Source: Chloroflexota bacterium (GTDB taxonomy: Bacteria; Chloroflexota; Dehalococcoidia; Tepidiformales; Tepidiformaceae). Taken from it: a stretch of DNA of 64,000 bases. The notes below the pieces were generated by a model. That model saw nothing but the letters and a program-made list of their open reading frames with translations, searched no databases and had not been told where the DNA came from. The stretch covers positions 186,001-250,000 of the forward strand of contig JAPOQN010000013.1 of the NCBI GenBank assembly GCA_026710655.1. The letters run 5' to 3'. Position 1 is the stretch's first letter. Each line of letters starts with the position of its first letter. This document shows positions 1 to 64,000 of the stretch, one piece after another. Both the position numbers and the translations under genes were made by a program.

Positions 1-565
1 CCATGCGCCGGCTCAAGCCCGACCCCGTCGACCGCGACCTCCTGCGCAAGCTCGTCCACGCCGCCACCCGCGCCCCCAGCGCCGGCAACACCCAGCTCTG
101 GGGCTTCCTCATCGTCGACGAACCCGAGGGCAAGCAGTTCCTCGGCGACCTCATGCGCGAGCAGTTTGGCGCCCGCTTTCAGGTCCCCGAGGGCAACGAC
201 CCGTCCACCCGCATGATGCGCGCCGTCGCCGACCTCGTGAACGGCTTCGACCAGGTGCCCGCGATCATCTTCCCCTGCGTCGAGAACGGCTATCCGCCCG
301 GAGGCGAGCCCAACCCCCTGTTCATGTGGTCGACCATCTACCCGGCCACCCAGAACCTCCTCCTCGCCGCCCGCGCCCTCGGCCTCGGCGCCGCCATGAC
401 CACCTTCCAGATGGCCAACGAAGGGGCCATCAAGGAGCGCTTCGGCGTCCCCGCGAACGTGTCCATCGGGGCCACCATCCCGTCGGCTACCCGAAGGGCC
501 GCTTCGGGCCGGTCACGCGCAAGCCCGTCGAGGAAGTCATCCACTGGAACGGCTGGCAGAGCTAG
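1..565 (+). pseudogene. Nitroreductase family protein, 5' cut by window edge, internal frameshift
   Basis: An FMN-dependent nitroreductase-type protein. The first readable residues, RRLKPDPV, match the usual internal start of the family (xxRRxKPDPV), so the true start lies upstream of the window. APSAGNTQ is the FMN-binding region and NLLLAARALGLGAAMTT is a characteristic helix. The frame reads to ATIP at about 482. The natural ending (VGYPKGRFGPVTRKPVEEVIHW, split here only for description as VGYPKGRFG and PVTRKPVEEV) continues in the next frame to a stop at 563-565, which implies one missing base near 481. The C-terminus aligns well with the intact paralogue at 57862-58521. This is either a real pseudogene or a single-base assembly error. 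Confidence 0.85.
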
Positions 566-571
566 CGAGCC

Positions 572-1393
572 TCAGCCCCCGTCGCGCGGCGGCAGCTCGA
601 CGGGGACGCCGACCCAGGCGCCGATGTTCTCGCCCGTGCGTCCACCCGGACCTTCGCGCAGCAGGTCCAGCGCCAGCCCCGCGATCTGCTCCGGCCGCAG
701 CCACGTCTCCACCCGGTACGGGAACGGGCGGCCGTGCCAGTAGGCGCGCAGCATGGGCGTGTCCGTCTCGCCCATGCAGATCGCGTTCACGCGCACGCCG
801 TGCTCCCGCAGCGCTCCCGCCCATGCCTGCGTCAGCCCCGTGAGCGCGAACTTGGAGGCGCTGTAGAGGTCGGTGAAGGGCGGTCGCTCGCCCACGATCG
901 CGAGCTCCTCCGCCGTGCGCGGCAGCAGTGGCTTGGGGGGAACGACGTAGTAGGTGCTCATGTTCACGATGTCGCCCCCGCCCCGCTCGATCATGATCGG
1001 CATCACCGCCCGCCCGAAGAGGAAGCACCCCCGCAGGTTCGTCCCCATGATCGCCTCGCACTCCCGCAGCGCCTTCGAGCGCGGGTCGCGCACGGTGTGG
1101 TCGGCCCAGAGGGCGGCGTTGTTCACGAGGATGTCGACCCCGCCGAACCGCTCCGTCGCCAGGTCAACCGTCGCGTACACGTCCTCCGGCTCCGAGACAT
1201 CCGCGACCGTCCCCACCACCTCCCCCCCGCCCCGCGCCGTCACCTCCGCCGCCACCTCCTCCACGAGCGGACGCAGGTCGCAGGTCACGACCGCCGCGCC
1301 CTCGGCCGCCAGCGCCTCCACGCAGGCGCGCCCGATCCCCACCGCCCCGCCCGTGACGATCGCGACCTTCCCCGCCAGCAACTCCCCGCTCAC
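572..1393 (-). CDS. SDR family NAD(P)-dependent oxidoreductase
   Basis: Classical short-chain dehydrogenase of 273 aa. The cofactor motif TGGAVGIG lies near residues 15-22, NNAA marks the central strand, a Ser sits in the NMSTYY segment, and YSASK supplies the catalytic Tyr-x3-Lys. GTG is the start codon. The gene lies 3 nt after the stop of another SDR at 1397, and the two probably form a leftward operon. An insertion of about 20 residues between the catalytic Ser and Tyr (PPKPLLPRTAEELA region) is unusual and may shape substrate specificity. The substrate cannot be predicted; related genes in such genomes are usually assigned to lipid or xenobiotic alcohol oxidation. Confidence 0.9.
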   Translation of the reverse strand: MSGELLAGKVAIVTGGAVGIGRACVEALAAEGAAVVTCDLRPLVEEVAAEVTARGGGEVVGTVADVSEPEDVYATVDLATERFGGVDILVNNAALWADHTVRDPRSKALRECEAIMGTNLRGCFLFGRAVMPIMIERGGGDIVNMSTYYVVPPKPLLPRTAEELAIVGERPPFTDLYSASKFALTGLTQAWAGALREHGVRVNAICMGETDTPMLRAYWHGRPFPYRVETWLRPEQIAGLALDLLREGPGGRTGENIGAWVGVPVELPPRDGG

Positions 1394-1396
1394 GGA

Positions 1397-2170
1397 TCAG
1401 CCGTTCGCGTAGATGCCGGCGTCGACGATCAGCGTCTGGCCCGTCATCATGCGGCTCTCGTCCGAGGCCAGGTAGACGGCCGTGCCCGTCAGGTCGCCCG
1501 GCTCGAGTGCCGTCCCCAGGGCCGCCTGCTGCCGCATCGTCTCCGCGAACGCCTCCGGGACCACCCGCTTCGTCGCCTCCGTCATGATCACCCCCGGCGC
1601 GATCGCGTTCACGCGCACGTTCGAGGGGCCTCCCGTCTTCGCCATCGACTTCGTCAGGTACACCACCCCCGATTTCGACAGCCCGTAGGCGTAGTTGGGG
1701 AAGTTCTCCACCTCCCCCGGCGGCTTGTTGAACATGTAGGAGGCGATCGAGGAGATGTTGATGATCGAGCCTCCGCCCTGCGCCTTCATCTGGGGGAACA
1801 CCGCCCGCCCGCACACGAGGATGCCCACCAGGTTCACGTCGAGCACCCGCCTCAGGTAGTCGATGCTCGCGTCCCCCAGCTCCAGGTCGTAGTAGATGGC
1901 CGCGTTGTTCACGAGTATGTCGACCCGCCCGAAGCGCTCGACCGTCTCCGCCACCATCCGCTCCGCCCCCGCCTCGTCCGCCACGTCCGCGTTGATAGCC
2001 AGCGCCGACCCGCCCGCCGCTTCGATCTCCGACTCCACCTCCTTCGCCTCCTCCGCGCGGATGTCGGCGATGGTCACGGAAGCGCCCTCCGCCGCAAAGC
2101 GCAGGCTGTACTCCCGCCCGATGCCCTGTCCTCCGCCCGTCACAATCGCGACCCTGTCCTGCAAGCGCAT
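1397..2170 (-). CDS. SDR family oxidoreductase
   Basis: A 257-aa classical SDR starting MRLQDRVAIVTGG. The TGGGQGIG nucleotide motif, NNAA, the NISS serine and YGLSK (Tyr-x3-Lys) are all present, and the C-terminal MMTGQTLIVDAG segment is typical of the family. The ATG at 2170 was chosen over an upstream in-frame start because the Rossmann fold begins directly after it and GAGGGGG lies about 7 nt before it. It is the first gene of the two-SDR leftward pair. The catalytic tetrad looks complete, so an active oxidoreductase is likely. Substrate is unknown. Confidence 0.9.
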   Translation of the reverse strand: MRLQDRVAIVTGGGQGIGREYSLRFAAEGASVTIADIRAEEAKEVESEIEAAGGSALAINADVADEAGAERMVAETVERFGRVDILVNNAAIYYDLELGDASIDYLRRVLDVNLVGILVCGRAVFPQMKAQGGGSIINISSIASYMFNKPPGEVENFPNYAYGLSKSGVVYLTKSMAKTGGPSNVRVNAIAPGVIMTEATKRVVPEAFAETMRQQAALGTALEPGDLTGTAVYLASDESRMMTGQTLIVDAGIYANG

Positions 2171-2275
2171 GGCGTTCCCCCTCGTTCGTGTTCGCGGGGA
2201 GCTTAGCGCGCCGCTCGTCGCCGTGCGCCAGGCGGTACCATCCCCGCGCAATCACGACCCTGAGGAGAACCCCGC

Positions 2276-2683
2276 ATGGACGAACAAGAGCGCGCCAACG
2301 ATGAGCTGGTCACCCGCTTCTGCCGCGAGTGGGACGCCCCCTACCTCGCCACCGAGGCCATGGCTCCCTACTTCACCGACGACGCCGTCTACCACAACAT
2401 CCCCCTGCCCCCGATCGAGGGCGGCGCCACCATCGCCGCCATGCTGGGCGGCGGCGGCGCCCCCGACGAGGAGCGCGGCAGCAAGAACCTCGGCTGGGTC
2501 GTCCACCACCAGGCCGCCAACGGCGACACCGTCCTGAACGAGCGCACCGACAGTTTCGAGGTGGCGGGCAAGCGCTGGGACGTGCCCGTCTGCGGCGTCT
2601 TCGTCATCCGCGATGGCAAGATTGCCCGCTGGTCCGACTACTTCGACATGGACCACACCTGGCTGCCCCGCCAGAACGCCTAG
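2276..2683 (+). CDS. SnoaL / limonene-1,2-epoxide hydrolase-like protein
   Basis: A 135-aa single-domain alpha+beta-barrel protein of the NTF2/SnoaL superfamily. The pattern of N-terminal helices, TDDAVYHNIP, a central hydrophobic pocket and the ending VIRDGKIARWSDYFD resembles limonene-epoxide-hydrolase-like members. GAGGAGA precedes the ATG by about 7 nt. It is transcribed divergently from the SDR pair and convergently with hsp20. Members of this family act as small hydrolases, isomerases or binding proteins; the substrate cannot be read from sequence. Confidence 0.8.
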   Translation: MDEQERANDELVTRFCREWDAPYLATEAMAPYFTDDAVYHNIPLPPIEGGATIAAMLGGGGAPDEERGSKNLGWVVHHQAANGDTVLNERTDSFEVAGKRWDVPVCGVFVIRDGKIARWSDYFDMDHTWLPRQNA

Positions 2684-2700
2684 GCGACCCGGGCAAGAAG

Positions 2701-2725
2701 AAAGGGGCCGCCGGAGCGACCCCTT
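2701..2725 (-). terminator. Probable intrinsic terminator of hsp20
   Basis: On the minus strand AAGGGG and CCCCTT (2720-2725 and 2702-2707 on plus) form a 6-bp stem over a GC-rich 12-nt loop. A pyrimidine/T-rich tail (TCTTCTT) follows, 30 nt past the hsp20 stop. The hairpin lies between convergent genes and could stop both. Confidence 0.5.
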
Positions 2726-2756
2726 CCTTGGGAGGGATGGCGACCGGACCGCTGGC

Positions 2757-3185
2757 TTAGGCGGTCGCGATCTTGATCTGCTTCGGCTTCGCTGCCGCCG
2801 GCACCGGGATGCGCAGCGTGAGCACGCCGTTCTTCAGGTCGGCGTTCACGTCCGCGTCGTGGAGCACGCCCGGGAGCGCGAGCCGCCGGCTCAGGGTCGA
2901 CCAGCGCCGCTCGCGACGGTGGTAGCGCTCGTCCTCATGCGCCTCGCTCACCGTGTGCTCGGCCTTGATGGAAAGCACGCCCTGGTGCAGCTGCACGTCG
3001 ATCTCGTCCTCGGAGAAGCCGGGGAGCGACGCGCGCACGATCAGTTCCTGGTCCGTCTCGGAGATGTCGACGCCGAGGGCGCCTTCGTCGTAGCCGTTTG
3101 CTTCCGTGCTGAACGCCCGGTTGAAGAAGCGCTCCACGAAGTCGCGGGGCGAGTCGAAGGGGTCGTACCGAACCATTCCTGCCAT
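2757..3185 (-). CDS. hsp20: Hsp20 / alpha-crystallin family small heat-shock protein
   Basis: A 142-aa ATP-independent holdase that binds unfolding proteins in the cytosol. The alpha-crystallin domain spans about residues 38-135, with the family motif around SRRLALPGVLHDADVNADLKNGVL, and the protein ends in a short tail with the IPV oligomerisation motif. The ATG at 3185 follows AGGAG at 11 nt; a GTG seven codons upstream would bury that ribosome site. Immediately upstream are a near-consensus sigma-A promoter and a perfect CIRCE operator, so HrcA repression and heat induction are expected. The gene is monocistronic, ending at a hairpin. Confidence 0.95.
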   Translation of the reverse strand: MAGMVRYDPFDSPRDFVERFFNRAFSTEANGYDEGALGVDISETDQELIVRASLPGFSEDEIDVQLHQGVLSIKAEHTVSEAHEDERYHRRERRWSTLSRRLALPGVLHDADVNADLKNGVLTLRIPVPAAAKPKQIKIATA

Positions 3186-3230
3186 GTATTTTGTCACTCC
3201 TCTCACAATCTCGTTGTGAAGTCTGAGAAG

Positions 3231-3259
3231 AGTATCGACCGTATTGGCACTCTTGTCAA
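3231..3259 (-). promoter_or_regulatory. Sigma-A-type promoter of hsp20
   Basis: On the minus strand, TTGACA (plus 3254-3259) is followed after exactly 17 nt by GATACT (plus 3231-3236). The -10 box lies about 45 nt before the hsp20 ATG. The -35 hexamer lies inside the CIRCE spacer and arm, so HrcA binding would block RNA polymerase directly. Confidence 0.8.
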
Positions 3260-3270
3260 GAGAGTGCCAA
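3244..3270. promoter_or_regulatory. CIRCE operator (HrcA-binding site)
   Basis: TTGGCACTC - 9 nt - GAGTGCCAA, a perfect 9-bp inverted repeat. It differs from the classical CIRCE consensus (TTAGCACTC-N9-GAGTGCTAA) only by a compensated A-to-G/T-to-C pair. It overlaps the -35 region of the hsp20 promoter. No hrcA gene is in the window. Confidence 0.92.
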
Positions 3271-3280
3271 CCACCCTCCG

Positions 3281-3320
3281 GAAAGAAAACCGCCGGGCCC
3301 GTTTCTGGGACTCCGGCGGT
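3281..3320 (-). terminator. Intrinsic terminator of the P450 gene
   Basis: On the minus strand ACCGCCGG (plus 3313-3320) and CCGGCGGT (plus 3289-3296) form an 8-bp perfect stem with a 16-nt loop. A TTTTCTTT run follows. It sits just after the P450 stop codon and before the hsp20 promoter, insulating the two. Confidence 0.8.
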
Positions 3321-3326
3321 CTCCCC

Positions 3327-4589
3327 CTAGGCCTTGTCGAAGAGGATTGGGAGGTTGTTCAGGCCCCGCAGGATGTAGCTCGGCTGGTGGGTCGGCGCCG
3401 GGTAGTCCGGGTCCAGGCGGAAGTTCTTCATCCGCTTCAGGACTTCCTCGAACGCCACCCGGATCTCCAGCCGCGCCAGCGCCGCGCCCACGCAGTAGTG
3501 CGGCCCCGCGCTGAACGCCAGCTGTTCGCGTGCGTTCTCGCGCACCACGTCGAAGTCGGCTGCGTTCTCGAACTGGCACTCGTCCCGGTTGGCTGCCGCA
3601 TAGATGAGCATCATGAGCTGGCCCTCGGGGAGGTCCACTCCGCCGAGCGTGACCGCCTTCGTGGTGCGGCGGAAGAGGGCCCGTACGGGCGTTTCCACGC
3701 GCAGCGTCTCCTCCACCATGTTCGTGATCAGCGAAGGGTCGTCCTGGACTCTCGCCACCTGGTCCGGGTTCTCGATGAAGAGCAGCATCGTGCTGCCGAT
3801 GCAGTGCGCGGTCGTCTCTTTCCCCGCCACCTGCAGCTGCTGGATGATGCTCAGGATCTCGGAGTCGTTGAGCGGACGCTTCCCGTCGTCGGGATGGTCC
3901 ATCTCGACCGTCGCCAGGGTCGTGATGATGTTGTCCTTGGGGTTTTCCCGCGCCTCCTGGGCGCGCATCAGGAAGTATTCCTGCAGTTCCACCCCTGCCT
4001 TCAGGTACTTCCGCTCCTCCTCCGGCGGGATCTGCCGCTCGATGCCGCCGATGGCCGTATCGGCGCGCGCCTTGTAGTCCTTCAGGTCCTTCCGCGGCAC
4101 CCCGATCTGGTCGGCGATCACCGCCATCGGCACCTCGTCGGCGAACTGCTTCGTGAAGTCCACCTTGCCGTCGTCGATGAACTCGTCGATCAACCCCGTC
4201 ACGATCTCGCGCACGTAGCCCTCCATGCCGGCCACGCGCCGAGCCGAGAGAGCCTTGTTCACGAGCGAGCGGTAGCGCTGGTGATAGGGCGGGTCGGCGG
4301 CCAGGAGCGTCGGCGCGTTGGACCGGTTCACGGTCTGGCGCAGCGCCTTCAGCTCCTCGTCCACATCTTCGTCCTGCTGCATCACCAGGTCGGCCGGCCC
4401 CGTCGGGATGGACGAGGAGTACGTGATCGGGTCATGCACGACCTCGGTCAGCAGTTCGTGCGTGCTCACCACGGCCATCCCCAGTTCGGGCACGAAGTGC
4501 ACGGGCGCCTCTTCATGGAGCGCCTCGTAGAAGGGGTACGGACACTCAAGTGTCTCGGGCGCGATCAGGTTGAAGTCGGCAACGGCCAT
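3327..4589 (-). CDS. Cytochrome P450
   Basis: A 420-aa soluble bacterial cytochrome P450 monooxygenase. The I-helix oxygen-activation motif AGKETT, the K-helix ExxR motif (EETLR) and the haem-thiolate loop FSAGPHYCVG, with the proximal Cys, are all present in the usual order. The loop has FSAG where FGxG is common, which is tolerated in many bacterial CYPs. No ferredoxin or reductase gene is adjacent, so redox partners must be encoded elsewhere. The gene is monocistronic, with its own terminator. The substrate is unknown; a role in steroid, terpenoid or fatty-acid oxidation would fit the catabolic neighbourhood but is inference. Confidence 0.95.
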   Translation of the reverse strand: MAVADFNLIAPETLECPYPFYEALHEEAPVHFVPELGMAVVSTHELLTEVVHDPITYSSSIPTGPADLVMQQDEDVDEELKALRQTVNRSNAPTLLAADPPYHQRYRSLVNKALSARRVAGMEGYVREIVTGLIDEFIDDGKVDFTKQFADEVPMAVIADQIGVPRKDLKDYKARADTAIGGIERQIPPEEERKYLKAGVELQEYFLMRAQEARENPKDNIITTLATVEMDHPDDGKRPLNDSEILSIIQQLQVAGKETTAHCIGSTMLLFIENPDQVARVQDDPSLITNMVEETLRVETPVRALFRRTTKAVTLGGVDLPEGQLMMLIYAAANRDECQFENAADFDVVRENAREQLAFSAGPHYCVGAALARLEIRVAFEEVLKRMKNFRLDPDYPAPTHQPSYILRGLNNLPILFDKA

Positions 4590-4803
4590 TGCGGTTCACT
4601 CCAGTCGCCCCTGTGGGGCGTGGTCGGGGAATCGTACGGACTTTGCCTCGCAGCCGCACCCGGGCGCCGACCTACCCCGACAGCGTCCCCACGCGAACGT
4701 CCACCCCCGCGGCGCGAACCAGCGCCAAGGCCTGCCCTGGGGGCGGCCTCAGATATACCCCTCGCGGCGTGAATCGTTGGAAGGGCTTGAAATGGCGCCG
4801 GCC

Positions 4804-5589
4804 CTAAAGAATCTGGGAGAGGAAGAGCTTGGTGCGCTCCTCCTGGGGGTTCTCGAAGAAGTGTTGGGGCGTGCCCTGTTCCACCACATTGCCTTCATCG
4901 AAGAACACGAGGCGATCCGCCACCTCGCGCGCGAACCCCATCTCGTGCGTCACCACGATCATCGTCATGCCCGAGCGCGCCAGTTCCTGCATCACGTCCA
5001 GCACTTCCTTGATCATCTCCGGGTCCAGCGCCGACGTCGGCTCGTCGAAGAGCATGATCTTCGGCTGCATCGCCAGCGCCCGCGCGATCGCGACGCGCTG
5101 CTGCTGCCCGCCCGAGAGCTGCGCCGGGTACTTATCCGCCTGCTCCGGGATGCCCACGCGCTCGAGGAGCTGCGTCGCCAGGGCATCCGCGTCCAGCTTC
5201 GGCATGCGCCGCACCTTGCGCGGCCCCAGCGTGATGTTGTTCATCACCGAGAGGTGCGGGAACAGGTTGAACTGCTGGAACACCATCCCCACCTCGGAAC
5301 GGATCGCGTTCAGGTTGCGGACATCGTCGTTCATCTCGATCCCGTCGATCACGATCTTGCCCGCGTCGTGCTCCTCCAGCCGGTTCAGGCAGCGGATGAA
5401 GGTCGACTTCCCCGACCCCGAAGGCCCCAGCACGACCACGATCTCGTGCTCGCGCACGTTCAGGGAGATGTCGTCCAGCGCCTGGAAGTCGCCGAACCAC
5501 TTATCCACGTTCTCGGTGATGATGATGTCGTCCGCCTGCGCGATCTCTTCGCGTACCGCGGGGGCCGGAGTTGTCGTCTCGCTGCTCAT
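4804..5589 (-). CDS. aapP: Polar amino-acid ABC transporter ATPase (GlnQ/AapP-type)
   Basis: A 261-aa nucleotide-binding subunit of a polar amino-acid importer. Walker A is GPSGSGKST (about residues 55-63), the Q-loop is [10 protein letters not shown], the ABC signature LSGGQQQR, Walker [13 protein letters not shown], and the switch His lies in VVTHEM. The N-terminal extension of about 25 residues before the core is not conserved. It is the last gene of the leftward importer operon, 21 nt after the second permease, with AGGAG before the ATG. The high identity expected within GlnQ/AapP/BztD makes the exact substrate (glutamate, glutamine, general L-amino acids) uncertain. Confidence 0.93.
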
Positions 5590-5610
5590 GGTCCTGCTCC
5601 TGTTCCGATC

Positions 5611-6846
5611 CTACCGCTCGCCGATGCCCAGCGAGCCCTCAACGCGCTGCGAAATGCGCGACATGATGAACGCCACGACCCAGAACACGACCGCCACGAA
5701 GACGTACGCCTCGATCCGGTCGGGCGTGAATTCGAACTGCGCGATCGCCGAGTCCGCGTTCCCCTTCAGCTCCCGCAACGGGAGGATGACCGTGACCAGC
5801 GTCGTGTCCTTCCAGATGGAGATCGCCTGTCCCACCATCGGCGGGATGGAGATGCGCAGCGCCTGTGGCATGACGATCAGCTGCGTCGATTGCAGCTGGC
5901 TCAGCCCGATCGCGTGCGCGGCCTCGCCCTGCCCGTGGGGGAGCGCCTGCAGGGCGCCCCGGATGTACTCGGCCATGTAGGCGGCGGTGAACACCGCCAG
6001 CACCACCATCGCCCGCACGATCAGCTCGCCCCCGATCACGTCGTCCAGGATGAAGAGGGCGACGAAGAGCCAGCCCAGCAGCGGCGCCCCGCGCACCACC
6101 TCGATATAGGTCGTGCACGTCCACGAGATCGCCTTCATCCGCGATGCCCGCCCCAGGGCCAGCGGGATCGCGAGGACGAGTCCGCCGGCGATGCCCACGG
6201 GCGCCAGCACAAGGTTCAATACGAAGCCATCGAGCTCGCGCGGCCGCGCCCCTCCGAAGGCCAGCAGCACGATCAGCACGATCGGGAGCGCTGCGATCAA
6301 CAGCCCGGTCACGATCCGTTGCTGCAGCGTCCGCCTCGGCCCCGCCTCCCGCGGCATCCGGATCGTGATCGCATAACCGACGTAGAGCAGCCCGATCGCG
6401 ATCAGGTACCAGAGCGTCGACCAGAGGGCCGCGCCTCCGTGCGCCAGCAGGAGGATGGCGAAGCCAGAGACGAGCACGATGAAGACGTGGTCGCGCCTCC
6501 CGAGGCTTGCCCAGGTGCCGTAGGTCATCCCGATGAGCAGGAATACGAAGCTGACGCTGAACCAGAGCCGCCACTCCTGGTCCATCGGGTAGCCGCCCGC
6601 GAACAGCAGCCAGCGATTGTCCGTAATCACCCGCCAGTTCGCGTCGACGAAGACGAAATAGATGATGCCGTAGAGGAGGAGCGCCCCCACTGCGGCCGTA
6701 ACGACGGTGAGGAGCGTCCCCATCCGCGAGTGGAAGAGGTTGCGCTTCACCCACTCGCGCAAGCGCACGATGCGTGGCCGGCGCGCCCGCTCGCGGTGGG
6801 GCGGCAGCACGATGCGCTGTGGATTTGGAGCTGGCATGTCGACCAT
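5611..6846 (-). CDS. aapM: Amino-acid ABC transporter permease (AapM/BztC-type)
   Basis: A 411-aa integral membrane permease with multiple hydrophobic segments. The long N-terminal half (an extra set of membrane segments) distinguishes the AapM/BztC group from the shorter HisM type. The C-terminal transport domain contains the EAA loop (GEAAHAIGLSQLQ) that docks to the ATPase. GGGAGGG lies 7 nt before the ATG. It is followed by the ATPase gene at 21 nt and preceded by its partner permease at 13 nt, so the two permeases probably form a heterodimer. Confidence 0.92.
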   Translation of the reverse strand: MVDMPAPNPQRIVLPPHRERARRPRIVRLREWVKRNLFHSRMGTLLTVVTAAVGALLLYGIIYFVFVDANWRVITDNRWLLFAGGYPMDQEWRLWFSVSFVFLLIGMTYGTWASLGRRDHVFIVLVSGFAILLLAHGGAALWSTLWYLIAIGLLYVGYAITIRMPREAGPRRTLQQRIVTGLLIAALPIVLIVLLAFGGARPRELDGFVLNLVLAPVGIAGGLVLAIPLALGRASRMKAISWTCTTYIEVVRGAPLLGWLFVALFILDDVIGGELIVRAMVVLAVFTAAYMAEYIRGALQALPHGQGEAAHAIGLSQLQSTQLIVMPQALRISIPPMVGQAISIWKDTTLVTVILPLRELKGNADSAIAQFEFTPDRIEAYVFVAVVFWVVAFIMSRISQRVEGSLGIGER

Positions 6847-6859
6847 CAGCGCACCCTCC

Positions 6860-8062
6860 CTAGATCCTCTGCGCCGTTACGCGCGCGTTGAAGAAGTTCA
6901 TCACCATCGAGATCGCGAACGAGATCAGCATGTAGGTGACGATGATCACGAAGAACATCTCGAGGGCGTGCCCGGCCTTGTTCTGCACGATGTTCGCCAC
7001 CCGGAACAGGTCGTCGTACAGGACCGCGTACGCCAGCGATGAGTTCTTGTTGATGTTGAGGTACTGGTTCGTGACCGACGGAATGATCTGGCGCAGCGCC
7101 TGCGGCAGGATCACCAGCGTCAGCCGCTGATAGCCCGAAAGCCCGACCGCGTTCGCCGCCTCCGACTGTCCTTTCGGCAGCGCCTGGATGCCCCCGCGCA
7201 CGATCTCCGCGATGAAGGCGCTCGTGTAGAGCGTGAGCCCCGCCACCAGGGCGGTGAACTCCGGCTCCATCACCATCCCTTCGATGTAGTGCGTGCCCAC
7301 GATCATCGGCAGGTCCATGCTCACCGGCGCCCCGAGCGCGAAGAACGACACCAGTGCGCCAACCGCGAACAGGGCGAGCGCCCAGCGGTTCGCGTAGTGA
7401 GGCTGGCCCGTGTCGCGCTCAAGCTCCTGGCGGTTGGCGCGCACCCGCTGCGCCGCGGCTGCGAACAGCAGCAGGACCGCCACCCACACCCACACGAACC
7501 ACTCCGGTGCGCCCCAGAAACCAGAATCCGGAACCGGCCAGGGAATGGCCATCCCGCGATTGGAGACGAAGAAGAAGTCGCCCACGTTGAAGACGTTCTC
7601 GATGAGCGGCGCCCCGACCAACAGGACCGTGTAGACCAGCACTACCTGCACCAGCAACGGCGTGTTCCGGAAGATCTCCACGTACAGCATCGCCATCTGC
7701 GCGACGAGCCAGTTGGATGAGAGCCGCGCTACGCCGATGAGCACGCCCAGCACCGTCGAGAGGGCGATCGCAACCATCACCGCCCGCAGCGAGGACCACA
7801 CCCCCACCAGGTACATCGTGAGACGCGAGTTCGTGACCCCGTCGACATCCACGAGCCACTGGTTGCCAACCTTGAACGCCGCCGGTTCGTCCAGGAACCC
7901 GAAACCGAACTCGCGCAGGTCCAGCGAGGTGTAGATGTAGCCGATCACCACCGCCGTGATGGCCACGTAGATGCCCTGCGTCAGCAGCCGGCGCACTCCG
8001 CGCCGGTACAAGAGGGGGACGTTCGATGGTGGAGGTGGCGCGCTGCCAGCGGCTACCGCCAT
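6860..8062 (-). CDS. aapQ: Amino-acid ABC transporter permease (AapQ/BztB-type)
   Basis: A 400-aa integral membrane permease, partner of the following gene. The first membrane segment is at about residues 30-50. As in the AapQ/BztB group, a large region with extra membrane helices is inserted before the transport domain. The EAA loop reads SEAANAVGLSGYQ followed by PQALRQIIPS. The start has GGAGG about 10 nt upstream. It lies 236 nt after the binding-protein gene, and a strong stem-loop occupies that gap, a common arrangement for lowering permease expression relative to the binding protein. Confidence 0.92.
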   Translation of the reverse strand: MAVAAGSAPPPPSNVPLLYRRGVRRLLTQGIYVAITAVVIGYIYTSLDLREFGFGFLDEPAAFKVGNQWLVDVDGVTNSRLTMYLVGVWSSLRAVMVAIALSTVLGVLIGVARLSSNWLVAQMAMLYVEIFRNTPLLVQVVLVYTVLLVGAPLIENVFNVGDFFFVSNRGMAIPWPVPDSGFWGAPEWFVWVWVAVLLLFAAAAQRVRANRQELERDTGQPHYANRWALALFAVGALVSFFALGAPVSMDLPMIVGTHYIEGMVMEPEFTALVAGLTLYTSAFIAEIVRGGIQALPKGQSEAANAVGLSGYQRLTLVILPQALRQIIPSVTNQYLNINKNSSLAYAVLYDDLFRVANIVQNKAGHALEMFFVIIVTYMLISFAISMVMNFFNARVTAQRI

Positions 8063-8226
8063 GCGCTCCTACCCTCCTGCGGGTCGCCGTCTGAAACTGG
8101 CCAACCCGAGTTGGTGCCCGCTGCGGGGCGCCGTGTCTGCTGGGTCACTGCGAATGTCTTCCATCCGCGCGTCGCCAGCACACACGCGCCACGATAACGA
8201 AACTGAAGAAAAAACGGGATAAGGAA

Positions 8227-8254
8227 AGGAGGCGCCCATTTGGGCGCCTCCTTC
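8227..8254 (-). terminator. Intercistronic stem-loop / attenuator inside the importer operon
   Basis: AAGGAGGCGCCCA and TGGGCGCCTCCTT form a perfect 13-bp inverted repeat with a 2-nt centre. On the minus strand a T-rich stretch ending in GTTTTTTC follows within about 20 nt. It lies 45 nt after the binding-protein stop and 165 nt before the first permease. Partial termination or mRNA stabilisation would make binding protein exceed permease. Confidence 0.75.
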
Positions 8255-8298
8255 ACGCTGTTGCTTCCCGCGAGCCGTGTGGCTCGCAGTCGCTGGGC

Positions 8299-9393
8299 CT
8301 AGCGGTACGGCAGTGCGTACTGGATACCGCCCTGCCCGTCGGGGCAGCCGGAGTTGTTGATGACGAGGTCGTTCAGCGTGCACGCACGCGGAATGTTGTC
8401 CCCGATGGTGCGGTCGTAGATCTCGCCGTAGTTGCCAACGGCCTTGATCGCCCGCTGGATGAACTGCGGATCCACGCTGTCGAAGCCGAGGGCCGCTACT
8501 TCGCCGCCCTGGAACGGGACGCCGAGCAGGCGCGCAACTTCGGTGTTCGGCGGATTCGACGCCATCTGGTCAACGTTCGCCTGCGTGATGCCGATCTCCT
8601 CAGCCCTGATCAGGCCGTGGACGATCCAGTTCACGACGTCCTTCCACTCACTGTCGTAGTCCCGCACGCCGGGAGCGAGCGGCTCCTTCGAGATGATCTG
8701 CGGAAGGATCTTGTAGTCGGCCGCGTCGTCGCGAACCGCGATACGAGAGGCGAGGTCCGAAGCGTCAGCCGTCAGCACGTCGCAGCGACCGTCGAAGAAC
8801 GCAGCCGCAACGTCCGCGCTCAGACCACCCTGCGGGTCGTACTCAAGCCCGATGTCCGTGAAGTGGTCGGCCACGTTCTGCTCGGTGGTCGTACCGGTCT
8901 GCACGCAGATGATCGCGTCGCCCATGTCGGAGGTCGAGTTGATCCCCGAGTCGGTGCGGACGGCGAAACCCTGGCCCGTGAAGAACGTCGTCTGGGCGAA
9001 GTCCACAGCCAGCTCGCGGTCGCGAGAGGCGGTGATCGTCGTCGTGCGAATGAGCACGTCGATCTCTTCTTCGGCGAGCAGCTCGAAGCGCGTGGACGCG
9101 TCCGAAGCGTCGACGTACTCGACCTTCGTGTGGTCCTTCAGCACCGCTGCCGCGATCGCCTTGCAGAACTCGATGTCGAAGCCGACGACTGTGCCGTCTG
9201 CCTCGCGGAACCCGAAGAGCGGCTGCGTCTGCTTGACGCCACACTTGAGCTCCCCGCGGTCCTTGACCGTCTGGACCGTGTTGCCGGCGCTGGCGCCGTC
9301 ACCGTCTCCGTTGTCGCCGCCGCAGGCCACTGCGACGAGTGCCAGCATCGCCACCAGGCCGATGGCGAGCAGGCTAAAGCGCATTCTCTTCAT
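8299..9393 (-). CDS. aapJ: Amino-acid ABC transporter substrate-binding lipoprotein (AapJ/BztA-type)
   Basis: A 364-aa type II periplasmic-binding-protein homologue. The N-terminus is a hydrophobic signal (SLLAIGLVAMLALVAVAC) ending in a lipobox-like VAVAC; lipidated Cys24 is followed by a Gly/Asp-rich linker. The body has the SBP_bac_3 pattern: LKCGVKQTQPLFGFREADG, GFDIEFCKAIAAAV, and a late NYGEIYDR segment typical of AapJ/BztA. AAGGGG precedes the ATG and a TAGACT -10-like box lies about 40 nt upstream (plus 9431-9436). It is the first gene of the operon, so the promoter is expected here. Confidence 0.93.
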   Translation of the reverse strand: MKRMRFSLLAIGLVAMLALVAVACGGDNGDGDGASAGNTVQTVKDRGELKCGVKQTQPLFGFREADGTVVGFDIEFCKAIAAAVLKDHTKVEYVDASDASTRFELLAEEEIDVLIRTTTITASRDRELAVDFAQTTFFTGQGFAVRTDSGINSTSDMGDAIICVQTGTTTEQNVADHFTDIGLEYDPQGGLSADVAAAFFDGRCDVLTADASDLASRIAVRDDAADYKILPQIISKEPLAPGVRDYDSEWKDVVNWIVHGLIRAEEIGITQANVDQMASNPPNTEVARLLGVPFQGGEVAALGFDSVDPQFIQRAIKAVGNYGEIYDRTIGDNIPRACTLNDLVINNSGCPDGQGGIQYALPYR

Positions 9394-9489
9394 AGATTCC
9401 CCTTCACTTTCTCAGGCGTGTAGCCGCCAGAGTCTACGCGGCTGCGCGCCATCGGGCCAGCTTGTCTAGCCCTTCCTTGGTCGGGGCGC

Positions 9490-10470
9490 TTACATCGAGG
9501 CCGTACGCAGCGCTTCTGCCGTGCGCCGCGTGAATCCCAAAAAGCCCCCGGTGCCGATCGCGACCATGTTCAGGCCGTAGTTCCGGCCTTCGTTGAACAC
9601 CTTCAGCGTCGCAATGTTGGCGCAGGCCGCCTTGAAGTAGTTGAAGATTTCCCAGTAGCGAAGCTCGTCCCCGCCGATCTCGAACGCCTCCACCTCCCGC
9701 AGCAGGTCGAGGATCGGCTCCGGCGGCCCGAACATGCGCCCCTTGATGTAGGCGAAGAACGCCACGTCCTCCATCGGGTCGCCGAGGTTCGACCATTCCC
9801 AGTCGACGTGGGCCATGATCTTCCCCTCGTGCAGGAGGAAGTTCCCCGCGCTCAGGTCGCCGTGGTTGAGTCGTACCGGCCGCTTCGGCTCCGGAATGTT
9901 GCGCCGCAGCCACGCGATCGCTTCCTCCAGCAGGGGCTCGCGACCGTAGCGGTAGCGCTCATAGCGACCCGTCCACAGGTCCAGCTGCTGCAGCGTGCTC
10001 TCCCGCGTGTCCTTCGGGATACCGAGCTCGTGCAGGCCAAGCTCCTCGCACGAATAGCGGTGCATCTCCCCGATCGACTGGATGTAGGTGCGCAGGATCG
10101 TCTGCGCCTTCTCCGGCTCGGCCAGGTAGCCGAAGCCTCCGTCGCCCTCCACCTTCTCCGTCACCATGAAGGGGTAGCCGAACCACTGCGGGTCCTCCAC
10201 CAGCCAGCGCGGCCTCGGAACCGGCACCGGTCCCCCGTGCAAGGCCTGGAGCAGCTTGAACTCGGGCTCGCTGGTGGTGCCCAGTACGCCCCCCTGCTCG
10301 ATCCGGAACACCAGCTCGGGCTCGTCCGGCTGGTCCGTCTTGACGACCAGCGTCTCCCGCGACTGACCCGACGCGAGCCGCCTCAGCTCCACCACCTGCA
10401 CCGGCTTCCCCAGCGCGTGCGAGAGGAAGGCCGTCGCATCTTCCCTGCGAACCTCTGGCTGATACGGCAT
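9490..10470 (-). CDS. Phosphotransferase, aminoglycoside phosphotransferase (APH)/choline kinase-like
   Basis: A 326-aa protein kinase-like phosphotransferase. The catalytic loop LNHGDLSAGNFLL (His, Asp and Asn present) and the metal-binding Asp in MAHVDWEWSNLGDP are intact. The N-lobe contains ELVFRIEQGG. The ATG at 10470 was chosen because GGAGG lies 7 nt upstream and family homology starts there. It follows a small gene (10475-10942) with a 4-nt gap. APH-fold proteins of this type in actinobacteria and Chloroflexota often accompany acyl-CoA dehydrogenases and CoA-transferases. An antibiotic-resistance role is not supported. Confidence 0.85.
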   Translation of the reverse strand: MPYQPEVRREDATAFLSHALGKPVQVVELRRLASGQSRETLVVKTDQPDEPELVFRIEQGGVLGTTSEPEFKLLQALHGGPVPVPRPRWLVEDPQWFGYPFMVTEKVEGDGGFGYLAEPEKAQTILRTYIQSIGEMHRYSCEELGLHELGIPKDTRESTLQQLDLWTGRYERYRYGREPLLEEAIAWLRRNIPEPKRPVRLNHGDLSAGNFLLHEGKIMAHVDWEWSNLGDPMEDVAFFAYIKGRMFGPPEPILDLLREVEAFEIGGDELRYWEIFNYFKAACANIATLKVFNEGRNYGLNMVAIGTGGFLGFTRRTAEALRTASM

Positions 10471-10474
10471 CGTC

Positions 10475-10942
10475 CTACCTCCGCTGCCTTCCCGGGTAGC
10501 TGAACCCGATCGGCTGCCAGAACGCCGCCTGCTCCGTGTTGATCTCCATGAGCGCGTCCGTGATCCCCAGCCGGTCGGCGGGCAGGTCGTTGAAGCCGTA
10601 GTCGCCCTGCTCGTAGGCGGCGTGGATGGCGGCCGTGATCGCCTCGCGCAAGGCCTCGTTGTGGTCCCGCAGCGCCTCCAGCGTCTCAACCGCCGGCCGC
10701 TCGGGAACCGCCACCGCATCCTCCCCCAGGGCGTCGTTCGCCTTCGCCAGCACGCCCTCCAGCTTCCCGTTCTCCCCGGCCAGGAAGACCGGCTCGCGTT
10801 CGGCGCGCCCCTCCAGGTGCTGCAGCATGAGCGCCATCTGCGCGCCCATCGTCTGCGCCCAGTCGGATTGCAGCTCCGGCATGAGCACGTCCTCGAGCAC
10901 GTTTCGGATGCCCACGATCAGCTCGTCGGTGGTCGGTCGCAC
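10475..10942 (-). CDS. Conserved hypothetical protein, partner of APH-like kinase
   Basis: A 155-aa predicted all-alpha protein with no signal or membrane segment. It opens with a helix (DELIVGIRNVLEDVLMPEL) and contains a long charged helical region and a short Gly/aromatic tail (FWQPIGFSYPGRQ). Its stop lies 4 nt before the APH-like kinase start, so translational coupling and a shared function are likely. I recognise the gene-pair layout as recurrent beside APH-like genes, but no biochemical function. The start is supported by clean coding from 10942 but lacks a clear Shine-Dalgarno. Confidence 0.7.
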   Translation of the reverse strand: MRPTTDELIVGIRNVLEDVLMPELQSDWAQTMGAQMALMLQHLEGRAEREPVFLAGENGKLEGVLAKANDALGEDAVAVPERPAVETLEALRDHNEALREAITAAIHAAYEQGDYGFNDLPADRLGITDALMEINTEQAAFWQPIGFSYPGRQRR

Positions 10943-11108
10943 GCCTCATTCCCTCCGCCTGTCGTGGGCTCGGCCCGGCCCGTTGGCAGGCCGCAGATGA
11001 TACCCGCGCCTCCCCCCAGCCGCTCCTCGGGAACCCTTGGGGGTGACGAAAGCGCTTATTCGCTATAGTCTTTCAGCAGTTTCACCGTTCAGGAGGGCCA
11101 TAGACGCC

Positions 11109-11396
11109 ATGAACAAGACCGAAATGGTGGCCGAGCTGGCCAGGAAGACCGAGATCACCCAGTCCAAGGCTGCCGAGGTCGTCGATGCGATCTTCAGCAC
11201 CGTTCCCGGGCAGGGCCTCATCGCAGGCGAGCTCCAGGGTGGTGGCGAAGTCTCCATCGGCGGCTTCGGCAAGTTCGAGACGCGCGAGCGGGGCGCCCGC
11301 ACGGGCCGCAACCCCGCCACCGGCGCGACCATCCAGATCGCCGCCAAGCGCGCCCCGGCCTTCAAGGCCGCCAAGAACCTGAAGGACGCCATCTAG
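11109..11396 (+). CDS. hup: HU-family nucleoid DNA-binding protein
   Basis: A 95-aa HU/IHF-type histone-like protein that bends and compacts DNA as a dimer. It begins MNKTEMVAELARKTEITQSKAAEVVDAIF and shows the family beta-arm signature GFGKFETRERGARTGRNPATG (residues about 53-73) and a KAAKNLKDAI end. AGGAGGG lies 12 nt before the ATG and a TATAGT -10 box at 11064-11069. An insert (TVPGQGLIAGELQGG) replaces the usual helix-2 linker. It is monocistronic, followed by a GC hairpin. Confidence 0.95.
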   Translation: MNKTEMVAELARKTEITQSKAAEVVDAIFSTVPGQGLIAGELQGGGEVSIGGFGKFETRERGARTGRNPATGATIQIAAKRAPAFKAAKNLKDAI

Positions 11397-11413
11397 GCTC
11401 CAACCAGCGGGTC

Positions 11414-11442
11414 GGGCGGCCCTGCCAACTGTGGGGCCGCCC
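11414..11442. terminator. GC-rich hairpin after the HU gene
   Basis: GGGCGGCCC (11414-11422) and GGGCCGCCC (11434-11442) form a 9-bp perfect stem with an 11-nt loop, starting 17 nt past the HU stop. There is no T-run, so it is either a U-less terminator or a 3' stabiliser. Confidence 0.5.
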
Positions 11443-11511
11443 CACCCTGCTCACCCTTCCCGGGCGGGCGCCGCCACCCCCACAACACCGGTCGGCGGTA
11501 CGATCGCGCCC

Positions 11512-11889
11512 ATGACGAGGGTCACGGCTCCCCGTGGGGCGCGTCGCGTGCTCCTTGGTCCGCTCTGGCAGTGGGCCATCATCGTCGCTGTGATCGCGCC
11601 CCTGGCGGTCGCCTTTGCCGCCTGGGCAGGCGCCTTCAACGCCACCGCCGAGAACGTCGCGCGCGACGCGTTGCGCGCCTGGTCGATCGCGCTGTTCGGC
11701 TCTGCCATCGCCTGGCTCGCGCTCGTCCTTCCCGGCGTTGTGCTCAGCACTATCGCTGCCCGCCGTCGCGGCACTCCCGGCCTGGTGGGTCAGGGCGCAT
11801 CCCTCTTCTGGGCTGGAATGTTCCTCGTCGCGCTGTCCCTCGCCGGCTCGGTCGGCGTCTGGCTCGGCCTCGGAGGCTGGCCCCGCTAG
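11512..11889 (+). CDS. Small integral membrane protein, unknown function
   Basis: A 125-aa protein with about three membrane segments (WAIIVAVIAPLAVAFAAWAG, an Ile/Leu segment around IALFGSAIAWLALVLPGVVL, and LFWAGMFLVALSLAG near the end). A short basic N-terminus suggests N-in topology. A TACGAT box at 11499-11504 lies 7 nt before the ATG, with no ribosome site, so a leaderless transcript is likely. It converges on the MmcQ gene, and the two stops overlap in a shared CTAG. No family was recognised. Confidence 0.65.
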   Translation: MTRVTAPRGARRVLLGPLWQWAIIVAVIAPLAVAFAAWAGAFNATAENVARDALRAWSIALFGSAIAWLALVLPGVVLSTIAARRRGTPGLVGQGASLFWAGMFLVALSLAGSVGVWLGLGGWPR

Positions 11890-12263
11890 GCCCCGCCCCC
11901 CTCGAACGCCGCCACCACCCGCTTCGGCGCGATCAGGCGCCAGGCCTCCTCCACCAGCTCCGCCACCTCCTCCCAGTCCACCTCCCCGTCGAGGCGCGCC
12001 CCCACCCATCCTCGCGGCCCCACGTAGGCGGGCACGAAGAAGCGCTCCGGGGCCGCCTCCACCAGCAGCTCCTGCGCCCCGGGCGCCGCCTTCAGCCAGA
12101 GCGCCGTGCGTCCGTCGCCGTGGTGGTCATCGGCGAAGTGCGCGAACAGCTTCCCCCGCACGCGGAAGGTGGGCATTCCCCACGCCTCCTTCTCCTCCGC
12201 CTCTGGCAGCGCCAGGCAGACCGCCCGCACCCGCGCCAGCACGTCCGCCCCGGCCTCCCCCAT
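11886..12263 (-). CDS. MmcQ/YjbR family DNA-binding-like protein
   Basis: A 125-aa protein with the MmcQ/YjbR CyaY-like fold. Diagnostic segments are LALPEAEEKEAWGMPTFRVRGKLFAHF, ALWLKAAPGAQ, FVPAYVGPRGWVGARLDG and a final helix WEEVAELVEEAWRLIAPKR. The ATG at 12263 is 3 nt past the end of the MaoC-like gene, so the two are probably co-translated. The domain is widespread, and DNA binding is inferred only from its fold in E. coli YjbR. Start chosen from the beginning of family homology. Confidence 0.85.
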   Translation of the reverse strand: MGEAGADVLARVRAVCLALPEAEEKEAWGMPTFRVRGKLFAHFADDHHGDGRTALWLKAAPGAQELLVEAAPERFFVPAYVGPRGWVGARLDGEVDWEEVAELVEEAWRLIAPKRVVAAFEGGGA

Positions 12264-12265
12264 CC

Positions 12266-12682
12266 CTACGCGCCGAACTCCACCTGCACGTTGCCCCGTA
12301 CCGATGGCTGCCCGTCCTCCATGAGCGTCACGACCTCCAGGTCGACCAGCTTGTGGCCGTCTTCCTCCCGCTTGTCCACCACCCGCCCCGCGACCATCAG
12401 GGGATTGCCGGCGAAGTCCGGCCGCCGGTAGGCCACCCGCACGCTCCGCACCGTCGCGCCCTGCCCCGCCCAGTCGCTCGCGTAGCTCGTGATCCACGCC
12501 AGCTTCATCAGCCCCGGCACGACCGCGCCGCGGAAGCCCTCTCGCTGCGCCGTCGCTGAGTCGCTGAAGCGGCTCTTGGCGGCGGGATCCTGGCCCATGA
12601 AGCGGAGCGCGTCGTCCTCCGTCGGCGTGCGCTCCAGCGGCTCCAGCTCGTCATCGATGTTCACGTTCTCGAAGCTGGTCAT
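12266..12682 (-). CDS. MaoC-like hotdog-fold protein
   Basis: A 138-aa hotdog-fold protein resembling MaoC-type enoyl-CoA hydratase/dehydratase domains (segments FRGAVVPGLMKLAWITSYASDWAG, VRVAYRRPDFAGNPLMVAGRVV). The usual (R)-hydratase Asp-x4-His dyad is not evident, so it may be a non-catalytic or heterodimer-forming subunit. The ATG at 12682 is preceded by GAGGAGG at 5 nt; an ATG seven codons further upstream would place that strong ribosome site inside the gene, so I prefer 12682. The next gene (MmcQ/YjbR-like) begins 2 nt after the stop. Confidence 0.75.
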   Translation of the reverse strand: MTSFENVNIDDELEPLERTPTEDDALRFMGQDPAAKSRFSDSATAQREGFRGAVVPGLMKLAWITSYASDWAGQGATVRSVRVAYRRPDFAGNPLMVAGRVVDKREEDGHKLVDLEVVTLMEDGQPSVRGNVQVEFGA

Positions 12683-12819
12683 CACGTCCTCCTCGACCGC
12701 CATGATGATACGGACGTGCGCAACCCCGTACCGCCCCCATTGACCGTTGTTGACCGTTTTCCCGCCCCTCTGCGACGCTGGTCCCTCAACCCCGCCCGTC
12801 GTGCCCCCGGAGGCTCCCC

Positions 12820-13251
12820 ATGGCAGACGCCGAACCCTATCGGCTGCTGGTCATCTGCACCGGCAACCGCGCTCGCTCGCAGATGGCCCACGGCTGGCTC
12901 CAGTCGATCGGCGGCGAACGGGTCTCCGTGTTCAGCGCCGGCACCGAGCCCAAGACGGTCCATCCCATCGCCGTCCGCGTGATGGCCGAGGTGGGCATCG
13001 ACATTTCCGGCCACACCTCCGACCACGTCAACCAGTACCTCAACGACGACTTCGACCTCGTGCTGACCGTCTGCGACACCGCTCGCGAGGCCTGCCCGGT
13101 TTTCCCCGGCGCCCGGCGGACGCTCCATCACGCCTTCGAAGACCCCGACTACCCCTGGATGAGCGAGGCCGAGATGACGGACGTGTTCCGCGGTATCCGC
13201 GACGCGATTGGCGAGTTCAGCCGCGAGCTGCTGGCGTCGGAGTTGTCGTAG
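12820..13251 (+). CDS. arsC: Arsenate reductase (thioredoxin-coupled, LMW phosphatase fold)
   Basis: A 143-aa protein of the low-molecular-weight tyrosine phosphatase fold. The P-loop CTGNRARS at residues 13-20 carries the nucleophile. A downstream Cys pair in VCDTAREACP supports the three-cysteine arsenate-reductase relay coupled to thioredoxin rather than a plain phosphatase. No arsR, arsB or acr3 is adjacent, so it stands alone. The leader contains CCGGAGG followed 6-7 nt later by ATG. An 18-bp stretch of this leader (12797-12814) is repeated before the Rieske gene at 13341-13358. Confidence 0.88.
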   Translation: MADAEPYRLLVICTGNRARSQMAHGWLQSIGGERVSVFSAGTEPKTVHPIAVRVMAEVGIDISGHTSDHVNQYLNDDFDLVLTVCDTAREACPVFPGARRTLHHAFEDPDYPWMSEAEMTDVFRGIRDAIGEFSRELLASELS

Positions 13252-13362
13252 GCCGCTCCGGCGGGCCGCTCCCCTCCCCCCTTCGTTGACTCCCCCCTGA
13301 CTGCCTGCCACGCTACCAGCGCATGGCCCGCATCGCGCCGCGTCGTGCCCCCGGAGGCCCCA

Positions 13363-14718
13363 GTGGAAGACACCCTCATCGAGCAGTTGAAGAACGAGAT
13401 CCGCTACGAGTTCTCCCGCGAGGGTCCCCCCGAGGGCTTCCCCAAATTCCCCGACATCCCCGGCGAGCGCTACACCGACCCGGCTTTCTTCGACCTGGAG
13501 ATGAAGCACCTCTGGCCCCGCACCTGGTTCATCGCCGGGCGCCAGGAGGAGCTCCCCGAGGTCGGCAGCTACTGGCTCTTCGATTCCCTCCCCGACACCC
13601 CCGTCGTCCTCGTGCGCGATGCCGACAGCCGCATCCGCGCCTTCCGCAACGAGAGCCCCAACAGCGCCCCCCTCGTCCCCTGGCACGACGACAGCGGCCT
13701 CCGCACCGAGGTCGAGTTCGACGCCCCCGGGCGCCTCTTCCGCCAGCAGCACTTCCCCCGCCGCACCCTCCCCGAGGGCGTCCTCCGCTGCCAGCGCCGC
13801 GGCTGGGCCTACGACACCAACGGCGCCCTCGTTTCCATCCCCTTCGGCGAGGAGATCGACGCCATCCCCTACGAGCACCGCAGCCTCACCGAGTACCGCT
13901 GCGAGGTCTGGGCCGGCTGGGTCTTCGTGAACCAGGACCCCGACGCCATCCCCCTCCTTGAGTGGCTTGGCCCCATCGCCCGCCAGATGGCCCAGTTCCA
14001 GGGCGAGAACCTGCGCCTCTTTGAGAAGGACTCGCTTGTCATCAGCTGCAACTGGAAGGTCACCGTCGAGGCCTTCCAGGAGGTCTACCACTTCAAGCAC
14101 ATCCACCAGAAGGAAGGCGTCACCATGCTCGATCAGCGAGGCGCCACCATGGGCCTCTTCCCCAACGGCCACTCGCGCATGATCACGCCCATCACCAAGC
14201 GCGCCGCCTCCGCCGCCGGCATGGAGGATCCCCTCGACTGGCGACCGGGCGCGAGCATGATGCGCGGCTTTGGCGACATGGGCCCCATCCACGAGATCGA
14301 CACCGTCGTCCCCATGGTCAGTTGCACCAGCACCGCCTTCAGCATCTTCCCCAACCTCATCACCCCCGTCGGCGCCACCGGCATGCCCTTCCTCCTCTGC
14401 TGGCCCATCGATATCGGCCACACCCTCTTCGAGTGGGTCACCTTCATGAACGACTGGGGCGACGACGACGACCCCGCCATCGTCCAGATGCGCGCCGACC
14501 GCCTCCACCAGCGCACCGTCGTGATGGAGGAGGACACCCGCAACATGACCCCCATGCAGAAGTCGCTCGACTCCCCGGGCCTGCTGGGCATCCCCGTCAG
14601 CTACCAGGAGCGACGCATCTGGCACTGCGCCGAGACGCTCGACCGCGCCATCGGCCCCGAGCGCATCCCCGAGCACCTGCGCGTGCCCCAGCTCCTCGAG
14701 CCCTACCTGGAGCGCTAG
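13363..14718 (+). CDS. Rieske-type ring-hydroxylating oxygenase alpha-subunit homologue with degenerate Rieske site
   Basis: A 451-aa homologue of aromatic-ring hydroxylating oxygenase large subunits. The mononuclear iron site is intact: NWKVTVEAFQEVYHFKHIH supplies His243 and His248, and an acidic EEDTRNM segment near residue 385 probably gives the Asp. In the Rieske domain the expected Cys-x-His is replaced by Ser98-x-Asn100 (RNESPNSAP), and Cys-x2-His by Cys143-x2-Arg146 (RCQRRGWAYD). Three of four cluster ligands are therefore missing. GTG 13363 was chosen by alignment with the paralogue at 54706 and a GGAGG site. No ferredoxin or reductase gene adjoins it. Confidence 0.88.
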   Translation: MEDTLIEQLKNEIRYEFSREGPPEGFPKFPDIPGERYTDPAFFDLEMKHLWPRTWFIAGRQEELPEVGSYWLFDSLPDTPVVLVRDADSRIRAFRNESPNSAPLVPWHDDSGLRTEVEFDAPGRLFRQQHFPRRTLPEGVLRCQRRGWAYDTNGALVSIPFGEEIDAIPYEHRSLTEYRCEVWAGWVFVNQDPDAIPLLEWLGPIARQMAQFQGENLRLFEKDSLVISCNWKVTVEAFQEVYHFKHIHQKEGVTMLDQRGATMGLFPNGHSRMITPITKRAASAAGMEDPLDWRPGASMMRGFGDMGPIHEIDTVVPMVSCTSTAFSIFPNLITPVGATGMPFLLCWPIDIGHTLFEWVTFMNDWGDDDDPAIVQMRADRLHQRTVVMEEDTRNMTPMQKSLDSPGLLGIPVSYQERRIWHCAETLDRAIGPERIPEHLRVPQLLEPYLER

Positions 14719-14725
14719 CGCGCGA

Positions 14726-15142
14726 TCACTCGTCCGAGGGTGGGATCTCGGAGAAGTTGAGCAGGTTCCCATCGGGATCGCGAACGATGAACCCCTTGAG
14801 ACCCCAGGGCTTCGTCGTCAGCCGGAGGTAGAAGTCAACGTCCTTGCCGGCGAACTCGCGGTAGAGCCCCTCGATGTCGTCCGACTCGAGGTAGGCCGCC
14901 AGGAGCTCACCCCGTTCCGCCGCCTCCCGGTCCAGGACGGGCGCGCTGACAAACCGCATGTTCAGACGCACCGCATCGCGTGAAGACTGCGCGTAGACCG
15001 GCGGATCGCCGAAGAGGAAGCGGACCCCGAAGCCCAGCTCCTCGCCGTAGAAACGCGCGGCGCGCTCCATGTCCGCCGTGAAGAGCTGGGGATAGGCCGC
15101 GGTCAGCTGCGCGCTCTCACTCGGCTCCTCGGAAGCGCTCAT
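14726..15142 (-). CDS. VOC-superfamily (glyoxalase/bleomycin-resistance-like) protein
   Basis: A 138-aa vicinal-oxygen-chelate fold protein with two beta-alpha-beta-beta-beta halves. The first opens with PQLFTADMERAARFYGEELGFGVRFLFGD and the second ends GLKGFIVRDPDGNLLNFSE, typical of the family. Metal-ligand positions are not clearly all His/Glu, so the enzymatic role (lyase, dioxygenase or binding) is undetermined. It converges on the Rieske gene with 7 nt between stops, and lies 28 nt past purF in the same direction. Confidence 0.82.
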   Translation of the reverse strand: MSASEEPSESAQLTAAYPQLFTADMERAARFYGEELGFGVRFLFGDPPVYAQSSRDAVRLNMRFVSAPVLDREAAERGELLAAYLESDDIEGLYREFAGKDVDFYLRLTTKPWGLKGFIVRDPDGNLLNFSEIPPSDE

Positions 15143-15170
15143 GCCGTCCTTCGGGTCGCGGCTGGGCCGG

Positions 15171-16628
15171 TCAGCCGCCGCTCGAGGTGCGCGAGGCCGC
15201 CAGTTCGCGCGGCTCGCGTGGCGCCACCAGCGGCAGCTGGTCCTGCACGTCCATCGGATAGTGGTCCGTGAAGCAGCCGTTGCAGAGCGCGTTCTCGGGC
15301 CGGCGGGTCGCCCGTACCAGGCCCTCCACGCTCAGGTAGCCCAATGAGTCCGCGGCGATGTGCTCGCGGATCTCCGCCACCGAGTTGTTCGCCGCGATCA
15401 GCTCCGTGCGCGTCGCCATGTCCACCCCCAGGTGGCAGGGCGCGATGATCGGCGGCGAGGCGATGCGCACGTGCACCTCCTTCGCCCCCGCCCGGCGCAG
15501 CAGTTCCATCACGCGCGGCTTCGTCGTCCCCCGCACGATCGAGTCGTCCACCACCACCACCCGTCGCCCCTCCAGCACCTCGCGCATCGCGTTCAGCTTC
15601 AGCGCCACGCCCGCGTCGCGGATGCGCTGGTCCGGCTGGATGAACGTGCGCCCCACGTAGCGGTTCTTCACGAGCCCGTCCCGGTAGGGCAGCCCCGCCT
15701 CCCGTGCGAACCCGATCGCCGCCGGGATGCCCGAGTCGGGCACGCCGATCACGAGGTCCGCGCTCTCCGGCGCCGGCTGCTCCCGCGCCAGCTCCTCCCC
15801 CAGCCGCTCGCGCGCCAGGTAGATCAGCTCGCCCGACAGACGGCTGTCCGGCCGCGCGAAGTAGACGTACTCGAGCGTGCATCCTGCCGTCCGCTCCGAC
15901 GGTCCAAGCGGGAAGAAGCTGCGCATCCCCGTCGCGTCGATCTGAACCACCTCGCCCGGCTCCACCTCCCGTTCGATGTTCGCCCCCAGGTGCTCCAGCG
16001 CGCACGTCTCCGAGGCCGCGATCCAGCCCTCGCCCAGCCGCCCCAGGCAGAGCGGTCGCACGCCCAGCGGGTCGCGCACCGCGAACAGCGTGTCCGGCGT
16101 CATGATCGTGAGCGAGTAGGCGCCGCTCACCCGCCGCATCACGTAGTGGAAACGCTCCTCCCAGGAGTCCCCGGGGGCCAGCGTCAGCAGGTGCGCGATC
16201 AGCTCCGTGTCCGCCGTGCCGTGCAGGGTCACGCCCATCGCCGCCAGGTCCTCGCGCAGGACGTCGGCGTTCACGAGGTTGCCGTTGTGCGCGACCGCGA
16301 TCTCCGTCCCGCTCTTGGGGTCGTGCACCACGATCGGCTGTGCGTTCCGCGCCAGCGAGCCGCCCGCCGTGCTGTAGCGCGTGTGCCCGATGGCGATATC
16401 CCCCTGCAGGCGCGCAAGGTCTGGCTCGTCGAACACCTGGGAGACGAGCCCCATGCCCGTGCGCAGGCGCACTGGTCCGCCATCGCTCGTCGCGATGCCG
16501 GCGCTCTCCTGACCGCGGTGCTGGAGTGAGTAGAGACCGTAGAAGGTAAGCCGAGCGACATCTTCCCCGGGCCCGTAGACGCCAAAAACGCCACAGGCCT
16601 CGCGCGGATGGTCGCTGCCCTCGCTCAA
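15171..16628 (-). CDS. purF: Amidophosphoribosyltransferase
   Basis: First committed enzyme of de novo purine synthesis, making phosphoribosylamine from PRPP and glutamine. It has 485 aa. The N-terminal glutamine amidotransferase nucleophile Cys12 (EACGVFG) follows an 11-residue propeptide. The PRPP loop is VVVVDDSIVRGTT. Cysteines in TAGCTLEY, APCHLG and ALCNGCF match the 4Fe-4S-containing Bacillus-type enzyme. A TATACT -10 box is at plus 16671-16676 on the minus strand. No other pur gene is adjacent except purA 5 kb away. Confidence 0.97.
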   Translation of the reverse strand: MSEGSDHPREACGVFGVYGPGEDVARLTFYGLYSLQHRGQESAGIATSDGGPVRLRTGMGLVSQVFDEPDLARLQGDIAIGHTRYSTAGGSLARNAQPIVVHDPKSGTEIAVAHNGNLVNADVLREDLAAMGVTLHGTADTELIAHLLTLAPGDSWEERFHYVMRRVSGAYSLTIMTPDTLFAVRDPLGVRPLCLGRLGEGWIAASETCALEHLGANIEREVEPGEVVQIDATGMRSFFPLGPSERTAGCTLEYVYFARPDSRLSGELIYLARERLGEELAREQPAPESADLVIGVPDSGIPAAIGFAREAGLPYRDGLVKNRYVGRTFIQPDQRIRDAGVALKLNAMREVLEGRRVVVVDDSIVRGTTKPRVMELLRRAGAKEVHVRIASPPIIAPCHLGVDMATRTELIAANNSVAEIREHIAADSLGYLSVEGLVRATRRPENALCNGCFTDHYPMDVQDQLPLVAPREPRELAASRTSSGG

Positions 16629-16821
16629 AGGCTGGCCCCTTCGCGCGTGGCTTCGTCGCCTCGCGCCCTCAGTATAGCGCCCATGCCCTGAGGGGCTACG
16701 CGCGACCGCCGTCGCCCCTCCCCCTGGCGACCCAGGGTAGGGATGCAGGTTCCCGGCGCCTATTGGCCCCCGTTCGCTGGAGTGCCCCTCGGTAGTGCTG
16801 AGATACGGGGAGGCGGGTCGG

Positions 16822-17490
16822 CTAACGTCCCTCGAACGGGTCCGTTGGTGGCTTGTCGTAGTCCAGGTACGGCGGCCACAGCGACTCCAGCTCTTGCCGG
16901 ATGGGGTCGCCCTCGGGCAGGTAGCGGTGGAACTGTGGCTCCACGTCGCGACGCTGCCAGCCGCCCTCGATCGTGTCCTCCTTGATCTTGTCCTGGAGGA
17001 GCATCAGGCCGGTCAACAGCGACTCCGGCCGTGGCGGGCAGCCCGGCACGTACACGTCCACCGGCAGCAGCACGTTCACTCCCGGGGTCACGCTGTAGGC
17101 GTAGGCGAAGGGGCCGCCCATGGTGGCGCAGCCGCCCATCGCGATCGCCCACTTCGGCTCCGGCATCTGCAGCCAGACACGCCGCACCGCGGGCGCCATC
17201 TTCCACGTCACCGTGCCCGGCACGATGAGCAGGTCCGCCTGCCGCGGCGAGGCCCGGAAGATCTCCGCCCCGAATCGCGCGATGTCGTAGCGCGGCATCG
17301 CCGTCGCGATCATCTCCATCGCGCAGCACGCCAGACCAAACATCGCCGGCCACAGCGACGAGCGCCGCGCCCAGTTCAGCACCTGGTCCACGCTCGTGAC
17401 GAGCACGTTCTGCTGCAGCTCCTCCTCCACGCTCGTGAAGTCGTGAAGCTGCAGCGTTTCGTAGACCTTGGTCGAATGTTCGGCGGGCAT
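16822..17490 (-). CDS. nuoB: NADH-quinone oxidoreductase subunit B homologue (orphan)
   Basis: A 222-aa NuoB/PSST-family iron-sulfur subunit that carries cluster N2 in complex I. The four ligands are visible: adjacent Cys-Cys in GLACCAMEM, Cys in MGGCATMGG, and Cys in [10 protein letters not shown]. The C-terminal tail after the PES motif is about 55 residues, longer than in many NuoB. No other nuo gene is in the window; the neighbours are a small zinc-ribbon gene and purF. A TAGGCT box at plus 17498-17503 lies 7 nt before the ATG, suggesting leaderless expression. Confidence 0.92.
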
Positions 17491-17523
17491 CGCGTTCAGC
17501 CTAAAGTGGCCTCGGGGCAGGCG

Positions 17524-17727
17524 CTAGCGCCGGCCCTGGTAGTACGCCCCGTCGTTGATCGGCTCATCGATGAACAGATCACCGTTGCGGATCTTCATGT
17601 TGTAGCCGCACTCCGGATTGGTGCACGCCCATGCCTTGTAGTGAATCGGCGCCCCCTGACTTCCGAAGTCCGAAAAGGGAACCAGATCGCCGTCGTCACA
17701 CCGACGGCAGCGCGGAAATTCGTCCAT
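17524..17727 (-). CDS. Small zinc-ribbon-like hypothetical protein
   Basis: A 67-aa protein with two cysteine pairs, Cys7-x2-Cys10 and Cys35-x4-Cys40 (AWACTNPECGYN), consistent with a zinc ribbon. It has no membrane segment and an acidic C-terminus. It lies 33 nt upstream of nuoB in the same direction but with its own spacing. No named family recognised; coding is supported by the Cys spacing and codon composition. Confidence 0.65.
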   Translation of the reverse strand: MDEFPRCRRCDDGDLVPFSDFGSQGAPIHYKAWACTNPECGYNMKIRNGDLFIDEPINDGAYYQGRR

Positions 17728-17821
17728 TCCTCCACCCCAGCCCTTGGTAGTCGCGGAATCCTACCAACCGCCCCTTTCTCCGGCAACGGCCGCCACCCCT
17801 GGGTCGATCTATCCCTGGCCG

Positions 17822-18136
17822 TTACCCGAGGATGAAAATCGTCCCCTCTCGTCGGATCCACTTGGGGTCCGGCTGCCCTGAGCCCCCGAGCGTACCGTCT
17901 GGCCTCAGGTATCGGTGGACCGTGACAACTCGCTCCCCGTTGGGGCCCAGGTAGTCCAGGATCTGACTTCGTGTCCCGCGCGGTTCCCCTGGCGGCAGTC
18001 GCTCGGGCTCTTTGTCCCGCCGGAACGCTGGCGCCGGGGTAAGATGTCCAGACTGGATCTGCGCGCCCAGGCCGTCCTCGGCGAAGATCTCCCGGAGACG
18101 TGCTGCAGATACCTTTCGACGGGGAGGCGCTGCCAT
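17822..18136 (-). CDS. Conserved hypothetical protein
   Basis: A 104-aa soluble protein with a basic N-terminus (MAAPPRRKVSAARLREIF) and a C-terminal core GERVVTVHRYLRPDGTLGGSGQPDPKWI. I recognise this core as a recurrent tail in short bacterial hypothetical proteins, but not a function. Its ATG (18134-18136) overlaps the ATG of the divergent gene at 18135 in a CATG tetranucleotide. No ribosome site precedes it, so leaderless translation is likely if this start is right. Confidence 0.6.
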   Translation of the reverse strand: MAAPPRRKVSAARLREIFAEDGLGAQIQSGHLTPAPAFRRDKEPERLPPGEPRGTRSQILDYLGPNGERVVTVHRYLRPDGTLGGSGQPDPKWIRREGTIFILG

Positions 18137-18380
18137 GAGCGACTACACGCTGGCTGATGTACGCGCAGAAGTCGAGCGGTACCTTGCCCGAGAGATCGAC
18201 GCTTCCGAACTGGAGTCCCGCCTTGTCCCGATGGTGTGGGACGAAGATGGGCCCCAGGACGTGCTTGACCTGGCCCACGAGGTCATCGGGCTTCGCTTTG
18301 AGCAGTCGGGAGGATTCTCCACCGAAGACCAGCTTCGGGAAGACCTCCGGAAGCTCGTCTTCCCGGCTGTCCTGCCATAG
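18135..18380 (+). CDS. Small conserved hypothetical protein
   Basis: An 81-aa acidic, largely helical protein (MSDYTLADVRAEVERYLAREID, then ESRLVPMVWDEDGPQDVLDLAHEVIGL). GGGGAGG lies 7 nt before the ATG, a strong start. It is divergent from the preceding gene, with the two start codons interleaved. The small size, acidity and head-to-head layout resemble regulatory or antitoxin-like proteins, but no family was recognised. Confidence 0.65.
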   Translation: MSDYTLADVRAEVERYLAREIDASELESRLVPMVWDEDGPQDVLDLAHEVIGLRFEQSGGFSTEDQLREDLRKLVFPAVLP

Positions 18381-18392
18381 CCCTGGCAGCCC

Positions 18393-18857
18393 CTAGGCTT
18401 TCGCCGGAGCCGTCCGCGCCGCCTCCTGCAGGTCCGCCAGCAGCAGTTCGAAGTCGTCCTCTGTGATCTCGCGCAGGTTGCCCTGGTAGGCCAGCGTCCA
18501 GTGCTCCCGCGGCCACCTCTGTGTCCACTCCATGCGGTCGTGGTAGGGCTCCGCGTCGAGCCAGTGGTCCTCGTCCAGCTCGACCAGCGGTTCCGTGTCG
18601 ACGCGGAAGGGGTAGATCTCGTCCGGCTTCTTGTTGCTCTGCCAGATGCGCGTGCTCTCCTCCACGATCGGCGAGGTGACCCGCACCGCCCCCGCAATCT
18701 GCTTCTTCCCCGTCACGTAGAACACGAGCCCGTCGCCCGGCTCGATGCGGTACACCATCTTGCTGCGCGTGCTCTTGAAGGCGTGCCGCGCGAACCCCAG
18801 CTCGCGCGTCTTCCCGAAGATCTCGGGCCCCTGCGTCACCATCCAGTACTTCGCCAC
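18393..18857 (-). CDS. EVE domain-containing protein
   Basis: A 154-aa PUA-like EVE domain protein, predicted to bind modified bases in DNA or RNA. It starts (GTG) as MAKYWMVTQGPEIFGKTRELGF, and GDGLVFYVTGKKQIAGAVRVTS and a late WTLAYQGNLREI segment match the family. The GTG at 18857 is supported by GGGAGGAG 7 nt upstream and by the near-universal AKYW start of the family. It converges on the gene ending at 18380. EVE proteins are often linked to restriction or RNA-modification systems, but none is seen here. Confidence 0.88.
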   Translation of the reverse strand: MAKYWMVTQGPEIFGKTRELGFARHAFKSTRSKMVYRIEPGDGLVFYVTGKKQIAGAVRVTSPIVEESTRIWQSNKKPDEIYPFRVDTEPLVELDEDHWLDAEPYHDRMEWTQRWPREHWTLAYQGNLREITEDDFELLLADLQEAARTAPAKA

Positions 18858-18892
18858 GGTGCTGCTCCTCCCGGTGCCTCTTCCTGATGCTC

Positions 18893-20002
18893 CTACTGTA
18901 GCTGCGGCGACCAGTCCCCGGCGTATCCCCGCACGAGGATGTCCTCCCCCAGCACCTCCACGCTGCGCTCGCGCAGGCGGAACGCGTCCGCCGCCCGCGT
19001 TACGCCCGCCCCGCCCACGGCCGCCACCCCGTCCCCGCCGATGATGCTCGGCGCGAGAAACGCCCAGACCTCGTCCACGTGCCCGCCCGCGAAGAGCGAC
19101 CCCAGCACCGCCCCGCCCCCCTCCGCCCAGATGGAGAGCACTCCCCGTTCCGCCAGCGCCGCCAGCAGTTGGTCGAGGTTCAACCCCTCTCCATCGCGCT
19201 CGCACTCGACCACCTGCGCCCCAGCCGCCGCGATCGCCGCCTTCCACTCCCCGCTCGCCTCGTGCGAGGTCGCCACCAGCGTCCGGCCCGGCTCCGAGAA
19301 CAGCTTGGCCTGCGGGGAGAGCCGCCCCCGCCCGTCCAGCACCACCCGCAACGGCTGACGCTCCGCCGGCTCGCCTCCCGGACGCGCGGTCAGCGATGGA
19401 TCGTCGGCCATCGCCGTGCCGCTCCCCACCAGGATCGCGTCGACCCACGCCCGTTGTTCGTGCGCCCGTTCCCGCGCCGCCTCGCCCGTGATCCACTGCG
19501 AGTCGCCCCCCGCCGCCGCGATGCGCCCGTCCAGCGTCGCCGCGAACTTCGCGATGACGTACGGCCGCCCCGTCTCGCGGTGTTTCAGGTAGGGCCGCAG
19601 CAGCGCCTCCGCCTCCGCCGCACCGTCCCCCACCTCCACCTCGACGCCCGCCTCCCGCAGCTGCTCCACCCCTCGACCCCGCACCCGCGGTTCCGCATCC
19701 AGAAGCGCCACCACCACCCGCTCCCCCCCCGCCTCGATGATCGCCTCCGCACACGGCCGCGTGCGCTTCCCCGGGAAGGGCGCGCACGGCTCGAGCGTCA
19801 CGTAGAGCGTCCCGCCACTTCCGCCTCCCGCCAGCGCGTGCGCCTCCGCGTGCGGACCCCCATCCGGCGCCGTCGCCCCCTCCCCCGCCACCCGACCCCC
19901 GCGCACCAGCACCGCCCCCACCCAGGGGTTCGGGCTCGTGCGCCCCCGCACCCCGCGCGCCGCCGCCAGCGCCCGCTGCATGAACGGTGAAGCCTCGGAC
20001 AT
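18893..20002 (-). CDS. ribD: Bifunctional diaminohydroxyphosphoribosylaminopyrimidine deaminase / 5-amino-6-(5-phosphoribosylamino)uracil reductase
   Basis: A 369-aa two-domain riboflavin-pathway enzyme. The N-terminal deaminase has the zinc motifs GPHAEAHAL (His-Ala-Glu) and LEPCAPFPGKRTRPC (two Cys). The C-terminal reductase has FAATLDGRIAAAGGDSQWITG and a late EGGGAVLGSL. The ATG at 20002 was chosen at the start of homology (FMQRALAAARGVRGRTSPNPWVGAV split as FMQRALAAA and SPNPWVGAV). No other rib gene or FMN riboswitch is adjacent. The next feature is tRNA-Arg, divergently placed. Confidence 0.95.
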   Translation of the reverse strand: MSEASPFMQRALAAARGVRGRTSPNPWVGAVLVRGGRVAGEGATAPDGGPHAEAHALAGGGSGGTLYVTLEPCAPFPGKRTRPCAEAIIEAGGERVVVALLDAEPRVRGRGVEQLREAGVEVEVGDGAAEAEALLRPYLKHRETGRPYVIAKFAATLDGRIAAAGGDSQWITGEAARERAHEQRAWVDAILVGSGTAMADDPSLTARPGGEPAERQPLRVVLDGRGRLSPQAKLFSEPGRTLVATSHEASGEWKAAIAAAGAQVVECERDGEGLNLDQLLAALAERGVLSIWAEGGGAVLGSLFAGGHVDEVWAFLAPSIIGGDGVAAVGGAGVTRAADAFRLRERSVEVLGEDILVRGYAGDWSPQLQ

Positions 20003-20069
20003 CACCCCCAGCTTAGCCGCCTCCCGCGCGCCCGGGCGCGTGAACAACGTCGTAGTAAGCTTGAAGCAC

Positions 20070-20145
20070 GCCTCCGTAGCTCAATGGATAGAGCACCTGG
20101 CTTCGGACCAGGGGGTTGTGGGTTCGACTCCTGCCGGGGGCGCCA
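20070..20145 (+). tRNA. tRNA-Arg (anticodon TCG), CCA encoded
   Basis: A complete cloverleaf. Acceptor GCCTCCG pairs with CGGGGGC (one T-G pair). The D-arm is GCTC-AATGGATA-GAGC. The anticodon stem CCTGG/CCAGG encloses loop CTTCGGA, giving anticodon TCG (Arg, CGA and related). The T-arm has loop TTCGACT. Discriminator G20142 is followed by an encoded CCA. Confidence 0.95.
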
Positions 20146-20169
20146 GCGAACCCCTCTGTCCTCCGCCCC

Positions 20170-20175
20170 TACAAT
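20170..20175 (+). promoter_or_regulatory. -10 box TACAAT of cofD (leaderless type)
   Basis: TACAAT ends 8 nt before the cofD ATG, with no Shine-Dalgarno between, which predicts transcription starting at or next to the start codon. No clear -35 hexamer is visible; the region upstream is the 3' end of tRNA-Arg. Confidence 0.6.
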
Positions 20176-20183
20176 GACCCCGC

Positions 20184-21101
20184 ATGGATACCGTGCTTGC
20201 CGGCGGCGTGGGCGCTGCCCGTTTCCTCCAGGGTCTGGTGCAGGTCGTCGACCCCGCCTCCGTCACCGTAATCTCCAACGTCGCCGACGATGTCGAGATG
20301 TTCGGACTGCACGTCTCCCCCGATACCGACATCGTCATCTACTCCCTCGCCGGGCTGATCAACCCCGAGACCGGCTGGGGGCTGGAAGGTGATACGTTCG
20401 ACGTCGTCGACGCGCTCCGCCGCTTCGGCTACGGACGCTGGTTCAATCTCGGCGACCGCGACCTCGCCACCGCCGTCCACCGCACCCGCCTCCTGCGCGA
20501 AGGCCGCCCCATGCACGAGATCGTCGCCGAGCTCACGGAGGCGTTCGGCGTGGCGGCGACCATCCTGCCCGTCACCAACGAGCGTGTCGCCACGCACGTG
20601 CTCACCGCCGAGGGGGAGCTCGACTTCCAGGACTACATGGTGCGGCTCGCCACCGTGCCCGATGTGACCGGCGTGCGCTTCGCCGGCGCCGGCGAGGCCG
20701 CCCCCGCCCCCGGCGTCCTCGAAGCCATCCGCGATGCGGACCGGCTCATCATCGCCCCCAGCAACCCCTTCGTCAGCATCGGCCCCATCCTCGCCGTCCC
20801 CGGCGTGCGCGAGGCCGTGACGGAGAGCCGCGCACGCCGCATCGCCATCAGCCCCATCGTCGGCGGCCAGGCGATCAAGGGCCCGGCGGCGAAGATGCTA
20901 GCCAGCCTCGGCCACGAAGTCTCCGCTGTCGGCGTCGCCGCCATCTACCGCGACTCCATCGACGTCATGGTCATCGACGAAGAGGATCGCGCCCTCGCCC
21001 CGGAAATCGAGGCCCTCGGCCTCGACTGCGCCGTCACCAACACCATGATGACTACCCCGGAACGCAAGGCCGCCCTCGCCTCATTCCTGACGGACCTCTA
21101 G
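20184..21101 (+). CDS. cofD: 2-phospho-L-lactate transferase (F420 biosynthesis)
   Basis: A 305-aa CofD/FbiA enzyme that joins the phospho-lactate-type unit to the deazaflavin Fo in coenzyme F420 synthesis. The start motif VLAGGVGAARFLQGL, the SNVADDVEMFGLHVSPDTD segment, LGDRDLATAV and SPIVGGQAIKGPA are all diagnostic. It follows tRNA-Arg and appears leaderless. No cofE, cofC or cofGH is in the window. Its presence implies that the organism makes and uses F420. Confidence 0.95.
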   Translation: MDTVLAGGVGAARFLQGLVQVVDPASVTVISNVADDVEMFGLHVSPDTDIVIYSLAGLINPETGWGLEGDTFDVVDALRRFGYGRWFNLGDRDLATAVHRTRLLREGRPMHEIVAELTEAFGVAATILPVTNERVATHVLTAEGELDFQDYMVRLATVPDVTGVRFAGAGEAAPAPGVLEAIRDADRLIIAPSNPFVSIGPILAVPGVREAVTESRARRIAISPIVGGQAIKGPAAKMLASLGHEVSAVGVAAIYRDSIDVMVIDEEDRALAPEIEALGLDCAVTNTMMTTPERKAALASFLTDL

Positions 21102-21112
21102 ATCCCTTGCCC

Positions 21113-21637
21113 TCACCGGGCAGCTCTCCAGTTCCGAATCAATACAACGGCGAAACTAGCTGCAACTAAGGCGCCGAGGATGGCCGCGATGCCCCAGGTC
21201 GAGAGGGGAAGGGTGGTCGGCTGCCCGAAGTTCGGCTGGGGTGGGAACCCTGTGCCCAACTCCCTGATGTCCTCCTCGGTGGCCAACAACACCGAGCAGT
21301 TCGCGACGCCGAACTCCTGCTCGTCGTGCGCGAGTAGGAAGATGTACTCCTGGCCCTCGATCAGTGTTACGTCGCACTCGGAGTGGTTCACGGTGTAGAC
21401 GGCGTACCGCGTGACGTACGGCTTACCCGTGAAGACGCGTAGCACTTCTATCTCGACGGTCCACGCCTGGCCGCCGCGGGGATACGACGTGCTGTCGAGC
21501 ACGCGCCCCACCCGTCCGTGAAGCACGGCTTCCACATCCTCCATGCCGCCACAGAAGCAGGCGCTCGCCTCCTTGGGCTGCAGAGCGGCGGGGAGCACGA
21601 GGGCGAGAACAAGGATCACCAATAGCACCGCGCGCAT
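21113..21637 (-). CDS. Secreted, membrane-anchored TIMP/netrin (NTR) domain-like protein
   Basis: A 174-aa exported protein. Residues 1-25 are a signal peptide (VILVLALVLPAALQ then ASA). Mature Cys27-x-Cys29 open an OB-like domain resembling tissue-inhibitor-of-metalloproteinase/NTR modules (AVLHGRVGRVL, WTVEIEVLRVFTG, EGQEYIFLLAH, two more Cys). The C-terminus has a membrane helix (WGIAAILGALVAASFAVVLI) and a basic end, so the domain faces outward. TAGCCT (plus 21644-21649) lies 6 nt before the ATG, pointing to a leaderless mRNA. Confidence 0.75.
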   Translation of the reverse strand: MRAVLLVILVLALVLPAALQPKEASACFCGGMEDVEAVLHGRVGRVLDSTSYPRGGQAWTVEIEVLRVFTGKPYVTRYAVYTVNHSECDVTLIEGQEYIFLLAHDEQEFGVANCSVLLATEEDIRELGTGFPPQPNFGQPTTLPLSTWGIAAILGALVAASFAVVLIRNWRAAR

Positions 21638-21685
21638 GGCCACAGGCTACGCCTCTGGCAAGTGGGTTTCCTGAACACAAACAGC

Positions 21686-22990
21686 CTAGAAGATTGGGTT
21701 GACGATGATCGCCTGCTCGCGCTCTGGACCCACCGAGATCAGGTCCACCGGTACCCCCAGCAGCGACTCCACCCGCCGGATGTACACCTGCGCCTCCGCC
21801 GGCAGGTCGTCGAAGTTTCGCACGCCCGAGGTCGGCTCGCTCCAGCCGGGAAGCTCCTCGTACACCGGCTTCGCCCGGCGCAACGCCGAAGGGCTCGCTG
21901 GCATCGTCTTCACCATCTCGCCGTCGATCTCGTAGGCCGTGCACAGCTTCAGCGCCGGCAGCCCGTCGAGTACGTCGAGGCGCGTCAGCGCCAGCGCCGA
22001 GAGCCCGTTGAACCCGACGGAGTAACGCGCCGCTACCGTATCGAGCCAGCCGATGCGTCGCGGACGGCCCGTCGTCGTGCCGTACTCGCCGCGGCCGAAC
22101 TCCTTGCCGTGGTCCCGCAGCTTGTCCGCCATCTCCCCGAACAGCTCCGTCGGGAACGGCCCGTTGCCGACGCGCGTGCAGTAGCTCTTGAACACGCCGA
22201 TCGCCCGCTGCACGTCCGTCGGCCCGATGCCCACGCCCAGGGTGGCCCCGCCCGCGGTGCTGCTCGGCACGCTCGACGTCACGTACTCGTACGTCCCGTG
22301 GTCGAGGTCCAGCAGCGAACCCTGTGCCCCTTCGAGCAACACGTACTCGCCCGAGTGCAGCGCCTCCACCACCAGCGCCTGCGTGTCCGCCACGAAGGGG
22401 CGCAGCCGCTGGCCGAATTCCTGGTACTGCTCGAAGCACTCGTCGAAATCGATCGGCTCGCCGCCGTAGACGCCCGTGATCACCGCGTTCTGGTAGTCCA
22501 CCACCGCCCGCATCCGGGCCAGCAGGTCCTCCGGCTCCAGCAGGTCGACAATACGGATGCCGCGCCGCGCCACCTTGTCGGTGAAGCACGGCCCGATGCC
22601 CTTGCCGGTGGTCCCGATGGCGTCCGCGCCGCGCCGCTCCTCGTCCAGCCGGTCGATGAGCCGGTGCCACGGCATTACCACCTGGGCGCGCGCGCTCACT
22701 GCCAGCTTGCTCGTGTCGATGCCCCGCGACTCCAGCTGCGAGATCTCGCCCAGCAGCACCTCGGGGTCGATGGCCACGCCGTTCCCGATGACGCACGTCT
22801 TTTCCGTATAGAAGATGCCCGCGGGCACCAGGTGCAGCTTGAACTCCCCGAGTTCGTTCACGATCGTATGCCCGGCGTTGTTCCCCGCCGAGTACCGCGC
22901 GACGACACGCGCCTTTCGGGCCAGCAGGTCGACGATCCGGCCCTTGCCTTCGTCGCCCCACTGCCCACCAACAACCACAACAGCAGGCAT
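21686..22990 (-). CDS. purA: Adenylosuccinate synthetase
   Basis: A 434-aa enzyme converting IMP, GTP and aspartate to adenylosuccinate. It starts VVVVGGQWGDEGKGRIVDLLA, the GTP-binding glycine loop, followed by GNNAGHTI with the catalytic His, IGTTGKGIGPCF and TTTGRPRRIGWLD. Length is normal. A TACACT -10-like box is on the minus strand at plus 23043-23048. It is monocistronic, between the NTR-like gene and the higBA pair. Confidence 0.97.
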   Translation of the reverse strand: MPAVVVVGGQWGDEGKGRIVDLLARKARVVARYSAGNNAGHTIVNELGEFKLHLVPAGIFYTEKTCVIGNGVAIDPEVLLGEISQLESRGIDTSKLAVSARAQVVMPWHRLIDRLDEERRGADAIGTTGKGIGPCFTDKVARRGIRIVDLLEPEDLLARMRAVVDYQNAVITGVYGGEPIDFDECFEQYQEFGQRLRPFVADTQALVVEALHSGEYVLLEGAQGSLLDLDHGTYEYVTSSVPSSTAGGATLGVGIGPTDVQRAIGVFKSYCTRVGNGPFPTELFGEMADKLRDHGKEFGRGEYGTTTGRPRRIGWLDTVAARYSVGFNGLSALALTRLDVLDGLPALKLCTAYEIDGEMVKTMPASPSALRRAKPVYEELPGWSEPTSGVRNFDDLPAEAQVYIRRVESLLGVPVDLISVGPEREQAIIVNPIF

Positions 22991-23091
22991 GGTGGACTCG
23001 CTCCGGGCGCTCCCTGCTATCGGGGAGCTGGCCCGTTCAGAAAGTGTACAGCCTCTCGTCTCCCGCGCGAGTGGTGGGCCTCCTGTCGCAA

Positions 23092-23460
23092 CTAGGCGAC
23101 AACCGGCTTGCGCAACAGAACATCGGCGGGAATCCCCAGATGCTCGTGCAGGGCTTGGGCCATGGGCATTGTGAGTGCGCGTTTCTCGGCGAGAACCTCG
23201 GCTACCACATCGGGGCTGCCGATCCAGGGCACGAGGTCCTGCTCGCTCAACCCTTCTTGATCCATGCGAAACTGGATGGCCGCGGCGGGACTCGGGTACC
23301 CGAGAGGGTCCCGCTTCTCCTCGTAGTGCTCGACCAGGTCGGCAAGCACGTCCAGTTCCTCGCCCTCGACCGTCCCTGCGCCGGCTTCCATGAGTTCGTC
23401 GATGCGAGCGAGGGCTGCCTTGTAGTCAGCCTCTGTGCGGATGGGCTTCACACTTGCCAT
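23092..23460 (-). CDS. higA: HigA-type antitoxin, HTH domain
   Basis: A 122-aa protein similar to HigA-family antitoxins of the COG5499 kind: an N-terminal acidic helical half (RTEADYKAALARIDELMEAGAGT, then LADLVEHYEEKRDPLGYP) and a C-terminal helix-turn-helix (GLSEQDLVPWIGSPDVVAEVLAEKRALTMPMAQALHEHLGI). It starts 2 nt after the toxin gene and is co-transcribed with it in toxin-first order, the normal HigBA layout. It probably represses its own promoter. Confidence 0.88.
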   Translation of the reverse strand: MASVKPIRTEADYKAALARIDELMEAGAGTVEGEELDVLADLVEHYEEKRDPLGYPSPAAAIQFRMDQEGLSEQDLVPWIGSPDVVAEVLAEKRALTMPMAQALHEHLGIPADVLLRKPVVA

Positions 23461-23462
23461 TC

Positions 23463-23756
23463 CTACACCTCCCGCACGTTTACGCGATCGTACTCGCTGT
23501 GCGTGCCCACGAACCGGACGTACACCACACGGTAGCGATAGTTGATCCTCACGACCAGCCGGTATTCGTTGCCCTTGATGTTGAAAACCACCCTGTTGTT
23601 GCCCACGAGGCTAGCCTTTGGGAACCTCGCCTTCACACTGGCCGGGTTGTCCCAGTCTCCTTGTCGGGCTTCCCGATACCAGGCGAGCAGCGGTCCCTCC
23701 GCATCCCGGTGATGCTCCCAGAACTCTCGCAGGGCCCTTCTTGAGATGACTCGCAA
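23463..23756 (-). CDS. higB: HigB-type mRNA interferase toxin
   Basis: A 97-aa RelE-superfamily toxin of the HigB type, a ribosome-dependent mRNA endonuclease. Typical blocks are ISRRALREFWEHHRDAEGPL, WYREAR, FPKASLVGNNRVVFNIKGN, YRLVVRINYRYRVVYVRFVGTHSEYD. The start is TTG (LRVISRR reads MRVISRR); an AAAGG tract lies only a few nt upstream. It is followed at 2 nt by higA. The complete blocks suggest an intact toxin. Confidence 0.9.
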   Translation of the reverse strand: MRVISRRALREFWEHHRDAEGPLLAWYREARQGDWDNPASVKARFPKASLVGNNRVVFNIKGNEYRLVVRINYRYRVVYVRFVGTHSEYDRVNVREV

Positions 23757-23868
23757 GACCTTTGTTCACCGAAACTGGATGCGCAGAGTATGGGCAGCGC
23801 CACATACCCCCGCAATCTTGACGCTCCACCGCTCGCATCCCCCGCCCCCAGCGCGGTAGAGTGCCGCC

Positions 23869-24090
23869 GTGGCTACCGTCGACATCCCAGCCCCCATGTC
23901 CGGTTCCGTGTTCGAGGTGCTGGTCAGCCCTGGTGCATCCGTGAGCGCGGGCCAGGAAGTCATCGTCCTGGAATCGATGAAGATGGAGATTCCCGTCGAG
24001 AGCCCCGAGGCTGGTACCGTCGCCGAGGTGCTCGTTGCTCCCGAGGAGACCGTCGAGGAAGGCCAGACGCTCGTGCGGGTCGAGTCCTAG
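23869..24090 (+). CDS. Free-standing biotinyl/lipoyl carrier domain protein
   Basis: A 73-aa protein that is nothing but a biotin-attachment barrel: IPAPMSGSVFEVLVSPGASV, the modified Lys in ESMKMEIPVES, then GTVAEVLVAPEETVEEGQTLV. E-S-M-K-M-E matches the biotinylation (AMKM-like) consensus. The GTG start has TAGAGT 6 nt upstream (23857-23862), so it looks leaderless. No carboxylase subunit is adjacent. The stop overlaps that of the convergent zinc-ribbon gene in CTAG. Confidence 0.85.
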   Translation: MATVDIPAPMSGSVFEVLVSPGASVSAGQEVIVLESMKMEIPVESPEAGTVAEVLVAPEETVEEGQTLVRVES

Positions 24091-24608
24091 CCCGCCTCCC
24101 CGGCCCCTCGCTCCTCCAGGAACCGCCCCCAGAGTTCGTCTCGTTTGCGCGATCCCCGCCGGTATCCCACCTGCCCGCAGATGAGCGGCCCGAAGAGCTG
24201 CGCCAGCAGGTACCCCCCGCCGATCAGCGCAAGGAAGGCGATCCCCAGCGCGATGCTCCGGCTGCCGACCAGGTCCGTCCCCCATACAACCAGCGCCACG
24301 AACACGCCCGCCGCGATCAGCAACCCGACCATCGCCCCCCCGTACACCCACCGCTCCTCCGTCCGCTTCTTCGCCCGGTAGACGATCAGCGCCTCCCGCG
24401 GCACCGACTCCACCGTCCCGCGCGCCGCCGTCTCCGTGCCGCAGTAGGGGCAGTGTTCGGTGTCGCTCGTCAGCCGTGCGAAGCAGAACCCGCAGAAGCG
24501 TCCCGAGTTCGGCACCTGCCGGTCCAGGATCTCGTCCATGCGGTCCTGCAGCCGCTGCACGTAGGGGTAGGGCGAGACGTACCCCGCGACCTCCTGCGTT
24601 TCCGCCAC
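24087..24608 (-). CDS. Membrane protein with N-terminal zinc ribbon, unknown function
   Basis: A 173-aa protein. An N-terminal helical segment (PYVQRLQDRMDEILDRQV) leads into a zinc ribbon with CGFC and CPYC knuckles (GRFCGFCFARLTSDTEHCPYCGTE split at the ribbon), followed by two membrane helices (VYGGAMVGLLIAAGVFVALV and SIALGIAFLALIGGGYLLAQ) and a basic/acidic tail. GTG 24608 has GGAGG 6 nt upstream. It is the second gene after the swivel-domain protein, 17 nt downstream, in the same direction. Function unknown. Confidence 0.7.
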   Translation of the reverse strand: MAETQEVAGYVSPYPYVQRLQDRMDEILDRQVPNSGRFCGFCFARLTSDTEHCPYCGTETAARGTVESVPREALIVYRAKKRTEERWVYGGAMVGLLIAAGVFVALVVWGTDLVGSRSIALGIAFLALIGGGYLLAQLFGPLICGQVGYRRGSRKRDELWGRFLEERGAGEAG

Positions 24609-24625
24609 GCGCTCCCTCCGGGCGG

Positions 24626-26182
24626 TCAGTCCGCGTGAATCCGCACGGTCCCTTCGAGGCCGTCGACCGTGACCGTCGCCCCGTTGGGGATGCGCTCCGT
24701 GCCCGACTCCGTGCCGGTCACGCAGGGAATGCCGTACTCCCGCGCCTCGATGGCGGCGTGCGAGAGCACCCCGCCCTGGTTCGTGACGATGGCCGCCGCC
24801 GTCGTGAAGGCCGGCATCCAGGAAGGCGCCGTGAAGGGGCAGACCAGCACCTCGCCCGGCTGCAGCGCTTCCGCCTCCTCCAGACTGAACGCCACCCGCG
24901 CCCTGCCCGTGACCACGCCCCGGCTCGCCCCCTTCCCCTTCAGCAGGAGGGGGTCGCCCGTATCCTCCGCCGGTCCCCCGAACATGAGGGCAATCGGGTT
25001 CGGTGGAGCGCCCGCAGGCGGTCGTGGTGGCGGCGGCCCCAGCGTCATCGGCGGCGCCAGATCCGCCCATGAGGCGAGCTCCGCCTTCCGCGCCTCGATC
25101 GTCTCCAGCATCGCCCCCGAAGGGTTCGCTACGAGCTCGGCCAGCTCACCCAGCCGCATCTGGAACACGTCCTCGGGCGAGGCCAGCGCCCCCCGCTCCA
25201 CCAGCTTCCGTCCCAGCGCGAGGCAGACCGGACGGAGCGCCCCCACGCAATTTTGCTGCCAGTGCGCGCGCCCCTCGATCACGAAGACGTAGTCGACCGC
25301 CCCCTCCACCAGCTCCTGGAACCGGGCACGGTCGCCCTCGTCCGTGAGGGCGGCCTCGCAGCGCGCGATCGTCGCGGTGCGTTCCGCCGCCGACCGCGCA
25401 TGCGCCGCCACCGGCCCGCGCGAGGGGTCCGCCACATAGCCTGCCAGCAACCGGAGGGCCGCCCCCGGCGACTCGTGCCACGTCGGCGTGTGCAGCTCCC
25501 ACCACGTCTGCGAGCCGTGGCCGTAGTCTTCCAGGTAGGCGTCGAACGCCTCCCCGAAGGCCTCCCCGCCCGCCGCCGCCCGCGCCGCTTCGAGGTCGCC
25601 CTCGCGCGCCGCCGCCAGCAGCGCCGGCGAAGCCTGCACCAGTGGCGCCAGCGCCTCCAGCTTCCTGCCGCGCGCCGCGGACTCGTTGTCCACGCCCTGC
25701 ACAAGCGCCGCCACCAGCTGGTCGCGGTTGCCCACGTCTCCCAGCTTCTCCCCGCAGAAAACCATCAGGGCGCTCGCCGGTCCTGCCGCCACCATGAGCG
25801 GCTGCATCGTGTACGCGAAGCCCCGCCCTGCCTCGGCGAAGTAGCCCGGCATCGCCTGCGCGATCTGCTCCAGCGGCCAGGAGTCGTAGTCCTCCGACCG
25901 CAGCCCGTCGCAGATCTGCCGGACGCGTGGCAGGGCGTGCCGCTCCCAGGCGCCCCGACCGTCGGGGTAGGGGGAGGGCTCAAGCGCGGCCGCGGGCTCG
26001 CCGCTGCCGCCGCCCAGGAAGCTATACCCGTAGAGGTGTACGGCTCGCCCGCCGAAGGCCAGCATGAAGGTCTCGAACATCTCCTGCGCCAGCGGCGGCA
26101 GGGGCCTCAGGACGTGCGGGGTGAATCGCAGCGAGACTTCTTCCATTCCTGGGGGCGGCTCGAAGGTGTGGGCGGTAGTCAT
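24626..26182 (-). CDS. PEP-utilizing enzyme mobile (phosphohistidine swivel) domain protein
   Basis: A 518-aa protein. The C-terminal roughly 100 residues form the swivel domain of PEP synthase, PPDK and rifampicin phosphotransferase: KGKGASRGVVTGRARV, PFTAPSWMPAF, then NQGGVLSHAAIEAREYGIPCV containing the phosphorylatable His. The N-terminal 400 residues are helix-rich and match neither an ATP-grasp nor a PEP-binding TIM barrel. It is therefore a half-enzyme that may need a separate ATP-grasp subunit or act as a phospho-carrier. The following zinc-ribbon membrane gene is 17 nt away. Confidence 0.82.
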   Translation of the reverse strand: MTTAHTFEPPPGMEEVSLRFTPHVLRPLPPLAQEMFETFMLAFGGRAVHLYGYSFLGGGSGEPAAALEPSPYPDGRGAWERHALPRVRQICDGLRSEDYDSWPLEQIAQAMPGYFAEAGRGFAYTMQPLMVAAGPASALMVFCGEKLGDVGNRDQLVAALVQGVDNESAARGRKLEALAPLVQASPALLAAAREGDLEAARAAAGGEAFGEAFDAYLEDYGHGSQTWWELHTPTWHESPGAALRLLAGYVADPSRGPVAAHARSAAERTATIARCEAALTDEGDRARFQELVEGAVDYVFVIEGRAHWQQNCVGALRPVCLALGRKLVERGALASPEDVFQMRLGELAELVANPSGAMLETIEARKAELASWADLAPPMTLGPPPPRPPAGAPPNPIALMFGGPAEDTGDPLLLKGKGASRGVVTGRARVAFSLEEAEALQPGEVLVCPFTAPSWMPAFTTAAAIVTNQGGVLSHAAIEAREYGIPCVTGTESGTERIPNGATVTVDGLEGTVRIHAD

Positions 26183-26248
26183 GGGTGCTCCGTGGGTCGG
26201 GGTGGGGGCATTCTACGTGCGCGGGCCTCTGGTGGCCCTCTACCCCCG

Positions 26249-26668
26249 CTAGGTGAGACCCAGCGTGCTCGCCCGCTGGTGCTCGACCTTCGTGCAGCGG
26301 TCCTGCGTCGCCACGAGCCCGGCTTCCTTCGCCCGTGCCACGGCCCCATCGTTCGTGATGCCAAGCTGCAGCCAGACCGCCCCCGCCCCGATCGCGATGG
26401 CGTCATCGACGAAGGGACCGGTGTGGTCGGGACGCACGAACACGTCGACCAGGTCGACCTGCCCGGGGATGTCGTGCAGGGAGGCGTAGGCCCGCTCCCC
26501 CAGCACCTCGTCCGCTGGCTGCTGCACCGGCACCGGGATGATCCGGTACCCCTGGGATTGTAGGTAGGCGGCGACCTCGTAGGCGGGCCGGTGCGTGCGC
26601 GTATCGAGCCCCACGACCGCGATCGTCTTCGCCCCCAGGAGCGCATCGAGGGCCTTGTCGTTACTCAT
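26249..26668 (-). CDS. CoA-binding domain protein (YccU-like)
   Basis: A 139-aa Rossmann-type CoA-binding domain like the N-terminal module of succinyl-CoA synthetase alpha. It contains TIAVVGLDTRTHRPAYEVAAYL, GYRIIPVPVQ, LVDVFVRPDHTGPFVDDAIAIG, AVWLQLGI and a Cys in VATQDRCTKVEH. Length fits the stand-alone YccU group. It overlaps the upstream membrane-protein gene by 8 nt, which implies translational coupling. Confidence 0.9.
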   Translation of the reverse strand: MSNDKALDALLGAKTIAVVGLDTRTHRPAYEVAAYLQSQGYRIIPVPVQQPADEVLGERAYASLHDIPGQVDLVDVFVRPDHTGPFVDDAIAIGAGAVWLQLGITNDGAVARAKEAGLVATQDRCTKVEHQRASTLGLT

Positions 26669-27338
26669 CCGAAGTTCCTCCCACTGCTTCCTCCTCGGAA
26701 AGCTCGACCAGCTCCCAGCCCTCCGGCAGCCTGACCTCCGCCCCGGTCAGGTTCGCGACGGCGGTGGCGACGGCGAGCGTGCGATCCATGCCGTCCGTCT
26801 GGTCCCCGGCGGGAACCGGCACCTGTGTCAGCGTCAGCCGCTTGCCCGACTGCTTCACCAGCACCAGCGCGAACTGGCGCAGGGTGTCCCGTTCTTCCCG
26901 CCACCGATCCGGCGCATCCCCCTCGATCGTGATGGCCAGGTGGTCGATCTTGGCAAACGGCACCAGCTCGCGCGTGCCTACGCCCATCCCCAGGTACCCC
27001 TGCTGCCACGTCGCCGAGCCCTTGCGCCCGTCGATCACGACGTCCGCCCCCATAACGGCCGTCACCAGCGCCATCACCGAGATCGGGAAGGCGACCAGGG
27101 CGAACAGCAGCAGCCCCACCAGCAGCCCAAACGGGAGGTTGCCCGCCTCAATCGCGATCAGCGCCCCCGCGCCTCCCCCCAGCGCCACCCCCAGCGCCGG
27201 CAGCACGATCGTGCTGCGTGCGCTGCGTATCTCCACCTTGTCCTCGCCGATGAGGGCCAGCGAGCGGTGCAGCAGCACCTCATACCGCCCGTCCCGGCGG
27301 CGCGCGGCCACGTGGCTCGGAAGAGCGGCATCGACCAT
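26661..27338 (-). CDS. Membrane protein with PH-like domain, unknown function
   Basis: A 225-aa protein. An N-terminal beta segment (RYEVLLHRSLALIGEDKVEIRS) precedes two membrane helices (VLPALGVALGGGAGALIAIE and FGLLVGLLLFALVAFPISVM), followed by a soluble C-terminal half (VPFAKIDHLAITIEGDAPDRWREE). The layout recalls bacterial PH-domain/photosystem-like membrane proteins, but I did not recognise a named family. It overlaps the downstream CoA-binding gene by 8 nt. Confidence 0.65.
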   Translation of the reverse strand: MVDAALPSHVAARRRDGRYEVLLHRSLALIGEDKVEIRSARSTIVLPALGVALGGGAGALIAIEAGNLPFGLLVGLLLFALVAFPISVMALVTAVMGADVVIDGRKGSATWQQGYLGMGVGTRELVPFAKIDHLAITIEGDAPDRWREERDTLRQFALVLVKQSGKRLTLTQVPVPAGDQTDGMDRTLAVATAVANLTGAEVRLPEGWELVELSEEEAVGGTSDE

Positions 27339-27416
27339 GCAGGAAGCGTAGCAGGCAGGCGCTCAGGGCGCGCCGTCGCTCGCGGGTGGTCCGGCGCGCC
27401 TGTACCCTAGCTGGCA

Positions 27417-28676
27417 ATGAACGAGCTGTTGCGCTCGCGCACCCGAGTTCTCGTGACGGGCCTGGGGGCGGTCACCCCGGCGGGTACAAACGTGCCCGAC
27501 TTCTGGGAGAGCATGCTCGCCGGTCGCTCCGGCATCGATCACATCACCTTCTTCGACACGACTCAGTTCCCCTGCAAGTTCGCCGGCGAGATCCCCGAGT
27601 TCGTCCCGGCCGACTTTATGGACCGCAAGGCCGCCCGCCGCATGGGCCGCTTCTCCCAGCTCATGGTCGCCGCCGCCCGCGAAGCCATCCACGACGCCTC
27701 CCTCGACCTGGAGGCGCAGAATCTCGAACGCACCGGCGTGCTCGTCGGCAACGGCGGCGGCGGCTACCCCGGCATCCAGGAGGCCGCCCACACGCTCTTC
27801 AAGCGTGGCGGCATGCGCATCGACCCGCTCTTCTTCTCCAAGCAGCTCGCCAACATGGCCGGCGCCCAGGTCGCGATGCAGTTCGGTCTGCGTGGCTATA
27901 ACGGCACGGTCGTGACCGCCTGCGCGGCCGGCACCCAGGCCATCGGCGAAGCCGCCCTCATGATCCGCACCGGCCGCGCCGACGTCGTCCTCGCCGGTGG
28001 CTGCGAAGCCGGCATCAGCGAACTCGGCCTGGCCGGTTTCTGCGTCATGAAGGCCGTCACCAGCTCCGAGGGTGACCCCACAAGGGCCAGCCGCCCCTTC
28101 GACGCCGCCCGCGATGGGTTCGTGCCCTGCGAGGGCGCCGGCGCCCTCCTCCTCGAAAGCGAGGAGCACGCCCTCCGCCGCGGCGCGCGCGCCTACGCCG
28201 AGGTCGCCGGTTTCGGCTGCACCTCCGACGCCTTCCACGTCGTCGCGCCCCCCGAAGGCGGTGAAGGCGCCGCTCGGGCGATGCAGGAAGCGCTCGACGA
28301 CGCGGGCATGGACCCCGCCGAGATCGGTTACATCAACGCTCACGCCACCAGCACCCCCGCCGGCGACGCCGCCGAGACGAGCGCCATCAAGACCGTCTTC
28401 GGCGAGCGCGCCTACGACATCCCCATCAGCGCCACCAAGAGCCTCATCGGCCACGGCCTCGGCGCCAGCGGCGGCATGGAGACCGTCGCCGCCATCAAGA
28501 CGCTCGAGACCGGCCTCGCCCACCCCACCATCAACCTCGAGACCCCCGACCCCACCTGCGACCTCGACTACATCCCCGAGGGGCAGCGCCGCGTCGACCC
28601 GCAAGTCATCATGAAGAACAGCTTCGGCTTCGGCGGCCAGAACAGCTGCCTCGTCCTCTCCCGCTACGAGGCGTAG
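27417..28676 (+). CDS. Beta-ketoacyl-ACP synthase II-type (FabF/KAS)
   Basis: A 419-aa condensing enzyme with the KAS thiolase fold. The catalytic triad is complete: Cys in VVTACAAGTQAIGEA, His in NAHATSTPAGD and His in KSLIGHGLGASG. FGFGGQN near the end is the usual Gly-rich motif. TACCCT (27403-27408) lies 8 nt before the ATG without a ribosome site, so it appears leaderless. No acpP, fabG or fabD is adjacent, so it may serve a specialised acyl chain rather than the main FAS II cycle. Confidence 0.93.
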   Translation: MNELLRSRTRVLVTGLGAVTPAGTNVPDFWESMLAGRSGIDHITFFDTTQFPCKFAGEIPEFVPADFMDRKAARRMGRFSQLMVAAAREAIHDASLDLEAQNLERTGVLVGNGGGGYPGIQEAAHTLFKRGGMRIDPLFFSKQLANMAGAQVAMQFGLRGYNGTVVTACAAGTQAIGEAALMIRTGRADVVLAGGCEAGISELGLAGFCVMKAVTSSEGDPTRASRPFDAARDGFVPCEGAGALLLESEEHALRRGARAYAEVAGFGCTSDAFHVVAPPEGGEGAARAMQEALDDAGMDPAEIGYINAHATSTPAGDAAETSAIKTVFGERAYDIPISATKSLIGHGLGASGGMETVAAIKTLETGLAHPTINLETPDPTCDLDYIPEGQRRVDPQVIMKNSFGFGGQNSCLVLSRYEA

Positions 28677-28721
28677 TGGCCATGCCCGGTTGTAGGATGG
28701 GATGAGCAAGGGACCACGCGA

Positions 28722-28985
28722 GTGACCACTGTTGAAGCGGAGTCCGTAGAGCCGGTCGCCATCGAGCTGGAGCTGTCATGCTCGGAGTCCGGTCAGTGGG
28801 TGGCGATCGACCACCTCGTCGGTGAATACGGCGAGGGAGCGACCTGCGAAGAAGCGGTGCGCGATCTCATCGGGACGCTCTACGAGAGCAGGGCGTTGCT
28901 CCGCCAGAGAAGGGAGCACTTGAGCGACCACCTGGCGCAGCAGCTTGGGGTGCTTGAAGCGTCCCTTCCCGACGAGTTGCCCTAG
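28722..28985 (+). CDS. HicB-like antitoxin-type protein (putative)
   Basis: An 87-aa acidic protein with the degenerate RNase-H-like beta-beta-beta-alpha layout of HicB antitoxins: VAIELELSCSESGQWVAIDHL, GEYGEGATCEEAVRDLIGTLYE, then a C-terminal helical tail. GTG start with AAGGGA 8 nt upstream and a TAGGAT -10-like box at 28692-28697. The next gene begins 4 nt after its stop. Assignment as an antitoxin is an inference from fold pattern and gene pairing. Confidence 0.6.
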   Translation: MTTVEAESVEPVAIELELSCSESGQWVAIDHLVGEYGEGATCEEAVRDLIGTLYESRALLRQRREHLSDHLAQQLGVLEASLPDELP

Positions 28986-28989
28986 CGGC

Positions 28990-29286
28990 GTGCCCACCTT
29001 CAGGAAACAGGACCTGCGAAGGACGTTTCGCGCCAAGTGCGGGGCTGAGGAAACGGTCCGTGACCATGTCTGGTTTCACTTCCGTGTGGGCGAAACCGTC
29101 TTCGCACAGACGAAGGTTTCACATGGCCGGGGCAGTGTTGATGTTCGCATCGCGGGTCGCATCGCCCGCCAGATAGGGCTCAATCAGCGCCAACTGGCCG
29201 AGTTGGTGTCCTGCCAGTTGGACGCCGACACTTTCTACGTCAACCTTGCCGAGGTCGGGCCGCTGACCGGCCGCGTTGGGCTGTAG
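28990..29286 (+). CDS. HicA-like toxin-type protein (putative)
   Basis: A 98-aa basic protein opening TFRKQDLRRTFRAKCGAEE, then HVWFHFRVGETVFAQTKVSHG and RIARQIGLNQRQLAELVSCQLD. The order helix, beta hairpin, conserved His (in VSHG), helix resembles the dsRNA-binding-like HicA/YcfA toxins, in a diverged form. The GTG start at 28990 is 4 nt after the HicB-like stop. Antitoxin-first order is reversed relative to many hicAB loci but known. Moderate support only. Confidence 0.55.
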   Translation: MPTFRKQDLRRTFRAKCGAEETVRDHVWFHFRVGETVFAQTKVSHGRGSVDVRIAGRIARQIGLNQRQLAELVSCQLDADTFYVNLAEVGPLTGRVGL

Positions 29287-29295
29287 GCGAGCCCC

Positions 29296-31029
29296 CTACG
29301 CCGACCCGTGCCGCAGGAGCTGCCCTGGCGTCGCGCCCGTGCAGTCCCGGTCCTCGAACGTGACCTCGCCGTTCACGAGCGTGTAGCGGTACCCCTCGGC
29401 CTTGCGTACGCGACGCCAGGCGCCCGCGGGGAAGTCCCAGGCCTTCTCGATGGGCAGCATCTCCAGCTTCTCGTAGTCGTACACCACGATGTCCGCCGGA
29501 GCCCCTTCGCGGATGCAGCCACGGTCGCGGAATCCCGCCGCCAGGGCCGGGTAGGCCGCGAGCCGCCAGTGCGCCTGCTCCAGGTCCATGATGCCCGCGT
29601 CCCGCACCCACCGCGCCAGGAACTCCGTCGGGTAGGCGCCCAGCGTGATGAACTTCGTGTGCGCGCCGCCGTCCGAGACCCCCGGAATCGCGACCGATGA
29701 GTTCGCCACTTCCGCCATCGCGGCCGGGTCCGTCGGGCGCGGAGGCGTCACGAACGTCGCCTGCAGGTCGTCCGCCAGCGAGAGGTCGAGGAACGTGTCG
29801 ATGATGTGCTTCCCCTCGCGCTCCGCGATCTCGGCCAGGCCGTGACCCTCGTACTCCTTCAGCTCTGGGCTCTCGACCTCCTCGACCGTCAGCTGCGCGA
29901 TGCCGGAGACGTTCGCGCCGCCGCCCGCCGCCTTCATCTGCGACTCGATGCCGCCGCCCGCGATGGGCCCGTGGCCCGCGTCGAACTCGTCGCGCAGCGC
30001 CTGGCGCACGTCGCCGTCGCGCATCTTCGCCATGCGCACCTCGCGCGTCCCGATCGTGACCTCGCGCCAGATCGGACTGGAGTCGTACAGGTTCCAGTCC
30101 TCCAGGTTGAACTCGAAGCCCACATCCACGGTCAGCGCCTGCCCGAAGATCCGCAGGCCCTTCGCGTTCGCCTCGTCCAGCTTCTCGATCATGAGCCGGT
30201 GGGGAGGCGTGTTCTGGCCGTGCTGGTCCGTCGCCGGCGCCAGCAGGTTCCAGATCACAGGGCGGCCGCTCACCGCCGCCACCTTCTCCGCCGCCTCGAA
30301 CGGCCCCGAGATCTGCGCGAACCCGCGCCCCACCTTTCCCATCACCCCCGCGAACGCGAGCAGGTCGTCCTCCGACATGAGGTCCGTGATCATGGGCGTG
30401 CCGTCGTAGTCGCGCTGCACGCTCTCCTCGCCCCCGAGCTGCACCGAGAACCCGCAGGCCCCGGCCTGCAGCGCCTCCTCGAAGAGGCGGCACATCTCGT
30501 CGCGCTCGGCCTCCGTGGCTGAGCGGCCCTTCGCCTCCTCCAGCCCCATCACGTACGACATCAGCGGGTTCAGGCCGACGTAGCTCAGCAGGTTCACGCC
30601 CTTCGGCGTGCGCTCCAAACTGGAGAGGAACTCGGGGTACGTCTCCCAGTCCCAGGCCATCCCCTCCCTCATCGACTCCATCGGCACGGCCTCGTTGCGA
30701 GCCATCGTCAGCATGGCCCGCTCCTGGTCCTCCGAGCGCACCGGCGCGAACCCGAAGCCGCAGTTGCCGATCACGACCGAGGTCACCCCGTGCCAGCCCG
30801 AGATGCTGCACCACGGGTCCCAGTACACCTGCGAGTCGTAGTGCGTGTGCAGGTCCACGAAGCCCGGCGCCACGATCAGCCCCTCGGCGTCGATCACGCG
30901 CGCCCCGTTCTCGTTGTGGATGCGCCCGATCGAGGCGACCCGCCCGTCCTTGATGCCGATGTCGGCGCGGAAGCGCGGCGTGCGCAGACCGTCGATCACG
31001 GTCCCGCCGCGGATGATGGTGTCGAACAT
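29296..31029 (-). CDS. Amidohydrolase family protein (N-acyl-D-amino-acid deacylase type)
   Basis: A 577-aa TIM-barrel metal-dependent hydrolase. It starts MFDTIIRGGTVIDGL with a composite beta domain, and the metal motif HTHYDSQ (His-x-His) lies near residue 65. GNCGFG is the D-aminoacylase-type Cys motif. SDGGAHTKF gives the late Asp/His metal site. The ATG at 31029 was chosen at the usual family start. It is divergent from NAPRT and convergent with the HicA-like gene. D-aminoacylase-like members hydrolyse N-acyl-D-amino acids or related amides; the actual substrate is unknown. Confidence 0.92.
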   Translation of the reverse strand: MFDTIIRGGTVIDGLRTPRFRADIGIKDGRVASIGRIHNENGARVIDAEGLIVAPGFVDLHTHYDSQVYWDPWCSISGWHGVTSVVIGNCGFGFAPVRSEDQERAMLTMARNEAVPMESMREGMAWDWETYPEFLSSLERTPKGVNLLSYVGLNPLMSYVMGLEEAKGRSATEAERDEMCRLFEEALQAGACGFSVQLGGEESVQRDYDGTPMITDLMSEDDLLAFAGVMGKVGRGFAQISGPFEAAEKVAAVSGRPVIWNLLAPATDQHGQNTPPHRLMIEKLDEANAKGLRIFGQALTVDVGFEFNLEDWNLYDSSPIWREVTIGTREVRMAKMRDGDVRQALRDEFDAGHGPIAGGGIESQMKAAGGGANVSGIAQLTVEEVESPELKEYEGHGLAEIAEREGKHIIDTFLDLSLADDLQATFVTPPRPTDPAAMAEVANSSVAIPGVSDGGAHTKFITLGAYPTEFLARWVRDAGIMDLEQAHWRLAAYPALAAGFRDRGCIREGAPADIVVYDYEKLEMLPIEKAWDFPAGAWRRVRKAEGYRYTLVNGEVTFEDRDCTGATPGQLLRHGSA

Positions 31030-31174
31030 TTTGGGGGTCGCCTCCAGGTGAGCCTTGCGCGCGATCCGCGCCGCCACGGAGGCGCGGGCAGCCGTGTGGC
31101 CAGAGTACCCCCGTGCCCGCCGCTTCGGGATGGTTTCCATGCCGCCAGCCCCATAGAACTGCATACTGGCGCCC

Positions 31175-32515
31175 ATGCCGTGGGTCAACGACGAGAACGC
31201 ATCCGCGTTCGTCGACCTGTACGAGCTCACGATGGCCGCGAGCGAGTTCGCCCAGAGCATGAACGAGCCCGCCACCTTCGAGCTCTCCGTGCGGCAACTG
31301 CCGCCCGGACGCGGCTTCCTCGTCGCCTGCGGCCTCGAAGACGCCGTCGCCTTCCTCGATCGCTTCGCCTTCAGCCCCGACACCATCGACTACCTGCGCT
31401 CCCTCGGGACGTTCGACGCCGCCTTCCTCGGGGCACTCGGGCGCCTGCGCTTCACCGGCGACGTCTGGGCCGTGCCCGAGGGCGAGGCCGTCTTCGCGGG
31501 GGAGCCCCTCCTCCGCGTCACCGCCCCCTTGATCGAGGCGCAGCTTGCCGAGACCTTCCTCCTGAACGCCATCGCCTTCCAGACCATGGTCGCGACCAAG
31601 GCCGCCCGCATCGCCTTGGCCTGCGGCGACCGTACCTTCGTCGACTTCTCCGGCCGCCGCGATCACGGCGCGGGGGCCGCGCTCGGGGCCGCGCGCGCCT
31701 CCTTCGTGGGCGGCGCCTCCGCCACCTCCAACGTGCTCGCCGGACAGCTCTACGGACTCGACCTCAGCGGCACCATGGCCCACTCCTACGTCCTCTCCTT
31801 CACCGATGAGACTGACGCCTTCCGCGCCTACGCCCGCGACTTCCCCGAGGGCGCCGTCCTCCTCATCGATACCTACGACACCGTCGAGGGCGCCCGCCGC
31901 GCAGCCGCCGTCGCGAATGAGTTGCGCCCGGAGGGCATGGCCATCCGCGCTGTGCGCCTCGATTCCGGCGACCTCGGCGCGCTCGCGCACGAGGTGCGCG
32001 CCGTGCTCGATGAGGCGGGTTGCCCCGAAATCCGCATCTTCGCCTCCAGCGACCTCGACGAGTACCGCATCGCTGGGCTGGTGGCGGAGGGCGCGCCCAT
32101 CGACGCCTTCGGCGTGGGCACGCGTCTCGGCACCAGCGCCGACGCCCCCTCCCTCGGCGGCGTCTACAAGCTGGTCGCGGGCCCGCGCGGTCCCGTCATG
32201 AAGCGCTCCGCCGGCAAGGCCAGCCTCCCCGGCGTGAAGCAGGTCTACCGCGAGGAACGCGACGGCAGGTCCATCGCCGACACGATCGCCCTCGCCGGGG
32301 AGCCCGCCCCCACCGGCCGTCCCCTGCTGGAGCAGGTCATGGCCGCGGGCCGCCGCCTCGCGCCCCCGGAACCCCTGGGGACGATGCAGGAGCGCCGCGC
32401 CGCGGCTGTCGCGCGCCTCCCCGAGTCCGCCAGGGATCTCGAAGCGCCCGCGGGGGTCTACCCCGTGCGCCTCTCCGGCGGTCTCACGAACCTGGTCGAA
32501 CGGCTGGGCGGCTGA
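31175..32515 (+). CDS. pncB: Nicotinate phosphoribosyltransferase
   Basis: A 446-aa NAD-salvage enzyme forming nicotinate mononucleotide. Diagnostic segments are DLYELTMAASEF at the N-terminus, VDFSGRRDHGAGAALGAARASFVGGASATSN (quoted in part: FSGRRDHGA and FVGGASATSN), GTMAHSYVLSF with the catalytic His, LIDTYDTVEGA, RLDSGDL and ASSDLDEYRI. CATACT at 31162-31167 lies 7 nt before the ATG, so it may be leaderless. It converges on a HAD gene 3 nt away. Confidence 0.95.
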   Translation: MPWVNDENASAFVDLYELTMAASEFAQSMNEPATFELSVRQLPPGRGFLVACGLEDAVAFLDRFAFSPDTIDYLRSLGTFDAAFLGALGRLRFTGDVWAVPEGEAVFAGEPLLRVTAPLIEAQLAETFLLNAIAFQTMVATKAARIALACGDRTFVDFSGRRDHGAGAALGAARASFVGGASATSNVLAGQLYGLDLSGTMAHSYVLSFTDETDAFRAYARDFPEGAVLLIDTYDTVEGARRAAAVANELRPEGMAIRAVRLDSGDLGALAHEVRAVLDEAGCPEIRIFASSDLDEYRIAGLVAEGAPIDAFGVGTRLGTSADAPSLGGVYKLVAGPRGPVMKRSAGKASLPGVKQVYREERDGRSIADTIALAGEPAPTGRPLLEQVMAAGRRLAPPEPLGTMQERRAAAVARLPESARDLEAPAGVYPVRLSGGLTNLVERLGG

Positions 32516-32518
32516 GGG

Positions 32519-32920
32519 CTACTCCGCCCCCTCGGCCACGCTCCCCACGTACTCCTGGATGGCGTCGTACACCCGCCACAGCTCCCCGTCCTTCTCCAGC
32601 GGATACGAGGGAGGGGCGATACGCACGCCCGGGAAGGCGTCGATGACCTCCTGGTGGTCATCGATCACGTAGTCCGGGGTGAAGGGCACGCCACACTCTT
32701 CGAGCCGCTCGTGGTGGCGGTAGAGCGGCTTCCAGTAGCAGTCGATGATGTGCTCGTGCAGGTCGAAGCGCCGCACGATCTCCCAGCGCGGCCCGTTCCC
32801 GCTCCAGAGGTACACCTCGTGCCCCTCCTCGCGCAGCCGTTCGAACACCTCGATCACGCCCGGCCGCAGCCGCACGTCCCACGTGATGATGGTGTCGTCG
32901 ACGTCGAAGAAGATGCGCAT
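32519..32920 (-). CDS. HAD-superfamily hydrolase-like protein
   Basis: A 133-aa small HAD protein. Motif I is FFDVDDTIITWD (Asp-x-Asp-x-Thr), motif II is the Ser in LWSGNGPRWE, and motif IV is the Asp pair in DYVIDDHQEVIDAFPGV. The cap domain is minimal. Substrates of such short HADs are usually phosphorylated sugars, nucleotides or RNA ends; unknown here. It is convergent with pncB and downstream of the capA gene. Confidence 0.85.
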   Translation of the reverse strand: MRIFFDVDDTIITWDVRLRPGVIEVFERLREEGHEVYLWSGNGPRWEIVRRFDLHEHIIDCYWKPLYRHHERLEECGVPFTPDYVIDDHQEVIDAFPGVRIAPPSYPLEKDGELWRVYDAIQEYVGSVAEGAE

Positions 32921-32962
32921 GGCCGTCGATTCTCCGCGATCAGGCCGTTAACCGCCCGTTAC

Positions 32963-33055
32963 CGCCCCTCCGCCAGCCGGATCGCCCCCCGGCCTTCCGC
33001 TTGGCACGACCCCTGAGCACCCCACAGGGCTATCGCCCCTCCGCCAGCCGGATCG
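32963..33055. repeat. 22-bp direct repeat spanning the 3' end of capA
   Basis: CGCCCCTCCGCCAGCCGGAT (plus CG) occurs exactly at 32963-32984 and 33034-33055. The second copy encodes the last residues of CapA (IRLAEGR). On the minus strand the first copy would encode the same IRLAEGR tail followed by TAA, 49 nt beyond the true stop. Confidence 0.85.
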
Positions 33056-34874
33056 ATGCCTCAAAGACATCGTTGAGGATCTTGGTGCGTACCTCACCTT
33101 CGGCGAAGACGGGCCGGTAGAGGTTCTCGATCACGTACGGCGCGAAGCGCAGGTTCACCAGCCGCTCTCCCCAGAACGTCGCTTCCAGCAGGTAGCCCTG
33201 CATGTGGCCCTCCAGCCGGTTCTGGTCGTAGATGAAGTTCCCCAGCGCATACGCGACGAACGCCTCCGCCCCCGGCTCTACCGCCTGGACGTGATGCGCC
33301 TGGTTCCCCACCACCAGGGTCGCCCCCGCCTCCACCGCCGCCCGCAGCGCCTTGATGCTGCGCGGGCTCGGGTCGTGCGTGTCCTCCGTGCCCGATTGCA
33401 CCTGCACGATCACCACGTCGACCTCCGCCGCCAGCGCGTTGATGCGCGCCCGGAAGCGATCCAGCCCCAGCTCCGAGGCGGGCCGGAAGAAGGCGGGCTC
33501 GCCCGCTGCATTCTCCTCGCTGTAGTCGTCGTCCAGCGGGGCCGTGCCCGGACGGTTTTCGCCCGCCTCGAGGAAGTAGGCCGCCACGTCGTCGAAGCCA
33601 AGGATGCCGAACGTCGTCTCCCCCACCGTGAAGATGGCCGGCGCCAGCGCCTCCTCCAGGTTCTCGCCACCCCCCACGACCGCGATCCCCGCCTCCTCCA
33701 GCAGCTCGATCGTGCGCAGGAACGCATCCGCCCCGCACGGCGCCTCCCCGCAGTCGAACACGTGGTTCGTCGCGACCGTCACCTCGTCGAACCCCGAGAG
33801 CGTCAGCGCCTCGATCACTTCCGGCGGCGAGCTCAGGTTCACGTGCGGGAAGCAGCCCAGCGGTTCCGCGATGTCCTGGATGCTGCCGTCCACCGACCCC
33901 AGCGTCAGGTCCGCCGAGGCGAGGTACTCGCCCACCGGCCCCCGCAGCGCCGCCCCCCAGTCCCCTGTCGCCCGGATCTGCGTCAACGAACAGCGCGATT
34001 GGAGGATGTCGCCGGTCGCGATCACCGTGACTGGTTCCGGCAGCGCCACCGAGTGCTCGGCCACGAGCGCCTCCGCCGCCATCCGCCCCTCCTCCGTGAG
34101 CGCCACCATCGTCGCCCCCTCCACGAACGGCCACTCGCGCGCATCGCCCCGCCCCCGAACGAGGTCGATCCCGCTCACCGCGATCGCCGTCACCGTCGGA
34201 CCCACCATCTCGATCGGCACGAACGCCCAAGCCCCAGAGTCGAGCGTCATCGCCGCCAGCAGCTCCTCGTAGGTTGCGAACGTCTGCACCGGGGAGAAGG
34301 GTGCGAACGTGGCCCCCGCCTCGTCCTCCGCGGCCGGCGCGAGCGCGAACGGCCGCACCGGCCCCGCGATCCCCCCGACCTCCGCCCAGTCCGTGATCGC
34401 CCCCCGCGAAAGGTCCTGCATCTGCGTCAGGCTGAGCGCGTCCACGCCCACGCCCATCGCCGCCACCGGCACCCAGTAGCGACTCACCACGTGGTACACC
34501 TCCCCGCCCTCCGGCAGGAAGGCGAGGTCGGTGGCGTCGGTCGCCGGCTCGAAGGTCACGCCTTCGACCTCAGCCGGCAGCTCTCCGGAGTACAGCACCT
34601 TCGGCGGCATCGCCGCCTCCGTGGGGGTCGCCGTGGGCGTATCTGCGGAGGCGGGCGTCGCCGGTGTCGTCTCGCTGGCTGCGGTGGGCGACTCGGTCGC
34701 GGCTGCCGGCTGTGGCGCTCCCTCGTCGCCGTTCATCGACCGGTCGAACAGCAGCACCGCGAGCGCGCCAAGGCACGCCGCCAGGACCACGAGCGAGATG
34801 AAAGAGGCCCGCTTCGCGAGCCCGATCCCTCTCCCCGGTATCGCCTCCCCCGTCCCCGATCCGCGCGTTGCCAT
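33030..34874 (-). CDS. CapA-family metallophosphatase-like protein with N-terminal binding-protein-like domain
   Basis: A 614-aa exported protein. Residues about 23-43 form a signal anchor (FISLVVLAACLGALAVLLF), followed by a Pro/Thr/Ala-rich linker to about residue 90. Residues 95-280 resemble a periplasmic substrate-binding-protein (phosphate-type) fold (SLTQMQDLSRGAITDWAEVGG). The C-terminal half is a CapA/PGA_cap domain: TVIATGDIL, VATNHVFDCGE, VVGGGENLEEAL, VVIVQVQSGTE and QAHHVQAVEPG with metal-binding His. CapA domains act in polyglutamate or other envelope polymer synthesis. The fusion is notable. Confidence 0.85.
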   Translation of the reverse strand: MATRGSGTGEAIPGRGIGLAKRASFISLVVLAACLGALAVLLFDRSMNGDEGAPQPAAATESPTAASETTPATPASADTPTATPTEAAMPPKVLYSGELPAEVEGVTFEPATDATDLAFLPEGGEVYHVVSRYWVPVAAMGVGVDALSLTQMQDLSRGAITDWAEVGGIAGPVRPFALAPAAEDEAGATFAPFSPVQTFATYEELLAAMTLDSGAWAFVPIEMVGPTVTAIAVSGIDLVRGRGDAREWPFVEGATMVALTEEGRMAAEALVAEHSVALPEPVTVIATGDILQSRCSLTQIRATGDWGAALRGPVGEYLASADLTLGSVDGSIQDIAEPLGCFPHVNLSSPPEVIEALTLSGFDEVTVATNHVFDCGEAPCGADAFLRTIELLEEAGIAVVGGGENLEEALAPAIFTVGETTFGILGFDDVAAYFLEAGENRPGTAPLDDDYSEENAAGEPAFFRPASELGLDRFRARINALAAEVDVVIVQVQSGTEDTHDPSPRSIKALRAAVEAGATLVVGNQAHHVQAVEPGAEAFVAYALGNFIYDQNRLEGHMQGYLLEATFWGERLVNLRFAPYVIENLYRPVFAEGEVRTKILNDVFEASIRLAEGR

Positions 34875-34968
34875 CCGGCCATAATCGGCGCGGGGTGGGT
34901 GAGCGGCAAACGAACACCCCTCCCCGACGGCCGTTGCGCGATCCCCGTTGCCCCCTCACGATGCGCGC

Positions 34969-35547
34969 ATGACTGACCTGCCCCGCCTCATCCTCGCCTC
35001 CGCCGACCCCGACGAGCGCGCCGACCTCCGCGCCTTCCTCGCCGACGCCCCCGTCGAGTGCGTCGACCCCGAGACGCCCCCCGATGAGCCGCGCGGCGGC
35101 GACTACACCGCCCGCGCCACCCACCGCGCCCGCACCACCGCCGAGGCCACCGGGGAGATGGCCATCGCCCTCTGCGCCGGCCTCGAGGTCTACCCCATGG
35201 ACCTGCAGCCGGGCGCCCTCACCGAGACCTTCCACGCCGGCCTCTCCGATGCGGAGCGCTGCCAGGCCCTGCTCCAGCGCCTCGCCCAGACGCCCGTTGG
35301 CCAGCGCATCACGGTCGGGCGCGCGGCCGCCGCCCTCGCCACCCCCGGCGACCCCAATGTCGCGGTCTCCGTCTCCATCATCGAGTGCGAGATCCCCATG
35401 GAACCGCGGGGCGAAGGTGGCTACGGCCTCGACGCCGTCACCCAGATCCTGAACGGCCAGACCCTGGCCGAGCTCGACGACGCCGACCGCGAGCGCCTCG
35501 GCCACCGCGGCAAGGCCGTCAAGCCCTTGCTCCAGCGCCTCGGCTGA
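34969..35547 (+). CDS. Diverged RdgB/HAM1-like (non-canonical purine NTP pyrophosphatase) protein
   Basis: A 192-aa protein with the overall HAM1/RdgB order: an N-terminal strand (LILASADPDERADLR), a helix with DYTARATHRARTTAEATG, then CAGLEVYPMDLQPG where the active family has ADDSGLEV, GGYGLDAVTQI for GYGFDPIF, and LGHRGKAVKPLLQRL for SHRGKAL. The key catalytic Asp of the ADDSGL motif is replaced, and the TGNxxK substrate loop is altered to ASADPDE. It is therefore probably inactive as an ITPase or has another function. The ATG start was chosen at the homology boundary. Confidence 0.7.
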   Translation: MTDLPRLILASADPDERADLRAFLADAPVECVDPETPPDEPRGGDYTARATHRARTTAEATGEMAIALCAGLEVYPMDLQPGALTETFHAGLSDAERCQALLQRLAQTPVGQRITVGRAAAALATPGDPNVAVSVSIIECEIPMEPRGEGGYGLDAVTQILNGQTLAELDDADRERLGHRGKAVKPLLQRLG

Positions 35548-35803
35548 GCCCTACCCCATCCATCGACCGGATCCCCGGGTTCTCTACGGGTCATGGCGTA
35601 CCAGAGAAGGACCCGCGTTGCCGACCAACCCTAGGATCCGGCGGAGCAGGCCGAAGCGTGCGCCCCTGGGTCCCTTCGGGGGGCGGTGGCCGTCGTGCTT
35701 CATGCGCTGCCGCTGCGATTGGTTCAACCCACCGCCAGAGGACTCTCCCACGAGGGGCCTGACTTCCGGAATAGCTCACATGCATCTGACTGGGAATCGG
35801 GCA
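35548..35803. other. 256-nt stretch without convincing genes
   Basis: Between the RdgB-like gene and a small membrane-protein gene. Short open frames on both strands lack ribosome sites and family features. A weak inverted repeat (TTCTCT ... AGAGAA) lies near 35580-35610. Nothing else is recognised. Confidence 0.5.
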
Positions 35804-35965
35804 TCATCCACCCCAACCCACCAACCACTCGAATAGCAAGGTCGCGAGGCCCAGCACCGCAATGATCGCGACGTTGATCAGCCAGCCGGAGGGGTCGACG
35901 GCTCTCCGCCCCCGGGGGAGCTTCGCAATGGTCCTGCCTCCCCAGTCCCACCAGGGGAACGTCAT
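35804..35965 (-). CDS. Small single-pass membrane protein
   Basis: A 53-aa protein: a basic cytosolic N-terminus (MTFPWWDWGGRTIAKLPRGR) and one hydrophobic helix (WLINVAIIAVLGLATLLFEW) near the end. The ATG at 35965 has AGGAGG 6 nt upstream, a very strong ribosome site, which is the main reason to believe it. It lies 31 nt after coaE in the same direction, so co-transcription is likely. Function unknown. Confidence 0.7.
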   Translation of the reverse strand: MTFPWWDWGGRTIAKLPRGRRAVDPSGWLINVAIIAVLGLATLLFEWLVGWGG

Positions 35966-35996
35966 TGACGGCCTCCTGTTGGGCGCAGGCACAGCC

Positions 35997-36659
35997 TCAT
36001 CGCTCCGACCCCTGCGCCTCGTACCAGCGTGGGCGCGGCAGTGTGCCCGCGCGGAAGGCCGAGACCGTCTCCGCGATCGCTTCGTCGACGGCTGCCAGAT
36101 ACGCCTCCTCGGTGCCGTTGTTGTGGAAGATGCGGTCCGCCGCGGGTGCGCGTTCGCGCCAGTCCCGCGCCGAGGCCAGCCGCTGCTCCGCCTCCTCCCG
36201 CGAGAGCGAGCGCGTCTCCATCAGCCGCGTGACCGCCGTCTCGTCCTGCGTCACCACCAGCCAGGCCGCGTCCGCCTTCGTCATGTAGGCGTTCTCGAGC
36301 AGGTTCACCGCCTCCAGCACCGCGATGCCGTCCTCCGGGAGCTCCTCGCGCCACCGGTCGAGCAGCGCCATGAAGTATGCCGGGATGTCCCCGATCGCCG
36401 TTCGCAGGGCCTCCATCCGCTCCGGCTTACCGAACACCATCCCCCCGAGCACCCGCCGGTCGATGACCCCGTCCTCGCCCACGATCTCCTCGCCGAACTC
36501 CGACACCACTCGCTCGAATCCGGGCGTGTCCGGCGCATACATGCGATGCACCTCGCGGTCCGCGTCCACGTGCAGGGCGCCGTGCGCCTCCGCAAGGTGC
36601 GTGCAGAGCAGGCTCTTGCCCGCCGCGATCGAGCCGGTGACGCCGAGTAAGAGGGGCAC
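35997..36659 (-). CDS. coaE: Dephospho-CoA kinase
   Basis: A 220-aa P-loop kinase for the last step of coenzyme A synthesis. Walker A is GVTGSIAAGKS at the N-terminus, followed by DADREVH (the CoaE DxD-type motif), RRVLGGMVF and a late FHNNGTEE segment typical of the family. SREEAEQRLASARDW is the lid-region signature. It is divergent from an APH-like gene, and a small membrane-protein gene follows it. Confidence 0.93.
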   Translation of the reverse strand: MPLLLGVTGSIAAGKSLLCTHLAEAHGALHVDADREVHRMYAPDTPGFERVVSEFGEEIVGEDGVIDRRVLGGMVFGKPERMEALRTAIGDIPAYFMALLDRWREELPEDGIAVLEAVNLLENAYMTKADAAWLVVTQDETAVTRLMETRSLSREEAEQRLASARDWRERAPAADRIFHNNGTEEAYLAAVDEAIAETVSAFRAGTLPRPRWYEAQGSER

Positions 36660-36684
36660 GCCGTATTCTAGGCAGTCGAATCAC

Positions 36685-37566
36685 ATGGAAGCGCGCGAAG
36701 CCGCCGAAGCCATCCACACCGCCTTCCCCGATCTCGACGAGGCGCCCGTCCGGCCGCTCGATCACGGCTGGTCGCACTGGACCTTCGCCCACGGTGACCG
36801 CGTCTTCCGCTTCCCCCGCACCCCCAACGACGCGCGCCTGCTCGAAGGAGAGATGCGCCTCCTACCCGTCCTCGCCCCCCACCTCCCCGCGCCCGTCCCC
36901 GTCCCCGAGTGGGTGGGCGAGTGGGACGGGCGCCCCTTCGCCGGCTATCCGGTGATCGAGGGTCAGGGTCTCCGCCGCCTCACGCTCTTCGGCCCCGGGG
37001 GCGGAAACATCGCCCGCGAGATCGGCCAGTTCCTCACTGCCCTCCACGACTTCCCCCCCGAGCAGGCCGCGGAGGCCCTCGGCCTCCCCCTCCCCGAGCA
37101 CATCCCCGACCCCCGCGACTGGCTCGAGGAGATACGCATGCGCGTCTTCCCCCGCCTCTCCGCCACCCTCCGCGTCGCCGTCGACAGCGGCTTCACCCGC
37201 TACGCCCGTGACAACTTCGACCCGCCCCCCCGCCTCGTCCACGCCGACCTCTGGTTCGACCACATCATCGAGCGACACGGCCGCCTCGCCGGCGTCATCG
37301 ACTTCAGCGACGCCGCCCTGCGTGACCCCGCCGCCGACTTCGCCGGCATCCTCGCCGATGGCGGCTGGCACGCCGTCGACGACATCGTTCGCTTCTACGA
37401 CCGCCCCGTCGGCGATGGCTTTCACGAGCGCGTCGAGTTCCACTACTGGACCATGGGCCTCCACGACATCGTCTACGGCCTCGATACCGAGGAGGAGCGC
37501 TACGTCGGACTCGGCCGCTCCGCCCTCGCCCAGCGCATGCGCGAGACCGGCATCCTCCCCGCCTGA
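36685..37566 (+). CDS. Phosphotransferase, APH-like
   Basis: A 293-aa aminoglycoside-phosphotransferase-fold protein. Brenner-type motif RLVHADLWFDHII has the catalytic His and Asp with His in the usual Asn position, a known variant. GVIDFSDAALRDPAADFAG supplies the second metal-binding Asp. The N-lobe segment HWTFAHGDRVFRFPR holds the nucleotide-binding Lys/Arg region. It is divergent from coaE. It probably phosphorylates a small molecule; resistance function not supported. Confidence 0.85.
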   Translation: MEAREAAEAIHTAFPDLDEAPVRPLDHGWSHWTFAHGDRVFRFPRTPNDARLLEGEMRLLPVLAPHLPAPVPVPEWVGEWDGRPFAGYPVIEGQGLRRLTLFGPGGGNIAREIGQFLTALHDFPPEQAAEALGLPLPEHIPDPRDWLEEIRMRVFPRLSATLRVAVDSGFTRYARDNFDPPPRLVHADLWFDHIIERHGRLAGVIDFSDAALRDPAADFAGILADGGWHAVDDIVRFYDRPVGDGFHERVEFHYWTMGLHDIVYGLDTEEERYVGLGRSALAQRMRETGILPA

Positions 37567-37613
37567 CGCCCGGCCCCCGCGCTAGAATGCCCCTGCTCAC
37601 AAGGGGGCTTGTC

Positions 37614-38354
37614 ATGGAGATCGAAGGGAAAGTCGCGATCGTCACGGGCGCCGGGTCCGGCATCGGACGCGCCACCGCCATCGCCCTCGCCGCCGAGGGC
37701 GCCAGCGTCGTCGTCGCCGATATCGACCCCGAGGGCGGTGCCGCCACCGTCGGCGAGATCACTGGCGCCGATGGCTCCGCGACCTTCGTCCATGTCGACG
37801 TCACCAGCCCCGAGAGCATCACCGCTCTTTTCGCCGAGGCCGAGGCCGCCTACGGCGGCGTCGATATCGTCTACAACAACGCTGGCATCTCCAGCGGCGA
37901 GCCCCACTGGCCCCACGCTTCCCTCGAACGCATCGCCGAGGAGACCCACATCAACGCCACCGGCGTCATGATGGGCACCCGCGAGGCCGTCCAGGCCATG
38001 CGCAAGCGCGGCGGCGGCGTCATCGTCAACACCGCTTCCACCGCCTCCGAGCACCAGATCGCGTTCGACCCCATGTACTCCGGCACGAAACGGGCCGTCA
38101 CCTCCTTCACCCAGAGCTGCGCCATGCTCGCCGAGACCGACAACATCCGCGTCAACGCGGTCTCCCCCGGCATGGTCCGGACCGCGTTCCAGCGCAAGAC
38201 CGGCGATGGCACGCGCCCCGCTTCCTGGCTGCTCCCCGCGGTCGAACGCAACAAGGACAAGATCCTGCCGCCCGAGGCCATCGCCGAGGCCGTCCTCGAC
38301 TTCATCCGCGACGACTCGAAGGCGGGCGAGGTTCGCACCGTCGACAACGGGTAG
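37614..38354 (+). CDS. SDR family NAD(P)-dependent oxidoreductase
   Basis: A 246-aa classical SDR: TGAGSGIG cofactor loop, YNNAGIS, NTASTAS for the catalytic Ser region, and YSGTK (Tyr-x3-Lys). The ATG at 37614 has AAGGGGG 6 nt upstream; a start nine codons earlier would overlap this site. TAGAAT at 37583-37588 is a likely -10 box. It lies 30 nt upstream of the double CaiB/BaiF gene and may work in the same pathway. The late sequence (VERNKDKILPPEAIAEAVLDFI) is typical. Confidence 0.9.
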   Translation: MEIEGKVAIVTGAGSGIGRATAIALAAEGASVVVADIDPEGGAATVGEITGADGSATFVHVDVTSPESITALFAEAEAAYGGVDIVYNNAGISSGEPHWPHASLERIAEETHINATGVMMGTREAVQAMRKRGGGVIVNTASTASEHQIAFDPMYSGTKRAVTSFTQSCAMLAETDNIRVNAVSPGMVRTAFQRKTGDGTRPASWLLPAVERNKDKILPPEAIAEAVLDFIRDDSKAGEVRTVDNG

Positions 38355-38384
38355 CGGCGTATCATCTCGGCGGACGGCGTCGCC

Positions 38385-40814
38385 ATGCCGGAATTGCTCG
38401 ACGATCTCCGCGTCATTGACCTCAGCGAAGGCCCCATCGGTGGCATGACCACCATGGTGTTGGCCGACTTCGGTGCCGACGTCGTCAAGGTCGAGCGCCC
38501 CGGCGGCGACCCCTGGCGCACGGTCGCTAACGCACCCATGTGGCTGCGGGGGAAGCGCAGCGCGATCCTCGACCTGCAAACGGAGGCGGGCCGCGAGTCC
38601 CTCGCCCGCCTCGCCGAGAGCGCCGATGTCGTCGTAACGAGCATGCGTCCCGGCAAGGCCGAGCCCCTCGGCGCCGGCTACGAACGCCTCAGCGCCGCCA
38701 ACCCCGCCCTCGTCTACTGCGACATCACCGGTTTCGGCGCGAAGGGCCCCTACGCCGGCTACCCCGGCTATGAGGCCGTCGTAGCCGCCCGCATGGGACG
38801 CATGCTCACCTTCAGCGGCCTCCCCGACCGCGAAGGCCCCGCCTACGCGGCCGTCCAGGCCGGCTCGCACGCCACCTCCCAGGCCGCCCTCCACGGCATC
38901 CTCGCCGCCCTCATGGCCCGCGGCGAGACCGGCCGCGGCCAGCTCGTCGAGACGAGCCTCCTCCAGGGCCTCTTCTCCTACGACCTCGGCGGCCTCTTCC
39001 GCGCACAGCTCGGCGAACGCTTCCCCGAGTTATTCGCCGGCATTGCCATGCCCGCCATGCCAACCCTCAACTACCACGCCCTCCCGACGAAGGACGGGCG
39101 CTGGCTCCAGTTCGGCAATCTCATGGCCCACCTCTTCGACAACTACCTCGCCGCCGCCGGACTCGCCGACGTCTTCGCCGACCCCGACTACGAGGGCAGT
39201 CCGGCCACGTGGTCGGACGATGCCCGTGAGCGACTGCGCGACCGCATGTTCGAGCGCATGCTCGAACACACCGCCGAAGAGTGGATGGAGACCTTCATCG
39301 AGCACGGCGGCGTCGCCGCCACCCCCTTCCAGACCACCCAGCAGGCCCTCGACGACCCCGACCTCGTCCTCAACGGGCACGTCGTCGAACGCGAGCACCC
39401 CACCCTCGGAACGGTGCGCCAGCTCGGCGCCCTCGCCCGCCTCACCGCCACCCCCGGCGCCGCCGGCGAGCCCGGCCCCGAGCCCGGCGAGCACACCGAC
39501 CAGGTCCTCGCGGAAACTACCCGGCCCCGCCCCTCCGCCTTGCCCACCCCCGCCTCCGGGCCGCCCCTCCGCGGCGTCACCGTCCTCGAGTTCGCCACCG
39601 TCATCGCCGCGCCCCTCGGCGCCGCCATCCTCGCCGACCTCGGCGCGCGCGTGATCAAGGTCGAGCCCATCGGCGGCGCCCCCTTCCGCGCCATGGGCGT
39701 TGCCTCCATGGGCGCCGGCCGCTGTAACGGGAGCAAGGAGAGCATCGCTCTCGACCTCAAGAGCGCCGAGGGTCAGGAGATCGTCCACGCCCTCGCCCGC
39801 GAGACCGACATCGTCATCCACAACTACCGCCCCGGCGTCCCCGAGCGCCTTGGTATCGGCTACGAGACCCTCAAGGCCATCCGCCCCGAGCTCGTCTACG
39901 TCTACGTCAACGGCTACGGACGTTTCGGGCCGGGCGCTCACCGCCCCTCCACCCACCCCATCCCCGGCGCCGGCCTCGGCGGCGCCCTCATGCAGATGGG
40001 CGAAGGCATGCCCCCGGCCTGCACCACCATCCCGGAGCTTCGCGATGTCGCCCGCAAGTTCTTCCGCGCCAACGAGCTCAACCCCGACCCCAATACCTCC
40101 GTCGTCGTTGCCTCCTCCTCCCTCCTCGGCCTCTACGCCCGACGCCGCTTCGGCGAGGGCCAGGAGGTGTTCGTCGACATGTTCGGGGCGAACGCCTGGG
40201 CCAACGCCGACGACTTCATCGCCTACGAGGGCAAGCCCCCACGCCCCGAACCCGACACCGGCCTCTACGGCCTGAACGCGACCTGGCGCCTCTATCCCGC
40301 CGCCGGGAGCTGGGTCTTCCTCGGTCTGGCCGTGCAGCGCGAGTGGGAGCGCTTCTGCGCGCTTGCCAGCCGCCCCGACCTCGCCGCCGACCCCCGCTTC
40401 GCCACCCCCGACGCCCGCACCGCCAACGACGGGGCCCTCGCCGAAACGCTCGCGGCCCTGTTCGCCCAGCGCCCCGCGGACCAGTGGGAGGCCCTGCTCG
40501 CGACCGAGGGACTCGGCTGCGTCCGCGCCGATGCCGCCCCCGTCCACGAGTTCATCGCGAAGGACGGCCACGTCGCCGCCAACGGCATGCGCGTACCCGC
40601 CTACAGCACCAACTTCGGCGACTACGAGCGCTACGGCCCCCTCACCGCCTTCAGCGAGAACACGCTGGAGCTCGGCGGCTTCCCCCTCGCCGGGGAGCAG
40701 GCCGACCGCATCCTCGCCGAGCTTAGCTACGACTCCGCCGCCGTCGAAGCCCTCCGCGCCAGGGGCGTCGTCTGGTCCGAGACGCCCGCCCCGCTCGCCG
40801 CCGCTACCTCCTGA
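38385..40814 (+). CDS. Tandem CaiB/BaiF family III CoA-transferase fusion protein
   Basis: An 809-aa protein made of two complete CaiB/BaiF modules, residues about 1-385 and 400-800, joined by a Pro-rich linker. Each starts with the nucleotide-fold motif (VIDLSEGPIGG ... ADVVKVERPGGDPWR; VLEFATVIAAPLGA ... ARVIKVEPIGGAPFR). The Asp that forms the acyl-anhydride in formyl-CoA transferase (Asp169, in SMQDA) aligns with Gln194 (SLLQG) in module 1 and Gly601 (DMFGA) in module 2. CoA-transfer chemistry is therefore doubtful or differently catalysed. The stop overlaps the next start (TGATG). Confidence 0.9.
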   Translation: MPELLDDLRVIDLSEGPIGGMTTMVLADFGADVVKVERPGGDPWRTVANAPMWLRGKRSAILDLQTEAGRESLARLAESADVVVTSMRPGKAEPLGAGYERLSAANPALVYCDITGFGAKGPYAGYPGYEAVVAARMGRMLTFSGLPDREGPAYAAVQAGSHATSQAALHGILAALMARGETGRGQLVETSLLQGLFSYDLGGLFRAQLGERFPELFAGIAMPAMPTLNYHALPTKDGRWLQFGNLMAHLFDNYLAAAGLADVFADPDYEGSPATWSDDARERLRDRMFERMLEHTAEEWMETFIEHGGVAATPFQTTQQALDDPDLVLNGHVVEREHPTLGTVRQLGALARLTATPGAAGEPGPEPGEHTDQVLAETTRPRPSALPTPASGPPLRGVTVLEFATVIAAPLGAAILADLGARVIKVEPIGGAPFRAMGVASMGAGRCNGSKESIALDLKSAEGQEIVHALARETDIVIHNYRPGVPERLGIGYETLKAIRPELVYVYVNGYGRFGPGAHRPSTHPIPGAGLGGALMQMGEGMPPACTTIPELRDVARKFFRANELNPDPNTSVVVASSSLLGLYARRRFGEGQEVFVDMFGANAWANADDFIAYEGKPPRPEPDTGLYGLNATWRLYPAAGSWVFLGLAVQREWERFCALASRPDLAADPRFATPDARTANDGALAETLAALFAQRPADQWEALLATEGLGCVRADAAPVHEFIAKDGHVAANGMRVPAYSTNFGDYERYGPLTAFSENTLELGGFPLAGEQADRILAELSYDSAAVEALRARGVVWSETPAPLAAATS

Positions 40815-41371
40815 TGCCGGACTTCCACCCCGGCCGCCTCCTCGTCGCCACCCCCAACATCGAGGACCCCAACTTCTGGCGCACCGTTGTCCTCCTCTGC
40901 GCCCACGACGCCGAGGGCGCCTTCGGGCTCGTCCTGAACCACGCCATGAACGGCGAGACCGTCGCCGCCCACCTCCCCGAGTGGGACGGCCACGCCGTCG
41001 AGCCCGCCGTCCTCTTCCGCGGCGGTCCTGTCTCCACCGCCTCCGTTTTCGCCATGGCCACCGGCGACGACCTGCCCGTCGACCGCTGGGGCCTCCGCAT
41101 CTCCCCCGGCCTCGGCCTCGTCGACCCCGGCAAGGGTCCCCAGCACTTCGAGGGCCGCCTCGGACGCATGCGCTTCTTCGCCGGCTACGCCGGCTGGGGC
41201 GCGGGCCAGCTCGAGGGCGAGATCGCGACCCACGGCTGGTTCATCGTCGACGCCCTCCCCGACGACCCCTTCGCCACCGAACCCACCGACCTCTGGCGTC
41301 AGGTGCTCCTCCGCCAGGGCGGCGAGCTCGCCCGCTTCGCTACCCACCCCTCCCAGCCCGGAGTCAATTAG
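40814..41371 (+). CDS. YqgE/AlgH family protein (UPF0301)
   Basis: A 185-aa YqgE/AlgH protein: PGRLLVATPNIEDPNFWRTVVLL at the start, FGLVLNHAMN, RGGPVS, RFFAGYAGWGAGQLEGEI and a late HGWFIVDA. Function of this family is not well defined. The ATG overlaps the TGA of the CaiB fusion gene by one base, so it is translationally coupled. Its TAG stop is itself the first triplet of a heptad-repeat palindromic element. Confidence 0.9.
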   Translation: MPDFHPGRLLVATPNIEDPNFWRTVVLLCAHDAEGAFGLVLNHAMNGETVAAHLPEWDGHAVEPAVLFRGGPVSTASVFAMATGDDLPVDRWGLRISPGLGLVDPGKGPQHFEGRLGRMRFFAGYAGWGAGQLEGEIATHGWFIVDALPDDPFATEPTDLWRQVLLRQGGELARFATHPSQPGVN

Positions 41372-41484
41372 TGGCTAGTGGTTAGTGATTGGTGGCTAGT
41401 CCCCGCCCCCACCCCGCCGGGGGCCCGACCACCGGCCACCGACCACCGACCGCCAGCCACCAGCCACTAACCACCAGCCACTAG
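41369..41484. repeat. Heptad-repeat palindromic element, copy A
   Basis: The left arm (41369-41400) reads as 7-mers TAGTGGC, TAGTGGT, TAGTGAT, TGGTGGC, TAGT. A GC-rich core (CCCCGCCCC...GGGGGCCC) follows. The right arm (about 41428-41483), read on the other strand, is again 7-mers: TAGTGGC, TGGTGGT, TAGTGGC, TGGTGGC, TGGCGGT, CGGTGGT and so on. Together they form a long imperfect hairpin. The yqgE stop codon is its first triplet. Confidence 0.85.
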
Positions 41485-41531
41485 ATCGCTGGTAGCATTC
41501 CCCGGCATTCACGCCGATCGAGGAGGATTCC

Positions 41532-41819
41532 ATGGCCGCATACGTGCTCGCGCAGGGTCGAGTCGAAGACCGGGACAAGCTCAACGAATACCTGGCCGGA
41601 GCGGGCGGCACGCTCGCCCCGCACAACGCCAAGGTGCTCGCCTACACCGAGGAGCCCGAGGTCATCGAGGGCGAGGTCCCGAACAACCGCTTCGTCCTCA
41701 TCGAGTTCGCCGACGTCGAGACCGCCAAGGCCTGGTACAACTCCGACGGCTACGCAGCCGTCCGCGGCCTCCGCATCGAAGGCGCCCCCGGAACCCTGGT
41801 CATCCTGCCGGGCATGTAG
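41532..41819 (+). CDS. DUF1330 family protein
   Basis: A 95-aa ferredoxin-fold (dimeric alpha+beta barrel) protein: AAYVLAQGRVEDRDKLNEYLAGA, NRFVLIEFADVETAKAWYNSDGYAAVRGLR (quoted in part: VLIEFADVETAKAWYNSDGY) and GTLVILPGM are characteristic. AGGAGG lies 5 nt before the ATG. The gene sits between two heptad-repeat elements. Function of the family is unknown; members often lie near catabolic enzymes. Confidence 0.88.
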   Translation: MAAYVLAQGRVEDRDKLNEYLAGAGGTLAPHNAKVLAYTEEPEVIEGEVPNNRFVLIEFADVETAKAWYNSDGYAAVRGLRIEGAPGTLVILPGM

Positions 41820-41821
41820 CC

Positions 41822-41912
41822 GGTTAGTGGCTCGTGACTAGTGAATAGTGGCTCGTCCCCCCGCCCACGGCGGGGTGGGGACCAACCACTAACCACTATT
41901 CACTAACCACCA
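41822..41912. repeat. Heptad-repeat palindromic element, copy B
   Basis: Left arm 7-mers TAGTGGC, TCGTGAC, TAGTGAA, TAGTGGC, TCGT. Core CCCCCCGCCCACGGCGGGGTGGGG-like GC palindrome. The right arm on the opposite strand reads TAGTGAA, TAGTGGT, TAGTGGT, TGGT. It fills almost the whole gap between two convergent genes, so it could serve as a bidirectional terminator. Confidence 0.85.
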
Positions 41913-41915
41913 CCG

Positions 41916-43133
41916 TCACATCGCCTTGATGCCCTGGTACTCCTGGGAGAACACGCACTCCTGGAGCCCGAGCCCGACGTCGCTCGGGTCGTCGATGTTC
42001 GTGTAGCGCGTGTATAGCTCGGCGAAGTGGCCGCCCGGCCGCTGCTTCACCTCGTTGCCCTCAAGGTCCCGCACGATCACCGGGTGGGACACGTCCCAGA
42101 CCTCCCCCTCCACCTTGTCGCCACGGTAGACGCCCCGCCCCAGGCCGTCGTCCCAGCCGCCCCAGTAGCCGCCGCCCTGCATGTAGACCGGCTTGCTCAC
42201 CGTCTCCAACAGGAAGCGGTCGACGCCACCGTCGGGACGCGTCAGGTCGACCCGCGCGCTCTTCAGCCGCGGGAACCCGTCCTCGAACTCCGTGCTCACC
42301 ACGTCCACGTCCGTGTACGCCCACCCCTCCTTGCCTGAGCCGTAGGGGTAGTCGATGCGGCTGTGTACGGTGCCGAACTCGGCCAGGTTCGCGCCACCCG
42401 TGCCCGAGGCCACGATCTTGCCGTCGTTGTGGTGGCGGAAGGAGCAGTACATCGAACGGTCGCCGAAGCGAACCAGCGCCCACCAGCGCGCCCCCGGCGT
42501 GCCCCACACCGACCCGCGCCGCTCGCTCGGCGCAGCGTGGCGGTTCGGCTGCTCGCCTTCACCGGTATTGGCCTGCCCCCACGAGTGGTCCTTCGCCCCC
42601 ACCCAGCCGTCCTCCACCTCGAAGTGGTACTCCTTGCCCCCCACCTTCACCCAGCCCGAGAGGTCCCCCAGTTGCACCAGGTTCGAGCGCTCGCCCACCA
42701 TCCTCCCGTCTTGGTACATGCGGATGCCCTGGCACTCGTCGTAGGGTGGCGCCGAGCTCTCCCAGAGGATGTCGAACGAGCAGTCGACGTCCGTCTCCTC
42801 CAGGCCCAGCCGCAGCGTCCGCAGCCCCTTGATGATCTCCTGCGAGAACGGCCCCACCGTCAGGTCGTCGATGTCCGGGCGCAGCTTGCGCGTCGCGCGC
42901 ACGTTGTACTGCTTCCCGTCGCCCGTGCTCAGGATCGAGTAGGCGTCGATCGTGTTCGTGTTGTGGTAGAGCCGCAGTGCCGTGATCAGGTTCACCTCGC
43001 CGTCGGGATCGCCCACGCAGTGCCAGTAGCCGTCGCTCCACCCCGGGCTCGGGTTGGAGACGATGTCGAATGTGTCGATGGTCTGGTGGCGGGGCCACTC
43101 GTCAAGCTCGGTCAGGACGCGTCGTGCGGGCAT
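41916..43133 (-). CDS. Conserved hypothetical protein, beta-rich (CrtC/AttH-like fold suspected)
   Basis: A 405-aa soluble protein with no signal peptide. It is rich in Trp, Gly and alternating hydrophobic/polar stretches (GWVKVGGKEYHFEVEDGW, HSWGQANTGEG, ARWWALVRFGDRSMYCSFRHH, GWAYTDVDVVSTEFEDG), suggesting a two-half beta-barrel like the CrtC/AttH lipocalin-type proteins. The HSWG motif is typical of that group. Proteins like this recur in mycobacteria and Chloroflexota next to SDR and steroid-type genes. Biochemical function is unknown. It is divergent from an SDR. Confidence 0.7.
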   Translation of the reverse strand: MPARRVLTELDEWPRHQTIDTFDIVSNPSPGWSDGYWHCVGDPDGEVNLITALRLYHNTNTIDAYSILSTGDGKQYNVRATRKLRPDIDDLTVGPFSQEIIKGLRTLRLGLEETDVDCSFDILWESSAPPYDECQGIRMYQDGRMVGERSNLVQLGDLSGWVKVGGKEYHFEVEDGWVGAKDHSWGQANTGEGEQPNRHAAPSERRGSVWGTPGARWWALVRFGDRSMYCSFRHHNDGKIVASGTGGANLAEFGTVHSRIDYPYGSGKEGWAYTDVDVVSTEFEDGFPRLKSARVDLTRPDGGVDRFLLETVSKPVYMQGGGYWGGWDDGLGRGVYRGDKVEGEVWDVSHPVIVRDLEGNEVKQRPGGHFAELYTRYTNIDDPSDVGLGLQECVFSQEYQGIKAM

Positions 43134-43247
43134 GCGGTACCTCCAGTGGTTCGTGCGGCGCAGGATACCGCCTGCGTCGCGCCTCGGGGTGAACGCCGTG
43201 CGCGCAACGGAGCCGTCCGTACAATCCCAGCCCCGGAGGGTTTCGCT

Positions 43248-44108
43248 ATGTCAGACGACGTGTTCTCAATGGAAGGCAAGACGGTCATCGTCACCGGCGC
43301 CAGCTACGGGTTCGGTGTCACCTGGGCGGATGCCCTGGCCGAACGCGGGGCCAACATCGTTGGCACCTCGCGCAGCCTCGAGCGCCTGCAGGACACGGCT
43401 GCCCTCGTCGAGGGCAAGGGCCGCCGCTTCCTCCCCGTCGAGTGCGATGTCACCGACTACGAGCAGGTCGAGAACCTCATGAAAGCAGCCTGGGACGAGT
43501 TCGGCACCGTCGACGTGCTCATCAACAACGCGGGCATCTCCGACCTCAGCGCCTGGCGCGCCGAGCACTCGGACAACGACATGTTCCGCCAGATCGTCGA
43601 TACCGACCTCACCGGTCTCTGGTACTGCTGCCGCGCCTCCGCCCAGTACTTCCTCCGCCAGGGTCACGGCAACATCATCAACCTCAGCTCCATCTTCGGC
43701 GTGGGCGGCTTCGAGGGGCGCACCCCCGGCTACTTCGCCGCCAAGGGCGGCGTCACCCGCCTCACCGAGTTCCTCGCCACCGAGTGGGGCGACCGCGGCA
43801 TCCGCGTGAACGCCCTCGCCCCGCATGTATTCGACACGCCCATGACCCACGACGGCCTCATCCAGAGCGGTGTCATGGAGATGCTCGAAGGGCGCACACC
43901 CATGCGCCGCATCGGTCAGATCGAAGACCTCGTCGGCCCCATCGTCTTCCTCGCCTCCGACGCCTCCCAGTTCGTGAGCGGGGCCATCCTCCCGCTTGAC
44001 GGCGGCCTCACGGCCAGCCGCGGCTACTCCGCCGGTCCCTGGCCCATGGACGAGTTCGACCCCGAGGGTCGCGGCAAGCCGCTCAACCCCGGCGACCCCT
44101 GGGAGTAG
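43248..44108 (+). CDS. SDR family oxidoreductase
   Basis: A 286-aa classical SDR: TGASYGFG nucleotide loop (His/Ile position is Phe), NNAGIS, NLSSIFG serine region, and YFAAK (Tyr-x3-Lys). The ending FVSGAILPLDGGLTAS is typical, with an additional 25-residue Pro/Asp tail. GGAGGG lies 7 nt before the ATG and TACAAT at 43220-43225 is a likely -10 box. Open reading continues far upstream in frame, but only from 43248 does family homology start. Heptad element C follows the stop. Confidence 0.9.
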   Translation: MSDDVFSMEGKTVIVTGASYGFGVTWADALAERGANIVGTSRSLERLQDTAALVEGKGRRFLPVECDVTDYEQVENLMKAAWDEFGTVDVLINNAGISDLSAWRAEHSDNDMFRQIVDTDLTGLWYCCRASAQYFLRQGHGNIINLSSIFGVGGFEGRTPGYFAAKGGVTRLTEFLATEWGDRGIRVNALAPHVFDTPMTHDGLIQSGVMEMLEGRTPMRRIGQIEDLVGPIVFLASDASQFVSGAILPLDGGLTASRGYSAGPWPMDEFDPEGRGKPLNPGDPWE

Positions 44109-44111
44109 CGC

Positions 44112-44216
44112 CTGGTGGCTAGTGATTAGTCGCTAGTGATTGGTCCCCCGCCCCCATCGGTTGGGTGGCGGGGCAGGGCGTAGCCACCAGTCAGGAGTCA
44201 CTGGTCATCAGCCGTT
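44112..44216. repeat. Heptad-repeat palindromic element, copy C
   Basis: Left arm 7-mers TGGTGGC, TAGTGAT, TAGTCGC, TAGTGAT, TGGT. Core CCCCCGCCCCC ... GGTGGCGGGGC. Right arm on the opposite strand TGATGAC, CAGTGAC, TCCTGAC, TGGTGGC. More diverged than copies A and B. It begins 4 nt after the SDR stop. Confidence 0.8.
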
Positions 44217-44245
44217 ACAACACATCCGCCGGTCCGTGAGTTCAC

Positions 44246-44251
44246 TACAAT
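44246..44251 (+). promoter_or_regulatory. -10 box TACAAT (leaderless type)
   Basis: TACAAT ends 6 nt before the GTG start of the 64-aa membrane protein; no ribosome site intervenes. The same hexamer and spacing precede the next small gene. Confidence 0.6.
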
Positions 44252-44257
44252 CCGGCC

Positions 44258-44452
44258 GTGTGGCGTGTCATCCGGGACGAACTGCTGGCGCTGGTGTTGG
44301 CGTTCCCCGCGCTCATGCTGATGGTGGTGGTCGGCTGGGTTCAATACCCGGAGGAGCCAGTCTGGTACCGGGTGGCGTTCACCCTGGTGGTCGCCATGCT
44401 GGTGGTTGCGTTCATTGCCGTGTCCGTCGCGGCGATCATTTACGGCATTTGA
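44258..44452 (+). CDS. Small membrane protein, two helices
   Basis: A 64-aa protein with two hydrophobic segments (LLALVLAFPALMLMVVVGWV and VAFTLVVAMLVVAFIAVSVA). GTG start. TACAAT at 44246-44251 is positioned for transcription to begin at the start codon. No family recognised. It is followed 70 nt later by another leaderless small membrane-protein gene. Confidence 0.6.
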   Translation: MWRVIRDELLALVLAFPALMLMVVVGWVQYPEEPVWYRVAFTLVVAMLVVAFIAVSVAAIIYGI

Positions 44453-44510
44453 GTCCGACTTCGGTCAAGCTTCGCACTTACAGCCAGCCGACCCTGCATA
44501 CCCCGTCCCC

Positions 44511-44516
44511 TACAAT
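44511..44516 (+). promoter_or_regulatory. -10 box TACAAT (leaderless type)
   Basis: TACAAT ends 6 nt before the GTG at 44523, identical in sequence and spacing to the box before the previous gene. Confidence 0.6.
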
Positions 44517-44522
44517 GTCGCC

Positions 44523-44675
44523 GTGCGTGGCGATCTGTTGCACGGGCTGCTAATCGTGCTCCGGGGTGACCGGGATCATCCGCTCTGGCGGCAATTGGTA
44601 CACGCCATCGCTGTACTGACGTTGGTGGGAGCTTTCGGCTTCTTCCTGGTGCTCGACGTCATCCTGAACAGCTAG
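44523..44675 (+). CDS. Very small membrane protein, one helix
   Basis: A 50-aa protein: a basic amphipathic N-terminal half (VRGDLLHGLLIVLRGDRDHP, V read as Met) and a C-terminal membrane helix (HAIAVLTLVGAFGFFLVLDV). GTG start preceded by TACAAT at leaderless spacing. Short, so support rests on the promoter box and hydrophobic pattern. It converges on the M20 peptidase gene, 24 nt away. Confidence 0.5.
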   Translation: MRGDLLHGLLIVLRGDRDHPLWRQLVHAIAVLTLVGAFGFFLVLDVILNS

Positions 44676-44699
44676 CTGCTCGGATTCCGTCCCACACCA

Positions 44700-46019
44700 C
44701 TACCCCGCCCCGCACATCCGCCGCGTGACCTCGTAGATCATCTGGCAGCTCAGCCGGAAACTGTCGAGCGTCATGCGCTCGTTGTGACCGTGCACTGTGC
44801 GCGCCAGGTTCGGCGACGTTAGCCCGCCCGAGAACCCGTACGCCACCACCCCCTGGTTGCGGAACACGCGACTATCCGTGAACCCCGCCGTCACTCCCGG
44901 CGTGACTACTGCGTCCTCCACCAGCTCCCGCACCACCGACTCGATCGTGGCGAACAGCTCCGTGTCGTGCGAACTCGTGTCCGAGGCGCCAGCGAACACC
45001 CGCTCGACCTGCACTTTCGGGTCGTTGATCACCCGCGACACCTCTGCCTCGAACGAGTCCGCGTCGACCCCCGGCAGCAGGCGGCAATCGATCGTCGCCT
45101 CCGCCCGCCCCGGGATCACGTTGTGCTTGATGCCCGCGCTTGCCGTCGTCGCGCTGATCGTGTTCGTCAGCAGCGCCCGCACGCGCATGTCCGTTTCCGC
45201 CGTCGCCCGCAGCGCCTCGATGGAGGTGCCGCCCCGGTAGATGCCCGCCCGTTCCAGCCGCTCGAAGTACTCCCCCAGCACGGGCGAGAGCCGGGGCTCC
45301 CGGTTCCACTCCTGCAGCCGGCCCAGGGCCCGCACCAGCCGGTCGAGGGCGTTGTCCTTGTGGGGAACGGAGCCGTGCCCCGCCCGCCCCTCCGCCACCA
45401 GCCGCAGCCAGAGCGGCCCCTTCTCCGCCGTCGTCACCGTGAACACCGGTCGCTTCACGCCGAACAGCTCCGTCGAGCCGCCCCCGCCCTCATTGATGAC
45501 GAATTCCGCCACCAGCGCCTCGGGGTGGTGCTCCTCCAGCCACTCGATGCCGAGCATCCCGCCCGCTTCCTCGTCCGCCACCGCCAGGAAGACGATGTCG
45601 CGCGCCAGCGGCAGCCCCGAGCGCTTCAGCAGCAGCACTGTCAGCAGCTCCGCCACCCCCAGCCCCTTCATGTCGAGCGTCCCCCGGCCCCAGATCTCCC
45701 CGTTGCGGATGACCGCCGCGAACGGCTCCTCGTCCCAGTACTCGCGCTCCACCGGCACCACGTCGGTGTGATTGAGGAGCATCAGGGGCTCCTTGCTGCC
45801 GTTGCCCTTGAGCACCGCCCGCAGCGACACGCGGTCGTCCCCGGGATCGAACAGCTCGTACTCGATCCCCTCCCGTTCGAGGATGCCCCCGAGGAAGTCG
45901 CACGCCAGCCGTTCCCGTCCGGGCGGGTTCGACGTGTCGATGCGCAGGTACTCCTGCAGGATGCCCAGCGCCTCCTCGAAGGCTGCGTCCCAGTCGACCC
46001 GCGGCTCGACCGCCGTCAC
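44700..46019 (-). CDS. M20 family metallopeptidase/deacylase
   Basis: A 439-aa di-zinc hydrolase of the ArgE/DapE/CPG2 family. Motifs: LLNHTDVVP (His-x-Asp), GRGTLDMKG (bridging Asp), VADEEAGG (catalytic Glu and ligand Glu), GRAGHGSVPH for the dimerisation domain His, and VHGHNERM for the last His. Likely cleaves an N-acyl-amino acid or peptide. Its ATG overlaps the stop of the upstream amidohydrolase by 4 nt (ATGA), so the two are translationally coupled. Last gene of the leftward catabolic block. Confidence 0.93.
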   Translation of the reverse strand: MTAVEPRVDWDAAFEEALGILQEYLRIDTSNPPGRERLACDFLGGILEREGIEYELFDPGDDRVSLRAVLKGNGSKEPLMLLNHTDVVPVEREYWDEEPFAAVIRNGEIWGRGTLDMKGLGVAELLTVLLLKRSGLPLARDIVFLAVADEEAGGMLGIEWLEEHHPEALVAEFVINEGGGGSTELFGVKRPVFTVTTAEKGPLWLRLVAEGRAGHGSVPHKDNALDRLVRALGRLQEWNREPRLSPVLGEYFERLERAGIYRGGTSIEALRATAETDMRVRALLTNTISATTASAGIKHNVIPGRAEATIDCRLLPGVDADSFEAEVSRVINDPKVQVERVFAGASDTSSHDTELFATIESVVRELVEDAVVTPGVTAGFTDSRVFRNQGVVAYGFSGGLTSPNLARTVHGHNERMTLDSFRLSCQMIYEVTRRMCGAG

Positions 46020-47194
46020 TCCCCCACCCCGTACACCGCCGCCGAGTTGTCGTGCAGGATCTTGCGCAGCACGTCCTCGGGCAGGCCGCCCAGTTCCTGC
46101 TCGATGAAGTCCTTCGGGTAGATCGCCGTCGTGTTCGGCCCCGGCGACATGCTCGTTGGGTGTGGGAAGTCCGTCTCATAGAGGATGTTGTCCGCCCCGA
46201 TCTGCTCGATCGCCTTGATCGCGCTCCCCCGCTCGAACCAGAAGCAGGCGTAGCACTGCCGCTTGAAGTACTCGCTTGGGAGCAGGCCCATCTCCGGGTG
46301 CTCGGCGGGACAGCCGCTGTTGATCCACTGCCAGTCCATCGCCTCCAGCAGGAACGGCACCCAGCCGATGCCGCTCTCAACGGAGACGAACTTCAGATCC
46401 GGGAAGCGGTGGCAGATGCCCGACAGGATGATGTCCATAACCGCGTTCGAGTTGTCGAGGAAGAACTGCACCGTCGCCTTCGCAAAGGCCGCTTGCCGGC
46501 CGTTGTGCACCTCCGTGTCCCGGATCGCCGTGAGGTCGCCGGAGCCAATGTGGAAGTTGACCGAGAGGCCCAGATCCTGCGCCTGCGCCCACACGGGATC
46601 CCAGTGCGGGTCGCTCAGCCGCGGAAAGTCGAACACGTCCGGCTGGCTCGTCATCAGCACGCCCTTATGGCCGCGCTTCGCCGCCCGCTGCATCTCGTCG
46701 ACGCACAGGTCCACGTCCCAGAAGGGCGTCGCCATGATCGGGATGAACCGCTCCTTGCCCGGCGCCGTCCAGTCGATGAGGAAGTCGTTGTAGGCGCGGA
46801 CGCACTCCTCCATCAGCTTCGGCTCCTTCAGCCGCAGGAAGTTCCCAGAGCCGAAGCCGCCCACGTTCGGATAGATCACCTGCGAATGGATGCCGTACTC
46901 GTCCATGCGCTGCAGCCGCGTCTCCACGCTGAACGCCCCGTGGTCCGCCTGCGGCAGGGAGGGCGGATGGCTCGGCGGCGGGTCCGTCCAGCCCGCCATC
47001 GCCGCGCTCCCCGTGGGGACGGAGCGATGACCGCCGATGTACCAACGGTCCTCGTTGATCTCCGGGTCGAACTTCACATGCGGGACCAGGTCCCCCCACT
47101 TCCGGCGCGACACACGGCTCGTCCACAGGTCCTCTGGCTCGGAGATGTGGCTATCCGCGTCGATCACCTTGATCCGCTCGACCACCGTCGCCAT
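46016..47194 (-). CDS. Amidohydrolase-2 family metal-dependent hydrolase/decarboxylase
   Basis: A 392-aa TIM-barrel protein of the amidohydrolase_2 (ACMSD-like) group. The N-terminal IDADSHISEP carries the first metal ligands, LSVNFHIGSGD the His, SVESGIGWVPF is the conserved mid-segment, and LYETDFPHPTSM gives the final catalytic Asp. Members decarboxylate aromatic or muconate-type acids or hydrolyse lactones. It overlaps the M20 gene by 4 nt and lies 84 nt after the DUF35-like gene. Substrate unknown. Confidence 0.92.
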   Translation of the reverse strand: MATVVERIKVIDADSHISEPEDLWTSRVSRRKWGDLVPHVKFDPEINEDRWYIGGHRSVPTGSAAMAGWTDPPPSHPPSLPQADHGAFSVETRLQRMDEYGIHSQVIYPNVGGFGSGNFLRLKEPKLMEECVRAYNDFLIDWTAPGKERFIPIMATPFWDVDLCVDEMQRAAKRGHKGVLMTSQPDVFDFPRLSDPHWDPVWAQAQDLGLSVNFHIGSGDLTAIRDTEVHNGRQAAFAKATVQFFLDNSNAVMDIILSGICHRFPDLKFVSVESGIGWVPFLLEAMDWQWINSGCPAEHPEMGLLPSEYFKRQCYACFWFERGSAIKAIEQIGADNILYETDFPHPTSMSPGPNTTAIYPKDFIEQELGGLPEDVLRKILHDNSAAVYGVGE

Positions 47195-47278
47195 GGGACC
47201 CTCCCCGGCGACTCCCGCCGCCGTTGCGCGCGTGGCGGGCAGGATAACGCGCTCCCCATCCCTTTGGCGGAAAGGCGC

Positions 47279-47686
47279 CTACACCGGCCGGAACTGCACT
47301 AGCGTGACCTCGTCGTCCACGTCCTCGTAGACCGCCTCCAATGCCATCCCGATGCGCACGTCCTCGATCGCGCACTCCACGATGTTCGTCGTCATGCGCG
47401 GCCCCTCCTCCAGTTCCACGATCCCGATGACGTACGGCGCCCGCGCCGCGAACGCCGGCGCCGTCCCCCGCCGGTCGACCGTGTACGAATACAGCACGCC
47501 CCGCCCGCTCGCCTCCACCCACTCCGTGCCCGGGGCGAGGCTCCCCGGGCTGAAGGCGCGCGGGTAGAAGTACGGCTCGCCCTCAGCCGTGAGTGGCAGC
47601 AGTAGCCGGTGCTCCCGCGCCGCCTCCCAGAAGGGCGCCGTCGCGGCCGTCGGCCTCGGCAGGATGCGCGGCGGCGACTCCGCCAT
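47279..47686 (-). CDS. DUF35-like OB-fold protein lacking the zinc ribbon cysteines
   Basis: A 135-aa protein of the OB-fold acyl-CoA-associated (DUF35/ChsH2-C) family, partner of thiolases and hydratases. The C-terminal OB fold is clear (GRGVLYSYTVDRRGT, PYVIGIVELEEGPRMTTNIV, VRIGMALEAVYED). The N-terminal rubredoxin-like zinc ribbon normally has two Cys pairs; here the region RLLLPLTAEGEPYFYPRAFSP contains none. Its ATG overlaps the thiolase stop by one base (TGATG on the minus strand), so the two proteins probably form a complex. Confidence 0.85.
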   Translation of the reverse strand: MAESPPRILPRPTAATAPFWEAAREHRLLLPLTAEGEPYFYPRAFSPGSLAPGTEWVEASGRGVLYSYTVDRRGTAPAFAARAPYVIGIVELEEGPRMTTNIVECAIEDVRIGMALEAVYEDVDDEVTLVQFRPV

Positions 47687-48876
47687 CAGGCCCCCTCCAG
47701 CACCAGTGCCACCTGCTCCGACATGCAGCCCCCCGTCCCCGTCACGTACCCCCGCTCCGCCGACCCCACCTGCCTCGCCCCCGCCCGCCCCTGCAGCTGA
47801 GTGACCACGTCGACCACGTGCGACATGCCCCCCGCCGCCCCGCCCTGGCCCATCCCCAGCTGCCCTCCGTGCGTGTTCAGCGGCCAGTCGCCGCCGAAGC
47901 GCAGGTCATGCTCCTCCACGAACCGCGCCCCTTCCCCCTTCGCGCAGAACCCCGAGTCCTCGATCGTGACCAGCACCGTGATCGTGTAGCAGTCGTACAT
48001 CGAGGCCACGTCGATCGCCTCGCGCCCCCCCCCCGCCATGGCGAAGGCGCGGTCCGCCGCCGCCACGATCGGGATCTGCGTGAGCGACGGCGCGTACGTG
48101 ATCGACTTGTGCGTGATGTGCTCCCCGAAGCCGCTCACCACCACCGGCCGCAGACCCGTCTGCTGCGCCCGCTCCAGCGTCGTCACCACCACCCCCGCCC
48201 CGCCCGCGCACGGCATCACGATCTCCAGCAGGTGCAGCGGGTCGACCACCATCGGCGAGTTCAGCACGTCGTCGATCGTGATCGGCTGGTCGCGAAAGAT
48301 CGCCTTCGGGTTCTGGAGCGCGTTCTCCCGGCCCTGCACCGCGACCTTCGCGAGCGTCCGCGGCTCCAGGTCGTACTCGTGCATGTAGCGCTGGGCCACC
48401 ATCGCGAAGTGCGAGTTCGGGTTGATCAGCCCGTAGGGCGCGTCGAACTGCCCGTGCGGCGCCCCCCAGGCGTCCGCCCCCAGCATCCAGCTCTGCGCCT
48501 GCGGCTTCGCGCCTGGCTCCGGCGGCGCCGGCACCGACGGCAGCAGGCAGAGGCAGGCGTCGCAGACGCCCGCCTCGATCGCCGCCGCCGCCCGCCACAC
48601 CATGCCCGTCGCGTTCGCCCCGCCCAGGTCCACCACCTCCCCGAAATTCGCCTCGATGCCCAGGTACTCCGCTACCGCCGCCGGCGCGAACATCGGTGCG
48701 TCCCCCAGCCGCGTGCAGAGGATGCCGTCGATCTCGCCCAGTTCCATGCCCGCGTCGTCCAGCGCCTCGCGCGCCAGCTTCCCGTACGCCTCCAGCCCGA
48801 ACATGGGCGTGTCCCAGCGCCGTTGCGGCGCCCACTCCGCCGTTCCGCTGATCGCCGCTCGCCGGCCGTTTCGCAT
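47686..48876 (-). CDS. Thiolase-superfamily protein (SCP-x/Ltp2-like)
   Basis: A 396-aa non-canonical thiolase. The sequence follows the lipid-transfer thiolase pattern: AISGTAEWAP at the N-terminus, DGILCTRLGDAPMFAPAAVAEYLGI, the late HGGQLGMGQGGAAGGMSHVVD (quoted in part: GQLGMGQGGAAGGMSH) and GCMSEQVALVLEG at the end. Family members such as Ltp2 do retro-aldol side-chain cleavage of acyl-CoA together with a DUF35 partner, which is encoded next. ATG 48876 chosen at the homology start with GGGAG upstream. A perfect 19-bp palindrome lies just upstream. Confidence 0.9.
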   Translation of the reverse strand: MRNGRRAAISGTAEWAPQRRWDTPMFGLEAYGKLAREALDDAGMELGEIDGILCTRLGDAPMFAPAAVAEYLGIEANFGEVVDLGGANATGMVWRAAAAIEAGVCDACLCLLPSVPAPPEPGAKPQAQSWMLGADAWGAPHGQFDAPYGLINPNSHFAMVAQRYMHEYDLEPRTLAKVAVQGRENALQNPKAIFRDQPITIDDVLNSPMVVDPLHLLEIVMPCAGGAGVVVTTLERAQQTGLRPVVVSGFGEHITHKSITYAPSLTQIPIVAAADRAFAMAGGGREAIDVASMYDCYTITVLVTIEDSGFCAKGEGARFVEEHDLRFGGDWPLNTHGGQLGMGQGGAAGGMSHVVDVVTQLQGRAGARQVGSAERGYVTGTGGCMSEQVALVLEGA

Positions 48877-48886
48877 GGCTTGCTCC

Positions 48887-48905
48887 CGCCACCGCTGCGG
48901 TGGCG
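48887..48905. promoter_or_regulatory. Perfect 19-bp palindrome, candidate operator
   Basis: CGCCACCGC-T-GCGGTGGCG, two 9-bp arms around one base, 10 nt upstream of the thiolase start and about 78 nt upstream of the divergent gene at 48984. Position and symmetry suit a dimeric repressor (TetR, GntR or similar) or a 5' hairpin over the ribosome site. No regulator gene is adjacent. Confidence 0.5.
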
Positions 48906-48983
48906 GCCCCAGCCTAGCGGAGCGCGCCTGCCGCTGTCCCCGCTTGCGCCCGCCCGCGCGGCTGGCCAAGCTGCGCCTCAGCC

Positions 48984-49889
48984 ATGCGCATCGCCTCGCT
49001 CCTCCCCAGCGCCACCGAGATCGTCTTCGCCGTCGGCGCCGGGGATGAGGTCGTCGGCGTCTCCCACGAGTGCGACTACCCCGTCGAGGCCCGAGACCTC
49101 CCCGTCCTCACCGGCCCCGCCGTCGAGACGCGCGGCCTCCCCCAGGCCGAGATCGACGCCGCCATCAGCAACCTGCTCGCCTCCGGCGGCTCGACCTACA
49201 CCATCGACGTTCCCCGCCTGCGCGAGCTCCGGCCCGACCTCGTCATCACCCAGGCCCTCTGCGACGTCTGCGCCGTGAGCGAGGGCCAGGTCCACCGCGT
49301 CGTCGACGAGGAGCAGCTAGGCGCCCGCGTCCTCACCCTCACCCCCCTCGACCTCGAGGGCGTCGCCCGCTCCGTCGAGGAGGTCGGCGAGGCCACCGAC
49401 CGCGAGCCCGAGGGCGTCCGCCTCGCCGCCGGCCTGCGTGAGCGCATGGCCGCCCCCGACCCTGGCCCCGCGACCCCATCCCCCGTGCTCGCCCTCGAGT
49501 GGTTCGACCCACCCTTTACCGCCGGCCACTGGGTGCCCGAGCAGATCGCCCGCGCCGGCGGCGAAGACGTGCTCGGCCGCCCCGGCGAGAAGTCGGAGCG
49601 CGTCACCTGGGATGCCGTCGCCGCCACCGCCCCCGAGGTCGCCCTCCTCCTCCCCTGCGGCCTCTCCCTCGACGAGGTTGTGGCCGGAGCCGTCGCCCTC
49701 GCCCACCGCCCCGAGTGGCGCGACCTCCCCGCCGTCGCCAACGGCGCCGTGTGGGCGCTCGACGCCAACGCCTGGTTCAGCCGCCCCGGCCCCCGCCTCC
49801 TCGACGGCATCGAAGCCGTCCGCGCCATCCTCGCCGACCCCACCGGCGACCACCGCGTCCCCGGCGCCCGCCGCCTCCCCGCTCCCTGA
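48984..49889 (+). CDS. Cobalamin-binding (BtuF-like) protein without signal peptide
   Basis: A 301-aa type III substrate-binding fold. MRIASLLPSATEIVFAVGAGDEVVGVSHECDYP, RLRELRPDLVITQALCDVCAVS, LALEWFDPPFTAGHWVPEQI and WDAVAATAPEVALLLPCG are typical of the BtuF/FhuD-like group. There is no signal sequence or lipobox, so it would stay in the cytosol unless the start is further upstream. Such leaderless BtuF relatives are common and usually unlinked to permeases. No btuCD or cobalamin riboswitch is visible nearby. Confidence 0.88.
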   Translation: MRIASLLPSATEIVFAVGAGDEVVGVSHECDYPVEARDLPVLTGPAVETRGLPQAEIDAAISNLLASGGSTYTIDVPRLRELRPDLVITQALCDVCAVSEGQVHRVVDEEQLGARVLTLTPLDLEGVARSVEEVGEATDREPEGVRLAAGLRERMAAPDPGPATPSPVLALEWFDPPFTAGHWVPEQIARAGGEDVLGRPGEKSERVTWDAVAATAPEVALLLPCGLSLDEVVAGAVALAHRPEWRDLPAVANGAVWALDANAWFSRPGPRLLDGIEAVRAILADPTGDHRVPGARRLPAP

Positions 49890-49890
49890 A

Positions 49891-49919
49891 TGGGGGCTCC
49901 CGGAGCCGGGTAGCCCCCT
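49891..49919. terminator. Hairpin between convergent genes
   Basis: GGGGGCT (49892-49898) pairs with AGCCCCC (49912-49918), with an inner CCGG-containing loop. It fills the 29-nt gap between the BtuF-like gene and the CCDC90-like gene. No T-run; probable bidirectional terminator. Confidence 0.55.
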
Positions 49920-50179
49920 TAGCCGAACATCCACTGGGCGATGGCCAGCGCCGTGCCCGCGATCGCGATGTTCGCGGCGAGCATGCCCAGCCCGAAGGTA
50001 AGCCCGAATGTAAGCAGGCTTCGGTGGAGCGCACTGTCGAGCATCTCTTTGGTCACAAGCTTCTCGGTGCCCTTCGCGACTCCTTCTTCCACCACATTCA
50101 CCGTGGCGCGGGCGAGGGCCTCGGTGGCGCCAGCCTCCTGGAGCTCAGTGACAGCTTGGTGCGTGTCAAGTGTGGCCAA
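49919..50179 (-). CDS. CCDC90/MCUR1 (DUF1640)-like membrane protein
   Basis: An 86-aa protein. The order LDTHQAVTELQEAGATEALARATVNVVEEGV, a Lys/Glu/Thr helix (KGTEKLVTKEMLDSALHRS), and a C-terminal membrane segment (LGMLAANIAIAGTALAIAQW) match the DUF1640/CCDC90 coiled-coil proteins, relatives of the mitochondrial calcium-uniporter regulator MCUR1. The coiled coil is shorter than in typical members. The TTG at 50179 has GAGG 8 nt upstream; another TTG seven codons earlier (50200) is possible. Function in bacteria is unknown. Confidence 0.65.
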   Translation of the reverse strand: MATLDTHQAVTELQEAGATEALARATVNVVEEGVAKGTEKLVTKEMLDSALHRSLLTFGLTFGLGMLAANIAIAGTALAIAQWMFG

Positions 50180-50280
50180 GAGAGAATTGCCTCGAAGCAA
50201 AGGTTATCGAGTGGGTACGAACGCGTCAACGCCTCCGCCGCCTCCCCGCGCCCTGAACCTGCGCCTTCCCATGGCTCGCG

Positions 50281-50286
50281 TACGAT
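50281..50286 (+). promoter_or_regulatory. -10 box TACGAT (leaderless type)
   Basis: TACGAT ends 6 nt before the ATG of the zf-TFIIB protein; the intervening TAACGC contains no ribosome site. Confidence 0.6.
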
Positions 50287-50292
50287 TAACGC

Positions 50293-50742
50293 ATGCAGTG
50301 CCCCCGCGACTCCGCCACCCTCAAGATCGAACACCACAAGGGCATCGAGGTCGACCACTGCCCCACCTGCAACGGGCGCTGGCTCGACCATCACGAGCTC
50401 GACGAGCTCGAAGCGCGCACCGCCCCCGACGAGAGTCAGCGGCGCGCCACCATCGAGTACGCGAAGCGCCCCAGCGACCTCAACTGCCCCGCCTGCGGCA
50501 AGCAGATGCGCGCCTTCAACTACCGCGCCTACAACCTGGAGCTCGATACCTGTGAGGACCAGCACGGCTTCTGGGTCGACGCGGGCGAGGAGGGCCGCAT
50601 CCGCGACGTCATGGAGGAACGTGTCCGCGGCCTCAACCGCTCCGTCTCCGCCGAAGAGGCCTGGGGCGAGTTCCTCGCCGGCGCCAGCGGCAAGTCCCTC
50701 TGGGACCAGATCAGCGGGATCTTCCGCGGAGGACGGCGTTAG
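50293..50742 (+). CDS. TFIIB-type zinc-finger protein (zf-TFIIB, COG3809-like)
   Basis: A 149-aa protein with two zinc-finger modules. The first opens MQCPRDSATLKIEHHKGIEVDHCPTCNGRWLDHHELDELE (quoted in part: CPRDSATL and CPTCNGRWLDHHELDELE). The second is LNCPACGKQMRAFNYRAYNLELDTCEDQHGFWVDAGE. The xxGxWLDxxELDxL pattern is diagnostic. It appears leaderless. A structured region before nhaA follows the stop. Function of these small proteins is unknown; nucleic-acid or protein binding is inferred. Confidence 0.9.
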   Translation: MQCPRDSATLKIEHHKGIEVDHCPTCNGRWLDHHELDELEARTAPDESQRRATIEYAKRPSDLNCPACGKQMRAFNYRAYNLELDTCEDQHGFWVDAGEEGRIRDVMEERVRGLNRSVSAEEAWGEFLAGASGKSLWDQISGIFRGGRR

Positions 50743-50753
50743 CTGACCACAAC

Positions 50754-50803
50754 AGCGCCTGTGCTACGCTCGCGCGCGGCGCTGCGTAGCCTGTCTGCGG
50801 CGC
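50754..50803 (+). promoter_or_regulatory. Structured nhaA leader with alternative hairpins
   Basis: AGCGCC (50754-50759) can pair with GGCGCT (50778-50783). GCTACGC (50763-50769) can instead pair with GCGTAGC (50784-50790), and GCGCC can also reach GGCGC (50799-50803). The pairings compete. It lies 30-80 nt before the nhaA ATG. It resembles no known nhaA riboswitch that I can recall in detail. Confidence 0.35.
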
Positions 50804-50834
50804 GGAACGTAGTGGTGCGAGCACACAGCAACCC

Positions 50835-52115
50835 ATGATGCTTACGGGATCACGCAGAGGGCGCGGGGCCAGCCCCGTCTGGTGGGTGCCCGCCACCCGC
50901 GTTCGCTCCACCATCGTCGAGTTCATGCGGCTCGAGGCCGCGGGCGGCATCGTCCTGCTCGTCGGCGCCATCGCCGCCCTCGTCTGGGTCAACGTCCACG
51001 CCGGCTCCTACCACGACTTCTGGGACTACCACACCGAGTTCGGCCTGACCCTCTTCGGTGAGGTCTTCGCCGTCGATGAGGGCCTGAAGGCCTGGGTGAA
51101 CGATGGCCTCATGGTCATCTTCTTCTTCGTCGTCGGCATGGAGATCAAGCGCGAGCTTGTCGTCGGCGAGCTGCGCGACCCCCGCCGCGCCGCCCTTCCG
51201 ATCATCGCCGCCGGCGGCGGCATGTTTGTTCCCGCCGCCATCTTCGCCGTCCTCAATCAGGGAAGCGCCGGCATCGACGGCTGGGGCATTCCTGTCGCCA
51301 CCGACATTGCTTTCGTCATAGGCGTGCTCGCACTCTTCGGGCGGCGGCTCCCCGCCGGCCTGCGCGTCTTCCTCCTCACCCTCGCCATAGCCGACGACAT
51401 CGGTGGCATCGCCATCATCGCGATCTTCTACACCAGCGACCTGTCCCTCCCCCACCTGGGCCTTGCCATCGGCCTTATCGCTCTCGTCGTGGCCGCCCAG
51501 CGCGCTGGCATCCGCCACATTCCTGTCTACGTCGTGATCGGTGTGATCCTCTGGTACTCGACCCACGAGTCCGGCATCCACGCCACGATCGCAGGCGTCG
51601 TGCTCGGTCTCCTCACCCCGGCAAACCCCTTCCGCGGCCGCGACGTGATGCACACCCTCGAGCACACCCTGCTCCCCTACTCCAGTTTCCTCATCGTGCC
51701 CCTCTTCGCGCTCGCCAACGCCGGGGTCGAGGTCACCCCCCACGCCCTCGGCAAAGCCTTCGAAGGGAGCATCGCCTGGGGTATCATCCTCGGCCTCGTT
51801 GCCGGGAAGTTCGTCGGCATCAGCGCCGCTACCCTGGCCAGCGCGCGCCTCGGTCTGGGGCGCCTGCCCGCGGGGGTGAACCTTGGCCACGTCCTTGGCG
51901 CTTCCCTCCTTGCGGGCATCGGTTTCACCGTCTCCCTCTTCATCGCCGAACTCTCTTTCGACACCGACATCCACCTGCTCGACCAGGCCAAGATCGGTGT
52001 GCTCGCCGGCTCCCTCATCGCCGGTGCGCTCGGCGCCATCTTCCTCCTCGTCGTCTCCCGCGTGACCCCCACCAGCGTCGAGCACGGCTCCATGGAGAGC
52101 GTCGCCCACAAGTAA
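50835..52115 (+). CDS. nhaA: Na+/H+ antiporter NhaA
   Basis: A 426-aa inner-membrane antiporter that exports Na+ for H+. The ion-binding Asp pair is in LAIADDIGGIAIIAIFY, and the discontinuous-helix motif ATDIAFVIGVLALFG and GMEIKRELVVGELRD are present. About 11-12 hydrophobic segments are visible. The N-terminal extension before VEFMRLEAAGGIVLL is about 30 residues and basic. A structured leader precedes the start. Monocistronic by spacing. Confidence 0.96.
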   Translation: MMLTGSRRGRGASPVWWVPATRVRSTIVEFMRLEAAGGIVLLVGAIAALVWVNVHAGSYHDFWDYHTEFGLTLFGEVFAVDEGLKAWVNDGLMVIFFFVVGMEIKRELVVGELRDPRRAALPIIAAGGGMFVPAAIFAVLNQGSAGIDGWGIPVATDIAFVIGVLALFGRRLPAGLRVFLLTLAIADDIGGIAIIAIFYTSDLSLPHLGLAIGLIALVVAAQRAGIRHIPVYVVIGVILWYSTHESGIHATIAGVVLGLLTPANPFRGRDVMHTLEHTLLPYSSFLIVPLFALANAGVEVTPHALGKAFEGSIAWGIILGLVAGKFVGISAATLASARLGLGRLPAGVNLGHVLGASLLAGIGFTVSLFIAELSFDTDIHLLDQAKIGVLAGSLIAGALGAIFLLVVSRVTPTSVEHGSMESVAHK

Positions 52116-52182
52116 GACCGCCCCTTGACCCGCCCCCCGCCCCCGCCCATCCTCCCCGCATCCCCCGCGCCGGAGGCCCGCC

Positions 52183-53139
52183 ATGCCCACCCCACCCACC
52201 GAAGACGAGGTCCTGAGCTATCTCGACACCCTCTCCAACTGGGGTCGCTGGGGCGACGACGATGAACTCGGCACGCTCAACCTGATCACCCCCGAGAAGC
52301 GGCGAGCCGCCGCCGCCCTCGTACAGGAAGGCGTCAGCGTCTCCTGTTCCTGGGAGATCGAGACCCGGCCCCAGCCCGACCACGCCTTCGGCACGCCCCA
52401 GCGCTACATGCTCGCCACCGGCCAGGGCCTCAACGACGAGCACCGCGTCGGCGCCACGGGCGCCCGCAACGCCGGCGCCCTCGAGTTCATCGGCTTCATC
52501 TTCCACGGCTACGCCATCACCCACATCGATGGCCTCTGCCACTTCTTCTGGGACGGCAAGATGTACAACGGCAAGCCCGCCGAGCTGGTCACCTCCGGCC
52601 TCGGCGCGACCCACCACGCCATCACCGCCCTCAAGGACGGCATCGTCACGCGCGGCGTCCTCCTTGATGTCGCCGCCGCCCTCGACCGACCCTGGCTCGA
52701 CCCCGGCGAGGGCGTCCATCCCGAGCACCTTGAAGCCGCCGAGGCCCGCCAGAACGTGCGCGTCGAGCCCGGCGACGCCGTCCTCCTCCGCACCGGCTAC
52801 GGCCGCAAGAAAGGCGAGGTCGGCCGCGAGCAACTACCCGCCGCCGGCTACCCCGGCTGGCACGCCGCCAGCCTTCCCTGGCTGCACGAGCGCGGCGCCG
52901 CCGTTATCGGCGCCGACACCGCCCAGGACGCCATGCCCTCCGGCTACACCGCCATGAACCAGCCCGTGCACATCGTCAGCCTCACCGCCATGGGCCTCCA
53001 CCTCATCGATAACTGCAATCTCGAACAGCTCGCCGAGACCTGCGAACGGCTCGGCCGCTGGGAGTTCCAGTTCGTCCTCTCGCCCCTGCGCGTCAGCGGC
53101 GGCACCGGCAGCCCCGCCAACCCCCTCGCTATTTTCTGA
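52183..53139 (+). CDS. Cyclase family protein (kynurenine-formamidase-like metal hydrolase)
   Basis: A 318-aa protein of the cyclase/KynB superfamily. The metal-binding HGYAITHIDGLCHFFW carries the family His-x-Gly...Thr-His-x-Asp pattern, followed by PGDAVLLRTGYGRKKG and VIGADTAQDAMPS. The N-terminal 60 residues (NWGRWGDDDELGTLNLI) are characteristic of the longer cyclase group. Probably hydrolyses an amide or lactone; substrate unknown. GGAGG lies about 7 nt before the ATG. Confidence 0.9.
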   Translation: MPTPPTEDEVLSYLDTLSNWGRWGDDDELGTLNLITPEKRRAAAALVQEGVSVSCSWEIETRPQPDHAFGTPQRYMLATGQGLNDEHRVGATGARNAGALEFIGFIFHGYAITHIDGLCHFFWDGKMYNGKPAELVTSGLGATHHAITALKDGIVTRGVLLDVAAALDRPWLDPGEGVHPEHLEAAEARQNVRVEPGDAVLLRTGYGRKKGEVGREQLPAAGYPGWHAASLPWLHERGAAVIGADTAQDAMPSGYTAMNQPVHIVSLTAMGLHLIDNCNLEQLAETCERLGRWEFQFVLSPLRVSGGTGSPANPLAIF

Positions 53140-53234
53140 GATCGGAGGAAGTTCAAGCCTGCTGAATCGTGGGCGCCGCAAGGGGTGAACATGCGGTGTG
53201 CGGCGGCGTCGGAAGTGCGCCCTTGCGGTGCTGA

Positions 53235-54269
53235 CTATTCCGGTGGCTTGAACGGTTCGGCGGCTGGAGAAAGTCCCTGACGCTTGACCAGGCGGATGGC
53301 GGTCGTAATCGCCTCCACCATGCTCGTCTCGTCCGCCACGCCCTTGCCCGCGATGTCGAACGCGGTCCCGTGGTCGACCGACGTGCGGATGAACGGCAGC
53401 CCCAGGTTCACGCTGATGCTCTCCTCGAAGCCGTGAACCTTGATCGCGATGTGTCCCTGGTCGTGGTACATCACGACCACCACGTCGTAGCGCCCCGCGA
53501 TCGCCTGCGGGAATACCGAGTCCGCCGGGACCGGCCCCGTCGCCGCGATCCCCTCCGCCCGTGCGTCATCCACCGCCGGCCCAATCTCCGTTAGCTCCTC
53601 CGTGCCGATCAGCCCCCCGTCCCCCGCGTGCGGGTTGAGCGCCGCCACCCCGATGCGCGGCTCCGCGAACCCCCACTCGCGGAAGTGCCGGTCCGTCAGT
53701 CGGATCGCCTCCAGCACGTTCTCGCGCGTCACGTAGGCGCACGCCTCCGCCAGCGTCTTGTGCGTCGAGAGGTGCATGCAGCGCAGGGTCCCGCTGATCA
53801 GCATCGTGGCCACGTGCTCCGACCCCGACAGCCGCTTGAACACCTCCTGGTGCCCGGTATCCGAGCTCCCCGCGAGCTGCCACGACTCCTTGTTGATCGG
53901 CGCCGTCACGATCGCGTCCACCTCCCCCGCCAGCGCCAGCCGCGCCGCCTCCTCCACCCAGATGTGCGACGCCTCCCCCGCCACCACCGAGTGCTCGCCC
54001 ATGGCGAAGTAGTCTTCGCGGAACCCCCCCACGACCAGCACCTCCGTCGTCCCCGCCTCCCCGCGCACGTCCCCCGTCCGCCGCACCGGACGCAACTCGT
54101 CCGTCGAGCCCACAAGGCGCAGCGCCGCCGCCGCGCTCGTCGGCGAGCCCAGCAGGAACAGCCGCGCGTGCGAGCGCAGCTCGTCGCGTTGCAGCGCCTT
54201 CACCGCCACCTCCGGCCCGATCCCCGCCGGGTCCCCGAGCGTGACTGCGATGAGCGGCCGCTCCGTCAC
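53235..54269 (-). CDS. pdxA: 4-hydroxythreonine-4-phosphate dehydrogenase PdxA (or PdxA2-like)
   Basis: A 344-aa PdxA-family NAD-dependent dehydrogenase. VTLGDPAGIGPEVAVKAL, IVTAPINKESWQLAGS, DTGHQEVFKRL, LNPHAGDGGLIGTEE (metal His), VMYHDQGHIAIKV (metal His) and LPFIRTSVDHGTAFDIAGKG are all present, so it looks active. In this catabolic neighbourhood a PdxA2-like role (four-carbon phosphate oxidation) is also possible. Its ATG overlaps the Dabb gene stop by 4 nt. Confidence 0.95.
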   Translation of the reverse strand: MTERPLIAVTLGDPAGIGPEVAVKALQRDELRSHARLFLLGSPTSAAAALRLVGSTDELRPVRRTGDVRGEAGTTEVLVVGGFREDYFAMGEHSVVAGEASHIWVEEAARLALAGEVDAIVTAPINKESWQLAGSSDTGHQEVFKRLSGSEHVATMLISGTLRCMHLSTHKTLAEACAYVTRENVLEAIRLTDRHFREWGFAEPRIGVAALNPHAGDGGLIGTEELTEIGPAVDDARAEGIAATGPVPADSVFPQAIAGRYDVVVVMYHDQGHIAIKVHGFEESISVNLGLPFIRTSVDHGTAFDIAGKGVADETSMVEAITTAIRLVKRQGLSPAAEPFKPPE

Positions 54270-54604
54270 GCCGACCCCCGCTCCGCCCGCGTGGCTGCCT
54301 GCGCCTCCGCCGGCGACCCCTCGTCGAAGTCGATCACGCTCCAGTGGTCGGCGATGCGGTTCATGATCGCCCCCGGCGGACTGTGGTGCGGTAAGGCCAT
54401 GTACTCGTCGAAGTCCTCCCGGTTCGCGAACGAGCAGGAGATGCCGATGTCGCAGCGCTCGCCCAGGTCCTGGAAGTTCCAGCCGCAGTAGTAGTCGATC
54501 GCCTTCGGGTGCTCGCTGATCGGGACGAGCTCCTCGAAGAACGCTTCGATCTCCTCCGAGGGGGCATCTTCCTTCAGCGTGATCGTGACGATGTGGCGAA
54601 TCAT
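54266..54604 (-). CDS. Dabb (stress-responsive A/B barrel) domain protein
   Basis: A 112-aa ferredoxin-like dimeric barrel protein: MIRHIVTITLKEDAPSEEIEAFFEEL, DYYCGWNFQDLGERCDIGISCSFANREDFDEYMALPHH (quoted in part: GISCSFANREDFDEYMALPH). The C-terminal 20 residues are extra. AGGAG precedes the ATG by 6 nt; overlap with pdxA (ATGA) implies coupled translation. Dabb proteins bind small hydrophobic ligands or act as cyclases; function here unknown. Confidence 0.88.
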   Translation of the reverse strand: MIRHIVTITLKEDAPSEEIEAFFEELVPISEHPKAIDYYCGWNFQDLGERCDIGISCSFANREDFDEYMALPHHSPPGAIMNRIADHWSVIDFDEGSPAEAQAATRAERGSA

Positions 54605-54705
54605 GAGTGTCTCCTGTCTCGGTAGGCGGGCTGCAAGCCCGCGGTCAGCGCGTAGAATCGCAGGACGCGACCGGCGCGGCCAGTGCCGGCCCCCGGAGGA
54701 GCCCC

Positions 54706-56049
54706 ATGCAAGAAGCGCTCGTCGAACGCCTGAAGCAGGAAATCCTGTACGAGTTCTCGCGCGAGGGACCGCCCGAAGGCTTCCCCAAGTTCCCCGATCT
54801 CCCCGCCGGACGCTACCGCAGCCAGGAGTTCTTCGACCTGGAGATGAAGCACCTGTGGACATCCACGTGGGTCTACGCCAACCGCGAGGAGGAGATGCCC
54901 GAGCCGGGCTTCTACCAGCTCTGGGACCACCTCGGCATCCAGGTCGTGCTCATCCACGGCGAGGACGGCGCCATTCACGCCTTCGAGAACGCCTGCGTAC
55001 ACGGCTCGCCCCTCTTCAACGTCCCCGACGATAGCCACCTCTTCCACTGGAAGGAGTTCGACTCCGCCGGTAACAACCTCCAGTTCCAGCAGGAGTTCCC
55101 CCGCCGGAAGCTCTCCGAGGGCATCTTCCGCTGCCCCGAGGAGGGCCACCTCTACGACTACACCACCGGCCGCTTCGTGGGCGACAAGGCCGGCATCCCC
55201 GAAGAGAAGCGCCGGATTCGCGAGCTCCGCTGCGAGAGCTGGGATGGTTGGGTCTTTATTAACCAGGATCCGGACGCCGAGCCCCTGCTCGACTGGCTCC
55301 ATCCCCTGCCCGAGCAGATGGCCATGTTCCAGGGCGCGAAGCTGCGCATGATCGACAAGCGCTGGACCATCATCCCCTGCAACTGGAAGGTCACCGTCGA
55401 GGCCTTCCAGGAGGTCTACCACTTCAAGCACATCCACCAGAAGGCGGGCGTTTCCGGCCTCGACCAGCGCGGCGCCACCATGGGCGTCCTGCCCAACGGC
55501 CACTCCCGCATGATCACGCCCCTCTCCAAGCGCGCCGCCGAGATGACCGGCATGGACCACCAGCTCGACTGGCGCGTGGACCTCGACCGCCAGGCCTTCG
55601 GCGCCCTGCACGACGGCATGGCCGAGATCCCCACCGTCAACGGCATGACCCGCTGTACCAGCACCGCCTTCAGCGCCTTCCCCAACCTCGTGACCCCGGT
55701 GAGCGCCACGGGCATGCCCTTCCTCCTCGCCTGGCCCCTCGATGTGGGCACCACCCGCTTCGAGTGGATCACTTTCTGCGTCGACTGGGGCGACGGCCCT
55801 TCGCCGGTCACCTCCGACGTCTGGCGCGGTCGTCTCGATGGGTTCGACGTCGTCATGGAGGAGGACACCCGCAACATGGCGCCCATGCAGAAGTCGCTCA
55901 ACTCCCCCGGGCTCGTTGGCATGCCCGTGAGTTACCAGGAGCGGCGCATCTGGAACTGCGCCGAGCAGGTCGACCGCATGGTCGGCCGTGAGCGCATCCC
56001 CGAGGACCTGCGCGTGCCTGAGCTGCTCGCGCCCTACGTCGAGCGCTAG
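54706..56049 (+). CDS. Rieske-type ring-hydroxylating oxygenase alpha-subunit homologue with altered Rieske ligands
   Basis: A 447-aa paralogue of the oxygenase at 13363. Rieske motif 1 is intact (Cys97-x-His99 in ENACVHGSP). Motif 2 keeps Cys143, but the usual His position is Glu146; the next His is His148, giving Cys-x4-His (CPEEGHLYD). The mononuclear iron site is intact (YHFKHIH, His239 and His244; acidic EEDTRNM). GGAGGAG lies 4 nt before the ATG and TAGAAT at 54652-54657 is a likely -10. It is followed 13 nt later by an MDR dehydrogenase gene. Confidence 0.9.
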   Translation: MQEALVERLKQEILYEFSREGPPEGFPKFPDLPAGRYRSQEFFDLEMKHLWTSTWVYANREEEMPEPGFYQLWDHLGIQVVLIHGEDGAIHAFENACVHGSPLFNVPDDSHLFHWKEFDSAGNNLQFQQEFPRRKLSEGIFRCPEEGHLYDYTTGRFVGDKAGIPEEKRRIRELRCESWDGWVFINQDPDAEPLLDWLHPLPEQMAMFQGAKLRMIDKRWTIIPCNWKVTVEAFQEVYHFKHIHQKAGVSGLDQRGATMGVLPNGHSRMITPLSKRAAEMTGMDHQLDWRVDLDRQAFGALHDGMAEIPTVNGMTRCTSTAFSAFPNLVTPVSATGMPFLLAWPLDVGTTRFEWITFCVDWGDGPSPVTSDVWRGRLDGFDVVMEEDTRNMAPMQKSLNSPGLVGMPVSYQERRIWNCAEQVDRMVGRERIPEDLRVPELLAPYVER

Positions 56050-56062
56050 GACCGCCGCGAAC

Positions 56063-57097
56063 ATGCCCACTACCGCCCGCGTTGTCGTCCTCGAAGGCGA
56101 CTTTGGCGTCTGCGCCATCCAGGAGCTGGAGCTGCCCGATCCCGGGCCTCACCAGGCCGTCCTCGAGATCTACGCCGCCGGCATCGAGCACGGCCAGCTC
56201 CAACAGGTCGAGGAGCCCCAGCCTATCCCCGTCATCCCCGGCCGCGAAGGCACGGCCCGCGTCCTCGCCGTCGGCAGCGAGGTCACCCGCTGCAAGGTCG
56301 ACGACGTCGTCCTGATCACCCCCTGGAGCGCCGACCCCTCCCGCGAACCCGACCTCCCCCTCGTCGAGTTCGACGACGGTACCGAGACCGAGGTTGCTCC
56401 TGCCGGGGCGTGGGGCACGAACCTCATCCTCGATGAGCAGTTTGTCGTCGCCATCCCCAACCTGCCCGACAAGGAGGGCGCCTCCATCCTCGGGAACACC
56501 GCGCTCCTTGCCGCCAGCGCCGTGCGAACGGCCGGGGTGGGCGAGGGCGATACCGTCGCCGTCTTCGGCTGCGCCGGAGCCGGCCTCTCGACCATCGCCG
56601 CTGCCGCGGTGGCCGGCGCCGGCACGATCATCGCCGTCGCCCGCGACGACGAGCGGCTTGCGGCTGCCAGCGCCGCCGGCGCCACCGAGACCCTGAACCT
56701 GAGCAGCGCCGCCGCCGTTGAACGCATCGCCGAGCTTGCTCCGGACGGCGTCGACCACCTCTTCGACTGCGTCTACGAGTTCGAGACCGCTTCCCGCCCC
56801 GGCCGCGCCCCTGTCCGGGATGGCGGCTCTGCCGTCGTCGTCGCCAGCCCCGGCACGGAGGAACGGCAGGAGGAGCTCGACACGCTCGTCGCCGCCAACG
56901 GCTACCCCCTCCCCGATCCACCCGACCCCGACGAGTACGTGCCCACCCTCCTCGACTGGATCGAGGACGGCCGCCTTCCCATCCCCACAATCGTTACCTT
57001 CCGCTGCACCATCGAGCAGGTGAACGAAGCCACCGCCTTGCTCGAGGGAGGCGAGATTATCGGTCAGGCCGTCATGGTCATCGAGCCGCTGCGCTAG
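56063..57097 (+). CDS. MDR-family zinc-binding-type alcohol dehydrogenase/quinone oxidoreductase
   Basis: A 344-aa medium-chain dehydrogenase/reductase. The N-terminal GroES-like domain (GREGTARVLAVGSEVTRCKVDDVVLITP) lacks the catalytic zinc Cys/His residues, so it is closer to quinone-oxidoreductase-type MDRs. The Rossmann domain shows VAVFGCAGAGLSTIAAAAVAGAGTIIAVARDDERL. It lies 13 nt after the Rieske gene and could supply electrons or act on its product. The stop overlaps the convergent gene in CTAG. Confidence 0.85.
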   Translation: MPTTARVVVLEGDFGVCAIQELELPDPGPHQAVLEIYAAGIEHGQLQQVEEPQPIPVIPGREGTARVLAVGSEVTRCKVDDVVLITPWSADPSREPDLPLVEFDDGTETEVAPAGAWGTNLILDEQFVVAIPNLPDKEGASILGNTALLAASAVRTAGVGEGDTVAVFGCAGAGLSTIAAAAVAGAGTIIAVARDDERLAAASAAGATETLNLSSAAAVERIAELAPDGVDHLFDCVYEFETASRPGRAPVRDGGSAVVVASPGTEERQEELDTLVAANGYPLPDPPDPDEYVPTLLDWIEDGRLPIPTIVTFRCTIEQVNEATALLEGGEIIGQAVMVIEPLR

Positions 57098-57825
57098 CCC
57101 TCCACGAACAGCTCGGACCCCAGCGGCGCCAGCGCCTCCCGCAGCGAACCTGAGGAAGTCCGCAGCAGGGCCGCGTAGTGCAGCTCCTCCGCCAGCATTG
57201 CGCTCCGCGTCGCTTCGGGTTCGCCCCCGGAGCGCTCCGTCTGCCGCTCGTCCTCCCAGTCCTTCAGCGAGAGCCCCGGAATGCCGTACGTGAGGCACGT
57301 GCCTTCCACGTCCTGCGTGTTGTGCGTTCCCATCACCAGCGAGGCCAGCTCGTTCACGTCCGGGCTGAACCACGCCCCTTCCGTGTCGAAGCGCTGGTAG
57401 GCGCGGCGGTTCAGGAACGTCATCGAGAGCGTCAGCCACGTCTCCCGGTCCGGCGAGGCCACCAGGTTCCAGCCCCCCATCGCCCGCAGGAGCAGGAAGG
57501 GCACATCCCCGGGAATTGCCTCGAACGTGTCGAACTCCGGCTCAGGAATCGCGAGGCCCGTGTCCTCCACTCCGGCCGCCCAGCCGCTCCCCCCACGCCA
57601 CACGCGACCCGCCACGACCGCCTCCACCACCCCCAGCGCCCGCGACGCCGTCTCGCCGGCGCTCCCCGCCTCCCCGATGTCGATGGCGAGGTCGTACGCC
57701 CCGAGCGTCGTGGCCACCTCGGCGAGCGGGAGGGACGTTCCCGCCCCGGGCTCCGTTGTCGCGTTCTCGATGCGTGCCCGTACGGACGCGCGCGCCTCAG
57801 GCCAGAACCGGTAGAGGGCGATCAT
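57094..57825 (-). CDS. Conserved hypothetical protein
   Basis: A 243-aa soluble protein of unknown family. Features: IALYRFWPEARASVRARI at the N-terminus, a Gly-rich mid-section, FLLLRAMGGWNLVASPDRETWLTL, and AEELHYAALLRTSSGSLREAL at the end. No signal, membrane helix or recognisable catalytic motif. Convergent with the MDR gene, overlapping 4 nt; upstream is the nitroreductase gene in the same direction, 36 nt away. Confidence 0.6.
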   Translation of the reverse strand: MIALYRFWPEARASVRARIENATTEPGAGTSLPLAEVATTLGAYDLAIDIGEAGSAGETASRALGVVEAVVAGRVWRGGSGWAAGVEDTGLAIPEPEFDTFEAIPGDVPFLLLRAMGGWNLVASPDRETWLTLSMTFLNRRAYQRFDTEGAWFSPDVNELASLVMGTHNTQDVEGTCLTYGIPGLSLKDWEDERQTERSGGEPEATRSAMLAEELHYAALLRTSSGSLREALAPLGSELFVEG

Positions 57826-57861
57826 CGCTCGGCGCCTCGCCCCCGACGACCGCGCCTGGCG

Positions 57862-58521
57862 CTAGTCGCGCGCCTTCGTGACGTCCCAGCGCTCCCAGTT
57901 GGTCACTTCGTCTACCGGCTTGCGGTTGGTCGGGCCGAAGTTCGCGTCCGGGAACCCCATCGGGATGATGGCCACCGGTGTCGCCTCGGCGGGGATGCCG
58001 CAGCGCTCCCGCAGCACGTCGTCGACCGCTCCCTGGAACGTCGTCATCACGGTGCCCAGCCCCAGCGCCCGCGCCGCCAGCAGCATGTTCTGCACCGCCT
58101 GGTAGATGGAGCTACCCGCCAGCAGCGTCGTCGGGTCCTGTGTCGGTGACGTGACCTGGTAGAGGCAGGGGACGATGAAAACGGGCGCTTGCGCCAGGTT
58201 CTCGAAGAGCCCGCGCGCGCCCGTCATCATCAGGCGCTCGCCCTTGCTCCCCGACTTGATGGCGTTGTCGATCATCGCCTGCAGGCCCGGGTTCTCGAGC
58301 CCCTTGCTCAGCTGCGCCGAGATAGCGTCCCGCGTCTCCTGGTCCGTGATCACGACGAAGCGCCAGGGCTGCGTGTTGCTCCCCGAAGGCGCCTTCGTGC
58401 CCGCCTCGATCACCTTCCAGATGAGGTCATCCGGTACCGGGTCGCTCTTCCAGCGGCGGATCGCCCGCTGCGTGTAGATCGCTTCCCAGACGTCGTTCGT
58501 GCCGGACTTCATGTCCGCCAT
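57862..58521 (-). CDS. Nitroreductase family protein
   Basis: A 219-aa FMN-dependent nitroreductase. YTQRAIRRWKSDPVPDDLIW, APSGSNTQPWRFVVIT (FMN-binding Ser/Asn), NMLLAARALGLGTVMTTF and a late IIPMGFPDANFGPTNRKPVDEV are typical. The ATG at 58521 has AAGGAGG 4 nt upstream. It lies 14 nt after the molybdopterin oxidoreductase gene in the same direction, so co-transcription is likely. It is the intact paralogue of the frameshifted gene at the left edge. Confidence 0.92.
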   Translation of the reverse strand: MADMKSGTNDVWEAIYTQRAIRRWKSDPVPDDLIWKVIEAGTKAPSGSNTQPWRFVVITDQETRDAISAQLSKGLENPGLQAMIDNAIKSGSKGERLMMTGARGLFENLAQAPVFIVPCLYQVTSPTQDPTTLLAGSSIYQAVQNMLLAARALGLGTVMTTFQGAVDDVLRERCGIPAEATPVAIIPMGFPDANFGPTNRKPVDEVTNWERWDVTKARD

Positions 58522-58535
58522 GGTGCCTCCTTGGG

Positions 58536-60683
58536 CTAGCCGGCCGGGACCGCTTCCCGGGCCGGTCGGATGTTCACCGGGATGGCGCTCTGCCGCGCCA
58601 TGCCCGTGATCGGGTCGTACGCTTCCTCGTTGTTTACGAGGCGGTTGGTGCTGCCGCCGATGCTGCGGACATCCTGGTCCTTCTCGGGAACGTCGCCCCA
58701 CGAGTGCGCCATCGAGATGACCCCCGAGGGCACGTCGTCGGTGAAGGCCGCGACGCCCAGGATGGTCGCCCGGCTCGACTCGATTTCGATGACTTCGCCG
58801 TTCTCGATCCCGAACTCGGCCCCGTCGACCGGGTTCATGAACGCCGGGTTCGTGCTGCCGTCGCGGGCCGTCAGCCCGGCGATGTCGCGGCCCGAGGAGT
58901 TGTAGAACTCGCGCATGCGGCGACTGATGAGCCGGTGCGAGAACTTCTCGCCCGGGACGTAGCCGGCGCCCTCGACGACGGGCTCCGCCCGTACCTCGTG
59001 GATCTCCTCCACCAGGTCCGGTGGCGCCACGTCCAGACGCGCATCCGTGCCCGGAGCCTTCGCGCCGACGCGTACTTCTTCGCCTTCGAAGATCGCCCCG
59101 CCGTCCGCCTCTCGCACGCGATCGAGCGGGATGCGGGAGTTGGCCGTGATCAGGTCCAGCACGTCGTCTGTGCTCGGCTTCTCGTCCATCGGCATCGGGC
59201 CGCCGGCGAGCTTGATCTCGCTGCCCATGCGCTGCGCGATGCCCCAGAAGAACTCCCACTCTTCCATGACGTCGTCCTCGGCCTCGACCATCGCGGGCGT
59301 GTAGTGCGCGTACGGCACCGGGTACCACGAGTCGGTAAGCACCGTCAGGTCGGGCCGCTCAAGCGAGAGCTTCGGCGCGATGACGTAGTCCGCCATCTTC
59401 GCCGTCTGCGACCAGCGAATGTCGATGCTCACGTTCAGGTCGAGCTTGCCCATCGCCTCGATCGTCTTGAGCTGGTCCGGCCACGCGCCCACGGGGTTGC
59501 CGCCCACGCTCACGAGCGCGCGCACGCGTCCCTCGCCCGGCTCGATGATCTCGTCGCTCAGGGCCGCCGTCGGCATCTCGCCGAACACCTCGCCCAGACC
59601 GCGCACGCGGCTCGGCTCGCCCTTGCCCCAGGCGGGATTGGGCGGGTTGGCCTGCGCCAGCCACGGCCGCTCCGGCCCGATGACGCCGGGATTCGGGACC
59701 ACCTCGCCCTCGCGCAGGTAGCGCCCGCCAAGCGTGTTGAACGTGTTGACGAAGTGCTCGGTCAGGTTCGGGTGAGGCGCCATGTTCGCCCCCGTCCCGC
59801 TTGAGGCCACGCCCCGCGGGCTCTCGGCGAACATGCGCGCCGCGCGCTCCACCTGCGCCGCGGGCACGCCCGTGCGCTCCTCCACGTAGTCCAGGGTGAA
59901 GCTGTCGACGGCCTGCTGCAGTTCCTCCACGTGGGCCACGTTCCCGGCGAGGAAGTCGCCGTCGACCAGGCCCTCATCGAACATCACGCGGATAATCCCG
60001 GCCAGCAGTGTGGGGTCCTCGCCCGGCTTCACCTGCAGGTGCAGGTCGGCCCGCTTGGCCACGTCCGAGCTGCGGGGGTCGATCACGATCAGTTTCAGTC
60101 CGCGCTTCTGCGCGTCCCGCAGCCGCTTCCAGGGGTTGAACGGGGGAATGCCGCCGAACATCGAGACGACCGGGTTGTTCCCGATGAGCATCGCCACATC
60201 GGCCGTGTCGAACCCGTGGCTGCCGCCCATCCAGGTGCCGTGCCGCGAGGCCGCGATCGCCTTCGCCGGCTGGTCGATGGTCACGCTCGTGTAGTACGAG
60301 GGCGACTTCACGCCCGCGTGCCAGGCCCGCGACACCGAAAGGGTGATGGCGTTGCAGAAGGCGTACGTGCCGTTGTACGTCGCCACCGAGCGCGGCCCGT
60401 GCTCCTCGATGATTGCGCTCATGCGCTCCGCAATCTCGTCGAGCGCCTGCTCGCTCGAGATCGGCTGGAAGCTGCCGTCCGGCATGCGCTTCATCGAGGT
60501 GCGAATGCGGTCCTCGTGGTTGTGCTGGTCCGGCAGGTGCCGTCCCTTGATGCAGGTGTACCCACCGTAGATGGGATTGCTCGTATCGCCACGGACCTCA
60601 ATGACCTTGTTGTCCTCGACGTCTACCTCGATCGGGCAGAACGCGTGGCAAAAGCGGCAAAAGGATTTCTTGGTCTCGACCAT
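58536..60683 (-). CDS. Molybdopterin oxidoreductase (DMSO reductase superfamily) with 4Fe-4S cluster
   Basis: A 715-aa catalytic subunit of a Mo/W-bis-MGD enzyme. The N-terminal cluster motif is Cys-x2-Cys-x3-Cys (CRFCHAFCP) with the fourth Cys in GGYTCIKG. The body follows the family: LIGNNPVVSM, IVIDPRSSDVAKRADLHLQ, VSVGGNPVGAWPDQL, and a C-terminal beta-barrel molydopterin_dinuc domain (GIENGEVIEIESSRATI). No Fe-S electron-transfer or membrane subunit and no TAT signal is present, so it is cytosolic and soluble. GGAG lies 7 nt before the ATG. Confidence 0.93.
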   Translation of the reverse strand: MVETKKSFCRFCHAFCPIEVDVEDNKVIEVRGDTSNPIYGGYTCIKGRHLPDQHNHEDRIRTSMKRMPDGSFQPISSEQALDEIAERMSAIIEEHGPRSVATYNGTYAFCNAITLSVSRAWHAGVKSPSYYTSVTIDQPAKAIAASRHGTWMGGSHGFDTADVAMLIGNNPVVSMFGGIPPFNPWKRLRDAQKRGLKLIVIDPRSSDVAKRADLHLQVKPGEDPTLLAGIIRVMFDEGLVDGDFLAGNVAHVEELQQAVDSFTLDYVEERTGVPAAQVERAARMFAESPRGVASSGTGANMAPHPNLTEHFVNTFNTLGGRYLREGEVVPNPGVIGPERPWLAQANPPNPAWGKGEPSRVRGLGEVFGEMPTAALSDEIIEPGEGRVRALVSVGGNPVGAWPDQLKTIEAMGKLDLNVSIDIRWSQTAKMADYVIAPKLSLERPDLTVLTDSWYPVPYAHYTPAMVEAEDDVMEEWEFFWGIAQRMGSEIKLAGGPMPMDEKPSTDDVLDLITANSRIPLDRVREADGGAIFEGEEVRVGAKAPGTDARLDVAPPDLVEEIHEVRAEPVVEGAGYVPGEKFSHRLISRRMREFYNSSGRDIAGLTARDGSTNPAFMNPVDGAEFGIENGEVIEIESSRATILGVAAFTDDVPSGVISMAHSWGDVPEKDQDVRSIGGSTNRLVNNEEAYDPITGMARQSAIPVNIRPAREAVPAG

Positions 60684-60769
60684 GGGACATCTCCAGGAAA
60701 CAGGTATGCCGCGCGAGTCTACCATGCAGCTCAGGGCGGCCGGCTCCTTCGTGCCCGCGGTGGCGGCGG

Positions 60770-61009
60770 CTAGCGGAAGGGGTTCTCGTCCCCGGAAGGG
60801 GACGGCGCCGCGCTCTCGTCCAGCCCCAGGAGCTTCAGCCGGGCCTCGTCGTACGCCTGCTTGGCCCGCGCCTCCCGGTTCAGGAGGCCCTTCAGACGGT
60901 CCGGAGTAAGCGGTTCCCCATCGAGGAGCACCTCGTGCATCCGCTCCAGCTGCTTCGTCCACGCCTCCCAGGCCTCCCGATAGGCCTCGCGGGTTGCGTC
61001 GTCAGCCAT
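60770..61009 (-). CDS. Small helical hypothetical protein
   Basis: A 79-aa highly charged, helical protein (REAYREAWEAWTKQLERMHE, then LLNREARAKQAYDEARLKLLG) with a Pro/Ser tail. AGGAGG lies 7 nt before the ATG, a strong start. It is upstream of the molybdopterin gene, separated by 86 nt. No family recognised; the N-terminal amphipathic helix and acidic tail could mediate protein interaction. Confidence 0.7.
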   Translation of the reverse strand: MADDATREAYREAWEAWTKQLERMHEVLLDGEPLTPDRLKGLLNREARAKQAYDEARLKLLGLDESAAPSPSGDENPFR

Positions 61010-61041
61010 CTGGACGCCTCCTGCGGCCCGCTGCCGGCCCC

Positions 61042-61071
61042 GGTCGTGACGCCCCCGGTCGTGACGCCCCG
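61042..61071. repeat. 15-bp tandem duplication
   Basis: GGTCGTGACGCCCCC (61042-61056) is immediately repeated as GGTCGTGACGCCCCG (61057-61071), between the PAS-LuxR stop and the small helical gene. Two copies only. Confidence 0.8.
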
Positions 61072-61084
61072 CCTGCCCGAGCCC

Positions 61085-61762
61085 TCACGCCCACTCCAGG
61101 ATTCCCCGCCGCAGGGCCGTGAGCACCGCTTCCAGCTTCGTCGCCGCGTTCAGCTTTCGGCGGAAGTTGCGAACGTGGTTGCGCACCGTGTGCTCGCTGA
61201 TGCCCAGCCCCTCGGCGATGGACGAGGTCGTGCGACCCAGGGCCACCAGCGCGAGCACCTCCAGTTCGCGACTCGTCAGTGGCGCCGCGCCTACCGGGGG
61301 CAGCGGAGCTGGGTTCTCCGAAACGACTTCGGCGCCGCCCCGCCCGAGTTCGCTCTTCACGGCTGCGAGAATCTGGTCAGGCGACTGCGACCCAGCCCGG
61401 TCGTCGAACACGTGGACCATGAGCGGTGCGTCGTCCACGACCCCCGACACCACCATTGGCGTGAGGTCGACGGTCTTGCGTTCCCCCGATGAGCAGAGCA
61501 TCTGCATCCTGACCGCGTTGGGGATGGCTCCCGCCTGCAGGGACAGCAAGGAGGGGCACCCGCTCACACAGGCCGGCGTCAGACGACCGGACACGAGGCC
61601 GGCCACCACCTCGTAGCAGTGACGCCCGAGCACCTTGTGCGCCGGGTGACCCAGGATGCGCTCCGCCCCCTGGTTCCAGAACACGATCCGCTGGTCCAGC
61701 GACATGGCGTAGACGCCAAACTCCGCTTCGGAGAGAAACGCGGCGATCCTGTCCACGCTCAA
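61085..61762 (-). CDS. PAS domain LuxR-type transcriptional regulator
   Basis: A 225-aa one-component regulator. An N-terminal PAS domain (residues about 5-125: FGVYAMSLDQRIVFWNQGAERILGH) carries a spaced Cys motif, Cys49 (RHCYEVVAG), Cys65 and Cys69 (PACVSGCP), which may bind a metal or sense redox state. The C-terminal LuxR HTH (residues about 158-220) has LTSRELEVLALVALGRTTSSIAEGLGISEHTVRNHVRN. TTG start supported by GGGAGGGG 6-8 nt upstream; a GTG two codons later is the alternative. Divergent from the ABC exporter, which it might control. Confidence 0.9.
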   Translation of the reverse strand: MSVDRIAAFLSEAEFGVYAMSLDQRIVFWNQGAERILGHPAHKVLGRHCYEVVAGLVSGRLTPACVSGCPSLLSLQAGAIPNAVRMQMLCSSGERKTVDLTPMVVSGVVDDAPLMVHVFDDRAGSQSPDQILAAVKSELGRGGAEVVSENPAPLPPVGAAPLTSRELEVLALVALGRTTSSIAEGLGISEHTVRNHVRNFRRKLNAATKLEAVLTALRRGILEWA

Positions 61763-61922
61763 GGCCGGCCCCTCCCCTCGCGTTCCCGGATCCGAGCCTG
61801 GGCGCTACTCTACCGGGAACCCTTCGGGGTGTGGACCGTTCCCCTAGTCCTCCCGCCGGCGCGTGCGGGAGCACCGCTACCTGGGAGCCCCGCACCCGCG
61901 GCAGACACAAGGATCCGATCGA

Positions 61923-63014
61923 GTGCTCGCTCTTACCGAAGTCAGACGCCGCAAGCTCCAGTTTGGCTTCGTCACCGGCGTGGTCGCCCTCATCGCCTAC
62001 CTCATCATCATGGTGACTGGCCTGGGACTTGGCCTGTACGAGGCCGCGGGGACTGCACTCCTCAACCTCAACGGCGATCACCTCGCCTACGCTGCCAACT
62101 CAAACCTCTCGGTCATCCGCTCCCGCCTCAGCGACGAGGATGTGGCCGAGGTCCGGTCCCTTCCCGGCGCCGAAGCCGCCACCCCCATCGGCTACGTCGC
62201 CGCCGTTATCGAGTTCGGCCCCGACGAGAGCGACACCGCCGCCATCATCGGCGTCATCCCCGGCTCCTTCGCCGAACCCGAAGTCGTCGAGGGGCGACCC
62301 ATCGAGAGCCCCACGGAAATCCTCGTCGACCGCGCCTGGGTCCGCGTCGCTGGCACCCGCGTGGGCGACACCCTCGCGTTACCCGTCGGCTTCGAAACCC
62401 GCGACTTCACCGTTGCGGGCATCGTCGACAGGGGCTACTTCTTCTTCCAGCCGGGCATGTACGTCGACCTCGCTTCCTGGCAGGACCTCGTCTTCCAGGG
62501 CGAGGCCATGCAGAAGCCCGCCGCCAGCCTCGTGCTGCTCCAGGGGCGCGATCTCGCCGGCACGAGAAGCGAGAACTGGCGCATCGTCACCAAGGAAGAC
62601 GGCTTCAACAACATCGAGGGGGTCCAGGCCCAGCAGTCCACGGTCGATGCCCTGCGCTACATGGGCTTGCTCATCGGCGCGATGGTCATCGGCGTCTTCT
62701 TCTACGTCATCACCCTCCAGAAGGTGTCCCTCCTGGGAATCCTCAAGGCGATCGGCGCCCCCGGCCCCTACCTGGTCACCCAGGGACTGCTGCAGGTTCT
62801 CGTCGTCTGCATCGTCGGTGCGGCCGTCGCCGTCGGCTTGGCGCTGCTCACCGAGGCCACCGTCCTCGCCTCCGACACCATCCCCATCAACTTCACCAGC
62901 GGCGCCATGGCCACGTCCTCGATCTCGGTCGTAATCGCGGGCGTTGTGGGCTCTCTCCTCTCCGCCCGGCAGGTCGCATCCATCGACCCCATCATCGCGA
63001 TGCAGCAGCAGTAG
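61923..63014 (+). CDS. ABC transporter permease, FtsX/DevC-type
   Basis: A 363-aa permease of the FtsX/MacB-core superfamily. One N-terminal membrane helix (FGFVTGVVALIAYLIIMVTG) is followed by a roughly 230-residue extracytoplasmic domain and three C-terminal helices (LLIGAMVIGVFFYVITLQKV, VTQGLLQVLVVCIVGAAVAV, SISVVIAGVVGSLLSARQV). The ending ASIDPIIAMQ is typical. GTG 61923 was chosen because LALTEVRRRKLQF is the standard family start. Stop 8 nt before the ATPase gene; together they form a DevCA-like exporter of unknown substrate. Confidence 0.9.
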   Translation: MLALTEVRRRKLQFGFVTGVVALIAYLIIMVTGLGLGLYEAAGTALLNLNGDHLAYAANSNLSVIRSRLSDEDVAEVRSLPGAEAATPIGYVAAVIEFGPDESDTAAIIGVIPGSFAEPEVVEGRPIESPTEILVDRAWVRVAGTRVGDTLALPVGFETRDFTVAGIVDRGYFFFQPGMYVDLASWQDLVFQGEAMQKPAASLVLLQGRDLAGTRSENWRIVTKEDGFNNIEGVQAQQSTVDALRYMGLLIGAMVIGVFFYVITLQKVSLLGILKAIGAPGPYLVTQGLLQVLVVCIVGAAVAVGLALLTEATVLASDTIPINFTSGAMATSSISVVIAGVVGSLLSARQVASIDPIIAMQQQ

Positions 63015-63022
63015 GGGCGCTC

Positions 63023-63709
63023 GTGGCCATCCTCCAGCTTCGCGGCGTGTCCAAATCCTTCGGCCAGGGGGCGCGGCGCGTCGATGCCGTTCGCGACTTC
63101 AGCCTCGAGGTCGACCGTGGCGAAGTCGTTGCGCTGGAGGGGCCGTCGGGCTCGGGCAAGACCACCCTGCTTGCCCTCGCGGGAGCGCTCCTCACTCCAA
63201 CCGCCGGCGAGATTCGCGTCGATGGAGACGACATAACGAAATACGGCGCCCGCGCCCGTACCCGCTATCGCCGCGACCGAGTCGGTTTCGTCTTCCAGGG
63301 GAGCAACATGGTTCCGTTCCTCACCGCCCGCGAGAATCTCCTCCTCGTCGGCGAGTTTGGCGCCGGCGACCGCGCCGCTCTCCGCCGCCGGGCCGACGAG
63401 CTCCTCGACCAGCTCGACCTCATCCCCGTCCGCGACCAGGTCGCTACCAGCCTCTCCGGCGGCGAGCGCCAGCGCGTCGCCATCGCCCGCGCCCTCATGC
63501 GCGACCCTTCCCTCCTCCTCGTCGACGAACCAACCGCCAGCCTCAATTTCGAGCTCGGAACCCGCGTTGTCGATGCTCTTCTGAGCGAAGTCCACCTGCG
63601 CGACAAGGCCTGCATCATGGTCACCCACGACGACCGCATGGCGCAGCGGGCCGACCGCCTCGTCGAGATCCGCGACGGAAGCGTCCTCTCAGACCGCCCC
63701 CTCCGCTAG
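63023..63709 (+). CDS. ABC transporter ATPase, LolD/DevA-type
   Basis: A 228-aa ATPase partner of the FtsX-type permease. Walker A LEGPSGSGKTTLL, Q-loop VGFVFQGSNMVPFLTARENL, signature [15 protein letters not shown], Walker B LLLVDEPTASLN and switch His in MVTHDDRM. The D-loop is SLN instead of the usual SLD, a change that in other ABC proteins can slow ATP turnover. GTG start 8 nt after the permease stop. Exporter substrate unknown (lipid, peptide or envelope component). Confidence 0.93.
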   Translation: MAILQLRGVSKSFGQGARRVDAVRDFSLEVDRGEVVALEGPSGSGKTTLLALAGALLTPTAGEIRVDGDDITKYGARARTRYRRDRVGFVFQGSNMVPFLTARENLLLVGEFGAGDRAALRRRADELLDQLDLIPVRDQVATSLSGGERQRVAIARALMRDPSLLLVDEPTASLNFELGTRVVDALLSEVHLRDKACIMVTHDDRMAQRADRLVEIRDGSVLSDRPLR

Positions 63710-63839
63710 CTCGCGCCTCGCGGCCGCCGTGCGCTCCGGAGCGCTACTGCTGCTCTTCCTCCGCTGGTCCGCCCCTCTGCTACAGTGCGGGACCCGGAAA
63801 CGGGCAGCGGGTACCTCTACGTGGAGACAGAAGACAGCA

Positions 63840-64000
63840 GTGGGCACATGGTTACCCAGATGGCTCATTGGCGCTCTCGCAATCGCCCTGACGGTTGCGG
63901 TCAGCGCGGCAGCTGCGAGCGCCGTGGACAACCCCTCCACCTCTCAGACGGTTGTGGTGGAGGTGACGGTGTGGCGGTCAGTCTCCAACCCGGACGCCCT
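63840..64000 (+). CDS. Secreted protein, 3' end outside the window
   Basis: An open frame from GTG 63840 to the window edge with no stop. Residues 1-30 form a clear signal peptide (PRWLIGALAIALTVAVSAAA then ASA). The mature start VDNPSTSQTVVVEVTVWRSV is a pattern I associate with repetitive secreted proteins of Chloroflexota (VEVRVWQxxxxP repeats), but that is recall, not a search. A TACAGT box at 63781-63786 is a possible -10. The gene follows the ABC exporter, 131 nt away. Confidence 0.6.
   Translation, partial: MGTWLPRWLIGALAIALTVAVSAAAASAVDNPSTSQTVVVEVTVWRSVSNPDA

Follow-up and report, generated by a model that had tools for sequence, protein, structure and literature searches.

The palindromic elements E1 to E3, which are found in the window analysed here (a stretch of 64,000 nucleotides from a Chloroflexota genome), consist of TRGTGRY heptads, and what is new is that the same heptads also flank the S23p gene of this genome, on both sides and inverted. 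S23p (PF05635, TIGR02436) is known as the protein of the intervening sequences (IVS) in 23S rRNA genes and forms a four-helix bundle. As the gene content of the three loci includes no S23p gene, yet an S23p gene sits between arrays of the same heptads at C13:181056-181373, 4.6 kb outside the window, E1 to E3 could only be gene-less members, and we read them as gene-less, MITE-like members of the S23p/IVS family. Their membership in this element family is regarded as very likely, and the full explanation, according to which they are gene-less members of a family that S23p spreads or maintains, as rather probable; the S23p-driven mechanism taken by itself is put forward tentatively.

All three elements follow the design given in a preliminary description, with TRGTGRY heptads on the left, a GC-rich core and an inverted array on the right, which is weak in E3. 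According to the sequence and to pattern reading, E1 extends over 41369-41484, E2 over 41825-41912 and E3 from 44113 to about 44217. In detail, the left arm of E1 (41369-41403, plus strand) comprises five heptads, the fifth of which is imperfect, and its first TAG (41369-41371) doubles as the stop codon of an AlgH-like (DUF179) gene (40814-41371, plus strand) that ends in the element; a GC-rich core (41404-41427) and eight inverted heptads (41428-41483, minus strand) follow. The next gene, encoding a DUF1330 protein (41532-41819, plus strand), separates E1 from E2, whose left arm of four heptads (41825-41852, plus strand) begins 5 nt past its stop codon and whose GC-rich core (41853-41884) leads to four inverted heptads (41885-41912, minus strand), 3 nt away from the stop codon of a convergent gene without Pfam match (41916-43133, minus strand). 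E3 begins 4 nt past the stop codon of a short-chain dehydrogenase (SDR) gene (43248-44108, plus strand) and consists of four heptads (44113-44140, plus strand), a core (44141-44182) and a degenerate right arm (44183-44217, minus strand), where a run was detected only at two mismatches per heptad. The start at or near stop codons, as claimed before, thus holds for each of them. The cores were delimited from the sequence and the predicted RNA fold, and all three elements are predicted to form stable hairpins (z scores of -8.7, -5.6 and -5.1 for E1, E2 and E3). Judged from the gene neighbourhood they lie between protein genes and not in a 23S rRNA helix. A known Rfam family was rejected, with two matches below and none above the gathering score in 40500-45000.

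The tens of further copies that had been expected exist, and many of them are placed at stop codons: 120 clusters were found in seven species of one Tepidiformaceae genus, and the examined stretches of this genome hold 32 clusters. Contig C13 (282,509 bp) contains 15 heptad arms at a score of 18 as compared to none in either of two second-order Markov copies, and matches to the pattern with up to 3 mismatches numbered 179 genome-wide versus 56 for the reversed control. A sense stop codon is near 114 of 186 arms and inside the array in 83 of these; for 58 arms the stop itself is the exact start of the array, and for 16 and 7 arms the start lies one and two heptads earlier, respectively; the outermost TAG of an element is often the stop codon of the gene itself. 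Convergent gene pairs flank 54 of 112 clusters as opposed to 30 of the 345 gaps in the census, and divergent pairs are rare (8 of the 112 clusters). The commonest heptads, TAGTGGC, TAGTGAC and TGGTGGC, are all without GGG, with TAGTGGG accounting for 26 of 888; judged from these counts, the arrays do not provide the four G-tracts of three that mark the G-quadruplex heptad type.

The preference for convergent gaps and the strength of the folds would agree with bidirectional transcription terminators or mRNA 3'-end hairpins under selection, the heptads being a mere convenient stem sequence. Such an explanation would also accommodate the element-specific pairing of those halves that include the core, which pair best with their own partner (0/5000 permutations as good) and are the only halves to do so, as well as the other short GC hairpin that is present in the spacer at the E1 site of genome G005, where the whole spacer folds no better than shuffled sequences (z -0.24). 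The heptad arms, on the other hand, do not covary: own arms yielded -38.0 versus -36.8 kcal/mol for swapped arms and 482 of 5000 permutations were as good as the own pairing, so that neither the proposed selection on the hairpin through arm pairing nor compensatory changes in the arms were borne out for the heptads. In addition, at least six T within the 12 nt beyond the palindrome, in either direction, occur in 1 of 57 palindromes, and 63 of the 120 clusters are not plus-then-minus palindromes at all. The ribosome should keep hairpins that start at a stop codon from closing, and a terminator a few bp past a gene is described as almost fully repressed in E. coli (PMC4824070). Terminators also leave the link to S23p unexplained and are considered unlikely; plain terminators in particular fit poorly because there are hardly any T-tracts. 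Among the three options raised previously, namely terminators, small non-autonomous mobile elements at stop codons and protein-binding arrays, the mobile elements come closest because the same heptads flank the S23p gene.

This link to S23p extends well beyond the present genome, as similar inverted arrays surround S23p in relatives. Within the Chloroflexota, a period-7 array lies within 200 bp of the S23p gene, on one side or on both, at 84 of 95 usable loci, as compared to 15 of 208 control genes; 11 of the 95 show no array at the threshold. Arrays on both sides were found at 47 of the 95 loci versus 4 of the 208 control genes, and the inverted-match score was passed by 54 versus 4. Windows with arrays made up 132 of 192 beside S23p, and 18 of 469 at a distance of 500-1200 bp in the same loci. 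The arms of two-sided loci usually share one heptad and in 43 of the 47 match better inverted than direct, and 46 of 73 upstream arrays start no more than 20 nt from where an ORF on the same strand ends. The similarity of the heptads rises with S23p identity (rho 0.284; 0/500 permutations), a correlation that can be explained by shared descent too. In G025, which belongs to another genus, three of the seven non-coding period-7 arrays away from S23p use the heptads of the one S23p found there; loose matches to the true heptad numbered 14, a count that is weak alone because shuffled heptads give 0-10. By like scoring, 13 of 16 plasmid S23p genes, mostly cyanobacterial, have an array, and among these 13 is one from Azospirillum within a 23S rRNA gene, with its period-7 array to one side. 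Against the S23p reading, no PF05635 match was obtained in three species that carry palindromes (G002, G003 and G004).

Arrays of this kind might have grown neutrally by slippage wherever the gap behind a stop codon tolerates them, with S23p genes merely lying in such gaps. Neighbouring heptads are indeed alike beyond chance (lag 2: 56 vs 33; 0/300), long pure arrays are present in G005 and G296, and the avoidance of divergent gaps would be expected as well. However, the inverted pairing of one heptad across S23p, the starts exactly at the stop codon and the frequency of arrays at S23p genes as compared to controls all speak against slippage. So does the finding that 72 comparisons of heptads revealed changes at positions 2, 6 and 7 and none at 3 and 5, and we consider slippage quite improbable. 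These constrained core positions, together with a genome-wide dialect, would suit binding-site arrays for a DNA- or RNA-binding regulator of the host, read in steps of 7 nt and with a preference that drifts between species. Sites are nevertheless gained and lost between close species, and the S23p link points to a factor encoded by the element, making a host regulator very unlikely.

In the comparison of species, sites are often common to several of them while their heptads differ, and, as had been proposed, relatives have empty sites where others, even close ones, are filled; no target-site duplication was noticed on reading such empty sites. Arms at orthologous sites are as alike as those at non-orthologous ones (0.771 vs 0.768), but complete turnover of the elements was softened as an interpretation: since whole elements reach 0.652 at orthologous sites and 0.578 at non-orthologous ones, and 16 of 63 pairs exceed the 95th percentile, some ancestry remains. 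Ordinary syntenic gaps exceed their 95th percentile in 32 of 39 cases; the only two heptad gaps among the compared syntenic gaps reached 0.72 and 0.69, like ordinary gaps. Arrays are not simple duplicates of one another, which counts against the preferred explanation: runs of three heptads shared between arrays are near chance (10 vs 6.5 in shuffles; as many in 21 of 200 shuffles), and shared runs of two (230 vs 166), four (2 vs 0.3) and five heptads (1 vs 0) are above it. The content of the arms follows a genome-specific dialect, the evidence for which comes largely from G007; it agrees with the resident S23p element in this genome, G005 and G007.

Gene-bearing members have the structure heptad array, S23p gene and inverted heptad array. 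S23p, which is distantly related to Avd, the accessory protein of DGRs, may recognise the heptad arms or the hairpin and might thereby spread or maintain the elements, acting in trans on those that lack the gene. The arms would pair into a long stem in the RNA, and this stem may be a substrate of RNase III, as in the case of the IVS. The spot just past a stop codon, like the dispensable tip of an rRNA helix, could be a place where a stem does little harm. In a wider sense, S23p with inverted heptad arms may represent a very widespread class of small elements that homes to stop codons and has gone unrecognised. The 23S rRNA IVS would be the special case residing in rRNA, and the heptameric repeats of cyanobacteria, Xanthomonas and others would be gene-less derivatives; the heptad would then be a recognition code co-evolving with S23p, so that a newly arisen dialect would spread across a genome's sites. 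We give this generalisation a little less than an even chance. Dispersed heptameric repeats are still without an accepted role according to the discussion in PMC4692102, and the S23p link would join two old bacterial puzzles, these repeats and the S23p gene. If both are parts of one element, both therefore become testable: the repeats would gain a candidate protein, S23p a candidate substrate, and the stop codon would be the place of settling.

Among known systems, REP sequences with RAYT transposases are dispersed intergenic palindromes, like the elements described here. Unlike REPs, the window family does not conserve its unit sequence between copies, and RAYT was rejected as a candidate, with PF01797 matching none of the nine genus genomes (MAGs, 89-96 percent complete); REPs fit poorly because no RAYT transposase was found. 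A reverse transcriptase as common factor was likewise rejected, PF00078 being present in three of the nine, as were phages as carriers, in which no S23p match was obtained at 1e-5.

In the literature searched, which was mostly non-subscription so that an earlier description may exist elsewhere, S23p is joined with heptamers in PMC4990558 only. The supposition that no such family had been described stands for this exact build in that literature, but stop-codon heptameric repeats with inverted pairs are known from Xanthomonas and Nostoc (PMC4692102). These GGGAATC and GGGGA(C/T)T repeats are likewise degenerate heptads, often of four units, located up to 50 bp from stop codons on the coding strand, with sites kept between species, variable content and avoidance of divergent gaps; they differ in that the common TRGTGRY forms have no G-tract of three and their arrays often start at the stop itself. 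S23, XCC0516 and four-helix are not mentioned in the text of PMC4692102. An S23p (2gsc) is likewise known from Xanthomonas campestris, which may be taken as a lead. The TAACTGA repeats of Beggiatoaceae, cyanobacteria and Bacteroidetes (PMC4679880) resemble our arrays as direct heptamers with stop codons in all frames, but lie for the most part ahead of start codons and include a single inverted case in the main genome studied there; a TAACTGA unit is contained in an array of G204, from the same class as our genome.

Finally, S23p is widespread and structurally solved and is described as a protein without known function; in particular no catalytic function is known, which counts against the explanation preferred here. 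The RNA of the rRNA IVS is reported to be excised by RNase III (both from PMC4990558). The window copies differ from the 23S rRNA IVS with S23p ORF in being without the gene and at stop codons of protein genes instead of in rRNA, whereas the likeness lies in an S23p gene within an inverted-repeat stem, in sporadic presence and, in the case described there, in tandem heptamers preceding the S23p ORF (PMC4990558).

Each of the three palindromic elements of the window, E1 (41369-41484), E2 (41825-41912) and E3 (44113 to about 44217), consists of 7-nt units arrayed in inverted orientation on either side of a GC-rich core. Among 327 heptads counted, position 3 was G in every case, positions 4 (T) and 5 (G) were each kept in 317 and position 1 was T in 280; the variable positions are 2, 6 and 7, mostly by transitions, giving a TRGTGRY form. 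The assembly of this genome (G000, 3.14 Mb) contains 179 matches to TAGTGRYTAGTGRYTAGT when up to 3 mismatches are allowed; the reversed control gives 56. With no more than 1 mismatch, the pattern occurs in 7 of the 9 genomes of the genus (G000-G004, G006 and G007) and in 1 of 51 genomes outside it. The named relatives within the genus comprise one Tepidiformaceae chromosome together with MAGs of Dehalococcoidia or Chloroflexi. The genome-specific form, or dialect, of G005 is CGGTGRY, and G008 matched neither the TRGTGRY-type search pattern nor a wider one. A search of 393 genomes from the class with the wider pattern, whose control is uninformative, gave hits in 25, spread across several families.

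With genes called by a simple gene finder and arms (arrays of heptads) found by a heptad scorer, 120 clusters were gathered from seven genus genomes. At least six of them are arms beside genes for S23p, a PF05635 protein (loci L049, L139 and L169), the others being gene-less as far as seen. Most of these loci were fetched for holding a pattern match. In a census of two stretches, 11 clusters were counted across the 282,509 bp of contig JAPOQN010000013.1 (C13) and 8 across 300,000 bp of G004:C4. Elsewhere in this genome, several clusters are packed into 6.5 kb at locus L042 (G000:C7:124889-131372), and a second heptad is interspersed in some of them; the genes nearby include one for a methyltransferase and others for large proteins that have no clear Pfam match. 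A locus of the further genome G204 (L186) mixes TAACTGA, CGGTGAT and GAAGTCA heptads in one array; a profile search of G204 for PF05635 gave no match.

The clusters are tied to gene ends. When both neighbouring genes were called (112 clusters), 54 lay in convergent, 50 in tandem and 8 in divergent settings, the convergent background being 30 of 345 gaps of at least 30 bp in the two census stretches. For 186 arms scoring at least 20, a sense stop codon was sought from -35 to +80 nt; it was found near 114 and was absent from 72. The arm is in phase with the nearby stop in 86 of the 114, starting exactly at the stop in 58, one heptad earlier in 16 and two heptads earlier in 7. This stop is TAG in 104 of the 114 cases; in the two census stretches 369 of 595 genes end with TAG. 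The AlgH-like gene that ends in E1 has an ortholog in G008 which stops with TAA at about the equal position, and therefore the E1 array takes over the stop and does not shorten the protein. Several relatives have small predicted ORFs at the E3 site, placed after the SDR gene and before the heptads; some of these ORFs seem to be repeated.

Filled and empty versions of the same site exist. The E1 and E2 sites carry elements of equal design, with other heptads and cores, in G000-G004, G006 and G007, and heptad-free spacers of 34-82 nt are found in G008 at both sites and in G005 at E1. At a second convergent site, elements are present in six species and G008 has a 15-nt spacer; about 1.9 kb interrupts the site in G003, and in G005 it is readable on one side only. 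A third site is filled in G000, G001, G002 and G004, the gap being 21 nt in G003 and G006, 20 nt in G007, 4 nt in G005 and 26 nt in G008.

Arm likeness is 0.771 between orthologous and 0.768 between non-orthologous sites, and heptad composition groups by genome (0 of 300 permutations), not by site. For position 7 alone the genome effect was equalled in 0 of 2000 permutations and the site effect in 946 of 2000. Without G007, the genome effect is kept at positions 1 (4/1000) and 2 (15/1000) and gone at positions 7 (89/1000) and 6 (158/1000). The arrays are mostly not copies of one another, suggesting that they are either rebuilt or fast-diverging. Full turnover is argued against by whole-element orthologous pairs, of which 16 of 63 score above the 95th percentile for non-orthologous ones; ordinary syntenic gaps exceed their own 95th percentile in 32 of 39 cases, and two heptad gaps within that set score 0.72 and 0.69, like ordinary gaps. 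Of 167 arm pairs, 18 are at least 86 percent identical; in these (72 heptad comparisons), changes were counted at positions 2 (12), 7 (12), 6 (6), 1 (3) and 4 (2), and none at positions 3 and 5. In G004 and G006 (L103:3722-4180 and L141) a small ORF lies between heptad arms about 430 nt apart; these sites hold a compact palindrome instead in G000, G001 and G002.

RNA folds of E1-E3 are far stronger than those of shuffled sequences. Palindromes make up 57 of the 120 clusters, and many tandem-gap clusters are a single arm. Within the 57, half elements taken with their core show a pairing preference for their own partner (equalled by 0 of 5000 permutations), and heptad arms alone show none (482 of 5000 as good), so that arm complementarity follows from both arms being drawn from one heptad pool. 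At least six T in the 12 nt beyond the palindrome were seen in only 1 of 57.

A protein of 125 aa encoded in a dense heptad cluster of G007 matches PF05635 (23S_rRNA_IVP) at 2.3e-36. The profile matched in 39 of 60 chosen genomes and in none of 14 named control genomes, and S23p genes with heptad arrays on both sides were found in the chosen set. The S23p gene of this genome (C13:181056-181373) also lies between heptad arrays, 4628 bp ahead of the window, which spans C13:186001-250000. Its protein gives a TIGR02436 match at 3.8e-35, with weak hits to Avd-type families (8.7e-6 and 2.1e-4) that stay below curated cut-offs; the closest solved structure is 2gsc, XCC0516.

The flanks of 100 S23p genes were read, namely the best 30 and 41 further ones from the chosen genomes and 29 from a phylum sample (251 genomes, 75 with a PF05635 match); short flanks or odd ORF length removed five, leaving 95. 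A period-7 array (lag-7 score of at least 18/28 within 200 bp of the gene) stands on at least one side of 84 of the 95 compared with 15 of 208 control genes, and on both sides of 47 compared with 4 of 208; an inverted-match score of at least 29 was reached by 54 and 4, respectively. When the length limit was relaxed slightly, giving 96 loci, 132 of 192 windows beside S23p passed compared with 18 of 469 at 500-1200 bp. The mean best score was 21.1-21.7 at lag 7 and 12.2-15.6 at lags 4, 5, 6, 8, 9 and 10. Heptads vary from locus to locus (e.g. GTTGGCT, GAGTGCT, ATAGACG, GGGAACC), and the two arms of a single element match better inverted than directly in 43 of 47. Loci with more similar S23p proteins also have more similar heptads (rho 0.284, 0 of 500 permutations), a trend to which shared descent can contribute. 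A same-strand ORF ends near 58 of the 73 upstream arrays, and 46 arrays start within 20 nt of such an end.

The arrangement extends beyond Chloroflexota. S23p matches occur in 36 plasmid records, mostly cyanobacterial, and of the 16 whose flanks were examined 13 passed for period 7 on at least one side (L402 among them not array-like by eye) and 7 on both. The three failing loci (L401, L408 and L411) score 20-26 at lag 8; period-8 arrays, replacing or beside period 7, flank S23p on these and on L412. At lag 7 or 8, 28 of 32 near windows passed compared with 5 of 64 far ones, and in 7 of the 16 loci, 35-74 nt separate the S23p start from the stop codon of an annotated gene ahead of it on the same strand. 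At three cyanobacterial plasmid loci (L398, L407 and L408) the S23p genes lie within CRISPR-Cas operons, between cas6 and cas4 or between cas10 and a cmr3-type gene. An Azospirillum copy, flanked on one side by a period-7 array, is located within a 23S rRNA gene (1532 bits) and is a classic intervening sequence (IVS).

Within the genus, six S23p genes with TRGTGRY-type arms share 67-89 percent identity. One site, recognized by shared flanks, is common to G000, G006 and G001, reversed in G001; G004 has a stop codon and about two heptads there and lacks the gene. The reversed G001 gene (L330) is more distant in sequence from L303 and L304 of G000 and G006. Another site has one flank common to G001 and G007, and the flanks of the G005 copy match no other genus S23p site. 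A further type of S23p, whose heptads are GTTGGCT, occupies one shared site in G000, G005, G006 and G007 (L328, L331, L332 and L334), the neighbours of which, by sequence resemblance, are presumably pheS and pheT; GTTGGCT-type runs also turn up elsewhere in this genome, at 4 of 18 element loci, and at none in C13.

The dialects of S23p-flanking and gene-less heptads agree in G000, G007 and G005. Position 7 is a purine in 23 of 25 S23p-flanking heptads of G007 compared with 2 of 13 of G000, and in 41 of 69 compared with 16 of 93 in other arrays at shared sites, the last figure leaving out the S23p arms counted at site 14; in G005 both kinds are YGGTGRY. As a prediction test, non-S23p arrays in 397 kb of G025 (another genus, one PF05635 match) were compared with its S23p-arm heptads. 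The period-7 scan gave 10 regions, 8 mostly non-coding; control lags gave no non-coding region at 5, 8, 9 and 13 and one each at 6, 10 and 11. One of the eight is the S23p downstream arm itself, and the units seen in the S23p arms (GGACTGA and GGGATGA-type) recur in three of the remaining seven. The remaining regions are mostly of GGGAGGA or GGCATGA type, units also present in two of the three S23p-like regions. A looser count found 14 runs of GGACTGA (several coding) compared with 0-10 for 20 letter permutations, which is weak alone.

Given the observed anatomy, location, shared heptads, dialect agreement and filled and empty sites, we suggest that S23p may recognise the heptads and could act in trans on gene-less copies. 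The RNA stem might then be cut by RNase III, in analogy to rRNA IVS, for which such cutting is reported (PMC4990558). Palindromes are present in G002, G003 and G004, which gave no PF05635 profile match, so that these genomes have lost S23p, their assemblies lack it, or it is dispensable.

A search of one literature library found no paper tying dispersed heptad repeats to S23p. S23p is known from IVS (PMC4990558), Xanthomonas and Nostoc have heptads near stop codons and in inverted pairs (PMC4692102), and TAACTGA repeats occur in Beggiatoaceae and others (PMC4679880). A bolder reading would be that S23p and the heptad repeats belong to one unified class of elements.
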